A stretch of 64,000 nucleotides of DNA, from NCBI RefSeq assembly GCF_009467825.1, contig NZ_WIOK01000012.1:45531-109530 (forward strand). The letters are read 5' to 3'. Under the pieces are notes generated by a model. It had not been told where the DNA came from. It made no database searches and saw only the letters and a program-made list of their open reading frames with translations. The stretch comes from Cyclobacterium xiamenense. Lineage in GTDB: Bacteria; Bacteroidota; Bacteroidia; Cytophagales; Cyclobacteriaceae. The position numbers were made by a program, and so were the translations under genes. This document shows, piece by piece, positions 1-64,000 of this stretch (position 1 is its first letter; each line of letters starts with the position of its first letter).

Positions 1-1129
1 AGTAACGCTGACGGTAACGGATGAGCAGGGAGAAGAAGCCAGCGATCAATTGACGATTGTGGTGTCTCCGGAAGTGGTACCGCCAGTTGATCCGGCATTC
101 GAGTTGCGTATTAACGCAGGCGGACCAGCACTGACGTACGAGGGCAAGGACTTTGCTGCAGACACGTACTTTGTGGGAGGAAAAACCTATACGAACAGCA
201 GTGCTTCGCTTCCGACCTTGTACCAGACAGAGCGAAGTTCGACAACGAAAACGTTTGCCTACGAGGTACCGCTAGCAAATGGCGACTACCAGGTAGTGCT
301 TCACTTTGCGGAGATCTACTGGGGAGTGGCAACCGGCGTTGCCGGAGGCAGTGGCAAGCGGGTGTTCAATGTGAACATCGAAGGGGATCCGGTGCTGAGT
401 TCCTTTGACATCAACGCGGAAGCGGCACCGGGTACGGTGTTGACGAAAACCATCGATGTCACGGTAAGTGACGGGGAGCTGACGATGAACTTCTCTGCAC
501 AAGGCGGAGCGGATCAGCCAAAACTCTCGGCGTTTGAGGTTATCGAAATAGACGGATCCGGGCTGCGTACGAATCAACAACAAGCAGCACCGTTACTGGT
601 CGCAAGCCCCATGGAGGGATCAGGTCCATTGATGGTCAAATTTTCTGGCGACTTGCTGGGAACTGCAGATCCTGAATTGAGCTACTACTGGGATTTTGGA
701 GACGGCAACGCTTCCAAAGAAAAGAATCCGGTGAATATCTTCACCGAGCCAGGTGTGTACGAAGTAAAGGCCAGGATTGGTAAATACGGTATTCCGCTGT
801 ACACCGAAACAGTGATGGTAACTGTTTGGGATGAATCGCAGGATCAAGACGGTGAGTCGGTGGTTGAACAAGCGGTTACGATTGCGATGTATCCGAATCC
901 AGCCTCTACTTTCGTGAATTTGAGACTGGATCATCCTACGGAACAGATTGCGGAGGTTAGGATCTTCGATTTGCGTGGAAGACTGGTGAATACCTTTGTG
1001 CCGGCTGAGGATCAGTTCAGTAAGTCGTATGAGATCTCGGTCAATGATCTGGCGGCAGGGTTGTATTTTGTCAGCACGATTACCGATTCGGGTTACAGGG
1101 ATATGCAGCGATTGATCATCGTTCGATAA
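1..1129 (+). CDS. Secreted malectin/PKD protein with T9SS sorting domain, 5' truncated
   Basis: The frame is open to the window edge, so only the C-terminus is seen; the TTG at 50 is not a real start because coding continues upstream with the end of a PKD-like beta domain (VTLTVTDEQG). Reading from position 50: a malectin-like carbohydrate-binding domain at about residues 15-165 (begins ELRINAGG, contains YQVVLHFAE), then a PKD domain at about 190-260 (YYWDFGDGNAS), then a type A T9SS C-terminal signal from about 280 (MYPNPAS, LRGRLV, LAAGLYFV). The protein is expected to cross the outer membrane by type IX secretion and be surface-anchored or released. The catalytic part, if any, lies upstream; malectin plus PKD suggests a glycan-binding or glycan-degrading protein. 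Confidence 0.9.
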   Translation, partial: VTLTVTDEQGEEASDQLTIVVSPEVVPPVDPAFELRINAGGPALTYEGKDFAADTYFVGGKTYTNSSASLPTLYQTERSSTTKTFAYEVPLANGDYQVVLHFAEIYWGVATGVAGGSGKRVFNVNIEGDPVLSSFDINAEAAPGTVLTKTIDVTVSDGELTMNFSAQGGADQPKLSAFEVIEIDGSGLRTNQQQAAPLLVASPMEGSGPLMVKFSGDLLGTADPELSYYWDFGDGNASKEKNPVNIFTEPGVYEVKARIGKYGIPLYTETVMVTVWDESQDQDGESVVEQAVTIAMYPNPASTFVNLRLDHPTEQIAEVRIFDLRGRLVNTFVPAEDQFSKSYEISVNDLAAGLYFVSTITDSGYRDMQRLIIVR

Positions 1130-1201
1130 TGCCAGTAAGCAGAAGTTCCCTCTTGACAACAGCCAATTGACCAATTTGGCTAGTATAAAAGTAACGGGAA
1201 A

Positions 1202-1230
1202 GGGAGTTCGATTTCGAGCTCCCTTTTTTC
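1202..1230 (+). terminator. Rho-independent terminator of the T9SS protein gene
   Basis: A 9-bp stem (1202-1210 with 1215-1223, one G-U pair) closes an ATTT loop and is followed by six T. It lies 72 bases after the stop codon at 1129. Confidence 0.8.
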
Positions 1231-1320
1231 GTTTGGCCGGTAATGGAAGTTGGTTCGCTACAAACAGGCACTATTTTTTACTGTAGGAATGCAAATTAAT
1301 CAACAAAAACACGCTTTATT

Positions 1321-1350
1321 TTTGATAATCCGTGGAATGAATTATTTTTG
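1321..1350 (+). promoter_or_regulatory. Bacteroidota-type promoter for ugd
   Basis: TTTG at 1321-1324, an 18-base spacer, and TATTTTTG at 1343-1350 match the -33 TTTG / -7 TAnnTTTG pattern of the Bacteroidota primary sigma factor. Transcription would start near 1356, giving a leader of about 105 nt before the ATG at 1462. Apart from this and the terminator at 1202, I see nothing else in the 332-base gap 1130-1461. Confidence 0.6.
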
Positions 1351-1461
1351 CCTCCTAGCTTACAACGGTTTCCGCGAGAATTTTAGATTAAATTTTTAAT
1401 AAAAGAAAGTAGAATTAATTTTATACTGTCCGCACGTGTGCTGATTTAAACCAAAAAAAAA

Positions 1462-2859
1462 ATGAAAGTCCAGAATATTTGTTGTATCGGGGCGGGATAT
1501 GTGGGAGGCCCGACCATGGCGGTGATTGCAAAAAAATGTCCAGACATCAAGGTAACGGTGGTGGATATCAATCAGGATCGCATTGCTGCCTGGAATGATG
1601 AGAACGTAGATAATATTCCGGTATACGAGCCGGGTTTATCTGCGGTAGTGGCAGAAGCAAGGGGAAGAAACTTATTTTTTTCCACAGATGTGGACAAAGC
1701 CATTGACGAAGCCGAAATGATTTTTATTTCTGTAAATACCCCTACGAAGACCTACGGAGAAGGGAAGGGACAGGCCGCGGACTTGAAATGGATCGAATTA
1801 TGTGCCCGGCAGATCGCCCGGGTAGCTAAGGGAGATAAAATCGTTGTGGAGAAATCTACCTTGCCTGTTCGTACAGCCAGTACGCTGAAGGATATTTTGA
1901 CGCATACAGGAGACGGATTAAGTTTCCAGATACTTTCCAATCCGGAGTTTCTTGCTGAGGGAACTGCAGTGGAGGATCTAATGGATCCGGACCGGGTATT
2001 GATTGGTGGGGACCAGACACAGGAAGGCTTGAATGCCATTCAGGCACTGGTAGATGTATACGCCAGGTGGGTTCCCAGAGAAAAAATCCTGACGACCAAC
2101 GTGTGGTCCTCTGAATTGTCTAAACTTACTGCCAATGCTTATCTGGCACAGCGGGTTTCTTCAATTAATTCCCTCTCGGAATTATGTGAATTTACGGAGG
2201 CAGATATCAATGAAGTAGCCAGGGCAATCGGTACCGATTCGCGCATTGGTCCCAAGTTTTTAAAGGCTTCGGTGGGTTTTGGAGGTTCTTGTTTCCAAAA
2301 GGACATTTTGAACCTCGTTTACATTTCCAGAAGCTACGGCTTGAACGAAGTGGCTGACTATTGGGAGCAGGTAATCATTATGAACGACCATCAAAAACGG
2401 CGTTTTGCGAAGAAGATTATCAAAAACCTATACAATACGGTAAGCGGGAAGAAGATTGCCTTTTTAGGCTGGGCATTTAAAAAAGACACCAACGATACCC
2501 GCGAATCGGCCGCCATCTATGTAGCGGATCATCTGCTAAACGAGCAATCCTTCATAGAAACGTATGATCCGAAAGTGAAAAAAGAACAGGTATATACAGA
2601 TCTTGACTATCTTGGGAGCAGGTCGTCGGAAGAAAATCGTAAAAATTTAACGGTGGGTACCGATCCGTACAAGGTCTGCGAAGGAGCTCACGCAGTAGCG
2701 GTGTTGACCGAATGGGATGAGTTTAAAACCTACGATTGGAAGCGTATCTACGATGGGATGCTTAAACCTGCCCACGTATTTGATGGAAGAAATATTCTTG
2801 ATAAAGAGGCGCTACGATCCATTGGATTTCAGGTGCATGCGATTGGAACCGCAGATTAA
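1462..2859 (+). CDS. ugd: UDP-glucose 6-dehydrogenase
   Basis: Oxidises UDP-glucose to UDP-glucuronate with two NAD+ in the cytoplasm. 465 aa. N-terminal Rossmann motif GAGYVGG at residues 8-14, [10 protein letters not shown], the [11 protein letters not shown] block, and catalytic Cys277 in [10 protein letters not shown] are all present, and the C-terminal UDP-binding domain is complete. The whole length resembles the animal-type enzyme (for example [12 protein letters not shown] and [14 protein letters not shown]) more than the short E. coli Ugd. It stands alone between two terminators. The UDP-glucuronate is the likely substrate of the decarboxylase at 36618, and both should feed the exopolysaccharide locus. 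The start is an ATG about 105 nt below a good promoter. Confidence 0.96.
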
Positions 2860-2891
2860 AAATTGAATGGCACCTATGGGAGAATTGGAAC

Positions 2892-2919
2892 AAAAAAGGG
2901 TGAGAAATCACCCTTTTTT
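2892..2919. terminator. Bidirectional terminator between ugd and blaI-like gene
   Basis: A perfect 6-bp stem (GGGTGA/TCACCC, GAAA loop) is flanked by six A and six T, so it can act on both converging transcripts. Confidence 0.85.
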
Positions 2920-2935
2920 GTTACCCGTTTACTGA

Positions 2936-3304
2936 TCAGGTGCTTTTTACATCGTCTTTTACTTCGTCCATAATTTTTTCGAGGGCCTTCACATCCAATT
3001 TTTCATCTTTGGCGAAAAAAGAGGCCAATTTGGCGAATGAACCACTAAAATAACCTGATAGAAGATTTTTTATGGTAAAACTTCTGTATTCGTCTTTCGA
3101 AACAATGGGGTAATATTCATGGGATTTGCCATAAGCACGGTGCTTAACAAAACCTTTCCTCTCCAAAATACGTATAATTGTCGATACCGTGTTATACGCC
3201 GGTTTTGGCGTTTTCATTTTTTCCAGGACATCTTTGACAAATCCTTTCTCAATGTCCCATAGAATCTGCATGATCTGCTCTTCTGCTCTTGTTAATTCTC
3301 TCAT
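2936..3304 (-). CDS. BlaI/MecI/CopY-family transcriptional repressor
   Basis: 122 aa, the usual family length. The N-terminal winged helix begins LTRAEEQIMQILW and has the recognition region AYNTVSTIIRILERKGFV; the C-terminal helices (about 75-120) form the dimer domain. Canonical members bind dyads and are cleaved when a partner BlaR1/MecR1-type M56 sensor peptidase is triggered. No M56 gene lies next to it; neighbours are ugd (convergent) and a desaturase. It is therefore an orphan repressor here, or its sensor is elsewhere. A dyad containing TACTAAAGTA directly upstream of its start suggests autoregulation. Family assignment is secure, target is unknown. Confidence 0.88.
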   Translation of the reverse strand: MRELTRAEEQIMQILWDIEKGFVKDVLEKMKTPKPAYNTVSTIIRILERKGFVKHRAYGKSHEYYPIVSKDEYRSFTIKNLLSGYFSGSFAKLASFFAKDEKLDVKALEKIMDEVKDDVKST

Positions 3305-3307
3305 AAG

Positions 3308-3321
3308 TTTACTAAAGTAGG
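3308..3321. promoter_or_regulatory. Candidate BlaI-type operator at the repressor's own start
   Basis: The inverted repeat TAC-TAAA-GTA (3310-3319) sits 5 bases upstream of the blaI-like start codon. A second copy of the core TACTAAA is at 3411-3417, inside the same spacer. BlaI/CopY sites are short dyads with TAC/GTA arms, so the match is suggestive only. Confidence 0.35.
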
Positions 3322-3452
3322 TGATTTTGCATGAACTTAACCATTTAGTTTTTTAATTGCAAAGCTTTTTTAAAAAAAATATGCTGTAAAAAGAATTATT
3401 CAAAAAATCCTACTAAAAGTTAAATGTTTTTTGGGCCTTGGCTTTTTTTTGC

Positions 3453-3496
3453 GCAAAAAAAATCAGCTGTCCTGAAAGTCCGTGAACAGCTGATTT
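3453..3496 (-). terminator. Terminator of the desaturase gene
   Basis: Read on the minus strand, an 11-bp perfect stem (3496-3486 with 3470-3460, sequence AAATCAGCTGT) is followed by a run of T. It lies 10 bases after the desaturase stop codon. Confidence 0.85.
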
Positions 3497-3506
3497 GTAA
3501 GGGGAG

Positions 3507-4259
3507 TTAACCCATCGGTTTTAATTTTATGATTCCCGTTGCATGGAGTAATTTAACAATGGGATAAGTGGGGTCAAACTCGTACCATTTGACGGCAAAG
3601 TTGGCCCGTTTAGGTAAGCGGTGGTGATTGTTTTGAAACAATTCTCCCAACATGAGAAAATCTAAAAACAGGGAATTTTTTGAGTGGTCGTTGTTGTCGA
3701 AATTTGCGTATCCGTATTTATGGCCGCTCCAGTTGACGATGGCTCCATGTACTGGGCCCATCATAAAATGTATGGGGAGCAGGAAGTACATCCACCAGTG
3801 GGTTCCTGCCAATTCAAATACACTGATGCTTAACACGTATATTACTACGTATACCAAACCCCAGCCGATTCGTAGAAACATGGTGTCGGCAAACCGATCA
3901 AAGCGGTTCCAATCCGGCACATCTTTTGAAAACCGTTCTTCGGGTTTGACCTTAAATGTAAAATGTTCGTTGTATATTTTTTTTGTCTTCCACATCATGG
4001 TAAACAGATTTTCTGTATGATGCGGGCTATGCGGGTCTTTTGGTGTATCGCTGTACGCATGGTGCATGCGGTGCAGGATAGCGTATGCTCTGGGGGAAAG
4101 GTACGAACTGCCCTGAGCAATCCAGGTGAAAATGTAAAAAAATTTTTCCCAGAACTTACTCATTACAAACATCTGATGGGCGGCATACCGGTGCAGAAAA
4201 AAACTCTGACAGAATAACGAAAAGTACCAATGCAGAAGAAATAGAACGATTAAAATCAC
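3507..4259 (-). CDS. Membrane fatty acid (acyl-CoA/lipid) desaturase
   Basis: Di-iron integral membrane desaturase of the delta-9 type. The three histidine boxes are present: HRYAAH (about residue 24), HRMHHAYSD (about 64) and QNNHHRLP near 214. Hydrophobic segments at about 1-20, 34-50, 130-150 and 155-175 fit a four-helix membrane protein. At 250 aa it is compact compared with eukaryotic SCD enzymes but similar to bacterial ones. It would insert a cis double bond in membrane acyl chains and adjust fluidity. It has its own terminator. The gene upstream on the same strand (4395-5273) is separated by 135 bases and is functionally unrelated. Confidence 0.9.
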   Translation of the reverse strand: MILIVLFLLHWYFSLFCQSFFLHRYAAHQMFVMSKFWEKFFYIFTWIAQGSSYLSPRAYAILHRMHHAYSDTPKDPHSPHHTENLFTMMWKTKKIYNEHFTFKVKPEERFSKDVPDWNRFDRFADTMFLRIGWGLVYVVIYVLSISVFELAGTHWWMYFLLPIHFMMGPVHGAIVNWSGHKYGYANFDNNDHSKNSLFLDFLMLGELFQNNHHRLPKRANFAVKWYEFDPTYPIVKLLHATGIIKLKPMG

Positions 4260-4394
4260 TGTTATTTAATTTTGATTACTACCGTAAAATTAAAGCCAAA
4301 TTTCCGGATTCTAGCCTTAGTCACGGAATTTTTTATGAAAGGTAGAAAAATCATTCATTGGAAAGGTTTCCCATCGTTTTTTAGGAGAGTTAAT

Positions 4395-5273
4395 TTATTG
4401 GTTCTGTTCTGCTTCAAAGTAATTCCATAGCATTCCGGATAGTTTTCGCTGAAGTCGGTAGGCTTCGTTGTCCTCGTCCCAGGTAGTATCTCGATTATTT
4501 TTAGTGGCGATGTAGAATACGTAGTCGCCCGAGGGTCCGTTGACCATTACCAGTTCAGAGCGGGAACTGCTCACCATCCCTTGTTTGGAGGCGGTCTGAA
4601 TGTAGGGAGGTATGGCAGAAAGTGCGTAATTGTCATAGATCACATTGCTCATAAGCCGGTACATTTTTTGAGATAGTTCGGGAGAGAATAATTCTTCGTG
4701 ACGAATCATTCGTAGCAAGGAAACCATTTCCCTGGGGCTTGTTTGACCCCAGCCATATTTTTCCCAGGCTTCCTGCCTGCCCGCTGTACGGGAATTCACC
4801 CGGGTGTGTTCCAAACCCAGGCTGTCCAGAAGTTTATTAATCTCTTGCCCACCTCCAGCGAGTTCCTGACACCAAAGGGAAGCTGTATTATCGCTGTAGC
4901 CGATCATCAGTGAGAGCAGTGTGGCCAAGTCGGTCTCCGTGCTATCTTTAAAATATTGCATGAGCCCGGAACCTCCATACCGGATGCTGTCTCTGTAAAG
5001 CAGGGCCGTATCCAGCTCCAATTTTTTGTCATGGATTTGCTTGAAAATACCCACCATGATCGGCACTTTGATGACACTGGCGGTCGGGAAAAGAGAATCC
5101 GCCCGAATGGCAAAAATTTCTCCACTTGCCAGATGTTCCACATACAGACCGGTTTCCCCACCAAAATTTGCCATTTCCTCTTCCAGTTTTTGTGTGAAAG
5201 AAAAAGACTGAGCCTGTACCAGCTGACAGGCCGACCAAAAAACCAAAAAAAATGTTACCGAAGCTTTTGTCAT
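4395..5273 (-). CDS. Class A beta-lactamase-like serine hydrolase
   Basis: 292 aa with a Sec signal peptide (cleavage expected after VQAQ, about residue 22). Penicillin-recognising fold: Ser66-Val-Ile-Lys69 is the SxxK motif and Ser127-Asp-Asn129 is the SDN motif. The third motif, normally KTG, reads Lys230-Gln-Gly, and I cannot find the omega-loop ExxLN that deacylates true class A enzymes. It is probably a periplasmic serine hydrolase or a weak/atypical beta-lactamase rather than a proven resistance gene. An upstream in-frame start at 5399 would overlap the next gene and lacks a signal peptide at the N-terminus, so ATG 5273 is preferred; the gap to the phosphatase gene upstream is 47 bases. 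Confidence 0.82.
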   Translation of the reverse strand: MTKASVTFFLVFWSACQLVQAQSFSFTQKLEEEMANFGGETGLYVEHLASGEIFAIRADSLFPTASVIKVPIMVGIFKQIHDKKLELDTALLYRDSIRYGGSGLMQYFKDSTETDLATLLSLMIGYSDNTASLWCQELAGGGQEINKLLDSLGLEHTRVNSRTAGRQEAWEKYGWGQTSPREMVSLLRMIRHEELFSPELSQKMYRLMSNVIYDNYALSAIPPYIQTASKQGMVSSSRSELVMVNGPSGDYVFYIATKNNRDTTWDEDNEAYRLQRKLSGMLWNYFEAEQNQ

Positions 5274-5320
5274 GTTTGGTTGCGAAATTAGCCTGTATAT
5301 TTCTCTATAAATTGCCCTTG

Positions 5321-6349
5321 CTAAAACGAAATGTCCTGTTCCAGTAGCGCCAGTCCTTCTACTCCTTTGATGTGAAATTTCATCCGTTTCTCTTCCCAAT
5401 CGATGGTTAGCAGCCCATAATGAAGCTCATGGATGACTTCCCCCTGTCGATATCGATTTGGTTCTCCCGAGTAATCCGAATACACATGGGTTAACCCACT
5501 GCTGGTGATTTCATAAAGTGGGTAGCCGTTATTTAAGGTCATTTTGGATACCTCCGAAATGTGCCGGTCCCCGCTTATCAACACCGCTCCGCTGGGGTTC
5601 GTTTTTTCAATTAGCGCCAGCAATCGCCGACGCTCGGCTGGAAAATTGGCCCATTTTTCAAACCGGTGTTCTTCCGGCAGAAACTGAATGCCCGAGGCGA
5701 GGATGTGGATGGCGGCATCGCTATTCTCCAAAGCCTCTTCCAACCATTTCCATTGGGCTTCTCCGAGGAGGGTTCCTTCCTCATTCGGTACATAGCTGCC
5801 ATTGACTTTTAGAAGCGTATCCCGGTGGTAACGTGTATCGAGCAGGAGTAGTTTTACTTTCCGATCACCGGAACCAAACGTGTGCGCAGCATAGGCACCT
5901 TTTTGAGACCTTCTGGGGCTTTCTTTTGGCACCTCTAAAAAATCAAGCAACAATTGCTGGCTGGAGTCCTTCTGGCTGTAGTGTTTGCCGCCATCGTTGA
6001 TCCCGTAATCGTGGTCGTCCCATATGCCCACGACCGGGGTAGTTACCCGTAACTTCTGATAGTCCGGCTGCTGGTATTGCATTTCGTAACTAGCAGCCAT
6101 TTCCTGCATATCGTGCGTATCCGCATAGATATTGTCTCCCAACCAAATCCAGACATCTGGCTTTTCATCCAGGATGGGTTTCCAAAGTGGTTGTGGCAGG
6201 TGTTGCCGGTTACAGGAACCGAAAGCAAGGGTACCAGGCCCTTTATTCACCTGATTTTCAGTCGACGGTGGGGAACAAGCGGCAACAAGCAGACAAAAGG
6301 CCAATCCTTTCGTGAACAATTGAAACGAACCGATGGGCAGTATTTTCAT
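5321..6349 (-). CDS. PhoD-like alkaline phosphatase/phosphodiesterase lipoprotein
   Basis: 342 aa. N-terminal lipoprotein signal with lipobox LVAAC at about residues 21-25. Metallophosphatase motifs of the PhoD family: FGSCNRQ, WLGDNIYAD, WDDHDYGINDGG and ISGDRHISE. PhoD enzymes hydrolyse phosphomonoesters and diesters using Ca/Fe; lipidation would place this one on the periplasmic membrane face. It is followed 47 bases later on the same strand by the serine hydrolase, so the two may be co-transcribed. Actual substrate unknown. Confidence 0.9.
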   Translation of the reverse strand: MKILPIGSFQLFTKGLAFCLLVAACSPPSTENQVNKGPGTLAFGSCNRQHLPQPLWKPILDEKPDVWIWLGDNIYADTHDMQEMAASYEMQYQQPDYQKLRVTTPVVGIWDDHDYGINDGGKHYSQKDSSQQLLLDFLEVPKESPRRSQKGAYAAHTFGSGDRKVKLLLLDTRYHRDTLLKVNGSYVPNEEGTLLGEAQWKWLEEALENSDAAIHILASGIQFLPEEHRFEKWANFPAERRRLLALIEKTNPSGAVLISGDRHISEVSKMTLNNGYPLYEITSSGLTHVYSDYSGEPNRYRQGEVIHELHYGLLTIDWEEKRMKFHIKGVEGLALLEQDISF

Positions 6350-6414
6350 AGGAAGAGTCGGCGGTTTACGGTAGATTTAACTAAAAGAAGACGAATGACA
6401 AAAATCAAAACAGC

Positions 6415-7743
6415 CTAGTAAACGGGAAATTCTTTCTCCAGACCGGTAAAACTGTCAATCATTTGCCAGGTAGATGGCTGAAATCGCTGTCGGTTGTTTG
6501 ACGCACTGCCCCCATATTGAATGTAGGTAAGCGCACTTGCCAGGTTGTCTTCCTTTGGATCGCCCCAGTTAAAGGCGGGGTTGTCCCTGGAAGGGATGGT
6601 TACCGGAAAACCCTGGTAATACGCAGCATTTCCATTTGCGTTGGCGATAGCAAACGTAATGGGGACCAATTCCACCTGGTTTTGCGACAGCACTTCGTTA
6701 AATTGGGATAGGGGAAAAGAGCCAACGGGCTTGCCGTAGGTGCTTTCTCCTACCAGAATGACGTCCATGTACGGATCCAAACAGTTGATGATTAGCTCGC
6801 TTGCAGAGGCAGAGCCGCGGGAGGTGATGACTAGAAGTCGATCTAATTCCAGATTGCCGGTTTTACTGAACTGAAAAGTCTCGTTAAAATTGGTTTTTTC
6901 CGCGTTTAGGGCATTGGTATACATGAGTTTTCCGTCTTCGGAAGCAGGTATGAGCGCATTCATGATTTGTTCTGCGACATCCACAGAACCACCGCCATTG
7001 TACCGCAAATCCAAAACGAGTTCGTCTATACCTTGTGATTCAAAATAGGAAAGCGTTTCTTCCACCTCCAGGCTGCGGTTGGGGCTGACACCAGGGCTTA
7101 CCTTGAAGCTATTGTATACCCAATAGCCTACTTTTTTGCCTCCGGTTTCCAATACCTCTCGGTGAAGAACCGAGTTCGCCTGGTATTCGGATTTGATATT
7201 TGTTCGGGTAGTGGTACTGCCGTCAGGTAGTTTGAACGTAAAGGTATTGGTAACTCCCGGTGTATTTTCCCCCAACTCAAAATTGTATCCGTTCGTCGAG
7301 CGGTAGGATTCGATGGGTTTCCCGTTGATTTCAATGATTTCCCAGCCGCGTTCCCAGCCGTCCAATCCGGCTGGTGAGTCTTTGTAGACAAACGACACGT
7401 ACAGTTTTCCATCTTCGCCAAGACCAAAACCAAATCCATGTCCGGCATTTTGACCGGTAAAGGCCTTGTTGAATTCCTCCTGTGTGGTGAGATAGGACCA
7501 ACGGTCCAGTTGTAGGTACATGAGGTCGTACAAGAGGTCTTCGTTACTTCGGTAACTGCCCGAATTGATGGTTGCTGGCAAACGGTCGTTCCAATAGTAC
7601 CATTCCTGCATGCTTTCAAAAATTGCCTCTTTGACCAGCGATTCACTGCTGGGCATTTCTTCAAATTCCCGATTGCAAGAAACGAGGAACACCGAAAGTC
7701 CCAAAAAAAGCCCAAGAAAACATTTCCTTACTAGCAACACCAT
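6415..7743 (-). CDS. S41 family C-terminal processing peptidase, lipoprotein
   Basis: 442 aa from the ATG at 7743, which gives a clean lipoprotein signal (lipobox FLVSC). Alternative in-frame starts at 7767/7770 are possible; the longer frame up to 7881 reads through AT-rich spacer and looks non-coding. Order: N-terminal helical region, PDZ-like segment (DSPAGLDGWERGWEIIEINGKPI is the ligand-binding loop area), then the S41 catalytic core with LDLRYNGGGS, SRGSASASEL (nucleophile Ser) and STYGKPVG (general-base Lys). Such exported Tsp/CtpA-like peptidases are common in Bacteroidota and cut unfolded or tagged periplasmic proteins. It is divergent from the TetR gene. Confidence 0.9.
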   Translation of the reverse strand: MVLLVRKCFLGLFLGLSVFLVSCNREFEEMPSSESLVKEAIFESMQEWYYWNDRLPATINSGSYRSNEDLLYDLMYLQLDRWSYLTTQEEFNKAFTGQNAGHGFGFGLGEDGKLYVSFVYKDSPAGLDGWERGWEIIEINGKPIESYRSTNGYNFELGENTPGVTNTFTFKLPDGSTTTRTNIKSEYQANSVLHREVLETGGKKVGYWVYNSFKVSPGVSPNRSLEVEETLSYFESQGIDELVLDLRYNGGGSVDVAEQIMNALIPASEDGKLMYTNALNAEKTNFNETFQFSKTGNLELDRLLVITSRGSASASELIINCLDPYMDVILVGESTYGKPVGSFPLSQFNEVLSQNQVELVPITFAIANANGNAAYYQGFPVTIPSRDNPAFNWGDPKEDNLASALTYIQYGGSASNNRQRFQPSTWQMIDSFTGLEKEFPVY

Positions 7744-7934
7744 AACCTGTTTTTCATTTTCCCCCATCATTAACGAAAAAAAACCCGAATTGGATGCACG
7801 TTGGGTAAACAAATCTATCGGATCAATTAATTCCCCAAACCTGTTTGGGTGCCCGATAAAATTATTTACACATTTTAACAAACCTCTTGGACCCCGAACG
7901 TGTTATTTTCCCGGAGTACATTAATGACGAAGAA

Positions 7935-8591
7935 ATGACAGAAAAAACAAAAAGTCGAAAGACAGAAAAGAATAAGATAATTGATGCGTACATCAACCAT
8001 ATTTTAGAGACAGGCAACGAACCGGCGTCGGTTTTTAAATTCACCAAGGAATTGAAAATGCAGGAAGCTGCATTTTACGATCACTTCAGCAATTTTGAAT
8101 CCATCAAAAAAGCTGTTTGGGCTCGCGTTTACGAGGCCACCCTCGCTAACCTGGAAAGTCAGGAAGTTTACAAGTCGTATTCTACCCGTGAAAAGCTACT
8201 TGGATTTTACTTTACCTGGGTGGAAGAATTGAAAAGCAGGCGCTCCTATTTACTGGCTGTCTACGGAGATACTGCATTCAAGGATAAAAATTTCCCGACC
8301 GAGCTGAAAGAATTTAAGCGTAGTTTTAAGGATTTTGTTAATGAGTTGATACTTGAGGGCAAGGAGACCGAGGAAATTGCCGAGCGACCCTACCTGTCGG
8401 ATCGGTACGACGAAGCCCTTTGGCTTCAGGTGCTTTTTCTGTTTCGATTTTGGCTGAAAGATGACTCTCCGGCATTCGAAAAGACCGATGCGGCCATCGA
8501 AAAATCAGTAAATCTGGCGTTTGATCTAATGGGAAAGTCCGCAGTGGATAGTTTCGTGGATTTTGCCAAATTTTTATTTCAATCCAGGTAG
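7935..8591 (+). CDS. TetR/AcrR-family transcriptional regulator
   Basis: 218 aa. The N-terminal three-helix HTH spans about residues 10-60, with the typical TetR ending MQEAAFYDHFSNFESIKKAVW; the C-terminal helical region would bind a ligand but its class is not recognisable. ATG 7935 was chosen over a TTG at 7887 because homology to TetR begins just after it. The AarF/UbiB kinase gene starts 5 bases after its stop, so the pair forms an operon. The pairing suggests the regulator senses a lipid or isoprenoid-related state and controls itself and the kinase, which is inference. Confidence 0.85.
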   Translation: MTEKTKSRKTEKNKIIDAYINHILETGNEPASVFKFTKELKMQEAAFYDHFSNFESIKKAVWARVYEATLANLESQEVYKSYSTREKLLGFYFTWVEELKSRRSYLLAVYGDTAFKDKNFPTELKEFKRSFKDFVNELILEGKETEEIAERPYLSDRYDEALWLQVLFLFRFWLKDDSPAFEKTDAAIEKSVNLAFDLMGKSAVDSFVDFAKFLFQSR

Positions 8592-8596
8592 AGACC

Positions 8597-9916
8597 ATGA
8601 CTCAGAAACTAAAAGAACAGCAAAGTATTCCCGTTTCCAAGGTACAGCGGGCTGTCAAATTTATCAGTACCGGTGCGCGGGTTGGGGGCAACTACATGAA
8701 GCATTATGCAAAAAAAGTAGTCAATCCTTCCCTGAATAAAGACGACTTGCACCGGGACAATGCTACCGATATCTATGCTTCATTAAGTGAGCTAAAGGGG
8801 AGTGCTTTGAAAGTGGCCCAGATGATGGCCATGGACAAAAACATGTTGCCACGGGCGTACCAGGACAAATTCACCATGGCCCAATACAGCGCGCCGCCCT
8901 TGTCCTATCCCCTTGTGGTAAAAACCTTTGTGCAATATTTTAAAACCGGACCGGAAAACCTTTTCGATACCTTCACCCCCTCTGCTGTCAACGCGGCTTC
9001 CATTGGCCAGGTGCACCAGGCTACGAAAGATGGAAAAATATATGCAGTAAAAATCCAATATCCGGGCGTGGCTTCCAGTGTACAGTCCGATCTTAAATTG
9101 GTAAAACCATTCGCACTCCGCCTGTTAAACATGAACGAGCGGGAATTGGACCACTACATGGAAGAGGTGGAGGAAAAATTACTCGAAGAGACAGATTACG
9201 AACTGGAGGTGAAGCGGAGCAAGGAAATTTCCAAGGCTTGCGGTCACATTGCCGATCTGAATTTCCCCAACTACTACGAGGAGCTGAGCAGTTCGCGTAT
9301 CATTACCATGGATTGGATGGAAGGACTGCACCTGAAGGAGTGGTTGGCTACGCAGCCCGATCAAGCCGCAAAAAACAGGGTAGGGCAGGCCCTTTGGGAT
9401 TTTTACCACCACCAGGTGCACGAATTGAAACAGGTGCATGCCGATCCCCATCCGGGTAATTTCATCATTCAGGAGGGAAACCAATTGGCAGTTATCGATT
9501 TTGGATGTGTCAAAGTGATTCCAGAGGACTTCTATCAAGGTTATTTCTCCTTAATAAAAAAGGACCTTCTCATACGGGAAGACGAGTTGAATCAAATTTT
9601 CTACAACCTGGAGTTTATTAGTGACAAAGATTCCGAGGAAGAGAAGCTGTATTTCAAAGCCATCTTCAAAGAAATGATTTCTCTGCTAGGCAAGCCGTTT
9701 CATGTAGAAAAATTTGACTTCGCAGACGATGCGTATTTCCAGCAGATTTTTGCCCTCGGGGACAAAATATCGAACGACAAAATGTTCAGGAAATCGAAAC
9801 AGGCACGGGGTTCCCGGCATGGCTTGTACATCAATCGGACCTATTTCGGTCTTTATAATCTATTGAATCAACTTCAGGCATCCATTGATACCACAAAGCC
9901 GGATTGGCTTAAGTGA
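8597..9916 (+). CDS. AarF/UbiB (ABC1/ADCK) atypical kinase-like protein
   Basis: 439 aa with the ABC1 signature: SALKVAQMM at about 69-77 (the KxGQ motif, here K72-V-A-Q75), NAASIGQVH (Ala-rich loop), YAVKIQYPG (nucleotide-binding Lys), ETDYELEVKR, HADPHPGNFI (catalytic loop) and VIDFGCVK (DFG). UbiB/ADCK proteins are ATPases/kinases acting in ubiquinone and other isoprenoid lipid homeostasis. There is no C-terminal double TM helix like that of E. coli UbiB, so it is probably cytosolic or peripheral. Its last 8 bases overlap the convergent gene at 9909. Confidence 0.9.
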   Translation: MTQKLKEQQSIPVSKVQRAVKFISTGARVGGNYMKHYAKKVVNPSLNKDDLHRDNATDIYASLSELKGSALKVAQMMAMDKNMLPRAYQDKFTMAQYSAPPLSYPLVVKTFVQYFKTGPENLFDTFTPSAVNAASIGQVHQATKDGKIYAVKIQYPGVASSVQSDLKLVKPFALRLLNMNERELDHYMEEVEEKLLEETDYELEVKRSKEISKACGHIADLNFPNYYEELSSSRIITMDWMEGLHLKEWLATQPDQAAKNRVGQALWDFYHHQVHELKQVHADPHPGNFIIQEGNQLAVIDFGCVKVIPEDFYQGYFSLIKKDLLIREDELNQIFYNLEFISDKDSEEEKLYFKAIFKEMISLLGKPFHVEKFDFADDAYFQQIFALGDKISNDKMFRKSKQARGSRHGLYINRTYFGLYNLLNQLQASIDTTKPDWLK

Positions 9917-11003
9917 TCACCGGAGATTGATTCGTATTGCTCAGCGCATGGAGAATAAATCGGGCGAGTTTGTAAGGAAGGAGCGGTCTGTCTGATTGAT
10001 TGACCGTGCCGGTCAAATACAGGTGGAGGTCCGGGACAAAAAAAGAAAAAGCGCCGGTGATCCCCGTTTGTCCGATGATCGCCGGTGATTTTCCCCATGG
10101 CAGGGTATACAAAGGCTTTTGGTAGCGGCAGATACCCAGGCCATGAGACAGGGATGCGGATTCTCGCTGCCAGTCAAAGATGGCGTCTAACTCGCTGGGA
10201 GGGAAGAATTTCCCGTGCAGGTACGATTTGAGGAAGGTCATGCAGTCCTGTGCCGTACTAACCATGCCCCCTGCGGCTCCAAACGAGGCCATGGCCCGCG
10301 GGATGTGAACGGCTTCTTTTCCGTTGTAAAAGGGAGTGGGCGTTCGATCGTAGGGGTCTTTGTAAACATACGTCTCCGTCATGGCCAGGGGTTTGGTCTG
10401 AAAGGTTTCCAAAGCCCCCTCCAAGCTGAGGGCGGTCACTTTTTCGATTACCTTTCCCAATAGTAGGAAATTGGTTTCGGAGGGGTGCGGTTTTTGGGAA
10501 GCACCCGGCCGGGATAAGGAAGAGGTATTCCGAACTACCTGTAGTACTTCAGCAAAGGTCCATTCCCGGTCATTTCTTGAAAAAAGTTCGTCTTTTAATT
10601 TTTTTTCTCCTCCGATAGGCAGCCGCAGGTAATCCGGTATTCCGGACTGATGGGTCAGCAGTTGTTTCAGCGTGATCGTCGGCGTACGGTCGGTACCTCG
10701 CCGGCGGCCAATACCGGCGTATTCCGGTCCGGTCAAATACTGCCTAAAAGGCTCATCCAGATTCACCTTACCTCTTATCTTTAATTTTATCAGCAAAGCA
10801 GCGATATGGAGTCTTGCCAGGCCACTAATAAAATAGGGTTGCCGTTTGTTGAGGTTTCCAGATGCCCCGATCCAGGCGATCGGATCCTTTCTTTCCTGAT
10901 ACAGGGAAAGGATGAGTCCTTTTAGATTTTCCTGTTTACAAAATCGATCCAGTTGATGTTGCCAATGCGTAGAAGCACTGGGATTACGCTCATTGAGGGT
11001 CAT
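9909..11003 (-). CDS. Class C beta-lactamase-fold protein lacking catalytic residues
   Basis: 364 aa from ATG 11003 (a GTG at 11012 is the alternative). The fold is recognisable from LLTHQSGIPDYL, the helix GKVNLDEPFRQYL and GGMVSTAQDCMTFL. Aligned by eye to class C/DUF-type serine hydrolases, the SxxK nucleophile motif reads Gly61-Leu-Ala-Arg64, the YxN motif reads Pro174-Ser-Glu176, and the HTG/KTG motif reads Gln312-Thr-Gly. All key catalytic positions are therefore substituted while the reading frame and fold core are intact. No signal peptide is evident, so it may be cytoplasmic. It is probably a pseudoenzyme with a binding or structural role rather than a hydrolase. Confidence 0.75.
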   Translation of the reverse strand: MTLNERNPSASTHWQHQLDRFCKQENLKGLILSLYQERKDPIAWIGASGNLNKRQPYFISGLARLHIAALLIKLKIRGKVNLDEPFRQYLTGPEYAGIGRRRGTDRTPTITLKQLLTHQSGIPDYLRLPIGGEKKLKDELFSRNDREWTFAEVLQVVRNTSSLSRPGASQKPHPSETNFLLLGKVIEKVTALSLEGALETFQTKPLAMTETYVYKDPYDRTPTPFYNGKEAVHIPRAMASFGAAGGMVSTAQDCMTFLKSYLHGKFFPPSELDAIFDWQRESASLSHGLGICRYQKPLYTLPWGKSPAIIGQTGITGAFSFFVPDLHLYLTGTVNQSDRPLLPYKLARFILHALSNTNQSPVIT

Positions 11004-11176
11004 GGCTAACACCTTGATTTACTTGATAAAAGTAATTTGTAGTTAACAGGCTTAATTTACCCACAAATTGGCACAAAAAGCCAGTTACTTTCATTAGATT
11101 GCAAAAAAAAATTGAAGAAACCGTTTTTTTGGTTATTTCATGATTGAAAGCTAGTTTCACCAAATCATTTCTGCTC

Positions 11177-11323
11177 ATGGTTTTTATTTCCGCCTTTTAT
11201 TCGCTGCTACTTCTGGTCTTTTTTGTGCTGGTTTTCAGGTGGGCCAAAAGGCACAACGACCTGAAGGAAGAGCAAAATCATTTGCTGAGGGAAATCCTCG
11301 AGAAACTACCGAAGCAACACTAG
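11177..11323 (+). CDS. Small single-pass membrane protein, hypothetical
   Basis: A 48-aa ORF: one N-terminal transmembrane helix (ISAFYSLLLLVFFVLVF, about residues 4-20), a basic stop-transfer (RWAKRH), then an amphipathic charged helix of about 22 residues ending EKLPKQH. The composition is unlike random read-through of a 404-base spacer (11013-11416), and the topology (helix in the membrane, charged cytoplasmic tail) is that of many real small membrane proteins. No ribosome site is obvious, which is common in Bacteroidota. I do not recognise the family. The rest of this spacer holds nothing I can name. Confidence 0.5.
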   Translation: MVFISAFYSLLLLVFFVLVFRWAKRHNDLKEEQNHLLREILEKLPKQH

Positions 11324-11416
11324 TACCGGGATCAGCCGCTCAGGCGATTCCACCGACCTACCGTTTAGAACGCTTGAACCCAATAGTAGCCTGCGTATTT
11401 TATCAAGTTATCTGTA

Positions 11417-13024
11417 ATGAATCGAATTATGACCACGAAGCACGCTTTTTTTCCCCTACTTTACCTGGCCCTGTACGCGTTGACGTTGGGGGCATGTGGA
11501 AGTGGGGATTCCCAAACGCAGGAAAAATCTGCGATTTTGCCACGAATTGCCATCGCTGGTTTGGCGATTGAGTCCAGCACTTTTTCACCGGCGGTGACGC
11601 AAGAGGACGCGTTTCATGCCCGTAGAGGGGATGAGGTGTTTGGGTATTATCCCTTTATGCACGAGGATTCGCTTAATCGTGCCCGAGCCACCTGGTTTCC
11701 AACCCTGCGCGGACATGCCATTCCGGGGGGGATCGTGGCTCGGGAGGCCTATGAATCCCTGGTTGGAGAAACCCTCGATCGGCTCCGGGAAAACCTTCCC
11801 TACGATGGCCTGTTTTTTGATATCCATGGAGCCATGAGTGTGGTCGGCCTGGATGATCCGGAAGGAGATTTTATCCAACGAGTTCGTGAGGTAGTGGGTA
11901 CGGAAACCATAATTTCCACTTCCATGGATTTGCATGGCAATGTTTCCTGGCGCCTTGCTGCGCATTCCGATCTCATCACTTGCTACCGGATGGCTCCTCA
12001 CGAAGATGCCCTGGAATCCAAAAAAAGGGCAGTAGATAATCTATTGGAAAGGTTGGAGTCGGGAATGGGAAAACCAGCCTACAAGGCCTGGATACCGGTT
12101 CCCATCCTGCTACCCGGAGAAAAGACCAGCACCCGGGTGGACCCCGGAAAGGCGTTGTATGCGGAGGTGTACCCTGCTGCTGATCAGGAAGGTGTGACCG
12201 ATGCGGCGATATGGGTAGGCTATGCCTGGGCGGATGAACCCAGAAACCATGCGGTGGTCATGGTGACGGGGGATGATCGGTCTACCGTTACCGAAACGGC
12301 GGAAAAACTGGCCGCAAGTTTTTGGGAAAAACGGTTTGCGTTTGAATTCATTGCCCCTACAGCAAGCCTTCGCGAAAGCCTGGACATGGCCATAGCGAGT
12401 GATAAAAAACCATTTATGATCAGCGATATGGGTGATAACCCCACAGCAGGAGGCGCAGGCGATGTGACCTGGACCCTTCGGGAGATTCTAGCCAGGCCTG
12501 AGTTCCAATCGCCGGACGGTCCCTTGCTGATCTATGCTTCTATTCCGGGTCCGGAACTGGTGGATGCCGCCCTGGAAGTGGGTGTGGGCGGTCAGGTAAC
12601 CGCAAAAGTGGGAGCGGCCGTAGACGACCGTTTCTCTCCCCCGATCACTTTGAGTGGAACGGTAACGGCCATCGAACAGGGTGATCAAAATGCGGAAACG
12701 GAAGTAGTGGTGGCAGTAGGCAGTGTCCGGGTGATCGTCACCGCAAAGCGCAAACCCTACCATCGGGAAAGTGATTTTACCAATCTGGGGTTAAACCCCC
12801 GGGAATCGGATATTGTGGTGGTAAAGATCGGTTACCTCGTTCCAGAACTGTACGACATGCGAGCCGACTGGATCATGGCACTTACCCCGGGAGGCGTCGA
12901 TCAGGACCTGGAACGCCTGGAGTTTAAGCGAATCAACCGACCCATGTTCCCGTTTGATCCGGAAATGGAAACGCCGGACTTGAGCGCACGCCTGGTGCCG
13001 CTTTCTCACGAATATGAGGAATGA
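11417..13024 (+). CDS. M81 family metallopeptidase (MlrC/microcystinase-like), exported lipoprotein
   Basis: 535 aa. Lipoprotein signal with lipobox TLGAC at about residue 27. MlrC N-terminal domain (DUF1485) features: RIAIAGLAIESSTFSP, FDIHGAM, STSMDLHGN and RMAPHEDA carry the Asp/His metal ligands of the family; SDMGDNPTAGGAGD starts the C-terminal MlrC domain. The founding member cleaves linearised microcystin, but most homologues are of unknown substrate, probably peptides or amides with D- or modified residues. Most characterised homologues are not lipoproteins, so the lipidated, periplasm-facing form is notable. It stands alone. Confidence 0.9.
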   Translation: MNRIMTTKHAFFPLLYLALYALTLGACGSGDSQTQEKSAILPRIAIAGLAIESSTFSPAVTQEDAFHARRGDEVFGYYPFMHEDSLNRARATWFPTLRGHAIPGGIVAREAYESLVGETLDRLRENLPYDGLFFDIHGAMSVVGLDDPEGDFIQRVREVVGTETIISTSMDLHGNVSWRLAAHSDLITCYRMAPHEDALESKKRAVDNLLERLESGMGKPAYKAWIPVPILLPGEKTSTRVDPGKALYAEVYPAADQEGVTDAAIWVGYAWADEPRNHAVVMVTGDDRSTVTETAEKLAASFWEKRFAFEFIAPTASLRESLDMAIASDKKPFMISDMGDNPTAGGAGDVTWTLREILARPEFQSPDGPLLIYASIPGPELVDAALEVGVGGQVTAKVGAAVDDRFSPPITLSGTVTAIEQGDQNAETEVVVAVGSVRVIVTAKRKPYHRESDFTNLGLNPRESDIVVVKIGYLVPELYDMRADWIMALTPGGVDQDLERLEFKRINRPMFPFDPEMETPDLSARLVPLSHEYEE

Positions 13025-13373
13025 AAAGCGGGATGGCAGTGTGCGGTTGGGGTACCGATTCGGATGGGGAAATGCGGTAGTTCGCCCGATGCAATGCGAC
13101 GGACCGATTTCACCGAACCACATTCGCATTCCATCGTAAGGAAGCGTGGGGGACAATGGACGTGTACACCGCAACGGCTCTTTTCGTAAAAAAAAATTCA
13201 CCTTGCCTATTTTATGTTGATCGATGATTTTCCCGAAAAAGAGCATCTGTGGGGCAGGCGGGGATCATTCGGTGGTAGTTTCTTTTTGACAGGTAGCGAA
13301 AGGCCGAATTGGGCATCCACGCTTCCTTGGGTCGATATATCCGAGGCCTGCGCGGGAATCTAACTAAATATGC
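13025..13373. other. Intergenic region, 349 bases, no supported gene
   Basis: Holds a 49-codon ORF at 13214-13363 (+) with no recognisable features and no signal peptide, and the 5' part of an antisense ORF that mostly shadows the M81 gene. I see no clear terminator, promoter or RNA. Confidence 0.5.
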
Positions 13374-13970
13374 ATGCGACATACGATGATTTGGATAAGT
13401 AGATGGCTGGTCGTTACCGGTCTTGTATGGTTCTCGCCCCTTGCGTTATATGGGCAGGAGAAAATTGAGCGGGAATTTCGCATCACGCCCGGGACAGTGC
13501 CGGAAGCGGCCAAAGATTGGCTGCACGAGGCGTTTGGATCGCCACGTAAGGTGAAATGGTATGTTGAAGAAACCTCCGGGAAAAGTAGCTATGAGGCCAA
13601 GTTTGTGTTCCGAGGAGCGACCCACAGCGTGGAATTTGACCTATCTGGCAGGATAGAAGACATAGAAGTACAAACCACCTGGGAAGCGTTACCCGAATCT
13701 ACACGGGAGTCAATCGGTAGGTATTTCAAAGACACGTTTAAAAAATACCGGATTGAAAAAATTCAGGTACAATACACTGGAGCGCCTGAGGACTTGAAGG
13801 ATTCGGTGAAAAATGCGGATTTTGTAACAGTAACGACCCGGTACGAAATTGAATTTTACGGCGAAAATGAAACCAGTAAACAACTTTGGGAGGGTCTGTT
13901 TGATGAAAACGGAAACTTGCTAAGTCGGAGAGAAATTGCCATACCCTCCACCAATCACCTGTTCTTTTGA
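13374..13970 (+). CDS. Exported PepSY-like hypothetical protein
   Basis: 198 aa with a Sec signal peptide (cleavage near ALYGQ, about residue 27). The mature part has two alpha-beta units resembling PepSY-like domains: VPEAAKDWLHEAF...VKWYVEE...SYEAKFVFRG..HSVEFDLSGRIEDIE, and a second unit around residues 105-185 ending ENGNLLSRREI. PepSY-like proteins bind or inhibit partners in the periplasm; no specific function can be assigned. Its stop overlaps the ATG of the next gene (TGATG), so the two are translationally coupled. Confidence 0.75.
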   Translation: MRHTMIWISRWLVVTGLVWFSPLALYGQEKIEREFRITPGTVPEAAKDWLHEAFGSPRKVKWYVEETSGKSSYEAKFVFRGATHSVEFDLSGRIEDIEVQTTWEALPESTRESIGRYFKDTFKKYRIEKIQVQYTGAPEDLKDSVKNADFVTVTTRYEIEFYGENETSKQLWEGLFDENGNLLSRREIAIPSTNHLFF

Positions 13971-14656
13971 TGCGGTATATTCTGGTAGTTATTTTTGGGA
14001 TGATAGTGGGCCATCAGGGCATGGCACAAGGGCGGCTCACCAATCTGGGCTTTTTCCCCGAGTTGCAGGTTCGGGTGAAGGCAAGCGAAAAACTTCGGTT
14101 AACGGGTAAAATTGAAAGTCAACACGGCATGGCTTCCTTGCCTGAGGGAAATGAGGCCAGTTGGGCTTACCGGCACGTGCTTACCGATTTTCAAGGGTTT
14201 GCGGGTACTTCGATCAACCCATTCGTCTCCCTGACCGGCGGCTACCAATTTCGATTGGATGGCCGAAACAACGACAGCCACCGGACCATCCAGCAGATTT
14301 CCTTTTTACAACGTAAAAGTACCTTTCGCCTGGGGCATCGGATTCGAACCGATCAGACGTTCGCAGCCGCAGAGGCAATTGAGTACCGGCTACGGTACCA
14401 GCTTTCTGCCGAAATTGCGCTTCAGGGACAGACCGTTGACCCCGGAGAATATTACCTCGTGTTAGCAGATGAGCTCATTTATAGCTATCAGGACCGGGAT
14501 AGCGGACTGGAAAACCGATTTGTGGCGGCCCTGGGCCATTTGTCGCGAAACAGACAGAAGTTTCAGGTCGGTATCGATCACCGAACCGACCGGTTCTTCG
14601 ATGCTGGACTGCGGCAGCGCATCTGGTTTAAATTTGGATGGTATCTCACGCTTTAG
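13970..14656 (+). CDS. DUF2490-type outer-membrane beta-barrel protein
   Basis: 228 aa. Signal peptide ending GMAQG (about residue 19), then alternating amphipathic beta strands through to the C-terminal aromatic RIWFKFGWYLTL, typical of an outer-membrane barrel and of DUF2490 proteins (motifs GYQFRL, LRYQL, YLVLADELIY, RNRQKFQVGIDHR). ATG 13970 shares its A with the preceding stop; a TTG at 13967 is an alternative. Coupling to the PepSY-like protein suggests they work together at the outer membrane. Confidence 0.82.
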   Translation: MRYILVVIFGMIVGHQGMAQGRLTNLGFFPELQVRVKASEKLRLTGKIESQHGMASLPEGNEASWAYRHVLTDFQGFAGTSINPFVSLTGGYQFRLDGRNNDSHRTIQQISFLQRKSTFRLGHRIRTDQTFAAAEAIEYRLRYQLSAEIALQGQTVDPGEYYLVLADELIYSYQDRDSGLENRFVAALGHLSRNRQKFQVGIDHRTDRFFDAGLRQRIWFKFGWYLTL

Positions 14657-14705
14657 CAATAGCAATCAGGTAGGGGAAACCACTTCCCACAGGCCTTGCT
14701 AGTGG

Positions 14706-15167
14706 CTAATAGAGGTCCAGGATGGTATAGGTACGGTCATTCATTGAAAAAGAATCTCCTTTCTTTTTGCCTACCATTTCTTTATAGATGGGAGCTTTCC
14801 GGGATATGCCGAAAATATTTTCTCCATCAACTTCAAAATTCTCAATGCTCACACTGGGAAAAAAAGTCATTTTATCGGTTTTTACGATGGCTCCCAGCGT
14901 AACTTCCTCAAAAAGATTTGTTGCGGTTTTCATTTGCTTTAGAAAATCCAGTTCCTCGATCACAAAATTCAACTCGTCTGCAATGCGGTTGATGACAATT
15001 GCGCTTTCGTCTTCCTGTCCTTGTTGGTCGTATTCATACAACTGATCCTGAGTCTGTTGTTCACCTTCTCTGAGTTCCTGAATGCGGTTTCTAAAATCTG
15101 CAACAATGGCTTCCTGGTAGCGAATGGCTTGCTCCATCACCTTTTTTTTGTGGGTTAATTTTTCCAT
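14706..15167 (-). CDS. GreA/GreB-like transcription elongation factor family protein
   Basis: 153 aa. N-terminal coiled coil (about residues 1-75) with an acidic tip region (YEYDQQGQEDES) and a C-terminal FKBP-like Gre domain (about 85-153) ending with the family signature APIYKEMVGKKKGDSFSMN, equivalent to SPIGRALLGKxxGD. Gre factors enter the RNA polymerase secondary channel and rescue backtracked complexes. The helical hairpin here is divergent and the tip does not align cleanly with the E. coli D-E pair, so it may be a Gre-like regulator. Such Bacteroidota proteins are often mislabelled 3-oxoacyl-ACP synthase. Confidence 0.75.
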   Translation of the reverse strand: MEKLTHKKKVMEQAIRYQEAIVADFRNRIQELREGEQQTQDQLYEYDQQGQEDESAIVINRIADELNFVIEELDFLKQMKTATNLFEEVTLGAIVKTDKMTFFPSVSIENFEVDGENIFGISRKAPIYKEMVGKKKGDSFSMNDRTYTILDLY

Positions 15168-15359
15168 TTTTCGGAGTATGGGTTAGTAAATAATGGGTAC
15201 TAAAATGGGTTGGTTTGGTATATACGGATAAAATACGCACAATTTAGCGGGTCTGCAAGTTTGCGTAGGCCACATGCCGGGGTTTTACCCCTTGAAAATT
15301 GCATCCTTTTATAAAAAGTGTAACTTTACAGAGTTGTAAAACCATTAACCAAATAGAAA

Positions 15360-15605
15360 ATGAAATTCTTACACCGTTTGAAATCGACCGTCTTATTACT
15401 GATGCTTTTGGGTTTTTTCTTTTCTGCCACCGTTACTTCCTGTGGTAACAAGAAAAGTGAAAGCACCGAAGAGGCAGTGGAACATCCTGAAGGAGATGCC
15501 GAGCATCCAGCAGAAGAAGGCGGAGAACATCCTGCAGGCGGAAACGAGCATCCAGCAGAAGAAGGCGGAGAACATCCTGCAGGCGGAAACGAGCATCCGG
15601 AATAA
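15360..15605 (+). CDS. Small lipoprotein with His-Pro/Glu-rich tandem repeat
   Basis: 81 aa. Lipoprotein signal (residues 1-28, lipobox TVTSC), then a low-complexity mature tail built from EHPAEEGGEHPAGGN repeats. Two exact 15-residue units plus partial flanking EHP copies give six His-Pro pairs in about 40 residues, each His preceded by Glu or Val-Glu. No family is recognised. A Cys-anchored, His- and Glu-rich flexible tail could bind metal ions at the envelope, but this is inference. The gene is monocistronic. Confidence 0.7.
   Translation: MKFLHRLKSTVLLLMLLGFFFSATVTSCGNKKSESTEEAVEHPEGDAEHPAEEGGEHPAGGNEHPAEEGGEHPAGGNEHPE
15501..15590 (+). repeat. Exact 45-bp tandem duplication
   Basis: Positions 15501-15545 and 15546-15590 are identical and in frame within the small lipoprotein gene; a third, partial copy begins at 15591. 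An exact duplication points to recent slippage and possible copy-number variation. Confidence 0.95.
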
Positions 15606-15749
15606 GTTTCGGAGTGCCTTCCACCCAATTTATTCCCCTATCAATAAAGGGAAGGGCGAGTGACGAATAAAAGCATGCATGATTCCCTCACGTTTGGAAT
15701 TTTATTCTAAACGTTACTGTTTCTACCTGTTTCTGTTCGTCACTTTTTT

Positions 15750-17153
15750 TTACTGAAGGCGTGTGAACGAAAAGGAGGACTCGGCTACCGCAGGTTGCCC
15801 CCCGATTTCTAGAAGCGGGTAAGCGAGGAAATTAATGGGTCCCGATTCCGGACCGGGAGTTAGTTCCAGGTCTCTTCCTCGACTGAACTCGATCCGGTTT
15901 GCCGGGTGCCTGCCGAAGTAGTAGGTAGCCAATGCGGTGTATTTATTGCCTTCGCTGATGTCCAATGGCCACCATTTGCCCTCAGCATAAAATTCTGCCC
16001 AGCAATGGTACCCGTCGATTCCGCCTTCGTTCCGATCGGAAGGAATGGCCGCTCCAATGGAAAATCGAGCCGGAATGCCCACGGATCGGGCCAGGGAAAT
16101 AAACAGCGAATGAAATTCGGTACAATTTCCGGTTTTGGTGTCGCAGGCATAGACGGCATCTCCTTTGCCGTATTCGCCTGATTTCGCGTAGCGCATGTTG
16201 TCGATAATGTAATCGTAGATTGCGCGGGCTTTCATCAGCTGGCTATCGTTTCTTTTTTCTCCAATCGCTTCCATGGCGATTTCCCGAAACCTACGATCCA
16301 CCGGCATCAACCGGTTGGAAGCCAGGTACCGGTCGGCTACCTGCCCGCTTTCTTCGTAGGGACCTTTCTCCTTACGCGATACACGGTAGGTAAGCGCAAT
16401 TTCCTGCCCGCTGTGTTCGGGATTCAGTTCCATGTACAGGATGGTATTTGCATTGACCGGGTCTTTTATCAAACGGTGGGTTCCGGGCACCTGCATGGTT
16501 TCTAATTCCACACGTTGGAAGGAATCGCTCACGGCAATAGGAATCCACATCTTTGCATCCGCTGTAAGCTGGGGAACGGTTGCCTTGTAATGAAACTGAA
16601 ACCGGTCCTCCCCTTCGATTACGCCCATTAATTCGTTGGTTGCCTCTTCAATGGGCAGGCGGAACCATGTTTTGTCTTCTTTCTGCTTCCAGCTGTAGAA
16701 CGGTTTTCCATTGAGTTTGTGTACCGAGGTTTGGGTCACCTCCATGGACCCGGGTTTTCCCTCCAGAAAAAAATCTACATCGTAAACGTCTCCATTGACG
16801 TCGGCCAGGTCCACGCAGGCAAAATGGCTATTTGGACCTAGATTTGACAGGTATTCGGTGTGTACCCGTACCAGGCGCAAACGTAGCAGCTTGTCTTCGT
16901 CTCTAACCAGGAAATACCCCTCATTTTCGACTGTTTTTGCATCGATGTATGCCTTGATTCCGGCCTCTATATCGTCAATCGCAACTTTTGGTGCCGGTTT
17001 ACTTGGTGTAACCGGTGCTGCAGCCACTTCTTCCCTTTTTTGGTTGGATTGGCAGGCTACTGCAAGGAATACCCCAAGCAGAAAGAGCAGGGGGGGGCAT
17101 AGGTACTTGCGGCGGGAAAATGACAAGCGAAAGGTAGACAAATTCGGTTCCAT
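15750..17153 (-). CDS. Transglutaminase-like cysteine protease-fold lipoprotein
   Basis: 467 aa from ATG 17153; the longer frame to 17243 would bury the signal peptide. Lipobox AVACQ at about residue 34. The N-terminal half contains beta-rich regions of unknown type (about 60-280); the transglutaminase-like core has Cys344 (GNCTEFHSLF), His383 (GYHCWAEFY) and Asp398 (WWPLDIS), a complete catalytic triad, plus the usual SVGIPARF. Such exported proteins are probably peptidases or amidases rather than cross-linkers. Divergent from the xylose operon but not obviously linked to it. Confidence 0.88.
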   Translation of the reverse strand: MEPNLSTFRLSFSRRKYLCPPLLFLLGVFLAVACQSNQKREEVAAAPVTPSKPAPKVAIDDIEAGIKAYIDAKTVENEGYFLVRDEDKLLRLRLVRVHTEYLSNLGPNSHFACVDLADVNGDVYDVDFFLEGKPGSMEVTQTSVHKLNGKPFYSWKQKEDKTWFRLPIEEATNELMGVIEGEDRFQFHYKATVPQLTADAKMWIPIAVSDSFQRVELETMQVPGTHRLIKDPVNANTILYMELNPEHSGQEIALTYRVSRKEKGPYEESGQVADRYLASNRLMPVDRRFREIAMEAIGEKRNDSQLMKARAIYDYIIDNMRYAKSGEYGKGDAVYACDTKTGNCTEFHSLFISLARSVGIPARFSIGAAIPSDRNEGGIDGYHCWAEFYAEGKWWPLDISEGNKYTALATYYFGRHPANRIEFSRGRDLELTPGPESGPINFLAYPLLEIGGQPAVAESSFSFTRLQ

Positions 17154-17418
17154 GGAATGCGGAGGTTTGAAAATGGTTAATGTGTCAAAGATACTGTTTT
17201 CCTTACAGGTAGCAAGGTCTGCCTCACACAAAGCGGCAGCCAATTGGATTAAACGGTCATTGATTTACAGGAAGGGAACGATCCCAGTATCTTCCACCAC
17301 TTCACTTTCTGCATCAATTTAATTTTATAAAAACCTTATTTGACTATATTGCATCTTTAATTTTCCGAATACTACCCAATGAATTGACAAAAGACCGAAC
17401 CCATTAATCCACTTCTTC

Positions 17419-19062
17419 ATGAATTTCACAGCGTTAGACCTGGTCATCTTCTCAGGTTATTGCCTACTCATCCTATCCATGGGCTACCTGGTGTCCCGGG
17501 AAAAAAAGGGACACATAAAAAATTCCAACGACTACTTTCTCGCCTCAAAAGCACTACCCTGGTGGGCGGTGGGGGCATCCTTGATTGCATCCAATATTTC
17601 TGCTGAACAATTTATCGGCATGTCCGGCTCCGGTTTTGCCCTGGGACTGGCCATATCCACTTACGAATGGATGGCCGCTGCCACCTTGATCATTGTGGCA
17701 ATATTCTTTTTACCGGTTTACCTGAAGGAAGGGATTAGTACCATGCCCCAGTTTTTGTTGCGGCGTTACGATTCACGCGTCAGGACAGTGATGGCGGTTT
17801 TCTGGCTGCTGGTCTACGTTTTTGTTAACCTTACGTCGGTGCTGTATTTGGGTGCCTTGAGCCTGGAAACAATTCTTGGCGTACCACTCGTCTATGGGAT
17901 TGCGGGACTGGCAGTTTTTGCCATGCTGTATTCGATCTATGGAGGGCTAAAAGCCGTAGCCTGGACCGACGTCGTTCAGGTGTTTTTTCTGGTTTTGGGT
18001 GGATTGGCCACGACCTACCTTGCCCTTTCCATTGTTGGTTCCGGGGACGTGATCGCCGGGTTTACTTCCCTGCTTCGGGAAGCGCCTTCTCATTTTCAAA
18101 TGATCATCAACGAAGGAGAAATGATGATTCCGGACGGGGCAGGCGGTCAACGAGACGCCTACCTGGATCTTCCCGGAATTAGCGTACTTATAGGGGGCAT
18201 GTGGGTAATTAATTTGAATTACTGGGGCTTCAATCAATACATTACCCAACGGGCACTGGCTGCGAAATCCCTCAACGAAGCCCAAAAGGGAATGGTTTTC
18301 GCCGGGTTTTTAAAGTTACTCATGCCGCTGATCGTGGTAATCCCTGGTATTGCAGCCTTTGTTATTGTCAATCAGGGGCTGGATACCAGCTTTATCACCT
18401 CGATGACCGACCCGGAAAGTGGTATCATTAAATCCGATCGGGCTTACCCCACCTTACTCCAACTACTTCCCTCGGGATTGAAAGGTCTGGCCTTTGCTGC
18501 CTTGACTGCGGCCATTGTTTCCTCGCTGGCGTCCATGGCCAACAGTACCTCAACCATTTTCACGCTGGACATCTACAAGAGTTTTGTTGACGAAAAGGCA
18601 TCCGAAAACAAGCAGGTACGGGTAGGAAGAATTACAGCCATTGTTGCTTTCTTCATTGCGGCTATCGTCGCGCCTGCGCTGAGCGAACTGGATCAGGCAT
18701 TTCAGTACATTCAGGAATATACGGGTTTTGTGTCACCGGGAGTTTTCGCTATTTTTATCTTTGGGTTCTTTTGGAAAAAGGCCACTTCCAATGCGGCACT
18801 TACAGCGGCTGCATTGACGATTCCTTTGTCAACGGCGTTCAAATTTCTGACTCCGGGTATTCCGTTTATTGACCGGATGGGACTGGTGTTTCTTATTATT
18901 TCGGTTTTAATCATTGGAATCAGCTTGTACGAAGGGAAAGGGAAGGACCATCCCAAAGGAATTGAAATCACCAAAGATCTCTTTGTTACCAGTACGAAGT
19001 TTAAGATTGGCGCCATTTTGATTTCGGGAATCATCGCCGCCCTTTACATTGTATTCTGGTAA
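17419..19062 (+). CDS. Sodium/solute symporter, probable xylose (sugar) transporter
   Basis: 547 aa SSS-family protein of the vSGLT type, with about 14 hydrophobic segments. Family motifs: NDYFLASKALPWWAVGAS, SNISAEQFIGMSGSGF and, around residue 160-200, GLAVFAMLYSIYGGLKAVAWTD. It would import a sugar with Na+ across the inner membrane. It is first in an operon with xylulokinase (22-base gap) and xylose isomerase (34-base gap), which makes D-xylose the likely substrate. The spacer 17154-17418 shows no clear promoter or operator. Confidence 0.9.
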   Translation: MNFTALDLVIFSGYCLLILSMGYLVSREKKGHIKNSNDYFLASKALPWWAVGASLIASNISAEQFIGMSGSGFALGLAISTYEWMAAATLIIVAIFFLPVYLKEGISTMPQFLLRRYDSRVRTVMAVFWLLVYVFVNLTSVLYLGALSLETILGVPLVYGIAGLAVFAMLYSIYGGLKAVAWTDVVQVFFLVLGGLATTYLALSIVGSGDVIAGFTSLLREAPSHFQMIINEGEMMIPDGAGGQRDAYLDLPGISVLIGGMWVINLNYWGFNQYITQRALAAKSLNEAQKGMVFAGFLKLLMPLIVVIPGIAAFVIVNQGLDTSFITSMTDPESGIIKSDRAYPTLLQLLPSGLKGLAFAALTAAIVSSLASMANSTSTIFTLDIYKSFVDEKASENKQVRVGRITAIVAFFIAAIVAPALSELDQAFQYIQEYTGFVSPGVFAIFIFGFFWKKATSNAALTAAALTIPLSTAFKFLTPGIPFIDRMGLVFLIISVLIIGISLYEGKGKDHPKGIEITKDLFVTSTKFKIGAILISGIIAALYIVFW

Positions 19063-19084
19063 TTAGTAACCGATAAAAGCGCAC

Positions 19085-20578
19085 ATGAGACGATTATTGA
19101 TAGGCTATGACCTGGGAAGTTCATCGGTAAAAACCACGCTGCTGGACGCAGACAGCGGTAAGGTCGTGGCTTCCGAAGGGTTGCCCAAGGAAGAAATGAC
19201 CATTCATGCACCAAAACCAGACTGGGCCGAACAAGACCCGGAGCTTTGGTGGAAATACATACAGGCCACCACGCTGGAAGTATTGCGGAAGGGCGATGTA
19301 AAAACCGGTGAAATCAACGCCATCGGCATCTCCTACCAGATGCACGGGTTGGTGTTGGTGGACAAGGATAGGGAAATCATTCGTCCGGCGATTATCTGGT
19401 GCGATAGCCGGGCGGTAGGGATCGGAAGGCAGGCGTTCGAGGAACTGGGAGAAGCATATTGCCTGCAGCACCTCCTAAACTCACCGGGCAATTTCACTGC
19501 ATCCAAATTGAAATGGGTCAAAGACAATGAACCCCAGGTGTACGAACGCATTTACAAAATCATGCTTCCAGGTGATTTCATTGCCATGAAGTTAACCGGG
19601 GAAATACAAACCTCCGAAACCGGACTTTCCGAAGGGGTGTTTTGGGATTTTACGACCAATGGTCTCTCCAAACGCCTGCTCGATTACTACGGGCTGGATG
19701 CATCCCTGCTTCCGGAGGCGGTTCCTTCCTTTGGAAATCAAGGCAGCCTGTCCGAGACAGCGGCCCGGCAATTGGGATTGGATGCCGGTATACCGGTTAC
19801 CTACCGGGCTGGGGATCAGCCGAATAATGCGTTTTCGTTGAATGTACTGGAAGAAGGGGAATTGGCGACCACAGCCGGTACTTCGGGCACCGTTTACGGC
19901 GTGAGTACGCAACCGGTGTACGATCCGAAGTCTCGGGTCAATACCTTTGTGCATGTCAACCACCGGAAGGAAGATCCCAGGTACGGTGTCCTGCTTTGCG
20001 TCAACGGTACCGGTATCCTCAACAGCTGGCTAAAAAAGCTATTGGGAAACGAACAACTCAACTACGAGCAAATGAACCAACTGGCGCAGCAGGTGCCCAT
20101 TGGAGCCGAAGGACTAAGTTTTATTCCTTTTGGTAATGGAGCGGAACGAATCATGGAGAACAAGCAAGTGGGAGCGCATTTATCCCGGCTAAATTTACTC
20201 AAACACGATCACCGTCACGTATTGCGGGCCGGACAGGAAGGTATCGTTTCGGCCCTTACGTATGGCTTTCAAATCATGAAGAACATGGGGCTAAACCTCA
20301 AAACAGTGAAAGCAGGAAAAGCCAATATGTTTTTAAGTCCGCTCTTCCGGGAAGCTTTTGTCAACATGAACGAGATCTCCCTGGAATTGTACGATACCGA
20401 TGGCGCCCAGGGTGCTGCCCGGGGTGCAGGAATTGGTCGGGGCATTTACACCAATGCTGCCGAAGCCTTTGAGGGCTTGGAGCGACTTCAAGTGGTGGAG
20501 CCTGAGCAAGAAAAACGCGAAGCATACCGGGAGGTATTTCAACGCTGGGAGCAGAGCCTGCATCAGCTAATCAAATAA
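19085..20578 (+). CDS. xylB: Xylulokinase
   Basis: 497 aa FGGY-family kinase, phosphorylating D-xylulose to xylulose 5-phosphate. N-terminal phosphate loop YDLGSSSVKTTL, substrate region GISYQMHGLVLVD and IIWCDSRA, catalytic Asp in YRAGDQPNNAFS, then C-terminal domain motifs TAGTSGTVYGVS and GAQGAARGAGIGRG. The Met-His in YQMHG is typical of xylulokinases rather than glycerol or ribulose kinases. Placed between the symporter and xylose isomerase. Confidence 0.94.
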   Translation: MRRLLIGYDLGSSSVKTTLLDADSGKVVASEGLPKEEMTIHAPKPDWAEQDPELWWKYIQATTLEVLRKGDVKTGEINAIGISYQMHGLVLVDKDREIIRPAIIWCDSRAVGIGRQAFEELGEAYCLQHLLNSPGNFTASKLKWVKDNEPQVYERIYKIMLPGDFIAMKLTGEIQTSETGLSEGVFWDFTTNGLSKRLLDYYGLDASLLPEAVPSFGNQGSLSETAARQLGLDAGIPVTYRAGDQPNNAFSLNVLEEGELATTAGTSGTVYGVSTQPVYDPKSRVNTFVHVNHRKEDPRYGVLLCVNGTGILNSWLKKLLGNEQLNYEQMNQLAQQVPIGAEGLSFIPFGNGAERIMENKQVGAHLSRLNLLKHDHRHVLRAGQEGIVSALTYGFQIMKNMGLNLKTVKAGKANMFLSPLFREAFVNMNEISLELYDTDGAQGAARGAGIGRGIYTNAAEAFEGLERLQVVEPEQEKREAYREVFQRWEQSLHQLIK

Positions 20579-20612
20579 TACGAATTTTAAATATCTTAAC
20601 CTATAGTTTACC

Positions 20613-21926
20613 ATGTCAAAAACATTTTTCCCCAGTATCGAAAAAATCAAATTTGAAGGCAGGGATTCTAAAAACCCGTTAGCTTTCCGCTTTTACGATG
20701 AAAACCGGATCATTAACGGGAAAACCATGAAGGATCACTTTCGCTTTGCCATTGCGTACTGGCATAGCTTCTGCGCGACCGGCAACGATCCTTTCGGACC
20801 AGGTACCATGGTCCGGGAATGGGACAAAGCCGCTGACCCGATCCAGCGGGCAAAGGACAAAATGGATGCCGCTTTTGAATTTATCAGCAAGCTTGGCGTC
20901 TCTTTTTACTGTTTTCACGATGTAGATCTGATCGACGAAGGCGAGGATATCGCTACGTATGAAAAGCACATGGAGGCCATCGTGGCCTATGCAAAACAGA
21001 AACAACAGGAAACCGGAATCAAACTGCTTTGGGGCACGGCCAATGTGTTCAGCCATCCCCGTTATATGAACGGGGCGGCCACCAATCCGGATTTTAATGT
21101 GCTGAGCCGGGCAGCTACGCAGATCAAAAACGCCATTGATGCCACCATTGAGCTGGGTGGAGAAAATTACGTTTTCTGGGGTGGCCGCGAGGGCTACATG
21201 TCCCTGTTGAATACCGATATGAAACGTGAGACGGAACACCTGGCGCAGTTTTTAGGCATGGCCAGAGACTATGGACGTAAGCAGGGATTCAAAGGAACCT
21301 TCCTCATCGAGCCGAAACCCATGGAGCCAACCAAACACCAGTACGACTACGATGCGGCCACGGTAGTCGGTTTTTTGCGTCATTACGGATTGGATAAGGA
21401 TTTCAAACTTAACATCGAAGTAAACCACGCCACGCTAGCGGGCCATACCTTTCAGCACGAACTGCAGGTCGCTCAGGATGCCGGTTTGCTTGGAAGCATC
21501 GATGCAAATCGGGGCGATTACCAAAACGGATGGGATACCGATCAGTTTGCCATCAATTTGCAGGAATTAACAGAAGCCATGTTGGTATTGTTGCAAGGTC
21601 CCGGTTTCACTACAGGTGGGGTGAATTTTGATGCCAAGATCCGCAGAAACTCCACCGATCTGGAGGATTTGTTTCACGCCCATGTGGGCAGCATGGATGC
21701 ATTTGCCAGAAGCTTGTTGATTGCCAACGAGATCATGGAAAAATCCGATTACCAACTGCTTCGAAAAAGAAGGTATGCTTCCTACGATAGCGGCAAAGGC
21801 AAAGACTTTGAAATGGGTAAACTTAGTCTGGAGGATCTGAGAGCCCATGCGCTGGAAATCGGCGAACCAGAGATGATCAGCGGCAAGCAAGAGATGTACG
21901 AAAATATCCTGAATCAATACATTTGA
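20613..21926 (+). CDS. xylA: Xylose isomerase
   Basis: 437 aa class II xylose isomerase converting D-xylose to D-xylulose. Active-site blocks are all present: FYCFHDVDL (catalytic His), [45 protein letters not shown] and [18 protein letters not shown], which carry the two-metal ligands. Last gene of the operon, with a strong terminator 27 bases downstream. Confidence 0.97.
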
Positions 21927-21943
21927 TGCATCGCTTTCGGGCT

Positions 21944-21981
21944 AAAAAAAAAGGCTTCCCTTACCGGGGAAGCCTTTTTTT
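21944..21981. terminator. Bidirectional terminator between xylA and uxaB
   Basis: Stem GGCTTCCC/GGGAAGCC (21953-21960 with 21967-21974) flanked by a run of A and seven T; suitable for both converging operons. Confidence 0.88.
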
Positions 21982-21990
21982 GGTTGCCTG

Positions 21991-23400
21991 TCATTCTGCT
22001 GCAAGCAGGGCTTTTACTTCTTTTATAAGCAGTTCGCTAAGGCCGGGAACGAGGTTCAAATCCTGGTCCCAAAGGTCGATTCTGGAAAGCACGCTGCCCA
22101 CGAGGTCCTCCGGCGTCTTAATCTTCCAAAGCTGATCGAAATAGTGCAGGTTTTCTTCCCGATCCCGCAGTGGAATGGGGGCTCCCTTGTAATGCCCCCG
22201 GTAAAACACCAGTAGTGCTGCAAAGGATTTACACAGGTGAAGGGGTAACTTACCTTCGGTGATGGCGTACTCCAATAAGGAGGGGAGCACCCGTACCTTC
22301 CACTTGGCGATGGAATTCAGTGAAATATCGATTAGTTTGTGTTTGATAAACGGGTTTTTGAATCGATCCAACACATCGTGGGCAAAGGGTACCACCAGAT
22401 CGCTAGACAAACTCATGGAGGGGATGATTTCGTCAAAAATGGTGGATTCCATAAAACGTCCGGTTTCAGGATCGTCCAATACTTCTTTGACCAGTCGCTT
22501 TCCCTGGAGGTACCCCATCGGCACCATGCAGGTATGGGCCCCGTTCAGGATCCGGACTTTTCGGGTGCGAAAGGGGCTTAGATCCTTCACCAGAATTACG
22601 TTTAAGCCCAGTTTTTCAGCAGGAAAGACCTCGGGAAGCCAGTCCGGCCCCTCGATTGCCCAAAAATGAAAAGGCTCCGCCACCACCAGTTGCTCGTCGC
22701 GAAAACCAAGCGTTTCCTGTATCTGGGCGGCCGATTCGACGGGGTAGCCCGGCACGATGCGGTCCACCAGGGTGTTGCAAAAGTGATTGTGTGCTTCCAG
22801 CCAGTTTTCAAAGGCTACGGGCAGCTCCCAAAGCCGGGCATAGCGCAGGACATTTTCTTTGAGCTTATCGCCATTGTTTTCTACCAGCTCGCAGGGCAAA
22901 TGCACCAGTCCTTTGTTAGGATCGCCCTTAAAGTGCGAAAACCGTTGGTACAACAGGGCAGTCAGCTTTCCTGGGAAGGCTTCGGGGGTTAGGGTGCGGT
23001 CTTTGTCTTTTTCGTCGAAATAGATGCCTGCTTCTGTGGTATTGGAGAAAACAAAGGCCAGGTCAGGTTCATTGCCCAAAGCCAGAAATGCCGGGTAATC
23101 AACGAACGGATTAATGGCCCCCCGGACGCATTGGATCAACCGGTTTTCTTCGATGGTTTGGCCTTTTTGGAAGCCACGCGTGAGCAGGTGATACAAGCCA
23201 TCCTGGGCATTTATGCCGGCAGCGGGCTTGCGGCTGTGCACCTGTACCATTTGGATGTCTCCATTAAATGCCGTCTTTTCATTAAGTAGATCAACCATCC
23301 AATCCGCAAAGCCCCTTAAAAAATTACCTGTGCCAAATTGCACGATTTTTAAAGGTCTCGGTGGGAGGGTAGGAATGTTTTTTCTGTGTAATGGTTTCAT
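21991..23400 (-). CDS. uxaB: Tagaturonate reductase (altronate oxidoreductase)
   Basis: 469 aa from ATG 23400 (a TTG at 23412 is an alternative). Polyol/mannitol dehydrogenase family: N-terminal FGTGNFLRGFADWMVD NAD-binding motif, FSNTTEAGI, the central VDRIVPGYP and catalytic-domain KVRILNGAHTCMVPMGY, with Lys and His of the long-chain dehydrogenase active site. It reduces tagaturonate to altronate with NADH in galacturonate catabolism. The partner enzymes uxaC and uxaA are not in this window. It lies 39 bases downstream of a LacI gene on the same strand, so the two are probably co-transcribed. Confidence 0.9.
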   Translation of the reverse strand: MKPLHRKNIPTLPPRPLKIVQFGTGNFLRGFADWMVDLLNEKTAFNGDIQMVQVHSRKPAAGINAQDGLYHLLTRGFQKGQTIEENRLIQCVRGAINPFVDYPAFLALGNEPDLAFVFSNTTEAGIYFDEKDKDRTLTPEAFPGKLTALLYQRFSHFKGDPNKGLVHLPCELVENNGDKLKENVLRYARLWELPVAFENWLEAHNHFCNTLVDRIVPGYPVESAAQIQETLGFRDEQLVVAEPFHFWAIEGPDWLPEVFPAEKLGLNVILVKDLSPFRTRKVRILNGAHTCMVPMGYLQGKRLVKEVLDDPETGRFMESTIFDEIIPSMSLSSDLVVPFAHDVLDRFKNPFIKHKLIDISLNSIAKWKVRVLPSLLEYAITEGKLPLHLCKSFAALLVFYRGHYKGAPIPLRDREENLHYFDQLWKIKTPEDLVGSVLSRIDLWDQDLNLVPGLSELLIKEVKALLAAE

Positions 23401-23439
23401 AAGTAAGTTCAAATATACGAATGTGATTTAACGTTGGAA

Positions 23440-24468
23440 TTAGCTAATTCTGCTAGAAGAAGAGCGGATGATCAGGTTGGCATCCAGGGTTTTTTTGACC
23501 ATGGCTTTTGGCTTTCCATCGTCCGCGATCATCTCAAAAAAGAGGGCAGCAGAAGTCTGTCCCATGGCAATGGCTTTCTGATCGACGGTGCTGAGGGCCG
23601 GTTCGGTAAATTCAGTAAAGGGCTCGTTGCTAAATCCGATCAGTCCCACTTCTTGAGGGATTTTTACCTGAATCTTTTTTAGCTCCTGCAAGGCACCCAC
23701 GATCGCGTAGTCACTGGCCGAAAAGATGGCATCGAATCCAAGGCCCTGTTCCAATAGAAACCGGGTGCTTTCTTGCCCTCCGTCCAATTGCATGTTGCTT
23801 TCCACAACCAATCGTTCATCAAAAGGTATACCATAGTCCCGCAAAGCCTGGCTGTAGCCCCGCAGTCTTTCCAGATAGATCTTGATTTTCATGTGACTGG
23901 TAAAATGGGCAATGTGCCGGTAACCCTGGTCCAGCAGGTGATGCGTGGCCTGGTAAGCCGAGGCAAAATCATCAATTACCACCTGATTTACCGTTAACTC
24001 ATCCGTGGTCCGGTCAAAAAACACCAGGGGGATTCCTTTTTGAAGGACGGCATCAAAATGGGCGTAGCTATGAGTGTTTTTTCCCAGCGATACCATGATG
24101 CCGTCTACCCGGGCGTCCAGGAGCGCGTCGATGGTTTCTACTTCCTTCCGGTAATCGTCGTAGGATTGGCTGATCATTACTTTGTAATCCCGGGCGTTGG
24201 CGTATTCTTCGATGCCCCGGACGATGGAAGAGAAAAAATTACGATTGATAGTAGGAACAATGATGCCAATAAGTTTGCTCTTTCCATGGCGCAGCGCCGC
24301 GGCGATGCGGTTTGGCTTGTAGTTGATAGCTTTAGCCGCTTCCAGCACCATCTTCTTTGTCGCCGGACTTATTCGGGGATGGTTATTCAATGCCCGGGAA
24401 ACCGTAGATGCGGTTACCCCGATCTCCATGGCAATGTCATGAATCGTAATCTTTTCTTTTTTTTTCAT
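23440..24468 (-). CDS. LacI-family transcriptional regulator
   Basis: 342 aa. N-terminal LacI HTH with ITIHDIAMEIGVTASTVSRALN and the hinge NYKPNRIAAALR, followed by a periplasmic-binding-like sensor domain (IGIIVPTINRNFFSSIVRGIEEYA; FDAIFSASDYAIVGALQELK). Upstream of uxaB on the same strand and divergent from a carbohydrate oxidoreductase/hydrolase run; a perfect palindrome of LacI type lies in the shared spacer. Likely a repressor responding to a hexuronate or related sugar and controlling both sides. Confidence 0.93.
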   Translation of the reverse strand: MKKKEKITIHDIAMEIGVTASTVSRALNNHPRISPATKKMVLEAAKAINYKPNRIAAALRHGKSKLIGIIVPTINRNFFSSIVRGIEEYANARDYKVMISQSYDDYRKEVETIDALLDARVDGIMVSLGKNTHSYAHFDAVLQKGIPLVFFDRTTDELTVNQVVIDDFASAYQATHHLLDQGYRHIAHFTSHMKIKIYLERLRGYSQALRDYGIPFDERLVVESNMQLDGGQESTRFLLEQGLGFDAIFSASDYAIVGALQELKKIQVKIPQEVGLIGFSNEPFTEFTEPALSTVDQKAIAMGQTSAALFFEMIADDGKPKAMVKKTLDANLIIRSSSSRIS

Positions 24469-24549
24469 TAGCGCGCTTCGGAAAAGCGAAAATTAGAAAA
24501 CAGTCGTATTGCCGTTTAAAATGAATAATAAGGAAATAATCCAGCAAAT

Positions 24550-24561
24550 GCAATCGATTGC
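24550..24561. promoter_or_regulatory. Probable LacI-family operator
   Basis: The perfect 12-bp palindrome GCAATCGATTGC has the central CG and AAnCGnTT core typical of LacI-family operators. It is in the 258-base spacer between the divergent lacI-like gene (start 24468) and the Gfo/Idh gene (start 24727), so it could control both transcripts. Confidence 0.6.
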
Positions 24562-24726
24562 GCTAATATATGTTTTATTCTTTTGCGATATTCTTTATCT
24601 TTAATCCATTATTCAGTTCGGTGCCGTTTTCGACGTAGATTCGGCGATTGTCATCCATTTCTGTCAAAAAAATCGGTTAAACAAACTACAACCATTACTA
24701 ATCCATACATTTCTAAAAATCGCTCT

Positions 24727-26139
24727 ATGAAGTTCAATAGTAAATTTTGGTCACCTGTCGCTGCCTCAATTTTACTTTTATCCATCGCATGTACCAACGA
24801 AAAAAATGTGGAAGAAGAAGTGAAAACAACCTTTTCTGGTGAGAAAAATGAAATCAAACTGCTCACACTCGACCCCGGGCATTTTCACGCACACCTCGTG
24901 AAAAAATCCATGTACGAGCAGGTAGACCCCAAAGTCCATGTCTATGCCCCTGATGGGCCGGAACTAGTAGCCTACCTTCAGGCCATCGAAAGCTTCAATA
25001 CCCGTGAAGAGAATCCCACCTCCTGGGAATTGGATGTTTACAAAGGAGACGATTTCCTGGAACGCATGATTCGGGAACGGAAAGGAAATGTCATGGTGAC
25101 GGCGGGCAATAACCGGGAAAAGACCGCGAATATCAAAGCCACGGTAGATGCCGGCTTTCACGTGCTGGCAGACAAACCCATGGCCATTGATGTGGCTGGT
25201 TTTGAATTGCTGAAGGAGGCCTTTGCCTCGGCTGAGGAAAATAACGTATTGCTCTACGATATCATGACGGAGCGATTTGAGATTTCCACCATTCTTCAGC
25301 GAGAATTTTCCATGATTCCCGAAGTGTTTGGCACGTTGGTGGAAGGCAGTCTGGACGATCCGGCCATCACCAAAGAAAGCGTACACCACTTTTTCAAGCA
25401 GGTTTCGGGCAAACCCCTTATTCGTCCTGCCTGGTTTTACGACGTAAACCAGCAGGGTAATGGCATTGTGGACGTCACGACGCACCTTGTAGACCTGGTA
25501 CAGTGGGAGAGTTTTCCTGAAAAAATCATCAATTACGAGACCGATATCGAAATGCTGGAGGCCGAACGATGGACTACCGACCTGACCCTCGAACAGTTTT
25601 CCCGCTCAACGGGGCTGGATGCGTATCCCGCTTACCTGCAAAATGTGGTGGAGGACGATACCCTAAAGGTCTACGGCAATGGAGAAATAAGCTACAAGAT
25701 CAACGGCATTCATGCCAAAGTATCGGTAATCTGGAACTATATCGCTCCGGAAGGCTCTGCAGATACCCACTATTCCATCATGAGAGGTACCAAATCCAAC
25801 CTGATAATCCGCCAGGATGCCGAACAGGATTATATAACCGAACTGTACATCGAACCGGTTGAAGGCGTAGATACCGAAGCTTTCGAAAGTACCGTGCAGG
25901 AACAAGTACAGCAACTAGCAGGTAAATTTGCAGGCTTGGACGTGGTGAAGGTGCCGGGTAAGGCTTCCTGGAGGATCGTTATCCCACAGGCATTTCGAAC
26001 CAGCCACGAAGATCATTTCCGGGAGGTGACCGAGGCCTATATTCGGTACCTCACTGCCGGTAAATTGCCCGATTGGGAAGTACCCAACATGCTGGCAAAA
26101 TACTACGTAACCACTCAGGGCCTGGAACTCGCGAAATAA
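24727..26139 (+). CDS. Exported lipoprotein of the Gfo/Idh/MocA oxidoreductase superfamily
   Basis: 470 aa from ATG 24727; the 48 codons before it in the open frame look non-coding. Lipobox LLSIAC at about residue 20. The N-terminal Rossmann domain lacks a canonical GxGxxG (TLDPGHFHAHLV at that place), but has the family VMVTAGNN...GFHVLADKPMAID segment (EKP equivalent DKP) and GIVDVTTHLVDLVQW near the active-site HxxD. The C-terminal part matches the Oxidoreduct_C type found in Bacteroidota. It would oxidise or reduce a sugar in the periplasm, probably with tightly bound cofactor. First gene of a likely operon; the next starts 21 bases later. Confidence 0.82.
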   Translation: MKFNSKFWSPVAASILLLSIACTNEKNVEEEVKTTFSGEKNEIKLLTLDPGHFHAHLVKKSMYEQVDPKVHVYAPDGPELVAYLQAIESFNTREENPTSWELDVYKGDDFLERMIRERKGNVMVTAGNNREKTANIKATVDAGFHVLADKPMAIDVAGFELLKEAFASAEENNVLLYDIMTERFEISTILQREFSMIPEVFGTLVEGSLDDPAITKESVHHFFKQVSGKPLIRPAWFYDVNQQGNGIVDVTTHLVDLVQWESFPEKIINYETDIEMLEAERWTTDLTLEQFSRSTGLDAYPAYLQNVVEDDTLKVYGNGEISYKINGIHAKVSVIWNYIAPEGSADTHYSIMRGTKSNLIIRQDAEQDYITELYIEPVEGVDTEAFESTVQEQVQQLAGKFAGLDVVKVPGKASWRIVIPQAFRTSHEDHFREVTEAYIRYLTAGKLPDWEVPNMLAKYYVTTQGLELAK

Positions 26140-26160
26140 ACCACCTTACGGTATCCGGTA

Positions 26161-27429
26161 ATGGAAAACGAGCGAAGAGATTTTATCAAAAAAGCGGGAC
26201 TTGCTGGCGCAAGTCTGGCGGCGGGGTTTTCCCTACCGAGCGCATCAAATGCCGAACCTACGCCCGCCTCGGACAGTCGGTATCGGGCAGAGCAAAGTAT
26301 CATTGGCCCTTACGGCCCCTGGTTGGACCGGGTCATGAGTCGGGAACTACCCTCCCTTTCATTCCGAAACGATTCCTTTACCGATTTACCCGAATGGAAA
26401 ATCCTCGCCCTCTCCCGTACCCGGGAACGGTTGGGCATCCCCGTCCTCGGTGAGCGTCCACGTGTGACGGTCCATGACTCCCATACGTACGATGGTCTGC
26501 GGATAGAGGAAGTATCCTGGCAACTTCCCTATGGACGACCCACCAAAGCATTGGTTTTGAAACCGGAAAACGCGGAGGGCAGGTTGCCGGGCATTTTGGC
26601 TTTTCACGACCACGGGGGAAATAAATATTTTGGTTGGAGAAAAATCACCAAAACAGGAAAAGAACAGCACCCGCTGATGAAATCGCATCAGGAGCATTAC
26701 TACGAAGGAATGGCTTGGGCCAATGAGGTAGCCAAGAGGGGCTATGTGGTCATGGTTTCCGATGCATTCACCTTTGCCAGTCGGCGGGTAATGCTGGAGG
26801 ATGTTCCCGAAAATCAGCGTTCGGGCCTGAACGATAGCGATCCGGAAAATCCCACGTCCATCGAGGCGTATAACCAATGGGCAGGGGCGCACGAACACGT
26901 GATGGCAAAATCCCTGTTTTGTGGGGGGACTACCTGGCCGGGCGTTTTCTTTGCGGAGGATCAAATGGCCCTGGATATCCTGGCGTCCCGCCCCGATGTG
27001 GACGAAAGCCGCCTGGGTTGTGGGGGATTGTCCGGTGGAGGGCTGCGGACGGTGATGATGGCAGGGCTGGATGCGCGCATCCGCTGTGCCGTGTGTGTAG
27101 GGTTTATGAGTACCTGGACCGACTTCCTATTGCACAAATCCTTCACCCATACCTGGATGACCTACGTACCCAGGTTGCCGGAAGAGCTTGATTTTCCGGA
27201 AATACTAGGTTTGCGGGTTCCCCTTCCAACGCTGGTTTTAAACGACGAGCAAGACCAATTGTATACCCTTCCCGAAATGAAAAAAGCAGATGCAATCCTA
27301 CAGCGTATCTACGAGAAGGCCGGCGCTTCCGATCGATACAAGGCATCGTATTATCCCGGACCTCACAAATTTGATCAACCCATGCAGCAGGAAGCCTTTG
27401 CCTGGTGGGACAAATGGCTTAAAAACTAA
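26161..27429 (+). CDS. Tat-exported alpha/beta hydrolase (acetyl xylan esterase-like)
   Basis: 422 aa. N-terminal Tat signal RRDFIKKAGLAGASLAAGF followed by an AxA-like site. Alpha/beta hydrolase fold: oxyanion region AFHDHGGNKYFG, nucleophile Ser291 in GGLSGGG, acid in LVLNDEQDQLY and His in YPGPHKFDQP near the C-terminus. It belongs to the dienelactone hydrolase/acetyl-esterase-like group (Abhydrolase_7) common next to sugar oxidoreductases in this phylum. Substrate unknown; a sugar ester or lactone is likely from context. Confidence 0.82.
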   Translation: MENERRDFIKKAGLAGASLAAGFSLPSASNAEPTPASDSRYRAEQSIIGPYGPWLDRVMSRELPSLSFRNDSFTDLPEWKILALSRTRERLGIPVLGERPRVTVHDSHTYDGLRIEEVSWQLPYGRPTKALVLKPENAEGRLPGILAFHDHGGNKYFGWRKITKTGKEQHPLMKSHQEHYYEGMAWANEVAKRGYVVMVSDAFTFASRRVMLEDVPENQRSGLNDSDPENPTSIEAYNQWAGAHEHVMAKSLFCGGTTWPGVFFAEDQMALDILASRPDVDESRLGCGGLSGGGLRTVMMAGLDARIRCAVCVGFMSTWTDFLLHKSFTHTWMTYVPRLPEELDFPEILGLRVPLPTLVLNDEQDQLYTLPEMKKADAILQRIYEKAGASDRYKASYYPGPHKFDQPMQQEAFAWWDKWLKN

Positions 27430-27439
27430 CCCAATTCCT

Positions 27440-28642
27440 ATGAAACATCAGTCAATGTACCGAACTACCGGTTTATGGGCCATACTCTTTTCCTGTTTGC
27501 TTGTGCCGTTTTCCGCGGCAGTTTCCCAAACAGAAGCCTCCGACATGCTTTGCGTGGGCGCACACTGGACCGAAGAAGAGGGCGCGGCTTTTCTTCAAAC
27601 CATGCGGGAAGCCTACCCTTCCGAAAAAGCCTGGGATAGGCGGGCAAAAGCCATTCGAAAACAACTATTGCAAGGGACCGGCTTGACAAAAATGCCCAAA
27701 AAGACCCCACTGAATCCTGTTTTAGGGGAAGTGCGGGTATACGATGGGTATCAGGTGCAAAACGTAGCCTTTGAAAGCTTGCCGGGGGTATACGTGACAG
27801 GAAGTATTTACCAACCAACTGACCCGGAAGGAAAATTACCCGGAATTCTGAGTCCGCACGGACATTGGGACCAGGAAGGGGAGGTTGGTCGATACCGGGC
27901 AGATGCACAGAAACGATTTGCTTCTATGGCAAGGATGGGAGCACTGGTAGTTGCTTACGATGCCGTTGGGTACGGACAGCAAAAGGAACTCGGATGGGAA
28001 CACCGGGCTGACGGTGAAATCCTTAAGCTACAGTTGTGGAACAGCATCCGAAGTGTGGATTTTATACTCTCACTGGGTGCCGACCCCGAGCGCCTGGCAG
28101 TAACCGGAGCCTCGGGGGGAGGAACTCAATCCTTTCTACTCGCCGCGGTGGACGACCGGATAGATGTTTCCGCCCCGGTTGTCATGGTTTCGGCCCATTT
28201 TTTTGGTGGCTGCGTGTGTGAAAGCGGTATGCCGATTCACCGGTCCAAAGACTTTCAAACCAATAACGTGGAAATAGCTGCACTGGTCGCTCCCAAGCCT
28301 TTACTGCTGGTGTCGGTGGGTGGGGATTGGACCAAAAACACCCCCGAAGTAGAATACCCACACCTGCAATACATTTACGAACTGAAGGGCAAGCCCGAAC
28401 AGGTACAGAATGTACACATACCGGAGGATAACCACGGTTACGATGCCAAAAAACGGCAGGCCGTTTATCCTTTTCTTGCCAAACACCTGGGCTTGGATCT
28501 GTCTAAAGCGTTGCATGCCGATGGAAGTCTCAACGAAGAAAAAGTGGTACTGGAACCGCAACAAGCCTTGTATCCCTTCGACGCAGGTAATCCCTTTCCA
28601 GAAGACGGAATCACCTCTATCTTTCACGTAAAATGGGATTAA
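27440..28642 (+). CDS. Exported alpha/beta hydrolase (esterase/lactonase-like)
   Basis: 400 aa from ATG 27440, ten bases after the preceding stop; the open frame upstream overlaps that gene and is not coding. Sec signal peptide ending AAVSQ at about residue 30. Core motifs: ILSPHGHWD, Ser225 in GASGGGTQSF and His in PEDNHGYDAKKR. A second Cys pair (GGCVCESG) follows the nucleophile elbow. Similar in style to the 26161 gene product but not a close duplicate. Probably acts on the same glycan or lactone in the periplasm. Confidence 0.82.
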   Translation: MKHQSMYRTTGLWAILFSCLLVPFSAAVSQTEASDMLCVGAHWTEEEGAAFLQTMREAYPSEKAWDRRAKAIRKQLLQGTGLTKMPKKTPLNPVLGEVRVYDGYQVQNVAFESLPGVYVTGSIYQPTDPEGKLPGILSPHGHWDQEGEVGRYRADAQKRFASMARMGALVVAYDAVGYGQQKELGWEHRADGEILKLQLWNSIRSVDFILSLGADPERLAVTGASGGGTQSFLLAAVDDRIDVSAPVVMVSAHFFGGCVCESGMPIHRSKDFQTNNVEIAALVAPKPLLLVSVGGDWTKNTPEVEYPHLQYIYELKGKPEQVQNVHIPEDNHGYDAKKRQAVYPFLAKHLGLDLSKALHADGSLNEEKVVLEPQQALYPFDAGNPFPEDGITSIFHVKWD

Positions 28643-28644
28643 TC

Positions 28645-29517
28645 ATGGGTGAAAAATCTACCGAAAGACGTGAATTCATCAAACGGACGTTGATCTCTGG
28701 ACTTGTGCTGAGCGGCCTGTCGTCCTGGTATCCCAAAAGCACACCCATGAAATTTGGTTTGGTGACGTATTTATGGGGAAAAGACTGGGCTTTGCCCGAA
28801 CTCATAGCTACCTGTGAGAAAACCGGGTATGCGGGTGTGGAATTGCGGACGGAACACGCCCACGGGGTGGAAGCATCGCTTAGCAAAAAAGAACGAAGGG
28901 AAGTACGCAAGCAGTTTGAAGATAGCTCGGTCACCTGCATCGGGTACGGTAGCAACTTTGAATTTCATAGCCCGGATCCGGCCGTGCTGGTAGCAAACCT
29001 GCAGCAGACCAAGACCTATATTCAGTTATGCCAGGATATCGGTGCTACCGGGATCAAGGTAAAACCCAACACCCTTCCCGAGGGCGTGTCCCGGGAGAAA
29101 ACCATCGCTCAAATTGCCAAATCATTTAACGAGATAGGCGCGTTTGCAGCCGACCACGGCCAATTGATCCGGGTAGAGGTGCACGGAAAAATCACCCAGC
29201 AATTGCCGGTGATGAAGGCGATTTTCGATCAAGTTACCTCTTCGAACGTGAAAATTTGCTGGAATAGCAACGATACCGATCTGATGGAACCCGGCCTTGA
29301 AGCCAATTTTGCATTGGTGCAAGACCGATTGGGGGATACCACGCATGTGCGGGCGTTTAATGAAAATACCTATCCCTATCAGCAACTTTTCCGCCTGTTG
29401 GATCGGGCAGGATACCGGGGTTGGATTTTACTGGAAGCGCACAGCAATCCCCTGGATAAAATCGCATCCATGATCGAGCAGAAAGGTATGTTCGAGAATT
29501 TTATGAAGAACCTATAA
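28645..29517 (+). CDS. Exported sugar phosphate isomerase/epimerase-like TIM barrel
   Basis: 290 aa from ATG 28645; ATG 28633, overlapping the previous gene by 10 bases, is nearly as good. Tat-like signal ERREFIKRTLISGLVLSGLSS. Then an AP-endonuclease-2 type TIM barrel: KFGLVTYLWG, YAGVELRTEHAHG, GATGIKVKPN, RVEVHGKITQ, ICWNSNDTD and GWILLEAHS, whose Glu/His/Asp residues would bind a divalent metal. The family includes xylose isomerase-like and keto-sugar epimerases. Export, together with the oxidoreductases on both sides, argues for a periplasmic sugar pathway. Confidence 0.82.
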   Translation: MGEKSTERREFIKRTLISGLVLSGLSSWYPKSTPMKFGLVTYLWGKDWALPELIATCEKTGYAGVELRTEHAHGVEASLSKKERREVRKQFEDSSVTCIGYGSNFEFHSPDPAVLVANLQQTKTYIQLCQDIGATGIKVKPNTLPEGVSREKTIAQIAKSFNEIGAFAADHGQLIRVEVHGKITQQLPVMKAIFDQVTSSNVKICWNSNDTDLMEPGLEANFALVQDRLGDTTHVRAFNENTYPYQQLFRLLDRAGYRGWILLEAHSNPLDKIASMIEQKGMFENFMKNL

Positions 29518-29547
29518 GTAGTACAAAAAATAAACCGAAAATTACGC

Positions 29548-30921
29548 ATGACTGAACGAAGAGAATTTATTAAAAAGAGCCTGCTGGGCAGTGCAGGCAT
29601 TGCCATGGCAGGAATGACCATGAGTGCAAAGTCCTACGGTAATATCCTGGGAGCCAACGAGCGAATGCATTTGGCAATAATTGGGATACGCGGTCAGGGA
29701 ACCAACCATATCAACCAATTTTGTAAATTGAAAGAAAGCCGCAACGTGGTGATAAAAACCCTTTGTGATACCGATGAAAATACCTGGGCAGAAAAAGTAA
29801 AGCTGGTCAACGATCGGGTAGGGGACAAGCCCGGAACGGCCTACGACATGCGGACGGTTTTTGAAGATCCGGACATTGACGCCGTATCTTTCGCTACTCC
29901 AAACCATTGGCATGCCCTGGGTACCATTTGGGCCTGTCAGGCGGGGAAGCACATTTATGTAGAAAAACCTGCCAGCCACAATGTGTTTGAAGGACGGAAG
30001 ATGATCGAAGCCGCCCGAAAGTACAACCGCATCGTGCAGGTGGGTTTCCAAAACCGATCCATTCAGAATGTGATGGAAGCCATGAAGTTCTTGCACGATG
30101 GAAACATTGGGGATGTATACATGGCCCGGGGACTTTGTTACAAGCCTAGAAATTCCTTTGGAATCGCGCGAGACAGTGCGCCACCGGCCGGCTTGCACTA
30201 CGACCTCTGGTTAGGCCCTGCTCCCTACCGGGCGTACAATGAGAAAAAAGGCCACTACAACTGGCACTGGCACTGGGATACCGGCAACGGTGATACCGGA
30301 AACCAGGGACCCCATCAATTTGATATCGCCCGATGGGGGTTGAATAAAAACGAACACCCCGTATCCGTTTTTTCCACCGGTGGAATTTATGGCATGACTC
30401 CTCAGGAATGCTCACAGGAAACACCCAATACGCAGACTTCTCTATTTAAATACGACGATGGTAAGGTGTTGGAATTTGAAACCCGGGGCAGGTATACCCA
30501 CGGAGAGTCCAGCCAGGGAATCAAAATTGGAAACATGTTCTACGGAACCGAGGGCTACCTGGAACTCGATGGGAGCACTTGGAAAGCCTTTAGAAAAGAC
30601 GAAAAAGAACCCTTCGCCGGCTCGCAAACAGCGACGGCTGAAGGATCTGCTGATTCAAACGTCCTGGCAGCACCCGGTGGTGCGGAGCATTATGCCAACT
30701 TCCTGGATGCCATCCGTGACGGCAAAAAGGAAAGCTTGCATTGCGATATCCGGGAGGGCTACTACTCCTCCGCTTTACCGCTGATCGCAAACATTTCCTA
30801 CCGATTGGGAAGAGAACTGAAGTTCATGGGAGAATACGAGAAGTTCGCCAACGATACCGAGGCAGACACACTGCTGACCCGACCCAGCCGTCCACCTTAC
30901 GTGATTCCCGATCAGGTTTAA
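29548..30921 (+). CDS. Tat-exported Gfo/Idh/MocA family oxidoreductase
   Basis: 457 aa. Tat signal ERREFIKKSLLGSAGIAMAG. Rossmann motif AIIGIRGQGTNH at about residue 45, then AVSFATPNHWHA, VEKPASHN (the EKP cofactor/catalytic motif) and GNQGPHQFDIARWGL (active-site H-x2-D equivalent). Extracytoplasmic members of this superfamily act on sugars and can carry a tightly held NADP, like glucose-fructose oxidoreductase; others catalyse redox-linked glycoside cleavage. Last gene of the 24727-30921 run, 30 bases after the isomerase. Confidence 0.9.
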   Translation: MTERREFIKKSLLGSAGIAMAGMTMSAKSYGNILGANERMHLAIIGIRGQGTNHINQFCKLKESRNVVIKTLCDTDENTWAEKVKLVNDRVGDKPGTAYDMRTVFEDPDIDAVSFATPNHWHALGTIWACQAGKHIYVEKPASHNVFEGRKMIEAARKYNRIVQVGFQNRSIQNVMEAMKFLHDGNIGDVYMARGLCYKPRNSFGIARDSAPPAGLHYDLWLGPAPYRAYNEKKGHYNWHWHWDTGNGDTGNQGPHQFDIARWGLNKNEHPVSVFSTGGIYGMTPQECSQETPNTQTSLFKYDDGKVLEFETRGRYTHGESSQGIKIGNMFYGTEGYLELDGSTWKAFRKDEKEPFAGSQTATAEGSADSNVLAAPGGAEHYANFLDAIRDGKKESLHCDIREGYYSSALPLIANISYRLGRELKFMGEYEKFANDTEADTLLTRPSRPPYVIPDQV

Positions 30922-30955
30922 TCCAAGACCGGGTAGCGTAACTGGTCAACAAAAG

Positions 30956-30990
30956 GCAAAAGGGAAGGCATACTGTCGTTCCCTTTTGTC
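30956..30990 (+). terminator. Terminator after the oxidoreductase/hydrolase run
   Basis: Stem AAAAGGGAA/TTCCCTTTT (30958-30966 with 30979-30987), 12-base loop. The downstream T content is provided by the stem itself, so strength is moderate. Confidence 0.6.
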
Positions 30991-31079
30991 ATTAAATACA
31001 AACAGCTTTCCCGGAAAGTCCCAATCAAAAGATTGCCCTGCATGGAAGGAAAGAATTTCCAATTAAAACCAGAAAACGC

Positions 31080-33182
31080 ATGAAATACGTCTCGTTAACC
31101 CTTTTATTCGTTCTACTACTTTCCACCGTTGGTCTGGGCCAGGAGGATTTAAAGGTGATTCAGCCACAGTGGGTTAATTTCACCGATGGTCCCAATGCCT
31201 TGTATAAATACCAGGCAGCACAGGCTTTTGAATTACTGCATGCCCGGGAGGAAGCGGTAGCGCAACTCCAAACACTGGATGATTGGAAAGAATGGCAAAA
31301 GCAGGTGAAAGCAAAGCTGATGGAGGTGGTGGGACCCTTTCCGGAAAAAACGCCGCTACATCCAGAGATCACCCGTACGGTTCAAAAGCCAGGCTACCGC
31401 ATGGATCACCTGGTCTTTCAATCACAGCCGGGTTTTTATCTTAGCGGAACACTTTTTATACCGGATGGATTACCAGGCAAAGCGCCCGCCATCGTGTACT
31501 GTTCGGGGCATGCGCTCGAAGCTTACCGCAGTGTCACCTACCAGCATGTGATACTCAATTTGGTGAAAAAAGGGTTCATTGTTTTTGCCTTTGATCCGGT
31601 GGGTCAGGGCGAACGCCTGGAGTATTTCGATTCCAAGACAGGCAAACCAACGATTGGCGGTCCTACCAAACAACACTCCTACCCGGGTGCGCAGGCGTTC
31701 ATTGCCGGATCTTCCCAGGCGAAGTACATGATCTGGGATGGCATACGGGCCGTGGATTACCTGATTTCCCGACCCGAAGTAGACCGGGAGCGGATTGGTA
31801 TTACCGGAAGATCGGGTGGAGGCACGCAAGCGTCCTATATCGCTGCTTTTGACGAGCGAATTCACGCTTCCGCTCCCGAGAATTACCTGACAAATTTCAA
31901 GCGATTGTGGCTGACCCATGGACCGCAGGATGCCGAGCAGAATTTTTACCGGGGTATTTCCTCGGGTTTGGATCAGCCGGACCTGGTTTTGGTGCGGGCA
32001 CCCAAGCCAAATCTGCTGATCGCTACGACCAGGGATATATTTAATATAGAAGGAGCGAGGGAGACAGAAAACCAGCTTAGTCGGATTTACGCTGCCTACG
32101 GCAAACCAGAAAACGTGGAAATGGTGGAAGACGACGCTGGCCATGCCTCCACCAAAAGTAACCGCGAGGCCATGTACGCTTTTTTCCAAAAACACCTTCG
32201 GTACCCCGGAAAGCCGCTGGACGAACCCATCGACACCCTGACTCAGGCCGAACTACGCGTGAGCCCGACGGGACAACTCTTGGATACCTATCCGGGAAAG
32301 ACAATACACGAGCTTAGCAAGGAATTGGCGGTGGACGGACCGGAGGGAAGCCTCTCAGAGCGGGTTGCTTCTTCACGGGAACTGTCTGGCTACCGGGAGC
32401 CTGCCCCAGTAGTAGACCGTATGATGACCGGTAGGTACCAACGCGATGGGTATACCGTCGAAAAGCACCTGGTAAAGGGAGAAGGCGGCTATTGGCTCCC
32501 TTTTCTACTATTCCGGCCAAACGAAGGAAGTACCGAAGCCGTGCTTTACCTGCATCCGGAGGGAAAAGCGGCTGATGCAGCCGTAGGAGGCGAAATCGAG
32601 GCACTCGTCAGGCAAGGTGCTACCGTATTGGCGCCGGACTTGCTCAATACCGGAGAAATGGGCGATGGCGCCTTTAATGGAGATTCAAACTTTGGCGGCA
32701 ATTCGTACAATCATTGGTTCGGGAGCATTTTGATCGGGCGAAGCCTGGTTGGCTTGCATGCCGGAGACGCCAATCGCCTGGTACAGGTACTGCAAGAAAC
32801 TTCGGGTAAAGAAAACATCCGCGGGGTTGCCAAAGGAGCCATGTCGGCCGTATTGTTGCACGCCGCCAATTACAGCGATGCTTACCAATCGATCGCATTG
32901 ATCGATCCCATGATTTCTTACCGGGAATTGGTAGAACGCAAGGAATACGATCCCTCATTAATCGCTTACTCCGTGGCTAACGCTTTGCCCTACTACGATT
33001 TGCCGGACTTACTCGAAAACCTGGTGGATAGGAATCCGCTGGTAATTCAGGGCACTTTCGGGAGTCCATCCGAGAGTAGAAGCCTATTACCGGAACGAGG
33101 GCATCTGGAAAAAATCAACTATGTGCAAACAGAAGATCCAGAGGCTAGAAAGGCGTATCTGAAACAATGGCTGCAACCTTGA
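31080..33182 (+). CDS. Exported two-domain acetyl xylan esterase-like hydrolase
   Basis: 700 aa with a Sec signal peptide (cleavage near VGLGQ, residue 21). The first alpha/beta hydrolase domain (about 60-380) is complete: IVYCSGHALEAY, FDPVGQGERLEY, nucleophile Ser245 in GRSGGGTQ, and His355 in DDAGHAST. It resembles the CE7/Abhydrolase_7 esterases. A second, smaller alpha/beta domain (about 455-700) has VLYLHPEGKA and ATVLAPDLLNTGEMG but its elbow reads VAKGAM with Lys585 instead of Ser. Likely a periplasmic deacetylase whose second domain is non-catalytic. It has its own leader, separated by a terminator from the operon upstream. Confidence 0.8.
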   Translation: MKYVSLTLLFVLLLSTVGLGQEDLKVIQPQWVNFTDGPNALYKYQAAQAFELLHAREEAVAQLQTLDDWKEWQKQVKAKLMEVVGPFPEKTPLHPEITRTVQKPGYRMDHLVFQSQPGFYLSGTLFIPDGLPGKAPAIVYCSGHALEAYRSVTYQHVILNLVKKGFIVFAFDPVGQGERLEYFDSKTGKPTIGGPTKQHSYPGAQAFIAGSSQAKYMIWDGIRAVDYLISRPEVDRERIGITGRSGGGTQASYIAAFDERIHASAPENYLTNFKRLWLTHGPQDAEQNFYRGISSGLDQPDLVLVRAPKPNLLIATTRDIFNIEGARETENQLSRIYAAYGKPENVEMVEDDAGHASTKSNREAMYAFFQKHLRYPGKPLDEPIDTLTQAELRVSPTGQLLDTYPGKTIHELSKELAVDGPEGSLSERVASSRELSGYREPAPVVDRMMTGRYQRDGYTVEKHLVKGEGGYWLPFLLFRPNEGSTEAVLYLHPEGKAADAAVGGEIEALVRQGATVLAPDLLNTGEMGDGAFNGDSNFGGNSYNHWFGSILIGRSLVGLHAGDANRLVQVLQETSGKENIRGVAKGAMSAVLLHAANYSDAYQSIALIDPMISYRELVERKEYDPSLIAYSVANALPYYDLPDLLENLVDRNPLVIQGTFGSPSESRSLLPERGHLEKINYVQTEDPEARKAYLKQWLQP

Positions 33183-33411
33183 GCCGGAGTTTTCGGGAAC
33201 TGGAAACGGTTCTAATGGCGTACCGATAACGGCCCATGTGCTTCGGTATCACCGATTTCGAAACAAGTCAGTGGCTCACAAGAACCAGTGCACACGTTTA
33301 CACTGCAAGTGGGGTAGGTTAGATCGATAATTGTGAAAGCAGCTGTAAGTACCCGCTGGTCAGCTGGCTCTATATCCACGTTGAGAAACCAGATAGGGGA
33401 GTGTTACTAAC

Positions 33412-33441
33412 AAAAAAGCCATCCCGAGGGATGGCTTTTTT
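33412..33441. terminator. Bidirectional terminator downstream of fba and the esterase gene
   Basis: Stem AGCCATCC/GGATGGCT with a CGAG loop, flanked by six A and six T. Lies 24 bases after the fba stop codon on the minus strand. The rest of 33183-33464 shows nothing recognisable. Confidence 0.85.
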
Positions 33442-33464
33442 GTTATACATACGTTTCAATTGCA

Positions 33465-34526
33465 TTAGTTTCGATTGATTGCATTCAACATGTCGAAGGC
33501 CAATTCCAGACGTTTGCCAAAGTTTTCCTCGCCCTTACGCAACCATACACGGGGGTCATAGAATTTTTTATTCGGATTGTCTGCTCCATCCGGGTTGCCC
33601 AGTTGCGTTTGCAGGTACCCTTCTTTTTCCTGGTAGTACTTCAGAATACCTTCCCAAAAGGCCCATTGCAGGTCCGTGTCGATATTCATTTTGATGGAGC
33701 CGTATCCGTTTGCTTCCCGAATTTCTTCTACGGTAGAACCGGATCCTCCGTGGAAAACGAAGTTTACGGGTTTTCCGGTCGTACCGAATTTTTCATTGAT
33801 ATAATCCTGGGAATTTTTTAGAATGACGGGCTTCAGCGATACATTTCCCGGTTTGTACACGCCATGAACGTTGCCAAAGGCGGCGGCGACCGTGAACAGA
33901 TCGCCTACTTTTTTTAATGCTTCGTAGGCATAGGCGACTTCTTCCGGCTGGGTATACAGCTTGGAACTGTCCACATCGGTGTTGTCCACTCCGTCTTCTT
34001 CCCCACCGGTCACGCCCAATTCGATTTCGATGGCCATTTGAAGTTTGGCAAACTCTCTAAAATAATCTACCGAAATTGAAATATTTTCCTCGAGGGGCTC
34101 TTCCGACAGGTCCAGCATATGGGAACTAAACAAGGGCTTTTTAAAGGCTTCATAATAGGCTTTTCCTTCTGCAAGGAGCCCGTCTATCCAGGGAAGCAAT
34201 TTTTTGGCGGCATGGTCGGTGTGCAGGATTACAGGCACCCCGTATACCTCCGCCATTTTATGCACATGCATAGCTCCGGAGACGCCACCGGCGATGGAAG
34301 CCTGCTGTCTGTCGTTGGGTAGTCCTTTTCCCGCAAAAAACTGAGCCCCACCATTTGAAAACTGGATCATCACGGGAGAATTGACACGTTTAGCGGTCTC
34401 CAGTACGGAATTGACTGTATTGCTGTTGATACAGTTAACGGCCGGCATGGCAAACTCACTTTCTTTGGCATAAGCCAACAGGTCTTTCAGCTCTTCGCCG
34501 TATTTAACTCCAGGTTTGAATTTCAT
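33465..34526 (-). CDS. fbaA: Class II fructose-bisphosphate aldolase
   Basis: 353 aa, class IIA length. Zn/substrate motifs: VILHTDHAAKKLLPWIDG, IEIELGVTGGEEDGVD, AAFGNVHGVYKPGN, FVFHGGSGSTVEEI and the Asn/Asp of MNIDTDLQWAFW. It cleaves fructose 1,6-bisphosphate to DHAP and glyceraldehyde 3-phosphate in glycolysis/gluconeogenesis. Monocistronic, with a TATCTTTG -7 element on its strand about 65 bases upstream. Confidence 0.97.
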   Translation of the reverse strand: MKFKPGVKYGEELKDLLAYAKESEFAMPAVNCINSNTVNSVLETAKRVNSPVMIQFSNGGAQFFAGKGLPNDRQQASIAGGVSGAMHVHKMAEVYGVPVILHTDHAAKKLLPWIDGLLAEGKAYYEAFKKPLFSSHMLDLSEEPLEENISISVDYFREFAKLQMAIEIELGVTGGEEDGVDNTDVDSSKLYTQPEEVAYAYEALKKVGDLFTVAAAFGNVHGVYKPGNVSLKPVILKNSQDYINEKFGTTGKPVNFVFHGGSGSTVEEIREANGYGSIKMNIDTDLQWAFWEGILKYYQEKEGYLQTQLGNPDGADNPNKKFYDPRVWLRKGEENFGKRLELAFDMLNAINRN

Positions 34527-34589
34527 AAGGAATGATTTTTGGTTGATTTATCGTACGCTTCTTTTTTCAGGAAAAACCGTATCAAAACA

Positions 34590-34597
34590 CAAAGATA
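34590..34597 (-). promoter_or_regulatory. Candidate -7 element of the fba promoter
   Basis: TATCTTTG on the minus strand (34597 to 34590) is an exact TAnnTTTG. A TTG lies upstream but only 14 bases away, shorter than the usual spacing, so the -33 part is unconvincing. Confidence 0.4.
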
Positions 34598-34720
34598 GGA
34601 ATACCGGCTAACAATTGCCTTATGAAGTGCATGAAAAAAACCTATAAACCAAAGAAACCGAGGGAGCACTGGGTTTTTTTCTATATTAGAAACTATAAAA
34701 TTTCCTTTTTATCTTTGTCG

Positions 34721-35584
34721 ATGGAAAAAATTACCATTACGGGTGTACCCGAACATTTTAATTTTCCCTGGTTAAATCTGGTCGAAAGCCAACCTTTCCT
34801 TGAGGATGATTTTCAGCTAGTTTGGGAAGATGAACCCAGAGGATCAGGAGCCATGAACAAAGCCATCCGGGAGGGTAATGCGGATTTGGCGATCATCCTC
34901 ACGGAGAGTTTTGTAAAAGATAAGATCGAAGGTAACCCCGGAAAAATCATCGGTTTTCACGTAGATTCTCCGTTGGTATGGGGCATACACGTACCGGCAA
35001 AATCTGCACTTCAGCACCCAGCTGAGCTGCGTAATGTTCCTTTTTTGGTAAGTCGGCTGGGCTCGGGCTCCCACTTGATGGCTTTTCTTCTCGCGAGCGA
35101 ACAGGGGTGGGATACCGGATCGATGGATTTTGAAATCATCGGGAACCTCGAAGGCGCCATTAAATCGTTTAAAAGCAACAATCCGAAGGCTTTTCTTTGG
35201 GAAAAATACACTACGCAACCTTTGGTAACCAAGGGTTGGTTTCGTCGTATTGGCGAAATCCCTACTCCCTGGCCTTGTTTTGTAATTGTGGCTTCCGAAA
35301 ATTTTCTTGCCAAGCATCCGGACCTCGCCGATAGGCTGCTCGAGGAGATTTACCGTACCAATGCCCGGCTAATGGCCGATAAAGAAGCGATTGTGTCTCC
35401 CATTGCCAACAGGTACCAGCTGGAGGCTACGGACGTAAAGGAATGGTTGCGACAAACCCGCTGGGCCACTTCCCCGGAGATAGCGCAAAGCCACTTGCAA
35501 AAAACCATGGATATTTTGGCCCAGGTGAAGCTAATCCAAAAGAAAGTTTCGACGGCAGCCTTGTATTACCGCAGCCCGAGGTAA
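34721..35584 (+). CDS. Type 2 periplasmic-binding-protein-like protein without signal peptide
   Basis: 287 aa from ATG 34721; the open frame starts at 34622 but those 33 codons are AT/Lys-rich and unlike coding DNA. Looks like the NMT1/SsuA-like substrate-binding fold: ITITGVPEHFNFPWLN, GSGAMNKAIREGNADLAIILTE, FLVSRLGSGSHLMAFL and FVIVASENFLAKHPDLADRLLEEI. There is no signal peptide or lipobox and no ABC transporter gene nearby, so it probably binds a small ligand in the cytoplasm. Function unknown. Confidence 0.72.
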   Translation: MEKITITGVPEHFNFPWLNLVESQPFLEDDFQLVWEDEPRGSGAMNKAIREGNADLAIILTESFVKDKIEGNPGKIIGFHVDSPLVWGIHVPAKSALQHPAELRNVPFLVSRLGSGSHLMAFLLASEQGWDTGSMDFEIIGNLEGAIKSFKSNNPKAFLWEKYTTQPLVTKGWFRRIGEIPTPWPCFVIVASENFLAKHPDLADRLLEEIYRTNARLMADKEAIVSPIANRYQLEATDVKEWLRQTRWATSPEIAQSHLQKTMDILAQVKLIQKKVSTAALYYRSPR

Positions 35585-35614
35585 AAAAAAGCTGTCCCCA
35601 TGAAAGGAGACAGC
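35583..35614 (-). terminator. Terminator of the NIPSNAP gene
   Basis: On the minus strand a stem GCTGTCTCC/GGGGACAGC (35614-35606 with 35599-35591, one G-U) is followed by eight T. It reaches into the stop region of the convergent gene. Confidence 0.75.
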
Positions 35615-35645
35615 GAGGTGTATCGTGTGTAAGTACGGCTTGCGA

Positions 35646-36440
35646 TTAGAAATCGGAATACTCGGTCGGATGCAAAAGGCGCGTATCGTTTTTTGACACG
35701 GTGTTGCGGTATTCTTCCAGGTCCTTCATGGCTTCCCAGTCCGGGTCTACCCGAAAGGCGTCCCAATGGGCGTCACGGTCTGCCTTGTTCTCAAAGGTGG
35801 TCATGTAGACCAGATTGGGCATGTTGGCTCCAGCAAGCGTTTCGGCGTAGAAAACCGGATTAAAATTGAGCTTGTCAAAAATGTCAATTTCACCGCTGTT
35901 GAACATTTTTACTTTTTGCCGGTAAAGACGTTCGGTGGCGGCCTCGTAACTTCTCAATTCATAAACTCGTTCAGACTTTGGCCCCGTCAGGTTAGGTGTT
36001 GCCATTCGGGGACTTCCGGTAAAGGCTTGCAGCAGCGACGTTTCCAGACGAACGAAGGGCGCCTGATCGTGGGCAGCAAAAATATAGCTTTTTCCCGCGG
36101 CCTGATACGCCTGATCCTTGTCTAACTTTCCCTGAAATTGAAAATATTCCTTCGAATTCTTGAATGGCAACAGCAAGTAAATCTTTTTTCCGGCGTCGGC
36201 TTCGGATGCCAAGGGTTTGAATACCCCCACATTCGACACGCCGGCTCGATGCGCAGCTGGAATAAAGGCCGATTCCAAATAATCATCGACCATTTTTTCC
36301 TGGGCCGCTGTTTCCAGGTGGTATATTTTCAGTTCGTACAGATCTCTTTTTCCATCCTGGGCCTGTGATTGGGTGAAAGCCGTGAGAAATGCCAACAGTA
36401 ACAAACTGCCCCCAAGCAGTAACGGGTTATTTCTAAACAT
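35646..36440 (-). CDS. Exported NIPSNAP family protein
   Basis: 264 aa with a Sec signal peptide (cleavage near SQAQD, about residue 28). Two NIPSNAP (dimeric alpha-beta barrel) units: about 33-135 (YELKIYHLETAAQEKMVDDY) and about 155-260 (YELRSYEAATERLYRQKVKMF ... FENKADRDAHWDAFRVDPDW). Secreted NIPSNAP proteins are frequent in Bacteroidota and Planctomycetes, often near sugar oxidoreductases, but have no established reaction. Confidence 0.88.
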   Translation of the reverse strand: MFRNNPLLLGGSLLLLAFLTAFTQSQAQDGKRDLYELKIYHLETAAQEKMVDDYLESAFIPAAHRAGVSNVGVFKPLASEADAGKKIYLLLPFKNSKEYFQFQGKLDKDQAYQAAGKSYIFAAHDQAPFVRLETSLLQAFTGSPRMATPNLTGPKSERVYELRSYEAATERLYRQKVKMFNSGEIDIFDKLNFNPVFYAETLAGANMPNLVYMTTFENKADRDAHWDAFRVDPDWEAMKDLEEYRNTVSKNDTRLLHPTEYSDF

Positions 36441-36617
36441 GGTATATTGTGTTTAATGGTAAGTTTCCGGAACCAAAACCGGTAATCCGGTCACAAAAGT
36501 ATATAAAATAAGACTACTTTTAAAAATAAATTATAGCAATGGAAAATTTCTTATTATTTTTGGTTTATCTTTTGTAATTATTGTTAGGTTTTATTCTTTA
36601 TTAGTTAATTCAAAAAC

Positions 36618-37565
36618 ATGAAGCGGATTTTAGTAACGGGAGGGGCTGGTTTTTTGGGCAGCCATCTCTGCGACAAACTTTTAGGCGAAGGAAACGAGGT
36701 AGTTTGCGCAGATAATCTTTTTACCGGCAGGAGAAAAAACATTCATCACTTGCTGGACAACAAGAATTTTGAATTTCTACGCCACGATGTCACGCTGCCC
36801 CTGTATGTGGAGGTAGACGAGATTTACAACCTTGCTTGTCCGGCAAGTCCGGTCCATTACCAGTTTGACCCGGTACAGACCACCAAGACCAGCGTGCTTG
36901 GTGCAATCAATATGCTGGGGTTGGCAAAACGGTTAAAAATAAAGATTCTGCAAGCAAGCACGAGTGAGGTATACGGGGATCCGGAGATTCACCCGCAGCC
37001 GGAATCGTATAAAGGCAGTGTAAGTGTGACCGGGCCCAGGGCCTGCTACGATGAAGGGAAGCGGTGCGCAGAAACCTTGTTTTTTGATTACCACCGACAA
37101 CATAAGCTCCAAATTAAGGTGATGCGGATATTCAACACCTATGGACCCCGCATGCACCCATCCGACGGTCGGGTCGTAAGTAATTTTATCGTTCAGGCAT
37201 TGAAAGGCGATGACATAACCATTTTTGGTGACGGAAAACAAACCAGAAGTTTCGGTTACGTAAGTGATTTGATCGCCGGCATGCACGGCTTGATGAACAG
37301 TCCAAGTGACTTTATCGGTCCGGTTAATATTGGAAACCCCGTCGAATTTACGATGCTGGAGCTGGCAGAGAACGTATTGGAACTTACCGGTTCAAGAAGT
37401 AAATTGAGATTTCTACCTCTTCCTCAGGATGATCCGATGCAACGGAAGCCAAACATCGATTTGGCCCGGGAAAAGCTGGGATGGGAACCCAAGGTGCAGC
37501 TTCGGGAAGGACTGGTAGAGACGATTGCCTATTTTGATCAGGTGCTGCGCGAAGGATTGTACTGA
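36618..37565 (+). CDS. uxs: UDP-glucuronate decarboxylase (UDP-xylose synthase)
   Basis: 315 aa extended [21 protein letters not shown]-binding motif, [11 protein letters not shown], the UXS-typical [20 protein letters not shown], catalytic Tyr-x3-Lys in ACYDEGKR, and [11 protein letters not shown]. Converts UDP-glucuronate to UDP-xylose through a 4-keto intermediate. It opens the exopolysaccharide locus and uses the product of ugd at 1462. Ends with a strong terminator. Confidence 0.94.
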
Positions 37566-37588
37566 CGAGTTGGTTTGATTCCGCTCCG

Positions 37589-37629
37589 AGCATTGTTTTC
37601 GATTTTCCGAAAACAATGCTTTTTTTTTG
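37589..37629 (+). terminator. Terminator of the UDP-xylose synthase gene
   Basis: A perfect 13-bp stem (37589-37601 with 37608-37620) with a 6-base loop, followed by nine T. The remainder of the spacer up to 37864 is AT-rich and shows no clear promoter match. Confidence 0.93.
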
Positions 37630-37864
37630 CCTGCGGGAAATGGGGACAGGTCAGAGAGCAGGTGAAAAGAAAAAAATAATTTAAACACAGATTTTAGGTG
37701 TTCGAATAGTAAATTTTGTATTTGATAGTAAATCAAAAGAAAAATTAAATATTCAACAATAATATTCCATTTTTATTAAAAAATAATAGGTAAAACCTTT
37801 TTTTATTTGTTTGGTGATTGGTATATTTATCCGGTAATTCTAATCACCTTAATCCTACGCAGTC

Positions 37865-38272
37865 ATGAAAAGCAGGTATAAAATTTTTGCTATCGATGAT
37901 GAGCCTTCTGTCTTGCTGATCATCCAACATTACTTCAAAGGTAAATTTGAAGTGAACGTTTTCAATAAGCCTGCAGATGCCGTTGCTACCATGCACGAGG
38001 GTAATCTGCCGGATATTATTATTTGTGATCTAAATATGCCTGAAATCAGCGGAACCGAATTTGTTGAATTAATTCGTGCGAGTGGTTTTTTCTCGGCGAT
38101 CCCGCTGATTGTTCTTTCTGCCACCGAATCCTCCGAAAAGAAGATTGATATTTTAAATCTTGGTGCGGACGATTTTATGGTAAAACCATTCAACCCAAAG
38201 GAATTGGAAGCCCGCATTAATTCCATCTTACGAAGGACTGGAAAACCAACATTGCAAACGATAAATGGATAA
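37865..38272 (+). CDS. Single-domain response regulator (CheY-like)
   Basis: 135 aa, only a receiver domain. Canonical residues are present: acidic pair in IDDEPS, phospho-acceptor Asp in IICDLNMPEISG, Ser/Thr in VLSATESS and Lys in FMVKPFN. No output domain. Its stop lies 8 bases inside the next gene, which encodes a receiver-like domain fused to a sugar transferase, so the two are translationally coupled. It likely relays phosphate to, or docks on, that protein; the kinase is unknown but a hybrid kinase with Hpt lies at 51344. Confidence 0.92.
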   Translation: MKSRYKIFAIDDEPSVLLIIQHYFKGKFEVNVFNKPADAVATMHEGNLPDIIICDLNMPEISGTEFVELIRASGFFSAIPLIVLSATESSEKKIDILNLGADDFMVKPFNPKELEARINSILRRTGKPTLQTING

Positions 38273-39464
38273 ATCTGTCCGAAAAATTGCGTTGATTTCC
38301 GAAAATCAACGCATCGTTGACGAGGTCACGCAAGCAGTGGATGGCGTATTCGAGATGAATACCTTTTCGAATGGCATTACCTTTTACAATCACCTATCTA
38401 AGTTAAAGGGAGATTTTTTCATGGTCTTGAGTGATTCTTCGATGATGGGAGTTCATGGACTTCCGTTGAAGCAGACCATAGAAAAATTGGGTTTTGGCCA
38501 CCTACCGTTTTTCTTGCTGGTGGATCAGGCTAGCCGGGAAGAGATCTATCAGGCAATCAAGCAGGGAGTTTCGGATTTCATCATGAAACCCATTGATCCA
38601 GGGAAGTTATTGACCCGCCTTGAGTTTCAGGTTCGCCATCCTATTGGCAAAATCAAGGAGTCCGAAATCACACCGGTCAAAGAATACAAGATGCCGTTGA
38701 TCAAACGATTATTCGATATCGTTGTGTCCGGGCTTATTCTGATTGCCCTGTCTCCCTTGTTCCTGATTGTTTCCATTTTGATTAAATGGGAGTCCCGAGG
38801 TCCCGTTTTTTACTATTCTTACCGCGTTGGAACCGGATACACGATTTTTAAATTTTATAAATTTCGATCAATGGATCCGGATGCAGATGCCAAATTGCAA
38901 CAACTGAAACACCTCAACCAATACCAAAAGGCAGAAGATCCGGCGCAGGAAGAAACGGCGGCCCCTTCTATTTCTGAAGTGAAGGAGTTGTGTGAATTTT
39001 GCGAACAAGCTGGCGGTGGTTGCTTGCAGCCCATGTACGATGATAACAAAATGGTCTGCGAGAAAATTCTTTTGGCAAAAAAGGCTGGCAATCAGGAAGC
39101 CGCCTTTATCAAAATCAAAGACGACCCCAGAGTCACCCGGATTGGTAAATTTATCCGGAATACCAGCATCGACGAGTTGCCCCAGCTATGGAATGTACTG
39201 CGAGGCGACATGTCCCTGGTAGGCAATCGTCCGTTGCCCTTATACGAGGCTGAAAAGATCACCACGGACAAGTATTCCTTGCGTTTTTTGGGACCTGCGG
39301 GGATCACCGGCCTTTGGCAAGTAGAAAAACGGGGAAGAGGCGAAATGTCGGAAGAAGAACGATTGAGTTTGGATAACGACTACGTCAAGAATTTTTCCAT
39401 TTGGTTTGACCTAAAAATTCTACTGCGTACCGTTCCGGCATTGTTTCAAAGCGAAAACGTTTGA
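38265..39464 (+). CDS. Receiver-like domain fused to initiating phosphoglycosyl transferase
   Basis: 399 aa. Residues 1-125 form a receiver-like domain: Asp57 aligns with the phospho-acceptor and Lys108 (FIMKPID) is kept, but the acidic pair is Ser-Glu and the Thr is Val86. Residues 144-399 are a WbaP/PglC-type polyprenyl phosphate sugar transferase: KRLFDIVVSG, membrane segment about 153-173, FKFYKFRSM, catalytic Asp303-Glu304 in SIDELPQLWN, GDMSLVGNRPLPLYEA and GPAGITGLWQVEKRGRG. Between 205 and 285 is an insert with Cys243, Cys246, Cys253 and Cys265, a possible metal site. It would attach the first sugar phosphate to undecaprenyl phosphate. Coupled to the response regulator upstream. Confidence 0.9.
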   Translation: MDKSVRKIALISENQRIVDEVTQAVDGVFEMNTFSNGITFYNHLSKLKGDFFMVLSDSSMMGVHGLPLKQTIEKLGFGHLPFFLLVDQASREEIYQAIKQGVSDFIMKPIDPGKLLTRLEFQVRHPIGKIKESEITPVKEYKMPLIKRLFDIVVSGLILIALSPLFLIVSILIKWESRGPVFYYSYRVGTGYTIFKFYKFRSMDPDADAKLQQLKHLNQYQKAEDPAQEETAAPSISEVKELCEFCEQAGGGCLQPMYDDNKMVCEKILLAKKAGNQEAAFIKIKDDPRVTRIGKFIRNTSIDELPQLWNVLRGDMSLVGNRPLPLYEAEKITTDKYSLRFLGPAGITGLWQVEKRGRGEMSEEERLSLDNDYVKNFSIWFDLKILLRTVPALFQSENV

Positions 39465-40684
39465 TTGACCAGTTTCCAAAAAAGGGAAACACGTCCCTCC
39501 CAGGTGTTGGAAGCGGCTTCCCGGTACCGTTTTTCTGCTTTTTCCGGCAGGTCCTGCCGCAGTTCTTCGTCGATCGCCCGAATAAACGATTCCTTTTCGC
39601 TTTCCAAACGTATGTGCGGGTGAAACGATTGGATGTCCTCTGAAAAAGGCGTTGCCACCACGGGTTTTCCGGAGGCAAGGTATTCGTTTATTTTCAGGGG
39701 ATAAATACTTCTGGTCACGTCATTGCATAGAAACGGCAACACCAACAGGTCAAAATGGGCCAGGTATGCGGGCAGTTGTTCAATTTTTTTCGGTCCGGTA
39801 AAATGCAAGTTGGGGAGGGCGTCCAGGTCGATATTCGTATGCCCCCAATGGTTTCGTGGGCCTACAAGCACCACACTTTTTTCGGGGTTTTTCTCGCAGA
39901 TTCCCTTGATTATCTCGTAGTCGATCCGATGGCATATATTTCCGGTATACCCAATGATGGGCCTGGGTAGTTCCTGCAGCTCTTCGGGTAGCGGTAATGC
40001 TTTTTCGTAGGCGGATTTAAAAAGGGTAAAATCAGCCGCGTTTGGAAAATAGGCGACGGTATCTCCGGACAATTCCGACAATTCTTTTTGCAGAAGACGT
40101 GAGGTGGCCAGACTCAGATCGGCTTCTCGTATGGCTTCAACTTCCAAATAAGCACCGTGTTTGCGTAGATAGGGCTCAAGTGCCCGTATGTTGTCCCGTG
40201 ACTGATAAATGAAGGCCTTTGGGGAAAAACCCTCGGGGAGACTGCTCAAGTAAAGTGGGTTAAACGAATTAAAAAAAATAAAATCAGTCCACCCCAGATG
40301 CTGCAATCCTTTCGTTATTTGCCTGCTTAAGCGCAGGTTGTTCCATTCTGCCAATGTGCGGTAGAGCCAGCCCGGTGGTAACCAATTAATCGGTAGCATG
40401 AGCGGGGGAGTCAGTGCGTATAAGTTGGGTCCGTAATCGGGAAGCGGTATCAGGCAATTTTCTCCGAAAAGCAGGGCCCGCTTTCTTGCCTTTACGCTTG
40501 GTTTTTTTCGTTCCCGAATAAAATCCAGTAAGGTAAAGGGGTAGTCAACGTAGACCACCACCTGGTCCCGGGCGAAGGTTTTGGCAAGGGACCAGGAAGC
40601 CGAGGAAAAGTCGCCGTCCCAACGAGACATACTGGTCATTACGAGTGGTAGCTGTTTAAATTTGGAAAGAGAAAAATTGCGCAT
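39446..40684 (-). CDS. Glycosyltransferase, GT-B fold (group 1 type)
   Basis: 412 aa from ATG 40684 (a TTG at 40729 would add 15 residues). GT-B architecture: N-terminal domain with VYVDYPFTLLDFI, FFNSFNPLYLSSL; C-terminal donor-binding domain with RPIIGYTGNICHRIDYE, VVLVGPRNHWGH, LPAYLAHFDLLVLPF and IYPLKINEYLASGKPVVATPF, the Glu of which is the usual E-x7-E-like site. Likely adds a sugar to the lipid-linked exopolysaccharide unit. It overlaps the convergent transferase gene by 19 bases and diverges from the GT2 at 40775. Confidence 0.87.
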   Translation of the reverse strand: MRNFSLSKFKQLPLVMTSMSRWDGDFSSASWSLAKTFARDQVVVYVDYPFTLLDFIRERKKPSVKARKRALLFGENCLIPLPDYGPNLYALTPPLMLPINWLPPGWLYRTLAEWNNLRLSRQITKGLQHLGWTDFIFFNSFNPLYLSSLPEGFSPKAFIYQSRDNIRALEPYLRKHGAYLEVEAIREADLSLATSRLLQKELSELSGDTVAYFPNAADFTLFKSAYEKALPLPEELQELPRPIIGYTGNICHRIDYEIIKGICEKNPEKSVVLVGPRNHWGHTNIDLDALPNLHFTGPKKIEQLPAYLAHFDLLVLPFLCNDVTRSIYPLKINEYLASGKPVVATPFSEDIQSFHPHIRLESEKESFIRAIDEELRQDLPEKAEKRYREAASNTWEGRVSLFWKLVNQTFSL

Positions 40685-40774
40685 AAAAATCTTGTTTTTT
40701 ATCGGTGCAAGTTGTCGAAATGTATTCAAGAAATAGTAAATTTAGGATAAAAATAATCATTAATTTTTGAAGCT

Positions 40775-42004
40775 TTGATCTTGTTTGAAATTATTGCCTG
40801 GCTTTGCTGTTTTTACCTTGTGTTTCCCTTAGGCAGTGCCCTATTTGCGGTTTTAGGGAAAAAGGAAGCCCTTGACGAAACATCCTATGTTGCGGATTTC
40901 GCCTGCATTATCACCGTTTATAAAGAAAAAGACATTGCCTGGCCCCTGGTTCGGGCCTTGCTGAAACAGGATCATCCGAATTTTAAGGTGTATTTGGTAG
41001 CAGACGGCATCAATGAAGACTTCGAAGCTAAGGTGCAGGATCAACGACTCTCAACTTTTCAGCCGCGGCCTTTTTTAAATAGTAAAGTGGCTTCCATTGC
41101 TCTTGCCCTGGAAAAAATGGACCACAGCCACAGCCATGTGGTTATATTCGATCCGGACAATCTCGTCCCCGCACATTTTTTACGGGTCATTGACCGGTAC
41201 CATGCCAATGGCTTTCAGGCGGTGCAAGGCAAGCGAATCGCTAAAAACACGGAGGGAACCTACGCGGCGCTTGACGCCCTGGGCGAATATTACTATGATT
41301 TTGCCGTCAGGAATGTACCCTATTTGCTGGGTTCTTCCTCGACCATTGCCGGTTCGGGGATGTCGCTGGAGATTGGCTTGTATCGGGAAAATATCGCCGG
41401 TGAGATGCAGGTTTTGGAAGAAAAAGGGGTGGTAGTCGCCGAAGACAAGTCACTGCAACTACAGCTGGTGGAGCAAGGTATTCGGATCGCCTACGCGGGT
41501 GCGGCCGTCTTGTTTGACGAGAAAATCACCGCTGCGACGCAGATAGGTCGGCAGCGGGGCAGGTGGCTGAACAGCTTCTTCGGGCAATTACCCGCTTCCC
41601 TTCGCCTACTGGGAAAAGGCCTGGTATCTCTGGATTGGAACCGCATCTATTTTGCCTTGATGGTGGCCATGCCTCCCATGGTAATCCTCGTGGGGATAAG
41701 TGGCCTGATGGCCCTGCTGGCATTGTGGGTAAATGTCAGCTACTTCTTCCTGCTAGTCGGTTGCATGGTCCTGTTTGCATTGGGCTTTTTGACCCTGCTT
41801 GCTTTTAACCACAGCCCTCCGGAAGTACTGCGGGCCATACCGAAAATTCCACTTTTCGTTTGGGGACAACTTTCGGGTATGCTCCACATACGCAAAGCCA
41901 ATAAGGATTTTATGGCGACTACCCATCAGGAAATAACCGAAATCGAACCGCTATGGGCGAAGCGGAAGGAGGAATTCAGTTACCTGGAAAACTGGTGGAA
42001 ATAA
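40775..42004 (+). CDS. Membrane glycosyltransferase family 2
   Basis: 409 aa. GT2 catalytic domain: CIITVYKEKDI, VIFDPDNLVP (DxD), SGMSLE, VAEDKSLQLQL (ED) and QRGRW (QxxRW), flanked by an N-terminal TM helix and about three C-terminal TM segments (310-380), like processive cellulose/hyaluronan synthase relatives. No ATG occurs in frame before about codon 115, so the start must be non-ATG; TTG 40775 (or TTG 40781) fits. Convergent with the flippase gene (18-base gap). Confidence 0.85.
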   Translation: MILFEIIAWLCCFYLVFPLGSALFAVLGKKEALDETSYVADFACIITVYKEKDIAWPLVRALLKQDHPNFKVYLVADGINEDFEAKVQDQRLSTFQPRPFLNSKVASIALALEKMDHSHSHVVIFDPDNLVPAHFLRVIDRYHANGFQAVQGKRIAKNTEGTYAALDALGEYYYDFAVRNVPYLLGSSSTIAGSGMSLEIGLYRENIAGEMQVLEEKGVVVAEDKSLQLQLVEQGIRIAYAGAAVLFDEKITAATQIGRQRGRWLNSFFGQLPASLRLLGKGLVSLDWNRIYFALMVAMPPMVILVGISGLMALLALWVNVSYFFLLVGCMVLFALGFLTLLAFNHSPPEVLRAIPKIPLFVWGQLSGMLHIRKANKDFMATTHQEITEIEPLWAKRKEEFSYLENWWK

Positions 42005-42022
42005 ACTCCGCTGTGTCGGGGA

Positions 42023-43354
42023 TTAACGTTTCGCTACTTTTTCCTGGATGGAACGTAGCATGCTGGGATACATGTTTACCGCCTGCAGCAGGCAGTGAAA
42101 AAAGCGGATCGGGAGGTATTTTCGCAAAATCAGGTGCTTGATCAATGCCGTACAAAAAACAGCAGTTACCAGGCCATACGCTGCCCCAGGTAATCCGATC
42201 CAGCGGATAAACAGCCAGCTCAACCCCGCTCCGTAGAGAAAAGTACCCAGGACCATGATCATGTTGATAAAGGGTTTGCCGATGGCATCCAAAAACACAC
42301 CGGATTGTCGGTCAAAGGGTTTGATTAATGCCAAAAACGCCATAATTCGAAGAAAAGGGACCGCCTCCAGGTAAGCCTCACCGGCAATAAGCAGGATTAT
42401 CTGCTGCGCAAACAGCAAGCAGAACAGCCAAAAAGGGACGGTCAGGCTCAACATCATTCCCAGTGTCTTTTCGTAAAGGGTTCCCAGGCTCGCTGTTTGC
42501 TTTGAGTCGTGGGCTTCCGCCGCTTTGGGGTAGCTGATGGAGGCAATGGAGTTTACCGGAATTTCGACCACATTCATCACCCGCCCCGCTGAATTGGCCA
42601 TGGCCACTTGTACGGGGGAGAGTAACGCGCCGAGGAGAAATTTATCCAGGCCATTGGTAAGCATGGATATCAGGTTGGTCCCAAACACGTATTTCCCAAA
42701 GTGAAATACCTTTGCCAGCCAATAATTTTTCGCCTTCCACTGCACCCGGAAATACGTACGTACCTGATAGGCAGACATCAGGGTGGCCAGGGCAAATGCG
42801 GCGTTTTGGTACCAGGCAAGTGCGTAGAGGCTCAGTTCCTGTTTGAACAAGTAGGACAGGGCGATGACCAAGAAAAACGGGAGGCTCTTGCTAATACCAG
42901 CAAGAAAGTAGGCTTTGAAGTCGTACCGGGCCTGCATCAACACCAAATTGTGGGTATGAAAAACCAATACCGGGAGAACCCAGGCATAAATGGTCAGAAT
43001 TTCTGCTAGTTTAGGCGCATGGAACAAGCGGGCAAGCGGAGAAGCCGCCAGCACGAGCAGCACAAGTATTAACAAAGTCAATGAGGTATTTAGCAAAAGC
43101 GCTGCTGTCTGTATTTTCCGTTGTACGGCTGAATTTTTACCAACGATAAATTTAATCATTCCATTCTGAATAAAGCCGTTTCGAGCCATGTCCAGAATAG
43201 CGGTGATGGTGATCAGCAGCACCCAAACCCCAAAATCCTCCGGTGACAAAATACGTACCAATAGCATGAAGCCGACAAAGCCCAGGAGAAAGTCCACCCC
43301 GCGGTGCATCATGGTAAAAAATCCACTTTTGAGCCAATATTTTTTATCGCTCAT
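42023..43354 (-). CDS. wzx: Polysaccharide flippase (Wzx/MATE-like)
   Basis: 443 aa from ATG 43354, which overlaps the stop of the upstream glycosyltransferase (ATGA). About 12-14 TM helices; the N-terminus (WLKSGFFTMMHRGVDFLLGFVGFMLLVRILSPEDFGVWVLL) is the classic Polysacc_synt start with the LSPEDFG motif. It would flip lipid-linked repeat units to the periplasm. Last gene of the six-gene minus-strand operon. Confidence 0.9.
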   Translation of the reverse strand: MSDKKYWLKSGFFTMMHRGVDFLLGFVGFMLLVRILSPEDFGVWVLLITITAILDMARNGFIQNGMIKFIVGKNSAVQRKIQTAALLLNTSLTLLILVLLVLAASPLARLFHAPKLAEILTIYAWVLPVLVFHTHNLVLMQARYDFKAYFLAGISKSLPFFLVIALSYLFKQELSLYALAWYQNAAFALATLMSAYQVRTYFRVQWKAKNYWLAKVFHFGKYVFGTNLISMLTNGLDKFLLGALLSPVQVAMANSAGRVMNVVEIPVNSIASISYPKAAEAHDSKQTASLGTLYEKTLGMMLSLTVPFWLFCLLFAQQIILLIAGEAYLEAVPFLRIMAFLALIKPFDRQSGVFLDAIGKPFINMIMVLGTFLYGAGLSWLFIRWIGLPGAAYGLVTAVFCTALIKHLILRKYLPIRFFHCLLQAVNMYPSMLRSIQEKVAKR

Positions 43355-44484
43355 GCTTTGGAGGCCAGGTTTTTGTAGCAATCCAATGTAATGACAGCTC
43401 CTTTTTTGTAGTCAAAAAGGGGCGGGCGCAGATAGCCCTTTTCAATGAGTTTGCTCCGTGCATCCGGATGGGCAAGCAAGTGTTCGATTCCCTCGCTAAG
43501 GCTGAGAGGAGCCGTGGGGTCGATCAGCAAGGCGGCATCGCCTGCCACCTCGGGCATGGAGGAGGTATTGGAGGTAACGACCGGACATCCGCAAGCCATC
43601 GCTTCCAAAATCGGCAGCCCGAAACTTTCCCGCAGCGACGGGTAAAGGAATAGGACCGCCTGGCTGTAAATGGCTGGAAGGTCTTCGTTGGGAATGTACC
43701 CGGTCAGGTGGATCGTATTGAGCAATTGGGGGGCACCGATCTCGGCGAGCATGGATTCCAGGATTTCTTTTCCGATGTCGGGCATGACCAGGTCCGGAAA
43801 GGGTACCTTTCGCGATTCCAACAGGGCGAGTGCTTTGAGCACGCCTCTGAGGTTCTTTTTGGGATCGGTATTGCCCAAAAACAGGATAAAGGTATTCGGT
43901 AAGGTGTACTTTTCCCGAACTGCTTTTTGCCTTTCCACCGGTTCTTTTTGGAAGTGCCCGGCCACGCCGTTGTATACGACCTGCACACGGGAGGAATCCA
44001 TGTGAAAATGCCGGGTGATGCGTTCTTGTTCGAAGGCCGAAACGGTAAAGATGGCGACGGCCTTTTTTACCACTGCAGGCACATTCCAACGGCGGTATAG
44101 ATTCCCGAAACGTTGGTACAGGGTGCCTTCTTTTAGGTTTATTTTTTCCAGGTAGATGATATCGTGAAGCGTAATTAGCAAAGGGACCCGGCAATTAACG
44201 GGGGCCGTATTGCTGGTGCAATGCAGTAGGTCCAGGCGGTAGGAGCGAACGGCTTTTGCCAAATGGTATTGCTCCCAGATGGGGTAGGGGCTGGACGGCA
44301 GCGGGACGATGGTAAAATTCTCAGTTGGGCGTAGCGGGGACGTGTCCTCCATCTCGTTGACAAAGATGAAATACTGGTTTTCCCGGTCCATTTCCTGTAG
44401 GTTTCGGATGAGTGCCAGGGCCACCATGTCCATTCCGTGTCGTTTTTTGCGAAAAATACGCTGCGCTTCAATTCCGATTCTCAT
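43351..44484 (-). CDS. Glycosyltransferase family 4
   Basis: 377 aa GT-B enzyme. N-terminal domain RIGIEAQRI...GMDMVALALIRNL; C-terminal donor domain FILFLGNTDPKKNL, HLTGYIPNEDLPAIYSQA and ESFGLPILEAMACGCPVVTS (the E-x7-E motif), MPEVAGDAALLIDP. Mannosyl- or similar hexosyltransferase in repeat-unit assembly. Overlaps its operon neighbours on both sides (4 and 17 bases). Confidence 0.93.
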   Translation of the reverse strand: MRIGIEAQRIFRKKRHGMDMVALALIRNLQEMDRENQYFIFVNEMEDTSPLRPTENFTIVPLPSSPYPIWEQYHLAKAVRSYRLDLLHCTSNTAPVNCRVPLLITLHDIIYLEKINLKEGTLYQRFGNLYRRWNVPAVVKKAVAIFTVSAFEQERITRHFHMDSSRVQVVYNGVAGHFQKEPVERQKAVREKYTLPNTFILFLGNTDPKKNLRGVLKALALLESRKVPFPDLVMPDIGKEILESMLAEIGAPQLLNTIHLTGYIPNEDLPAIYSQAVLFLYPSLRESFGLPILEAMACGCPVVTSNTSSMPEVAGDAALLIDPTAPLSLSEGIEHLLAHPDARSKLIEKGYLRPPLFDYKKGAVITLDCYKNLASKA

Positions 44485-45391
44485 GATGGACTAGGGTTAG
44501 GTTTTCCTGAATGTTTTGCATAAAAAGGCCGGCTACAAATCCGTTGAGGTACGTTTTGGCATGGGACCATTCGCCTTGGGTCAGGTGTACGAGGATATTC
44601 TTGGGCAAGGCCACCGCAAAGTAATAGGCCGCAGTAAAGAAAAACAGGGGCCAGGTCACGTTTCTGCGCAAAAAAAGCCAGCGGTTTCGGCTCATGTAAT
44701 AGGTTTTTAGCAGGGAGTTTTTCCCCACACTCATGGATTCTTTGTGTAAAATATGGCTTCCTGGCTCGTACCACAGCGTGTATCCTGCATCTTTGATGCG
44801 CTCGCAGTAGTCCATTTCCTCGTAATACAGAAAGTAGAGTTCGGCCATCATGCCAATTTCGAGGACCACAGACCTGGGAATAAACATGGCTGCTCCGTGC
44901 GCCAGTTGGGTGGGTTCGGCTATCTGGTACTGTCCGAGGTCCTTTTCCAGGTACCCTTTTCCTTTTCCCCTACCGGTAACGGGGTTGATCGCAGAAAATC
45001 CCGCATACTGTATGGTATCGGGCTGGTCGTAATACAAAATTTTGGGGCAAATAAGGCCGACCTTGGGGCTTGCCTTGGCCCGTTCGAGTAGCACGTCCAG
45101 TATGTCCTCCGCAACTTCGGTATCGTTGTTGATTAGGAAAAAATACTCGCCGGTTGCGACTTCCATACCCCGGTTGTTTCCCCCTGCGAATCCTTCATTT
45201 TTGGGGTTCCTAACCAGAATGGTGTTCGGGTAGCGTTCGGCAATTGCCCCAGGGTCTTCGCTCGACGCATTGTCAACGACAATGATTTCGACATGCGGGT
45301 AGCTCACCTTCTGAAAAGAGGCTAAAAAATCCAGCGTATGGGTCAATCCGTTGTAATTGATCGTAATGACAGAGATCAGTGGCTTATCCAT
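44468..45391 (-). CDS. Glycosyltransferase family 2 (rhamnosyltransferase-like)
   Basis: 307 aa from ATG 45391 (in-frame codons up to 45433 belong to the overlap with the Wzy gene). GT2 motifs: VITINYNGLTHTLDFL, VDNASSED, GFAGGNNRGM, LINNDTEVAED (DxD) and ELYFLYYEEMDYCERIKDAGY, as in WbbL-type rhamnosyltransferases; a C-terminal hydrophobic patch (about 265-285) suggests membrane association. Overlaps the upstream gene by 8 bases and the downstream one by 17. Confidence 0.93.
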   Translation of the reverse strand: MDKPLISVITINYNGLTHTLDFLASFQKVSYPHVEIIVVDNASSEDPGAIAERYPNTILVRNPKNEGFAGGNNRGMEVATGEYFFLINNDTEVAEDILDVLLERAKASPKVGLICPKILYYDQPDTIQYAGFSAINPVTGRGKGKGYLEKDLGQYQIAEPTQLAHGAAMFIPRSVVLEIGMMAELYFLYYEEMDYCERIKDAGYTLWYEPGSHILHKESMSVGKNSLLKTYYMSRNRWLFLRRNVTWPLFFFTAAYYFAVALPKNILVHLTQGEWSHAKTYLNGFVAGLFMQNIQENLTLVHHENRN

Positions 45392-46811
45392 GGTTATCCA
45401 ATTTGGTTGCGTTTGTTTCAAGTGAAGGAGCAAGGTACAGGTAGGCCCAGGACATGTAAAGAATGATCCCGGTGGGCATCTGACCCAACAGGGGGTTTCC
45501 TAGCGATGCAGCCGCAATTCCGACATAACCGGAGAAAAGCGCAAGTAGCTTTTGCCGAAGGCGGGGATCTTTTACCTGCCATATTCGGAACAGGGCCAGC
45601 AATGCAATAAAGGCGAGAATGCCTATGTGAAGGTATAGCCCAACGATACCCATTTCGGCCCAGATTTTTATAAACCAACTGTCGTTAGGTGTTTCAGCCA
45701 GGAAAGTACCCGGACTAAAGCGCTGTCCCCAAAATCCGGAAGTGCCAATGCCTCCGCCAAAAGGGCGGTTTTTCAGGTATTCTGAGAACTTTGCTTTGTT
45801 TTCCAACCGCACATTTAACGAGGCATCGTTGGGATCAAGTGCGGAGCGAAGCCTCCGAACCTGGTAGTTTTCATTGCCAATACTGGTAAACTTTAGAAAA
45901 ATAAAAACCAGGCTGAGTGCCGCCAATCCGATGGCCATTAATTTAAAATTTTTCGATGCAAAGAGGTAGGCCAATGATCCAGCCACTGGCACCATCAGGG
46001 CTCCGCGGGTACCGCTCATGATCATCAGGTAAAAAAATAAGAGCGCACAGCCCGCAAAGATCAGCCGTTGTTTTACCCGAAAAGGTCCAAGGGCAAGTAC
46101 CAGGGCGATCATGGCCGAATGGGCGATGCCCGCTCCAAATTGCCCCGCATCCGAAAAGAAGCTGAATACCCGGAGGTTTCCAAACAAAACGTGGGTGCTT
46201 CGGGACCCCTGGTCCAACCATCGGTTTTCCGCGTAGTCCAGGCCGATGTAATACTGCCGCAATCCCCAAAAAGACGCCAGGATCGAAAAAGCAAAAATGA
46301 TTTTGATCATTCGGTTCAGGTCTTTTTCGGTATTGGCGTACAACAAGGTTATCGGCACGGTCAGAAACATGTAGAGGGCTGTACCGCGTACCGCATAGAC
46401 CCAGGCGGTTATGCTTCTTGCCTCGGGATTAAAAATCTCCGCAACGTTATACGCCATCCAAATAAGGGTTACCGCAATTAGCGGGTTTTTTAGCTGGGTG
46501 AAGTCGGTTTTTATCCGATTGTGAAAAACGGCGCTGAGTAGCACCAGTACAAGCGCAAAATCTACCGTCAGCCCTAGGGGCAAATTGGGAATGTACCTGG
46601 CCGCTCCGATGGAAACAAAAGCGAGTACCAATGCTGTATACAAGGCATGGGAGGGGTGCCAGAGAATGAATACACCCATCGCCACTCCGATTGGTAGTGC
46701 AAAAAGCGTGGCGATTGCCAGGAACTCCGCATGCACCACCCATACACTGATCAGCAGGGAAAGAATCAATGCGACAACGGGGAAGGCGAGATGGGTTCGG
46801 GAATATTCCAT
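45384..46811 (-). CDS. wzy: O-antigen ligase/polymerase family membrane protein (Wzy-like)
   Basis: 475 aa with 10-12 hydrophobic helices and the Wzy_C-type periplasmic loop region (MSGTRGALMVPVAG and, later, NRPFGGGIGTSGF). Context between a Wzc-like protein and glycosyltransferases, with a Wzx in the same operon, supports polymerase over ligase. It would link repeat units on undecaprenyl diphosphate in the periplasm. Starts 5 bases after the co-polymerase stop codon at 46817. Confidence 0.85.
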   Translation of the reverse strand: MEYSRTHLAFPVVALILSLLISVWVVHAEFLAIATLFALPIGVAMGVFILWHPSHALYTALVLAFVSIGAARYIPNLPLGLTVDFALVLVLLSAVFHNRIKTDFTQLKNPLIAVTLIWMAYNVAEIFNPEARSITAWVYAVRGTALYMFLTVPITLLYANTEKDLNRMIKIIFAFSILASFWGLRQYYIGLDYAENRWLDQGSRSTHVLFGNLRVFSFFSDAGQFGAGIAHSAMIALVLALGPFRVKQRLIFAGCALLFFYLMIMSGTRGALMVPVAGSLAYLFASKNFKLMAIGLAALSLVFIFLKFTSIGNENYQVRRLRSALDPNDASLNVRLENKAKFSEYLKNRPFGGGIGTSGFWGQRFSPGTFLAETPNDSWFIKIWAEMGIVGLYLHIGILAFIALLALFRIWQVKDPRLRQKLLALFSGYVGIAAASLGNPLLGQMPTGIILYMSWAYLYLAPSLETNATKLDNHG

Positions 46812-46816
46812 GGCCG

Positions 46817-48955
46817 TCAGGAAAGGTATTTTTTAATCTTTGCCCGCAGAAAGGACCTGTCTCGTGGTATTTCCCCGTTCATGTCCTCCAGTTCATCGGA
46901 TTGCAGCCGGTTTAGCCAGACGGTATGCGGGATCTTGACCATTTCTTTCAGGCTTTCGTGAAAACGTTCGTCGGCGGGCTTCCAGTTGCGCTGCCCATCC
47001 AATACCATGACCAACACATTGGCCTGATTAATCAACGGATAGTTTAGTGGGACTTCTTCGATTGGGGGTAATTCCCATAAAATAAACTCCTTCTCCGTTT
47101 GAGCAATTCGCTCTTCCCAATAGGCATCCTGTTGGTCATAGAGGATGGCCTGTTGATCGTAAGAAAGCGTATCGCAAGGCATTTCCGCTGTGTCCCGCGA
47201 ATGTCCCCAGTACACAATATTTCGGTTTTGCAGAGTTAATTCTTCCACCAACTTGCGGATAAGGAAGGTTTTTCCTTCTGCGGGTTTAAGGCTGTAAAAA
47301 AGGACGATTTTTTTCCCCTGTTGGGGTAGGTATTTACCCAGGTTGTTGTAAACCTGTTTCCGCAGTCGGTTGTAGAGGATGTCTTTTTTTACTGCCTTAC
47401 TTAGGCCCAATTCATCAATCCATGCTCCGGAAACCTTCAGACCGGTTACTTTTTCAGCCTGTGGTACGGACTTAATGGTACGGTCAATAAAAAAAGAAAG
47501 GACCACGATCGAAAATCCGAAGAAACCGGTAGCCAGGCTGCCTCCGATAATAAAGATCATTCGTTTGGAAGGTAGGGGGGATTTGGGATAGTACGGCTCA
47601 TCGATCAGTTTTTGTGAAGAAGACATTTCCAGATCGTATTTTTGCAGGTAGGCCATGTTTAGTCCATGCAGAATGGATAGGTATTGGTCTTCGTTCACAC
47701 TTACTTCCCGTTCCAGTTTTTTTAGTTCCGCTCCCAGAGGCGCAAATTCCTGTATTTTTTCAGAGAGGTACGCTTTTCTGTTTTGCATGACGTCCAGGGC
47801 TTGCTTTTGTTCTTCGAAAAGAATTTTTAGCCGCAGCCATTCCTCCAGGATAGTCTCCCGTTGAATGCCTTGAAGGGAGTTGCTATTTTGAAACAATTCC
47901 TTCGAATCGGCTGCTATTTGGTCTTTCAATCGGACGATTTCCTTTTCCAATTGTGTGATTTTTGGTCCGGCGCTATTCTGGGCCTGTAAGCCCTGAATCT
48001 CCATGTCTCGCGCCACAATTTCGTCCTGAAGGGCGGAGATGTTTTGAATGATCACCTGCCTGTTGTCAAAGTTTTGAAACATTTCCTGGATTTCATTCAA
48101 ATTGGATTCGGTTCCGGATAGCAGGCGCTTGGACCGCTCTTCGTCCTGTTCGTGTTCCAATTTGGCGATATCCAGGTATTTCCCCTGTTCGTAATAGTTC
48201 AGGATTCGGTTTTCGCTCATGAAGGACTTGAGCCTATCTTCTGCCTCCCGTAATTTCCCCTGAGCGATGTCCAATTGGCTTTGGAAATAAGCAATGGAAT
48301 TGGTGTTCTCCATTTCCTTCATCCCCGAATAGCGTTCCATAAAGGCCTTAGCTAGCAAGCGCAGGGTATGGTAGCAAACACCGGCGTCGTCTGTACGGTA
48401 CGACAGCTCCATCATATCGCTGGAAAATTTTCTTGCGACACTCAAACGCTCCAGGATCTTCGTCATTGCATAATGCCGGTGCTCGCGCAGCAGGTATTCG
48501 ATGGGCGAGTTCGGCTCACGGATGTAGTGGGCTTTTATTCGGGCAAAGGTTTCCTTCTCGTCGCCGGGTACGGATAACTCCTGCCAAAGGGATGGTTGAA
48601 TGTGCTCCCGAAGATCCAGCCAGCAGTCATTGTGAATAACGGATGGGTCGGGCTCTGGGAGCGAGATATGTAAGGCAAGCAGGTGAAGCGAAGCCTCTTC
48701 GATGGTCTCCCGTGACTTTACCAACAGGGTAAGGTTATCAAACAAATTGTTAGAGGTGTAAAAATCCATGCGGATCACACCCCCATCGGTAGCTCCCCGG
48801 TTACTTGTTGGATTCGTGAACACGATGGTTTTGCTTTCGTATTCGCGTGTCATGTTTCGGGTGAGCATAAACACCCCCAGACCGACTAGAATCGGCGGTA
48901 AGATAATACGGAATTTATTCTTCCAAAGAAGGCGAAAAAGTTGTTTAAGGCTCAT
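46817..48955 (-). CDS. Wzc/GumC-like polysaccharide co-polymerase with degenerate kinase domain
   Basis: 712 aa. TM1 at about 15-33, large periplasmic region with coiled coils (about 215-430), TM2 at about 462-485, then a cytoplasmic BY-kinase-like domain. The Walker A region reads SLKPAEGKTFL (Gly561-Lys562-Thr563), without the usual Gly before it; a clear Walker A' (DxDLR.P) is missing at IVYWGHSRDT, and there is no Tyr cluster at the C-terminus. It probably controls chain length and links to export, with doubtful autokinase activity. The start codon overlaps the end of the TolC-like gene by 11 bases. Confidence 0.87.
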   Translation of the reverse strand: MSLKQLFRLLWKNKFRIILPPILVGLGVFMLTRNMTREYESKTIVFTNPTSNRGATDGGVIRMDFYTSNNLFDNLTLLVKSRETIEEASLHLLALHISLPEPDPSVIHNDCWLDLREHIQPSLWQELSVPGDEKETFARIKAHYIREPNSPIEYLLREHRHYAMTKILERLSVARKFSSDMMELSYRTDDAGVCYHTLRLLAKAFMERYSGMKEMENTNSIAYFQSQLDIAQGKLREAEDRLKSFMSENRILNYYEQGKYLDIAKLEHEQDEERSKRLLSGTESNLNEIQEMFQNFDNRQVIIQNISALQDEIVARDMEIQGLQAQNSAGPKITQLEKEIVRLKDQIAADSKELFQNSNSLQGIQRETILEEWLRLKILFEEQKQALDVMQNRKAYLSEKIQEFAPLGAELKKLEREVSVNEDQYLSILHGLNMAYLQKYDLEMSSSQKLIDEPYYPKSPLPSKRMIFIIGGSLATGFFGFSIVVLSFFIDRTIKSVPQAEKVTGLKVSGAWIDELGLSKAVKKDILYNRLRKQVYNNLGKYLPQQGKKIVLFYSLKPAEGKTFLIRKLVEELTLQNRNIVYWGHSRDTAEMPCDTLSYDQQAILYDQQDAYWEERIAQTEKEFILWELPPIEEVPLNYPLINQANVLVMVLDGQRNWKPADERFHESLKEMVKIPHTVWLNRLQSDELEDMNGEIPRDRSFLRAKIKKYLS

Positions 48956-49721
48956 TTTTTCGGATTATTTGCGTCAATGTCACACCAATCAATAGTTCCA
49001 ATTTTTGAACGGCAACAAAAAAACTACTTCGCGCGTTTTCGTATTCCGATTGGGCTATGGTATGGATTTCTGCGTTCCTCATGTAACTGGACGCGTCCAG
49101 ATTACCTAGATTAAACTCCATTTCTACCTGCAATAGGTTGGTTCTCGCCTTTTCCTGCATCTGCATTCGGATATTCATCAGTCGCTGGGCGAGGATGAGG
49201 GTGTTGTATTGTTCGATTACTTGCTCGGCAATCACCAACTCCATTTCCCTGGTTTTATAATAGGTAGCCTCCATTTCCTGTTTTTGAAGATTGATCCGAT
49301 CGCCTCGGTTAAAAATCTCTGAGAGGGGGATACTTAGGTTGGCACCTGCCCGGTAACCGTTGGCAATATTCGACAGGTCGGCTCCCTGGGTTCCAGTGGT
49401 GACGATGGCTTGATTTCCATACCCGTAATCGATGTATCCACGCAATAAATTGGTCCAGGATTTTTTGGCAAGATTCAGTCGTGACTCTGCGGATCCAATC
49501 AGGGCTTCATTCAGGCGGATGGTCGGATGCTGAGCAATGGCCATGTCGATCAGGCTGTCCAATGGAGGCAATTGATCCTCAAGAGAAACATTCAAATCGA
49601 GGTCCTCGAAATAAGCTGCCGCCTGTTGGGCACGCAAGCCTTCGGAAAAGGTAAAAAATCCTAAAAAGTAAAACAGGCTCAGGAAAAGAGGCCTTGTAGG
49701 GTTTTTTAACATGAATTTCAT
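48945..49721 (-). CDS. Short TolC-family outer-membrane protein
   Basis: 258 aa, about half of a normal TolC (430-480 aa). Signal peptide ending LRAQQ (about residue 32); then one OEP-like repeat: LIDMAIAQHPTIRLNEALIGSAESRLNLAKKSW, GYRAGANLSIPLSEIF and the long helical stretch QVIEQYNTLILAQRLMNIRMQM to VQKLELLIGVTL. The reading frame is complete and overlaps the next gene, so it does not look like a broken gene. It leads the export operon and may supply the outer-membrane step in place of a Wza protein. A start at 49712 (second Met) is possible. Confidence 0.8.
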   Translation of the reverse strand: MKFMLKNPTRPLFLSLFYFLGFFTFSEGLRAQQAAAYFEDLDLNVSLEDQLPPLDSLIDMAIAQHPTIRLNEALIGSAESRLNLAKKSWTNLLRGYIDYGYGNQAIVTTGTQGADLSNIANGYRAGANLSIPLSEIFNRGDRINLQKQEMEATYYKTREMELVIAEQVIEQYNTLILAQRLMNIRMQMQEKARTNLLQVEMEFNLGNLDASSYMRNAEIHTIAQSEYENARSSFFVAVQKLELLIGVTLTQIIRKNEP

Positions 49722-49874
49722 TTATTTATATATCAATGACAAAAATTGTTTTATGTAAAATAAATTACTGTTTTTGCCTGAATTTTAAAATAAAAGTAAC
49801 AAAATTTTTAATTTATCCTTTTTTTTTGAATTTAAATTTTCACGGCATATATTCATTAATTATTTAAAAGATCG

Positions 49875-50549
49875 ATGGTTCAGCAGCAATTAGCGGACAG
49901 ATTGTCCCGAAAAAGCGAAGCGATTTACGGCAGGGAAGCACGCAACACAAGCGAAAAAATAGGCTTGTATTGGGCCTTTTTGCAAGAAGTAATGCAGGGC
50001 CTATACCGGATTGTCAACGCAAAATACCGATTGAGAAAATGCGCCGCGTTAGGAAAACTGGTCACGGTACGAGGGCGTCTACGGGTGGAAGGATTGGGAG
50101 AGATTCGCGTGGGTGACCGATGCACCATTTGGTCGCACATGGGTACCACCCAGTTGTATGCCGATAGAGGGGCGGTTTTGGACATAGGGGAAGGTACCTT
50201 CATCAATACCGCTTGCATCATTTCTGCAAGCGAGCGGATTACAATTGGAAAAAACTGTCAGGTAGCCAATCAGGTTATTATTATGGACGGTGATTTTCAC
50301 GGGGTGGATGACCGTTCCGAGAAGGGAAAATCCGGCGCCATTACCATTGAAGACGGGGCTTGGCTTGCTACCCGTTGTATGGTACTCAAAGGCGTGCGCA
50401 TTGGAAAGGGTGCCACGGTAGCGGCCGGGGCCGTAGTAACCAAAGACGTAGCTCCCTATACCCTTGTGGGAGGAGTGCCTGCTCAGGTTATCAGAAAATT
50501 AGCCACGCCCGAATCGGAGCCTGCCATACAGGAGGATTCTAGGGCGTAG
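49875..50549 (+). CDS. Left-handed beta-helix acetyltransferase
   Basis: 224 aa. C-terminal hexapeptide-repeat domain (about 60-210) with RITIGKNCQVANQVIIMDGDFHG, WLATRCMVLKGVRIGKGATVAAGAVV and the closing GGVPAQVI, as in maltose/xenobiotic O-acetyltransferases (LbH-MAT). The N-terminal 55 residues are helical and charged and not part of the usual domain. Probably O-acetylates the exopolysaccharide. Divergent from the export operon across a 153-base AT-rich spacer. Confidence 0.88.
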   Translation: MVQQQLADRLSRKSEAIYGREARNTSEKIGLYWAFLQEVMQGLYRIVNAKYRLRKCAALGKLVTVRGRLRVEGLGEIRVGDRCTIWSHMGTTQLYADRGAVLDIGEGTFINTACIISASERITIGKNCQVANQVIIMDGDFHGVDDRSEKGKSGAITIEDGAWLATRCMVLKGVRIGKGATVAAGAVVTKDVAPYTLVGGVPAQVIRKLATPESEPAIQEDSRA

Positions 50550-50583
50550 TTTGTGAAGAAACGTATAAATGTATCCAGATAAA

Positions 50584-51282
50584 ATGAATCGTTGTGTAAT
50601 TATAGATGACGATGCGGCAAGCATTGAAGTGCTGTCGCATTACATTTCCAAAACAAAGTCACTGGACCTGGTGGCTAAATTTACGGATGCAATCGAGGGT
50701 TTAAACTTTTTGGTGGAAAAAAAAGGAACGATTGATTTGATTTTTCTGGATATTGAAATGCCGGAAATGAATGGCTTTGAAATCCTGAAACACAGCCAAT
50801 ACGATGGAGCGCTGATCGTCATTTCGGCCAATCACGAAAACGCCATATCGGCGTTTGAAACAAATGCTTGTTTTTACCTACCCAAACCCTTTTCCTACAC
50901 CCAATTCTTGAAGGGGATTGAAAAATTCAAAGAAGCCGAGGTACGCATCGATCCCAATTCCTACTCCAGGGATTTTATTTTCGTAAAGGACGACCGATTG
51001 TACAAGAAAATTCTCTTCGCTGACATTAGTTATTGCGAAGGAAAGGGAGACTATATCAGCCTGAAATGCAAGTCCCAGACCTATACCATCAAATCGACCA
51101 TTTCGAATTTCTTGGAGAAGTTGGCCGCCAATCCGGAATTTGTACAGGTACACCGCTCTTACGTGATCAACCTGCACTACCTAACGGATTTTGACAGCGA
51201 TACTGCGGTGGTGGATGGAAAAATTATTCCCATCGGTGCCAAGTACAAGGAACAGCTAAAAAACAGCGTTAATTTTCTATAA
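50584..51282 (+). CDS. LytTR-family response regulator
   Basis: 232 aa from ATG 50584; ATG 50569 is an alternative. Receiver domain 1-115 with CVIIDDDAAS, phospho-Asp in FLDIEMPEMNG, and Lys in YLPKPFS. LytTR DNA-binding domain about 130-230 with FVKDDRLYKKILFADISYCEGKGDYI and FVQVHRSYVINLHYL. Usually partnered with a LytS-type kinase, which is not adjacent; the hybrid kinase at 51344 converges on it. Likely regulates envelope or polysaccharide genes. Confidence 0.93.
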   Translation: MNRCVIIDDDAASIEVLSHYISKTKSLDLVAKFTDAIEGLNFLVEKKGTIDLIFLDIEMPEMNGFEILKHSQYDGALIVISANHENAISAFETNACFYLPKPFSYTQFLKGIEKFKEAEVRIDPNSYSRDFIFVKDDRLYKKILFADISYCEGKGDYISLKCKSQTYTIKSTISNFLEKLAANPEFVQVHRSYVINLHYLTDFDSDTAVVDGKIIPIGAKYKEQLKNSVNFL

Positions 51283-51299
51283 AAAAGGGGCAGTCCCCC
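51281..51299 (-). terminator. Short terminator between LytTR gene and hybrid kinase gene
   Basis: On the minus strand a 4-5 bp G/C stem (GGGG-ACTG-CCCC) is followed by six T, 45 bases after the hybrid kinase stop. Short stem, so moderate confidence. Confidence 0.45.
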
Positions 51300-51343
51300 T
51301 TGCCCTACCCAGCAAGGGAAGCCTGCAACTTTTTTCGCCCGTT

Positions 51344-54300
51344 CTACTCTTCGTTGACGTGCCGTTGGATCAGTTTTGTCACCAGGGCATTTTCCTTTGA
51401 GAAATCATCTAGCATTTTTGCGATCGCCTTCTCCTCGAATCGTTCCAGTGATTCTAAATCCAATGCAATGGCATACAATGCGTCCAATCCGGCGGTGAGC
51501 GCCGAACCTTTCAACTTGTGTCCTTCGGAGGACAGCCCCTCCAGGTTTTTTTCAGAAAAGTGTTTTTTTAATACCTTATCCGACTGCGCAAGTTCTTTGA
51601 CGGTGAGCTTGAGTACTTCGTTGATCACCTCTGGTTCATCCCCCAGGTATTCCTTGACTTTGCCTAAATTAAAATGGTTGAGTGACTCCGTTTCCGTCAG
51701 GTTCACCGGCTCCGTCGGAATGGCTTCTGTGGGGGCCGCGGGTGCGGCTTCGCCGGAGTTCCCCACTTTTTTGGCAGGCAACCATTGTTCAAAAATGGTT
51801 CGAATATTTTTTTCTACGATCGGTTTGGCGACAAAATCCACCATTCCGGATGCCAGGCAGTTTTCGCGTTCTCCTTTGATATTGCCCGCAGTAATGGCCA
51901 CGATCGGAATATCTTTGAGCGCAGGGGATTGTTTGATTTTCTTTGTGGCTTCGTGACCACTCAAAACCGGCATTTGGATATCCATTAATATGATATCCGG
52001 TAGGTGTGCTTCCGCCATTTCAACCGCCGATAAACCGTCCGTGGCCTCTAGGATTTCCGTATCGGGCGACACCTTTAGAATGATGGTTTTTGCCAAAAAC
52101 ATGTTGATGGAATTGTCTTCAGCGATCAATACTTTAAAGGTATGGCGTAGGGATTCCTCTGAGACCGCTTCAGCGGCTGCTGATTTCGGAAGGGATGTGC
52201 CTGGATTGAGCTGAGCGAGGGCATCGTAAAGGTCCTTGATTTTGATAGGTTTGGCCAATTTGATGCGTATGCCCAATTCCCTGCATTTTTTATGGATGTA
52301 GTCATCGTCTGCCGAACTATGCAGTAGCACAATGGGCTGGTTGGCTTTTTCCCCGGAAAAATTATTTCGAATTTTTTCGGCAGTTTCCAATCCATCCATG
52401 TAGGGCATGTTTAGATCCATCAAGATGGTATCGAAGCCTCCATTCGACTCGATCTTTTGCAGCGCATCGAAACCGTTTGTCGCTTCCTCCATGTGAATGC
52501 TTTTTAAGGAAAACATTTCTTTTAGAATCAATCGGTTGTTTTCATTGTCATCCACCACCAGTACCTTTTTGATAAAGTCTGTATCGGTTTTTTTGATGCA
52601 GTCACCGTTTTCGGTGGTAAGCTCGATATCAAAATAAAATTGACTTCCCACACCCAATTTGCTATGTAGTTTCAACTCGGAGCCCATCATGGCCAATAGC
52701 TTGTTGGAAATGGTTAGCCCCAGACCGGTACCTCCGTATTTTTTGGTAGTGGAGCCGTCCTCCTGGGAAAATGCGTCAAAGATTTTCTTTTGGTTTTCCT
52801 CGGAAATGCCAATACCTGTATCCCGAACCTCAAAGCGGATGAGCTGTTTTCCATCCGGAAGATCCTGCAGGGTTTGGACTTTTAACTCAATCTCTCCTTC
52901 TTTGGTGAATTTTACTGCGTTGCCCAAAAGATTGATTAAAATCTGTTTGAGTCGTATATCGTCAATGTAGATAAAGCGGGGTAGCTCCTTTTCGAGATTC
53001 AGCAGCATTTCAACCCCTTTTTTCTGCGCCTGGTAGGAGACCACGTCGGTCGCCTGTCCTGCCAACTCAAAGACGTCCGTTTTGCTGATGTCCAATTCCA
53101 GTTTCCCTGCTTCAATCTTGGAAAAATCCAGGATGTCATTGATGATGTTGAGCAGGGTATTGGCCGACTGATTGACAATCCCGATGTATTGGTTCTGAAC
53201 CTCGTTCAGGTCGGTTTTTAAGAGCAGGTCCGTAAATCCAATAATGCCGTTGAGCGGGGTACGGATTTCGTGACTCATATTGGCCAGAAACTCGGACTTT
53301 GCCAGGCTGGCTTTTTCGGCAAGCTCTTTGGATTCCACCAGATTGCGCTCCAGGATATTGCGGTCAATGGCGTTAGAGATGCTGTTTGCAAAACTCTTTA
53401 ACAAGGACAATTCCGCCTGCGACCATTGCCTTTCCAGTTTGCAATCGTCGTATCCGGTAAAACCCCAAAAGCCCTCCTCCGTAAAAATCGGAATCGCCAG
53501 TATGGACTTGATATTTTGTTCTTCCAGAAATTCCCGGGTAGATGAACTCTCTGACATCTCCGAAAGAATGGCCTGAAACACTTCGTTGTTTTCCATGGGT
53601 TGGACAAAGTCGCCAAAAAAATTGATCGGGACATCCTGCAAATCTGGGTTATTGACTTGTGGTTCTACCTCATCGGCACTCCATTCAAACCGTTGGGACG
53701 TGAGGGTGGTGCCATCCGGCGCCTTGCTGTTTTCCCAGTAATATACCCGGTCCACATCGGCCGCCTTTCCGATGAGCTCCAGACTTCTGGAAATGGCCTC
53801 GTTTAGATTTCGATTCGAAAGCAATTCGTCGGTGGCTTTCGAAATGGCAGAAAGCATCTGTTCTTTCTGTATGAGTTGGTTTTCTCTATTCACTGCTTCG
53901 TTTATATCCTGAATGGTCCCAAATAGGTACAGGCATTTTCCCTCTTCAATGTGCGCTTCCCCGATACTGCGGACCCAAATTTCTGTTCCCGTAGCGGTTA
54001 CGATCTTTAATTTTTCATCCCAGGCTTTGCCGTATTCCCTGGCCAGGGAAAACAACTCTTCCATCCGTTCCCGGTAAAATCCATCTTTATAAAACCGGAA
54101 GGAATCCTGCAAATCTGGCTTGTAGCCATCCTCTACCTCAAAAATAGCTTTGGTGATATCGGTCCAACTCAGGAAATTTTTCTCCACATCGTATTTCCAT
54201 CCCCCGATTTTTGCCATCATGTGCGTTTGGTTGAGCAGCTCCTTGGCATTTTGGATGGTTCGTTCCAGACGAAGCCGCTCGGTGATGTCGATGGAATTAC

Positions 54301-55480
54301 CAATGACATAGCTCTCCCCCGCGTGGTCTTTTTCCAGGGTATTGCTGTACAACCACACCTTTAGGGTTCCATTTGCCTGACGGGTGGTCATCAGGCCCTG
54401 GGCTTTTCCATCGTTTTTTAATTCTCCAAAATAGCTGTCTATCTCCGAATGAAAACGAGACGGAATGATGTCCCATAGTTTTTTGGATAGCATTTCCTTT
54501 ACGGTGTAGCCCAGGAGCCGCGCACCGTAATTATTAAAGCTCAAGAAATTGCCCTCCAGATCGTGGGTTAACATCAATCCCTGACTATTTTCAAAAAAAG
54601 ACCGAAACTTTTCTTCACTGGATAGCAGCCGCTCCTCTTTGTCTTTTTCTTCCGTGATGTCCCTCCCAATAGCAAAAATCCACTTATTTTTCAGGTCCCC
54701 TGTAGCAGTCCAGGCAAAGGTTTTGTAGTCACCAGCCTGGGTTTTTAAGCGGTGATTGAAATTACTACTTGCTTCGCCTTTGATTAACTTGTTGATTTCT
54801 ACCATGGTTTGATCCACATCACTTGGATGGATGTAATCGGCCATGGGTTTTTCAGAGAGCTCCTCCTCGCCGTAGCCTAGCAAGGTTTCAAAAGCTGCAT
54901 TTACCTTGATAAATTTTCCGTCAAAACGAATGACGGTAATCAGGTCCTGCGATAGAGAAAGCGCCTTGCTTAAAATTCGATCCTCAAAAATCTCGGTTTT
55001 AATCCGTATCTGCTCCCATGTGGCCTTGGATAAAATACCCAGGTTTTCTTCAATCGTTTCGGTGTTTTCATGAGCGGTGCCGTCCAACACTACCAGGTAA
55101 CCCAAAATTTGTCCACCCGTTTCAGGGACCGGGTGCACAGCCAGGTACCCAATTTCTTTCATGTTCTGTAAAAATTCACTTTTCTCCAGCTCAGGGTATC
55201 TGGCTACGCTCCTGAGCTCCTGGAATTTTTCCGCGGAGGTTAGCCACAGATACAGAGGATCGGCCTCCGGGATGGATTGGGGTTGAATGAGCTCCGATTT
55301 GGACTTGAACCAAAGTCCCTCGGTATCCGGAAAAGCGATGAAAGCATGCGCGCATCCGGTGAGTTTTTTGGCTAACAACACGATACGGTCAAAATTTTCA
55401 TTGGGGACACCTTGTCCCAGGTAAAACCCGGAAGCCTTGGTGCCTTTGCTGTTACCTCTCAAAGAATTACCTTTATTCAT
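51344..55480 (-). CDS. Hybrid sensor histidine kinase (GAF-PAS3-GAF-HisKA-HATPase-REC2-Hpt)
   Basis: 1378 aa, no clear TM segment, so cytoplasmic. Approximate order: GAF 25-165; three PAS/PAC units 170-280, 285-400 and 410-530; GAF 545-710; HisKA with His737 in MSHEIRTPLNG; HATPase 840-955 (DIRLKQILINLLGNAVKFT, GTGLGLTISNKL); receiver 1 about 970-1085 (VVDDNENN, ILMDLNMPYMDG); receiver 2 about 1110-1225 (IAEDNSINM, ILMDIQMPVLSG); Hpt about 1270-1370 (EGHKLKGSALTAG). A complete multistep phosphorelay that could feed the solo response regulator at 37865. Family secure; partners inferred. Confidence 0.93.
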   Translation of the reverse strand: MNKGNSLRGNSKGTKASGFYLGQGVPNENFDRIVLLAKKLTGCAHAFIAFPDTEGLWFKSKSELIQPQSIPEADPLYLWLTSAEKFQELRSVARYPELEKSEFLQNMKEIGYLAVHPVPETGGQILGYLVVLDGTAHENTETIEENLGILSKATWEQIRIKTEIFEDRILSKALSLSQDLITVIRFDGKFIKVNAAFETLLGYGEEELSEKPMADYIHPSDVDQTMVEINKLIKGEASSNFNHRLKTQAGDYKTFAWTATGDLKNKWIFAIGRDITEEKDKEERLLSSEEKFRSFFENSQGLMLTHDLEGNFLSFNNYGARLLGYTVKEMLSKKLWDIIPSRFHSEIDSYFGELKNDGKAQGLMTTRQANGTLKVWLYSNTLEKDHAGESYVIGNSIDITERLRLERTIQNAKELLNQTHMMAKIGGWKYDVEKNFLSWTDITKAIFEVEDGYKPDLQDSFRFYKDGFYRERMEELFSLAREYGKAWDEKLKIVTATGTEIWVRSIGEAHIEEGKCLYLFGTIQDINEAVNRENQLIQKEQMLSAISKATDELLSNRNLNEAISRSLELIGKAADVDRVYYWENSKAPDGTTLTSQRFEWSADEVEPQVNNPDLQDVPINFFGDFVQPMENNEVFQAILSEMSESSSTREFLEEQNIKSILAIPIFTEEGFWGFTGYDDCKLERQWSQAELSLLKSFANSISNAIDRNILERNLVESKELAEKASLAKSEFLANMSHEIRTPLNGIIGFTDLLLKTDLNEVQNQYIGIVNQSANTLLNIINDILDFSKIEAGKLELDISKTDVFELAGQATDVVSYQAQKKGVEMLLNLEKELPRFIYIDDIRLKQILINLLGNAVKFTKEGEIELKVQTLQDLPDGKQLIRFEVRDTGIGISEENQKKIFDAFSQEDGSTTKKYGGTGLGLTISNKLLAMMGSELKLHSKLGVGSQFYFDIELTTENGDCIKKTDTDFIKKVLVVDDNENNRLILKEMFSLKSIHMEEATNGFDALQKIESNGGFDTILMDLNMPYMDGLETAEKIRNNFSGEKANQPIVLLHSSADDDYIHKKCRELGIRIKLAKPIKIKDLYDALAQLNPGTSLPKSAAAEAVSEESLRHTFKVLIAEDNSINMFLAKTIILKVSPDTEILEATDGLSAVEMAEAHLPDIILMDIQMPVLSGHEATKKIKQSPALKDIPIVAITAGNIKGERENCLASGMVDFVAKPIVEKNIRTIFEQWLPAKKVGNSGEAAPAAPTEAIPTEPVNLTETESLNHFNLGKVKEYLGDEPEVINEVLKLTVKELAQSDKVLKKHFSEKNLEGLSSEGHKLKGSALTAGLDALYAIALDLESLERFEEKAIAKMLDDFSKENALVTKLIQRHVNEE

Positions 55481-55690
55481 GGTGCGAATACTGAAGGTTG
55501 GCGGTTAGATCGATTTCTAAAGTTACTACGAAACTAATGACAATTGCTCAAAGAAATAAATCGTACATTTCGCTGAGTAAAAAAACGAAAATTTTTGGTT
55601 CATACCATGATGCTTTCCAATCATTCCACTTATTTTTACAAATTCGAGATTTTAATTTAAAAATCAAATCAAGGCGCAAAATTATATCCC

Positions 55691-56860
55691 ATGCTTGATG
55701 TACTATTTTGGTTGGCCATAGGCGTAGTTTTTTATGCTTTTTTAGGATATGGCGTTGTCTTATACATTCTGGTTAAGGCAAAAGGTGCTTTTTCAACGCC
55801 AAAAGACCGGAACGAACCGGACGATTGGCCCAGGGTAAGCCTGGTGATTCCTTGCTTTAACGAGGCAGATATTATGAAAAGCAAAGCGACGAATTCCCTC
55901 TCTCTGGAATATCCGGAGTCGAAATGCGAGATAGTTTTTATCACGGATGGGTCCACCGATAATTTCCGTGAAGTACTGGCTGAGTTCCCACAAATAAAAA
56001 TTTTGCACGAAGACCGCAGAGCGGGCAAGACGGCGGCGGAAAACCGATCCATGGAAGAAATCGATACCCCCATTGTGGTCTTTACCGATGCGAATACCCT
56101 GTTGAATAAAATGGCCCTCAAAAATATTGTGCGGCATTTTTCGGATGAGCAGGTCGGCTGTGTTTCCGGCGAGAAACGCGTGCTCATAGAAGACGCTGAT
56201 TCAGCCAGCGCCGCCGGAGAGGGCATGTACTGGAAATACGAATCTTTTTTGAAAAAACTGGACTCCATGCTTTATTCGGCCGTGGGCGCGGCGGGAGAAC
56301 TGGTGGCCTTTCGTTCCTCACTTTACCAGCGGCTGCCGGAAGACACCATCCTGGATGATTTCATGCAATCCATGTTGATAGCTTCGGAGGGATATAAAAT
56401 TGTCTACGAACCCGATGCCTACGCCATGGAAACGGGCTCCGATTCCACCGGGGAAGAATTAAAACGAAAAATAAGAATCAGTGCCGGTGGCTGGCAGTCC
56501 ATGAAACGATTGTTTTCCCGAATCACGCCATTTAAGCAACCCGTATTGTTTTTTCAGTATTTTTCCCACCGGGTACTCAGGTGGACCATCACGCCGTTTT
56601 TACTGGTGTTTATCTTTATCGCCAACCTGTTTTTGTGGTCCCAGGGCTGGGTGTACCAGGCATTGATGGTGGGGCAGCTGTTTTTTTACGGGGCCGCCGC
56701 GTTGGGCTACGTCCTGGAAAATAGAAAGCTTAGGGTAAAGGTGCTTTTCGTCCCGTACTACTTTTGCCTAATGAATTATGCCGTGGTTGCCGGGCTGATT
56801 CGGTTTTTGAGGGGTAGCCAAAAAAGCACCTGGGAAAAGGCCAAGCGCAAACAAAGCTGA
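55691..56860 (+). CDS. Membrane glycosyltransferase family 2
   Basis: 389 aa. N-terminal TM (about 3-27), GT2 catalytic part with LVIPCFNEAD, VFITDGSTDN, VVFTDANTLL (DxD-type), SGEKRVLI, ILDDFMQSMLIASEG and GGWQSMKRL, then three C-terminal TM helices (about 295-370). Resembles hyaluronan/cellulose synthase-type GT2 and glucans or poly-GlcNAc enzymes. Stands just outside the main polysaccharide operon, divergent from the hybrid kinase. Confidence 0.88.
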   Translation: MLDVLFWLAIGVVFYAFLGYGVVLYILVKAKGAFSTPKDRNEPDDWPRVSLVIPCFNEADIMKSKATNSLSLEYPESKCEIVFITDGSTDNFREVLAEFPQIKILHEDRRAGKTAAENRSMEEIDTPIVVFTDANTLLNKMALKNIVRHFSDEQVGCVSGEKRVLIEDADSASAAGEGMYWKYESFLKKLDSMLYSAVGAAGELVAFRSSLYQRLPEDTILDDFMQSMLIASEGYKIVYEPDAYAMETGSDSTGEELKRKIRISAGGWQSMKRLFSRITPFKQPVLFFQYFSHRVLRWTITPFLLVFIFIANLFLWSQGWVYQALMVGQLFFYGAAALGYVLENRKLRVKVLFVPYYFCLMNYAVVAGLIRFLRGSQKSTWEKAKRKQS

Positions 56861-57082
56861 GTGCCTTCACGAGCAACTACCTTCTTTTTCCGGCCTGAAC
56901 AACGAGCCGCTCTTTTTGACGGCAGCTCCTAGTCCGGGGTAAATTTCTCCGTTCCTGCCGAATGCCGAAATATAGGCTGGTGTCGGAGTGCGTAGGAATA
57001 GGCCGGTTATTACCAAATTTCCTTATATTCCGATTCCATTCACCAAATCGACTGCGTGGCCGTTGTTGCGCACTTGTTGCCT

Positions 57083-59533
57083 ATGAAATTAACCACTTGG
57101 ATCTGCATCTGCCTCCTGGCATTACCCGGCCGGAGCTTCGCACAGGAAGTCGCATTTGAGACCGCATTCTTTCGATTAGTACTTGATCAGCAGGGTCAGG
57201 TACAAAGCCTATTCGATAAAGTACACCAAACCGAGTACGGATTAGCAACGGACTCCCGTTTCTTCATGCAAATACGCGTATCCGGGGAAGTTTTTTTTCC
57301 GGAAAAACTGGTGGTACGGGAAGATCGCCTGTACCTGGATTTTCCAGCGCCTGCGGTTCAGATTGAGATTGAGCCGCGCATCTTTCCCAATTACCTGCGG
57401 TTTGAAATTCGTTCGATCACGAACGAGGACCAAGTAGATTGGGTGGTTTGGGGTCCCTTTGCTACCAGCATACAGGAAATCATCGGTGAGACGGTGGGGG
57501 TTGTACGCAACGAGTCCTTTGCGCTGGGCATACAGGCCTTGAATGTCAAAACACTGGGAGGCTTTCCCGATGCAGAAAGTGATATCGAGCCGGCCTACGA
57601 TATTTTTGAAACAGGGGATTTGGTGGATGTGGAAGCCAGCTGGCGAAACCAGAAGTTCTACCGGGGGCAAACGGCAAAGGTAATTGAAAATGGCAGCGTG
57701 CTTCAGGCCTATAGCCGGAATCGGGGGGAAGACCGGGTGATTGTCAATCTGGGGCACGATCGGTACCTGGCACCGGCTTACGAAGACGGTGGGCCGGTGG
57801 GTTCGGCCATTGCGCTTTTTGGCTGCCCGGCAACACAGGCCCTGGACCTGATTGGAGAAATTGAATTGCAGGAAGGATTGCCGCATCCGATGATCGATGG
57901 CGAGTGGGCAAAAAAATCCAGTAAAGCCACCGCTTCCTACCTGATCATTGATTTTACGGTGGACACGATTGACGAGGCATTGGATTTAACCGAAAAAGCC
58001 GGCTTGGATTACCTGTACCATGGCGGACCTTTTAAAAGTTGGGGGCATTTTGATTTGATAGCCGAAGCGTTTCCTGAAAATTGGAAAAGCATGAAGGCGG
58101 CCGTTACCCGCGCTCGGGACCGGGGAATGGAGCTGGGTGTACATACCCTTTCCAATTTTATTTCCACCAAAGATCCCTACGTGACACCCGTTCCCGATCC
58201 CCGGCTGGCCAAGGTAGGGTATTCCCGCCTTTCGCGTGCGCTTGATCGGACAGATGAAGCGGTGTTTGTCGAATCTCCGGACTTTTTTAACCAGATGGAA
58301 AACAACACCCTGCAGGCAGTTCAGGTTGGGAACGAAATCATCCGGTACCGTTCCGTTTCCACCGAGGCTCCCTGGCGCCTTGAGGGCTGCCTGCGTGGCG
58401 CATTCGGTACCGCGCCTGCTGCCCATTCGGCCGGAGCTAAAATCGGGAAATTAACCGATCACGGCTACAAGGTCTTTTTGGGCGATGTAGATCTTTCCCG
58501 CGAAATGGCCAGCACCCTGGCCCGACTGTTTAACGAAACCGGATTGAAGCAGATTTCTTTTGACGGACTGGAAGGCAATTGGTCTACAGGGATGGGACAA
58601 TACGCACGCAGCTTATTTACCAAAACCTGGTTTGACGAGTTGAACCCCGATTTACAGGGAACGGTAATCAACGATGCGAGCAACCCCTCCCATTTCAATT
58701 GGCACATCAATACGCGCTACAATTGGGGAGAGCCCTGGTATGCGGGATTTCGGGAAAGCCAAACCAACTACCGGCTGATGAATCAGGACTTCTACAAGCG
58801 AAACCTATTACCGGCCATGCTGGGTTGGTTCAGCATGCGTCCGGAAACCAGCCTGGAAGATACGGAATGGCTGCTGGCCCGAGCTGCGGGCTTTGATGCC
58901 GGATTTGCTTTTAACCTGAGTTTAGATGCTGTAGCAAAAAACGGGCAGTCAACAGCCATTTTCGAGGCCATCAAAACCTGGGAAACCGCGCGCATGCAGG
59001 GAGCCTTTTCGGACGGACAGAAACGCCGGATGCAGGACATTCAAAACGAATTTCGCCTGGAATCCAACGGACCGGACCAATGGAAGCTTATTCCCTACGC
59101 GTTGGTTCGAATCGAGCATGCCAATCGTTTGAAGCAGCCGGGTGAACCTACCCAAACCGACCTTACCTGGCACAATCCCCACGAAAAACAAGCCCTTCAA
59201 TGCATGCTAAGCCTGATTCCGGAGGAAGGCGGCAACCAGGCGACTGCAACCAACATTACCCTGACACTCAATCAATTTCATTCCTGGGAAGTTCCCGTAA
59301 GGCTGCAGGCAAATCAGCACGTAAAACTGAATGAGGACGGTAGCTTGGTTGTGTACGACAGGCAGTGGAACAAGCTCTCCGAAATGGCAAGCCCGGAGGC
59401 GGTTCCCTGGCTGGAAAAAGGTGGGAATGAAATCAGCGTAGCTGCTGATTTTAATGCCGCACCGGGAGCCTTATTAAAGGTTGAGATCAAGACCAGAGGA
59501 ATGGCCGAAAACGTATCGGTAAGTGCGCAATAA
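57083..59533 (+). CDS. Exported TIM-barrel protein, putative glycoside hydrolase
   Basis: 816 aa from ATG 57083, giving a Sec signal peptide (cleavage near SFAQE, residue 21). N-terminal beta-sandwich (about 22-270), then a TIM-barrel-like region with YLIIDFTVDTIDEALDL, LDYLYHGGP, RDRGMELGVHTLSNFIS and, later, QISFDGLEGNW, where Asp/Glu could be catalytic. A C-terminal beta region follows from about 690. Inside the barrel at about 410-453 sits a small module GNEIIRYRS...LRGAFGTAPAAHSAGA. I cannot name the CAZy family; architecture and context suggest a polysaccharide-degrading enzyme. Confidence 0.6.
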   Translation: MKLTTWICICLLALPGRSFAQEVAFETAFFRLVLDQQGQVQSLFDKVHQTEYGLATDSRFFMQIRVSGEVFFPEKLVVREDRLYLDFPAPAVQIEIEPRIFPNYLRFEIRSITNEDQVDWVVWGPFATSIQEIIGETVGVVRNESFALGIQALNVKTLGGFPDAESDIEPAYDIFETGDLVDVEASWRNQKFYRGQTAKVIENGSVLQAYSRNRGEDRVIVNLGHDRYLAPAYEDGGPVGSAIALFGCPATQALDLIGEIELQEGLPHPMIDGEWAKKSSKATASYLIIDFTVDTIDEALDLTEKAGLDYLYHGGPFKSWGHFDLIAEAFPENWKSMKAAVTRARDRGMELGVHTLSNFISTKDPYVTPVPDPRLAKVGYSRLSRALDRTDEAVFVESPDFFNQMENNTLQAVQVGNEIIRYRSVSTEAPWRLEGCLRGAFGTAPAAHSAGAKIGKLTDHGYKVFLGDVDLSREMASTLARLFNETGLKQISFDGLEGNWSTGMGQYARSLFTKTWFDELNPDLQGTVINDASNPSHFNWHINTRYNWGEPWYAGFRESQTNYRLMNQDFYKRNLLPAMLGWFSMRPETSLEDTEWLLARAAGFDAGFAFNLSLDAVAKNGQSTAIFEAIKTWETARMQGAFSDGQKRRMQDIQNEFRLESNGPDQWKLIPYALVRIEHANRLKQPGEPTQTDLTWHNPHEKQALQCMLSLIPEEGGNQATATNITLTLNQFHSWEVPVRLQANQHVKLNEDGSLVVYDRQWNKLSEMASPEAVPWLEKGGNEISVAADFNAAPGALLKVEIKTRGMAENVSVSAQ

Positions 59534-59612
59534 ATGCAACGTGAAGGGCATGTCGGTACAGGCAGGCGATTTTTACCGGAAATTGCCTGTACGGTAATAT
59601 TGCTTTGCTAAA

Positions 59613-59628
59613 AAAATAACGTTATTTT
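59613..59628. promoter_or_regulatory. Perfect 16-bp palindrome upstream of the bicupin gene
   Basis: AAAATAACGTTATTTT, with a central CG and AACGTT core, ends 27 bases before the ATG at 59656. It is a candidate operator. A further inverted repeat with arms GTACAGGCA/TGCCTGTAC (59556-59564 with 59584-59592) lies just upstream; it lacks a T run and is not a clear terminator. Confidence 0.45.
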
Positions 59629-59655
59629 CACCAATACATAAACCCAAATCCCTAC

Positions 59656-60441
59656 ATGAAACTTCTATTCTCTCTTGCATTCCTGCTTGCCCTCACCCAG
59701 GCACATGCCCAACAGGAAATTCCCCATCCCTCATCGGCGTTTGAGTTTACGATGCTTCCCGCGGCAGTTCATACGCACGGGGAAGAAAGGCAGCTGATGG
59801 ATTGGCCCACCAAGACGCTCGAGAATTTCCGCGTGCAGCATCGTGTCCTCACGGCAAGCGAACCGCTTCAACTAAACGAAGACCGGGAAATGTTGCTAAT
59901 AGTCACCGCGGGTGCCCTTCAATTTCAGACGGGGGAAAAAGCCGAAACGCTTGGTGAACGAAGCGTCGCCTGGCTGCCCCGGCAGACGGAAGTCCTGCTA
60001 TCCCCCCAAGATACCCAGGCGTCCCTGTATTTGATTGCCTGGGACGTAGACCCGGTTTCCCGCGAAACCAGGCCAGCAGGTCAGGAACCCAGGATTTTTC
60101 AGTATGGCGCCATGGATTATAAAGAGACGGCAAAAGGGGGCAGGCGTTCGGTGATGCGAGCCGCGACGGAAACCCTGCAGGAGTTAGAGATGCACATCAC
60201 AACCTTAAAGGAAGGTGAAAAGAGTCACGATCCCCACGTACATGCCGATGAAGAAATCATTTTGGTGCTACAGGGGGAGGTGAGCGAGCACATCAACGGT
60301 ACCGAGTACCGACTGGGGCCAGAGTCGCTGGTGTTCTTGTCCGCTTTTGATCCCCACGGCATCCGTAACGTTGGAACAGGGGAGTGCGAGTATTACGCCA
60401 TACGCTGGATTACAGCCAAAACCGGAAGCGGACAATTCTGA
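59656..60441 (+). CDS. Exported bicupin protein
   Basis: 261 aa. Sec signal peptide ending AHAQQ (about residue 20). Two cupin domains: the first (about 60-135, MLLIVTAGALQFQTGEKAE) lacks metal His residues; the second (about 170-258) has HDPHVHADEEIILVLQGEVSEHI and, further on, FDPHGIRNVG, a complete cupin metal site. Layout resembles ureidoglycine aminohydrolase/KdgF-like bicupins. In this neighbourhood a role in processing uronate or keto-sugar products is possible but unproven. Confidence 0.8.
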   Translation: MKLLFSLAFLLALTQAHAQQEIPHPSSAFEFTMLPAAVHTHGEERQLMDWPTKTLENFRVQHRVLTASEPLQLNEDREMLLIVTAGALQFQTGEKAETLGERSVAWLPRQTEVLLSPQDTQASLYLIAWDVDPVSRETRPAGQEPRIFQYGAMDYKETAKGGRRSVMRAATETLQELEMHITTLKEGEKSHDPHVHADEEIILVLQGEVSEHINGTEYRLGPESLVFLSAFDPHGIRNVGTGECEYYAIRWITAKTGSGQF

Positions 60442-60574
60442 GGTATATATCTTCAAAAAACGTAGTTTTTTATTTAAAATGAAATAGGGTATATTGTACC
60501 ACCTAAACTACCAAACCAGTTGTACCATTCCGGCGCTTACAGTGAGGTGAAGCCGAATACTACGAGACCAATCC

Positions 60575-61174
60575 ATGGGAGTTTTACACAAACATACGGA
60601 TACCGAATTGCTGGTTTGCCTCCGTCAGGGGGACTGCGCAGCATTTGACGAATTGTATCGCAGGTATGCAAAAAAGCTGATGGCCTTTTCCCGTACCTTT
60701 TTTTTTGACCAGCACCTTGCAGAAGAGGCCGTTCAGGTCGTATTTGTCCGGATTTGGGAGCGGCGGGGCAAACTGGATGCGTCCAAGTCGTTTAAGAGCT
60801 ACCTGTTTCAGGCAGCCAAGCATTACATGTATAACCACATTCGAAATCGTAAAAAGGAATGCTGTCTCGACGAAGCAGCCGGTCAGGTCGAACTGGCCGG
60901 ACAGCAACGAGAAAGTGAACTGGCCTATCAGGAATTGGAAGACCTGGCCATGGAATTGATCAACAACCTGCCCAAGGTGCAACAGGAGGTATTTAAACTA
61001 AAAAAGCTAGATGGTATGAATAGCGAGCAGATCGCTTTGCAAATGAATCTCTCCAAACGTACCATCGAACACCACATTTACCTGGCCACCAAAACGCTGA
61101 AAAAAAGCCTGCTTCAGTATCCTTCCTTTCAGGTAATGTTTGTACTCGGTATTAACTTTGGAATCATCGGTTAA
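60575..61174 (+). CDS. ECF RNA polymerase sigma factor
   Basis: 199 aa. Sigma-2 domain (AFDELYRRYAKKLMAFSRTF ... EEAVQVVFVRIWERR) and sigma-4 domain (INNLPKVQQEVFKLKKLDGMNSEQIALQMNLSKRTIEHHI). Bacteroidota-expanded ECF group that pairs with FecR. The anti-sigma gene is 134 bases downstream and a SusC-type receptor follows, the classic trans-envelope control of a glycan locus. Confidence 0.95.
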   Translation: MGVLHKHTDTELLVCLRQGDCAAFDELYRRYAKKLMAFSRTFFFDQHLAEEAVQVVFVRIWERRGKLDASKSFKSYLFQAAKHYMYNHIRNRKKECCLDEAAGQVELAGQQRESELAYQELEDLAMELINNLPKVQQEVFKLKKLDGMNSEQIALQMNLSKRTIEHHIYLATKTLKKSLLQYPSFQVMFVLGINFGIIG

Positions 61175-61308
61175 TTCTGGTTATTTTCGAAACATAGTTT
61201 TATTATTTTTCAAAATAGTAGAATAGGAAAATTTTTTCGTATTTTTTTTATTTTTGATTAAGTAAATCAATTGGCTGGCGGTTTATACCTCAAACAGCGA
61301 TAAACCCA

Positions 61309-62307
61309 GTGAATAACGAACGTCTCATTCGATTTTTAAACGGCACTGCCAGTCAGTCAGAAAAGGAACAGGTTCTGAAATGGTTGGAGCAAGAGGATGC
61401 CCGGGAAGTTTTTGACGAATTTTTAAAGGAAACCTGGCAGCAGTCCCTTCCTCAGGATGCGGACCCCACGGACTATTCCCTGCTTCTGGATCGTATTCAC
61501 GAAACGATCCAACCAAATTCAAATAAGAGAAACAGCAAGAGACGCTGGCGTTTGGGGCCATCATTGCGGGTCGCTGCCTCCTGGCTATTGTTAATCGGAA
61601 GTATCTTCTTTTTGATGCAGGGTTTGCGCTACGAAAAACCCGCACCGGCTCCAATCGCCGAAACCACTATTACAAAAACGACCGGACCTGGAGAAAAGCT
61701 GACCTTGCAAATGCCGGACGGTACCCAAATCACCGTAAATGCTAATTCTACGTTGTCTTTTTCTTCGGGGTTTGGAAAGGGGGACAGGATTGTTCAGCTC
61801 CAGGGAGAGGCCTATTTTAGCATTGCAAAAAACCCAGCGCTGCCCTTTCAGCTACATACTGAAAAAATGATTACCACGGCCCTGGGTACGGAATTTAATG
61901 CCTATGCACGTTCCGAACGATTTGCGTTGGCACTCACCGAGGGAAGGGTTGCCGTAGATGCCGCCAAAAAGCGAATCGAATTGGAACCGGGTCAAATGGC
62001 TACCCTGTATACGGAGCGAGAGCCAGATGCTCTGGATGTACGCCCTTTTGACATTGACAGGACCGTTGGATGGAAGGAGGGGCAACTGGTACTTGACAGA
62101 AAGCCCCTAAAGGCATTATTGGCTGACCTGAGCTCCTGGTACGACGTGGATATGAAAATCGACCCGCGTCTGGACCTGAATGCCCGGGTGATCGGGACCT
62201 TTCGAAACAAAAACCTAGCCGATGTACTCACAGGACTGGGTTTTTCCATGGGATTTGATTTTGAGATAAATGAAAAAATGGTTGTCATTAAAAAAGAAAG
62301 CCTATGA
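61309..62307 (+). CDS. FecR-type anti-sigma factor
   Basis: 332 aa, with a GTG start at 61309. Cytoplasmic N-terminus (about 1-80) that holds the sigma factor, one TM helix (about 85-105, ASWLLLIGSIFFLMQGL), and a periplasmic FecR domain (TKTTGPGEKLTLQMPDGTQITVNANS, LQGEAYFSIAKN) followed by the DUF4974 C-terminus (GWKEGQLVLDRKPLKALLADLSSWYDVD). It senses the STN domain of the TonB-dependent receptor downstream. Confidence 0.94.
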   Translation: MNNERLIRFLNGTASQSEKEQVLKWLEQEDAREVFDEFLKETWQQSLPQDADPTDYSLLLDRIHETIQPNSNKRNSKRRWRLGPSLRVAASWLLLIGSIFFLMQGLRYEKPAPAPIAETTITKTTGPGEKLTLQMPDGTQITVNANSTLSFSSGFGKGDRIVQLQGEAYFSIAKNPALPFQLHTEKMITTALGTEFNAYARSERFALALTEGRVAVDAAKKRIELEPGQMATLYTEREPDALDVRPFDIDRTVGWKEGQLVLDRKPLKALLADLSSWYDVDMKIDPRLDLNARVIGTFRNKNLADVLTGLGFSMGFDFEINEKMVVIKKESL

Positions 62308-62319
62308 ACTAAACAAAAA

Positions 62320-62364
62320 TGCAGGGCAAAACTCCCATCGCCAAATGAAATGCTTTACCCTGCA
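62320..62364 (+). other. Hairpin in the leader of the SusC-like gene
   Basis: Arms 62320-62330 and 62354-62364 (TGCAGGGCAAA with TTTACCCTGCA, one mismatch) form a stem with a 23-base loop, 36 bases before the ATG at 62401. There is no T run, so it is not an obvious terminator; it may be an mRNA-processing or stabilising stem. Confidence 0.4.
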
Positions 62365-62400
62365 GATTTCAATCAGTAACAATTAAAATCCTTTAAAATT

Positions 62401-64000
62401 ATGAAAAGAAAACTACTGTACCTAATCAAAATGGTATCGAAGAACCTATTGTACGGATTGGTACTTCAATGTTTGTTCCTGACAACATTGATGGCGCACG
62501 AGATGCACGCCCAGATCATACCCATCGATGAATCCTATATTCGGCTGAAAAAAGCCGAATGGGATCTCGGAGAAGTTTTCCGCGAAGTGGAAAAAGAGAC
62601 GGATTACCAGTTCGTCTTTCCGGAAGAAATTTTGACTACTTCTACCCTACTGACCCTCAATAGCAAACGACAAACGGTCAATGCGTTGTTGGTAGACATC
62701 GCTCTTGGCGCCAACCTGCGATTTAAACAGGTGGATAACTCCATCTATGTAGCAAAGGGGAACCGCTCTCTTTCTGAATCGGCCGTAGAAATACGCATCG
62801 AAGCCCGCCCGATCACTGGAAAGATCGTTGACGCCAACGGAGAAGGAATTCCCGGGGCAACAGTTCTGGTGGAGGGAACTGCTACTGGCACGGCTTCAGA
62901 CATTGATGGGAACTTCAGCCTGGAAGTACCAGACAATGCCGTTCTGGTCATTTCTTACATCGGGTACGAATCCCAGCGTGTAGAAGTAGGCAATCAAAAT
63001 GAACTCACGATTACCCTGTCCGAAGACCTTTCCTCCCTGGATGAAATCGTGGTGGTCGGCTACGGTACGCAGAAAAAAGTAAACCTTACCGGAGCCGTGA
63101 GCACGGTCACCTCGGAGGACATCGTCAATCAACCGGTAGGCCAGACCTCCATGGCGCTTCAGGGAGTAGCGCCCGGTGTCACCATTACACAGCGAAGTGG
63201 GCAGCCCGGGCGCGACGGAGGTGCCATTCGTATCCGGGGCGTGGGAACGCTTGGAGATTCCAATCCGCTGGTCATGGTGGATGGGGTCGAGACCAGCATC
63301 AATAACGTGGATCCCAACGAAATAGAAAGCATCTCCATTTTGAAAGATGCCTCTTCCGCCGCCATTTACGGTGCACGGGCGGCCAATGGCGTGGTTTTGA
63401 TTACCACCAAACGAGGTGTGGAAGGCGTTCGGGTTAACTATAATATGTACGCGGGATTCCAGATGCCTACCCGGCTGCCGACGATCGTCGGAGCCCTGGA
63501 TCACATGGAAATGGCCAACGAAGCCTTCACCAACGTGGGCAACGACCCCCAATACTCCGAACAATTTCTCGCCGATTACCGGGCAGGCATGCCCTCCGAC
63601 CAGTATCCCGACACGGACTGGCAGGCGCTGACCATGAAAAATTCGGCCTTTATGCAAAATCACAACGTCAGCATCAATGCGGGCAGTGAGAAAGCCAAGG
63701 TATTTGGCTCCATCAGCTACCTGGACCAGGACGGAATTATTCCAAACACCGATTTCAACCGGTTTAACCTCCGGCTCAATTCGGACGTGAACGTTTCGGA
63801 AAAACTTACCCTGTCCACAGATTTATTTTTGAGCAGGTCGTTTCAGCGTGAACCATCCTCCGGTACCGGCTACGTGTTTCACTGGATGCGCCGCATTCCC
63901 GCCAACGAAGTAGGGATTCTATCCAATGGGCGATACGGAGAAGGCTGGAACGGGGACCATCCCCTGGCCCGTGCCCGGGACGGTGGCCTGCGTACCGTGG
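62401..64000 (+). CDS. SusC-type TonB-dependent receptor with STN domain, 3' truncated
   Basis: Open to the window end, so at least 533 aa are seen. Order: signal peptide (cleavage near MHAQI, about residue 37); STN domain (about 45-120, IRLKKAEWDLGEVFREVEKETD); carboxypeptidase-regulatory-like domain (about 137-215, ITGKIVDANGEGIPGATVLVEG); TonB box-like DEIVVVGYGTQKK; plug (about 230-355, IRGVGTLGDSNPLVMVDGV ... ISILKDASSAAIYGARAANGVVLITT); start of barrel. It imports glycans across the outer membrane, and its STN domain signals to the FecR/ECF pair upstream. A SusD partner is expected beyond the window. Confidence 0.96.
   Translation, partial: MKRKLLYLIKMVSKNLLYGLVLQCLFLTTLMAHEMHAQIIPIDESYIRLKKAEWDLGEVFREVEKETDYQFVFPEEILTTSTLLTLNSKRQTVNALLVDIALGANLRFKQVDNSIYVAKGNRSLSESAVEIRIEARPITGKIVDANGEGIPGATVLVEGTATGTASDIDGNFSLEVPDNAVLVISYIGYESQRVEVGNQNELTITLSEDLSSLDEIVVVGYGTQKKVNLTGAVSTVTSEDIVNQPVGQTSMALQGVAPGVTITQRSGQPGRDGGAIRIRGVGTLGDSNPLVMVDGVETSINNVDPNEIESISILKDASSAAIYGARAANGVVLITTKRGVEGVRVNYNMYAGFQMPTRLPTIVGALDHMEMANEAFTNVGNDPQYSEQFLADYRAGMPSDQYPDTDWQALTMKNSAFMQNHNVSINAGSEKAKVFGSISYLDQDGIIPNTDFNRFNLRLNSDVNVSEKLTLSTDLFLSRSFQREPSSGTGYVFHWMRRIPANEVGILSNGRYGEGWNGDHPLARARDGGLRTV

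Follow-up and report, generated by a model that had tools for sequence, protein, structure and literature searches.

A solo response regulator paired with a pseudoreceiver-fused phosphoglycosyl transferase in Bacteroidota: a probable post-translational switch for the first step of polysaccharide synthesis

Many pathways draw on the same undecaprenyl phosphate and sugar nucleotides, and how the step that commits them to one polysaccharide is regulated is described as an open question in the available text of a recent study (PMC12802240). In a stretch of 64,000 nucleotides from Cyclobacterium xiamenense (contig NZ_WIOK01000012.1, positions 45,531 to 109,530; hereafter the window, in whose coordinates all positions are given), a phosphoglycosyl transferase (PGT) gene with a receiver-like N-terminus overlaps a gene for a response regulator with no output domain. 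This suggests that a phosphorylation signal may act on the polysaccharide-initiating enzyme itself and not on its gene, and raises the question of which of the two receivers would carry the signal. The features of the pair are:

37865..38272, + strand: single-domain response regulator of 135 aa, output domain absent (Pfam PF00072; residues conserved in relatives)
38265..39464, + strand: pseudoreceiver-PGT of 399 aa (PF00072 and PF02397, AlphaFold2 model, Foldseek matches to PglC and to receivers)
38265..38272, + strand: overlap of 8 bases between the two genes (ORF coordinates and sequence)
38265..38639, + strand: pseudoreceiver domain, PGT residues 1-125, (beta-alpha)5 fold with a degenerate phosphorylation site
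38697..38792, + strand: long helix, residues 145-176 (AlphaFold2 model, match to PglC/WbaP)
38925..39104, + strand: insert of about 60 residues (221-280) that splits PF02397 in two
39171..39176, + strand: Asp303-Glu304, candidate catalytic dyad, invariant in 62/62 family members

The domains and the overlap given in a preliminary description, made from the sequence, were borne out by the ORF coordinates and by Pfam. Translation of the two genes is possibly coupled through the overlap, which recurs with the same 8 bases in several congeners, gap sizes being different in other relatives. The next gene downstream (39446-40729) encodes a glycosyltransferase and lies on the opposite strand, which suggests an operon of just these two genes. 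Protein identity of the window to C. roseum, C. salsum and C. jeungdonense is 82-83%. Eight Bac_transf stretches were found in the genome of C. xiamenense, and since two of them are halves of the 38265-39464 gene, there are seven Bac_transf genes; among the flanks examined, a receiver fused to or near a PGT was seen only at this one.

The product of 37865-38272 matches the Response_reg profile over its complete length (1-111 of 111, 9.4e-24) and no second Pfam family was found above cut-off, as is characteristic of a single-domain (CheY-like) regulator. Its phosphorylation set is complete (Asp11, Asp12, Asp55, Ser85 and Lys107), and the same holds for 87 of the 93 paired solo regulators in the pooled, non-redundant collection, in which the acidic pair, the Asp, the Ser/Thr and the Lys are all present. 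The site is incomplete in the remaining six (L028, L108, L118, L126, L129 and L132); L028 lacks the Asp, and its PGT has no N-terminal domain. The PGT N-terminus also matches Response_reg (residues 14-119, 2.7e-9, 37.6 bits against a cut-off of 30.2), with Asp57 and Lys108 in place, Ser12-Glu13 at the positions of the acidic pair (Asp11-Asp12 in the neighbour) and Val86 at the Thr/Ser position. The preliminary description had read these residues in the same way, correctly for the window protein and for 12 relatives that carry both Asp57 and Lys108; for the family it does not hold. Among 89 fused domains, counted only in proteins of at least 340 aa, the full catalytic set was present in none, position 57 was Glu in 25, Asp in 24, Gln in 11 and Val in 5, and position 108 was Lys in 20. 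Position 57 becomes Glu even inside the genus (L010, L011), and the earlier reader was misled because the window protein happens to keep both residues. A full set in 87/93 solo regulators against 0/89 fused domains identifies the latter as a pseudoreceiver, probably a docking adaptor.

The degenerate domain nevertheless keeps the receiver fold. In the AlphaFold2 model of the window PGT (43-row alignment, mean pLDDT 75.1, pTM 0.55), residues 1-125 form a complete (beta-alpha)5 topology of five alternating strands and helices (block pLDDT 75-93), beyond which come helix 145-176 and the PGT domain; as a whole the model is of moderate quality and so does not fix the placement of the pseudoreceiver relative to the PGT. 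Foldseek retrieved solved receivers after the PglC/WbaP entries (3nns, E 4.1e-7, TM normalised by target 0.84), which disposes of the concern, raised with the preliminary description, that residues 1-125 might not adopt a receiver fold. The same N-terminal topology was obtained for L074, a divergent member of 361 aa without the cysteine motif described below, whose model matches receivers in Foldseek and also WspR and PleD. In addition, 9 of 12 listed N-termini missed by the receiver HMM were taken to a single profile-profile comparison, where they aligned to the solo regulators with a probability of 96.5. A profile of the fused domains scored a median of 81.5 bits on the paired regulators and 32.55 on 56 other receivers of the family loci, 50 of which sit in longer proteins. 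As far as sequence comparison goes, this is consistent with an origin of the fused domain by duplication of the partner regulator. The window regulator and its fused neighbour share 24.6% identity over 126 columns. A signature, [RK]xSG[FYLH][FYLH], was observed in the alignment in 54/93 paired regulators and in 0/56 other receivers, and is a candidate for the site of contact with the partner.

How general the pairing is was evaluated in two collections. For the first, L081-L087 (of 49 loci), which either matched only in the receiver part or are ordinary PGTs with no receiver, were left out, and identical proteins were collapsed. Of the 62 family members that remained, 61 had directly upstream a solo regulator, taken as a receiver protein of less than 180 aa on the same strand and at -60 to 300 bases from the PGT. 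L028 and L029 have the regulator and lack the N-terminal domain; L033 has the domain without an upstream regulator. The hosts include Cyclobacterium, Lunatimonas, Pleomorphovibrio, Limnovirga, Mucilaginibacter and Parapedobacter, along with several Chitinophagaceae and Bacteroidales metagenome genomes. In a sample of Bacteroidota, a few of whose genes also belong to the first set, at least 44 of 395 genomes had a match at E <= 1e-60; the true number may be higher, since only a small number of candidates was scored in each genome. The 47 matches comprised 35 proteins of at least 340 aa with the N-terminal domain and 12 of less than 320 aa without it. The regulator was upstream in 34 of the 35 (the exception being L093) versus 4 of the 12 (Fisher 1.3e-5, with relatedness ignored, protein length as the criterion, and the window gene and L038 added to 45 rows); L105, a partial receiver match, was counted as having a regulator, and its exclusion gives 3/12 and p 1.5e-6. 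Co-occurrence across Bacteroidota, which had been put forward as a check on the initial reading, was thus confirmed. As to the possibility, voiced at the same time, that homologues commonly lack both Asp57 and the neighbouring regulator, loss of the former proved common and loss of the latter was almost never seen.

Other PGTs behave differently. No REC-coding ORF, fused or nearby, was found in 36 other-PGT loci (six from the same genome and 30 large ones; mostly large, high-scoring PGTs, with at least 468 bases upstream per gene in at least one locus), nor was a receiver found in 20 small-PGT loci from other genomes (184-271 aa, at least 1362 bases upstream). A chance neighbourhood of regulator and PGT is ruled out by these 0/56 loci. 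Five loci (L028, L029, L103, L104 and L116) combine the regulator with a PGT that has no pseudoreceiver, so this domain is not required for the two genes to stay together. L103, L104 and L116 are possibly a simpler form of the same control, L103 and L104 having a receiver-bearing kinase-like ORF upstream. A single polypeptide uniting the regulator, the pseudoreceiver and the PGT was not seen among the family ORFs, the longest of which has 430 aa.

The enzyme itself is a monotopic PGT of the small type. Bac_transf (PF02397) matches it in two stretches (2.2e-61, 207 bits against a cut-off of 27), the best Foldseek match of the model is PglC (E 5.0e-11) and WbaP is on top in a sequence search of the PDB (1.9e-37). 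With PglC and WbaP it shares the catalytic domain; to our knowledge, neither of them has a receiver domain. From the match to both and from general knowledge, we take helix 145-176 to be the re-entrant membrane helix of monotopic PGTs, and Asp303-Glu304 is presumably their catalytic dyad. Large monoPGTs of the WbaP/EpsZ type are recognized by a four-helix transmembrane bundle and a PF13727 DUF; in the window PGT, the N-terminus is the receiver, the model shows a single long helix ahead of the catalytic domain, and PF13727 gave no Pfam match at E <= 0.1.

One element of this domain, absent from the preliminary description, is the insert that interrupts it behind the LNQY motif. It carries a CxxC-x6-C-x11-C motif at residues 243-265 (C243, C246, C253 and C265; codons 38991-39059), and the two stretches that match WbaP leave most of it, with three of the four cysteines, uncovered between them. 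The CxxC...C...C pattern is present in 62 of 103 pooled family members, 58/89 with the N-terminal domain and 4/14 without it. Counting cysteines in the insert stretch, 61 of the 103 have four, one has five, 38 have none and two have one, the stretch being unrecognised in one, so that the motif is practically all-or-none. It is likely a structural metal site, zinc or iron-sulfur. The insert was also observed in L106 and L111-L113, where pseudoreceiver and upstream same-strand regulator are absent.

The preliminary description knew of no characterised example of such a layout, and this has to be corrected. According to the available text of PMC12802240, the phosphorylated single-domain regulator EpsW of Myxococcus xanthus activates the initiating PGT EpsZ; the stimulation is post-translational and direct interaction is suggested. 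Proximity labelling is enhanced by phosphorylation, EpsZ activity in Salmonella is higher with EpsW, and modelling suggests a stabilised dimer. EpsW is reportedly a substrate of DifE (PMC4671073). The pair studied here likewise joins a single-domain regulator and an initiating monotopic PGT in a Wzx/Wzy-type exopolysaccharide pathway. It differs in that EpsZ belongs to the large monoPGTs and has a cytoplasmic DUF, with no receiver mentioned in that text, whereas the window protein is a small monoPGT with a pseudoreceiver. The NCBIfam models do not assign the window proteins to EpsW (NF041866, 54.5 bits against a cut-off of 200) or to EpsZ (160 bits against 800). The same text describes small monoPGTs as functional monomers, so the dimer mechanism of EpsZ may not carry over; it also cites receiver domains found earlier in small monoPGTs (O'Toole et al., 2021, PNAS), fusions to which the window protein is similar in this respect. 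The DUF of large monoPGTs is described as dimerising and perhaps regulatory in the available text of PMC10942596, and by analogy the pseudoreceiver may take its place here. No experimental report on a regulator/PGT pair in Bacteroidota was found among the literature matches listed.

A second parallel came from the PDB, where a sequence search with residues 1-132 returned PleD first, with two matched stretches. PleD, like WspR a diguanylate cyclase, has a receiver and a second receiver-like domain before the enzyme, in one chain and with a GGDEF output. In our pair the functional receiver is made as a protein of its own, and a membrane PGT takes the place of the GGDEF output.

The source of the signal was looked for in the surroundings of the pair, which include:

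42023..43381, - strand: Wzx-type flippase (Pfam Polysacc_synt_3)
45384..46811, - strand: Wzy/O-antigen-ligase-type polymerase (Pfam Wzy_C)
46817..48955, - strand: Wzz-type chain-length determinant (Pfam Wzz)
51344..55480, - strand: candidate kinase, a hybrid histidine kinase of 1378 aa with the order PAS-GAF-HisKA-HATPase-REC-REC-Hpt (Pfam)

Flippase, polymerase and Wzz-type protein, together with glycosyltransferases, define a Wzx/Wzy-type exopolysaccharide cluster. Adjoining the Wzz-type gene, 48945-49721 (- strand) encodes a short protein of 258 aa of the outer-membrane-efflux type (OEP, PF02321), in the spot where a Wza-type exporter might be expected. A LytTR-type response regulator gene (50569-51282, + strand), convergent with that of the hybrid kinase, is also part of the cluster. 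It is plausible that the 51344-55480 kinase acts on the regulator/PGT pair described here. A syntenic hybrid kinase gene with Hpt lies downstream in 8/8 other genomes of the genus that were checked (8 of 11) and in G029, of the same family, and the C. xiamenense genome has 38 HisKA matches with only five Hpt matches above cut-off. Kinase-like ORFs were found upstream of the regulator in L054, L149 (G046), L103 and L104, and upstream of the PGT in L093, where the regulator is absent; no kinase gene was found in the flanks examined of G027, G048 and G206.

From the domains, the fold, the conservation, the split of the catalytic residues and the linkage computed here, we infer that the two genes would act as one bicistronic unit controlling the initiation of polysaccharide synthesis, with the solo regulator as the phosphorylatable part and the pseudoreceiver as a permanent docking adaptor, itself unphosphorylated. 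The regulator, phosphorylated possibly by the hybrid kinase/Hpt protein, would bind the pseudoreceiver and change the position or the oligomeric state of the membrane-bound PGT, which in turn would raise, or less likely lower, the transfer of sugar-1-phosphate to undecaprenyl phosphate. A dedicated and widely conserved link between solo regulator and PGT makes post-translational control the best reading, and we consider this mechanism probable. Of the original proposal, control by phosphorylation or docking without transcription, the post-translational character is therefore retained, while phosphorylation of the fused receiver is rejected on conservation. Control of the PGT in cis by a fused receiver phosphorylated at Asp57 could be thought of from the joint presence of Asp57 and Lys108 in the window protein and its 12 relatives, but it is highly improbable, given that no fused domain has the whole site and that Glu, Gln or Val often occupies position 57 with the rest of the system kept.

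The sign of the effect leads to another explanation, in which the regulator, phosphorylated or not, would hold the PGT off until a change in phosphorylation releases it. The genomic evidence is the same as for activating docking and leaves the sign free; we nonetheless regard this as unlikely, the only characterised parallel found, EpsW-EpsZ, being an activating one in the available text of PMC12802240. The two products might also be co-transcribed and act separately, the regulator as a shuttle or phosphate sink in a hybrid kinase relay and the pseudoreceiver only in homodimerisation or localisation of the PGT. This would fit the presence in the cluster of a hybrid kinase with Hpt, the resemblance of the L074 model to WspR and PleD, and the service that single-domain regulators can render in phosphorelays (PMC12802240, available text), but across the phylum sample the regulator follows the PGT, above all the pseudoreceiver, while a kinase is near in some lineages only, and separate action thus seems quite unlikely.

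The principle, exemplified by EpsW-EpsZ, and the existence of receiver-PGT fusions are already known; new are the split design of active regulator and pseudoreceiver, its conservation across the phylum, and the all-or-none four-cysteine insert. If docking of the phosphorylated regulator on the pseudoreceiver does control the PGT, direct phospho-control of PGTs would be no myxobacterial speciality and would recur across Bacteroidota with a distinct architecture, which lacks the EpsZ-type transmembrane bundle and would thus make the mechanism directly testable. For annotation, where a pseudoreceiver-PGT has a solo regulator encoded immediately 5' of it, that protein probably regulates the PGT, and no phosphorylation site should be assigned to the fused domain. 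A more far-reaching version, which we offer with considerable doubt, would have a duplicated receiver give rise throughout the phylum to a dedicated two-protein switch, one copy being a phosphorylatable soluble switch and the other a site-less docking and dimerisation module that makes a small monoPGT of the monomeric class phospho-controllable; the four-cysteine insert would then supply a second, metal or redox, input, and initiation would work as an AND gate.

Searches were extended to other phyla. Within the phylum of L086 (Planctomycetota), 0 of 149 genomes gave a match at E 1e-45, an empty result that is no proof of absence. An Ignavibacteriae-centred search was left uncounted because many of its matches share coordinates with those of the Bacteroidota sample. 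In the phylum of L087 (Chloroflexales), 2 of 151 genomes gave a match, confined to the PGT part, and no receiver was found among the longer + strand ORFs of the two loci. In this last phylum, L195:184-1866, read by eye, encodes a PGT fused to a nucleotidyltransferase-like N-terminus.
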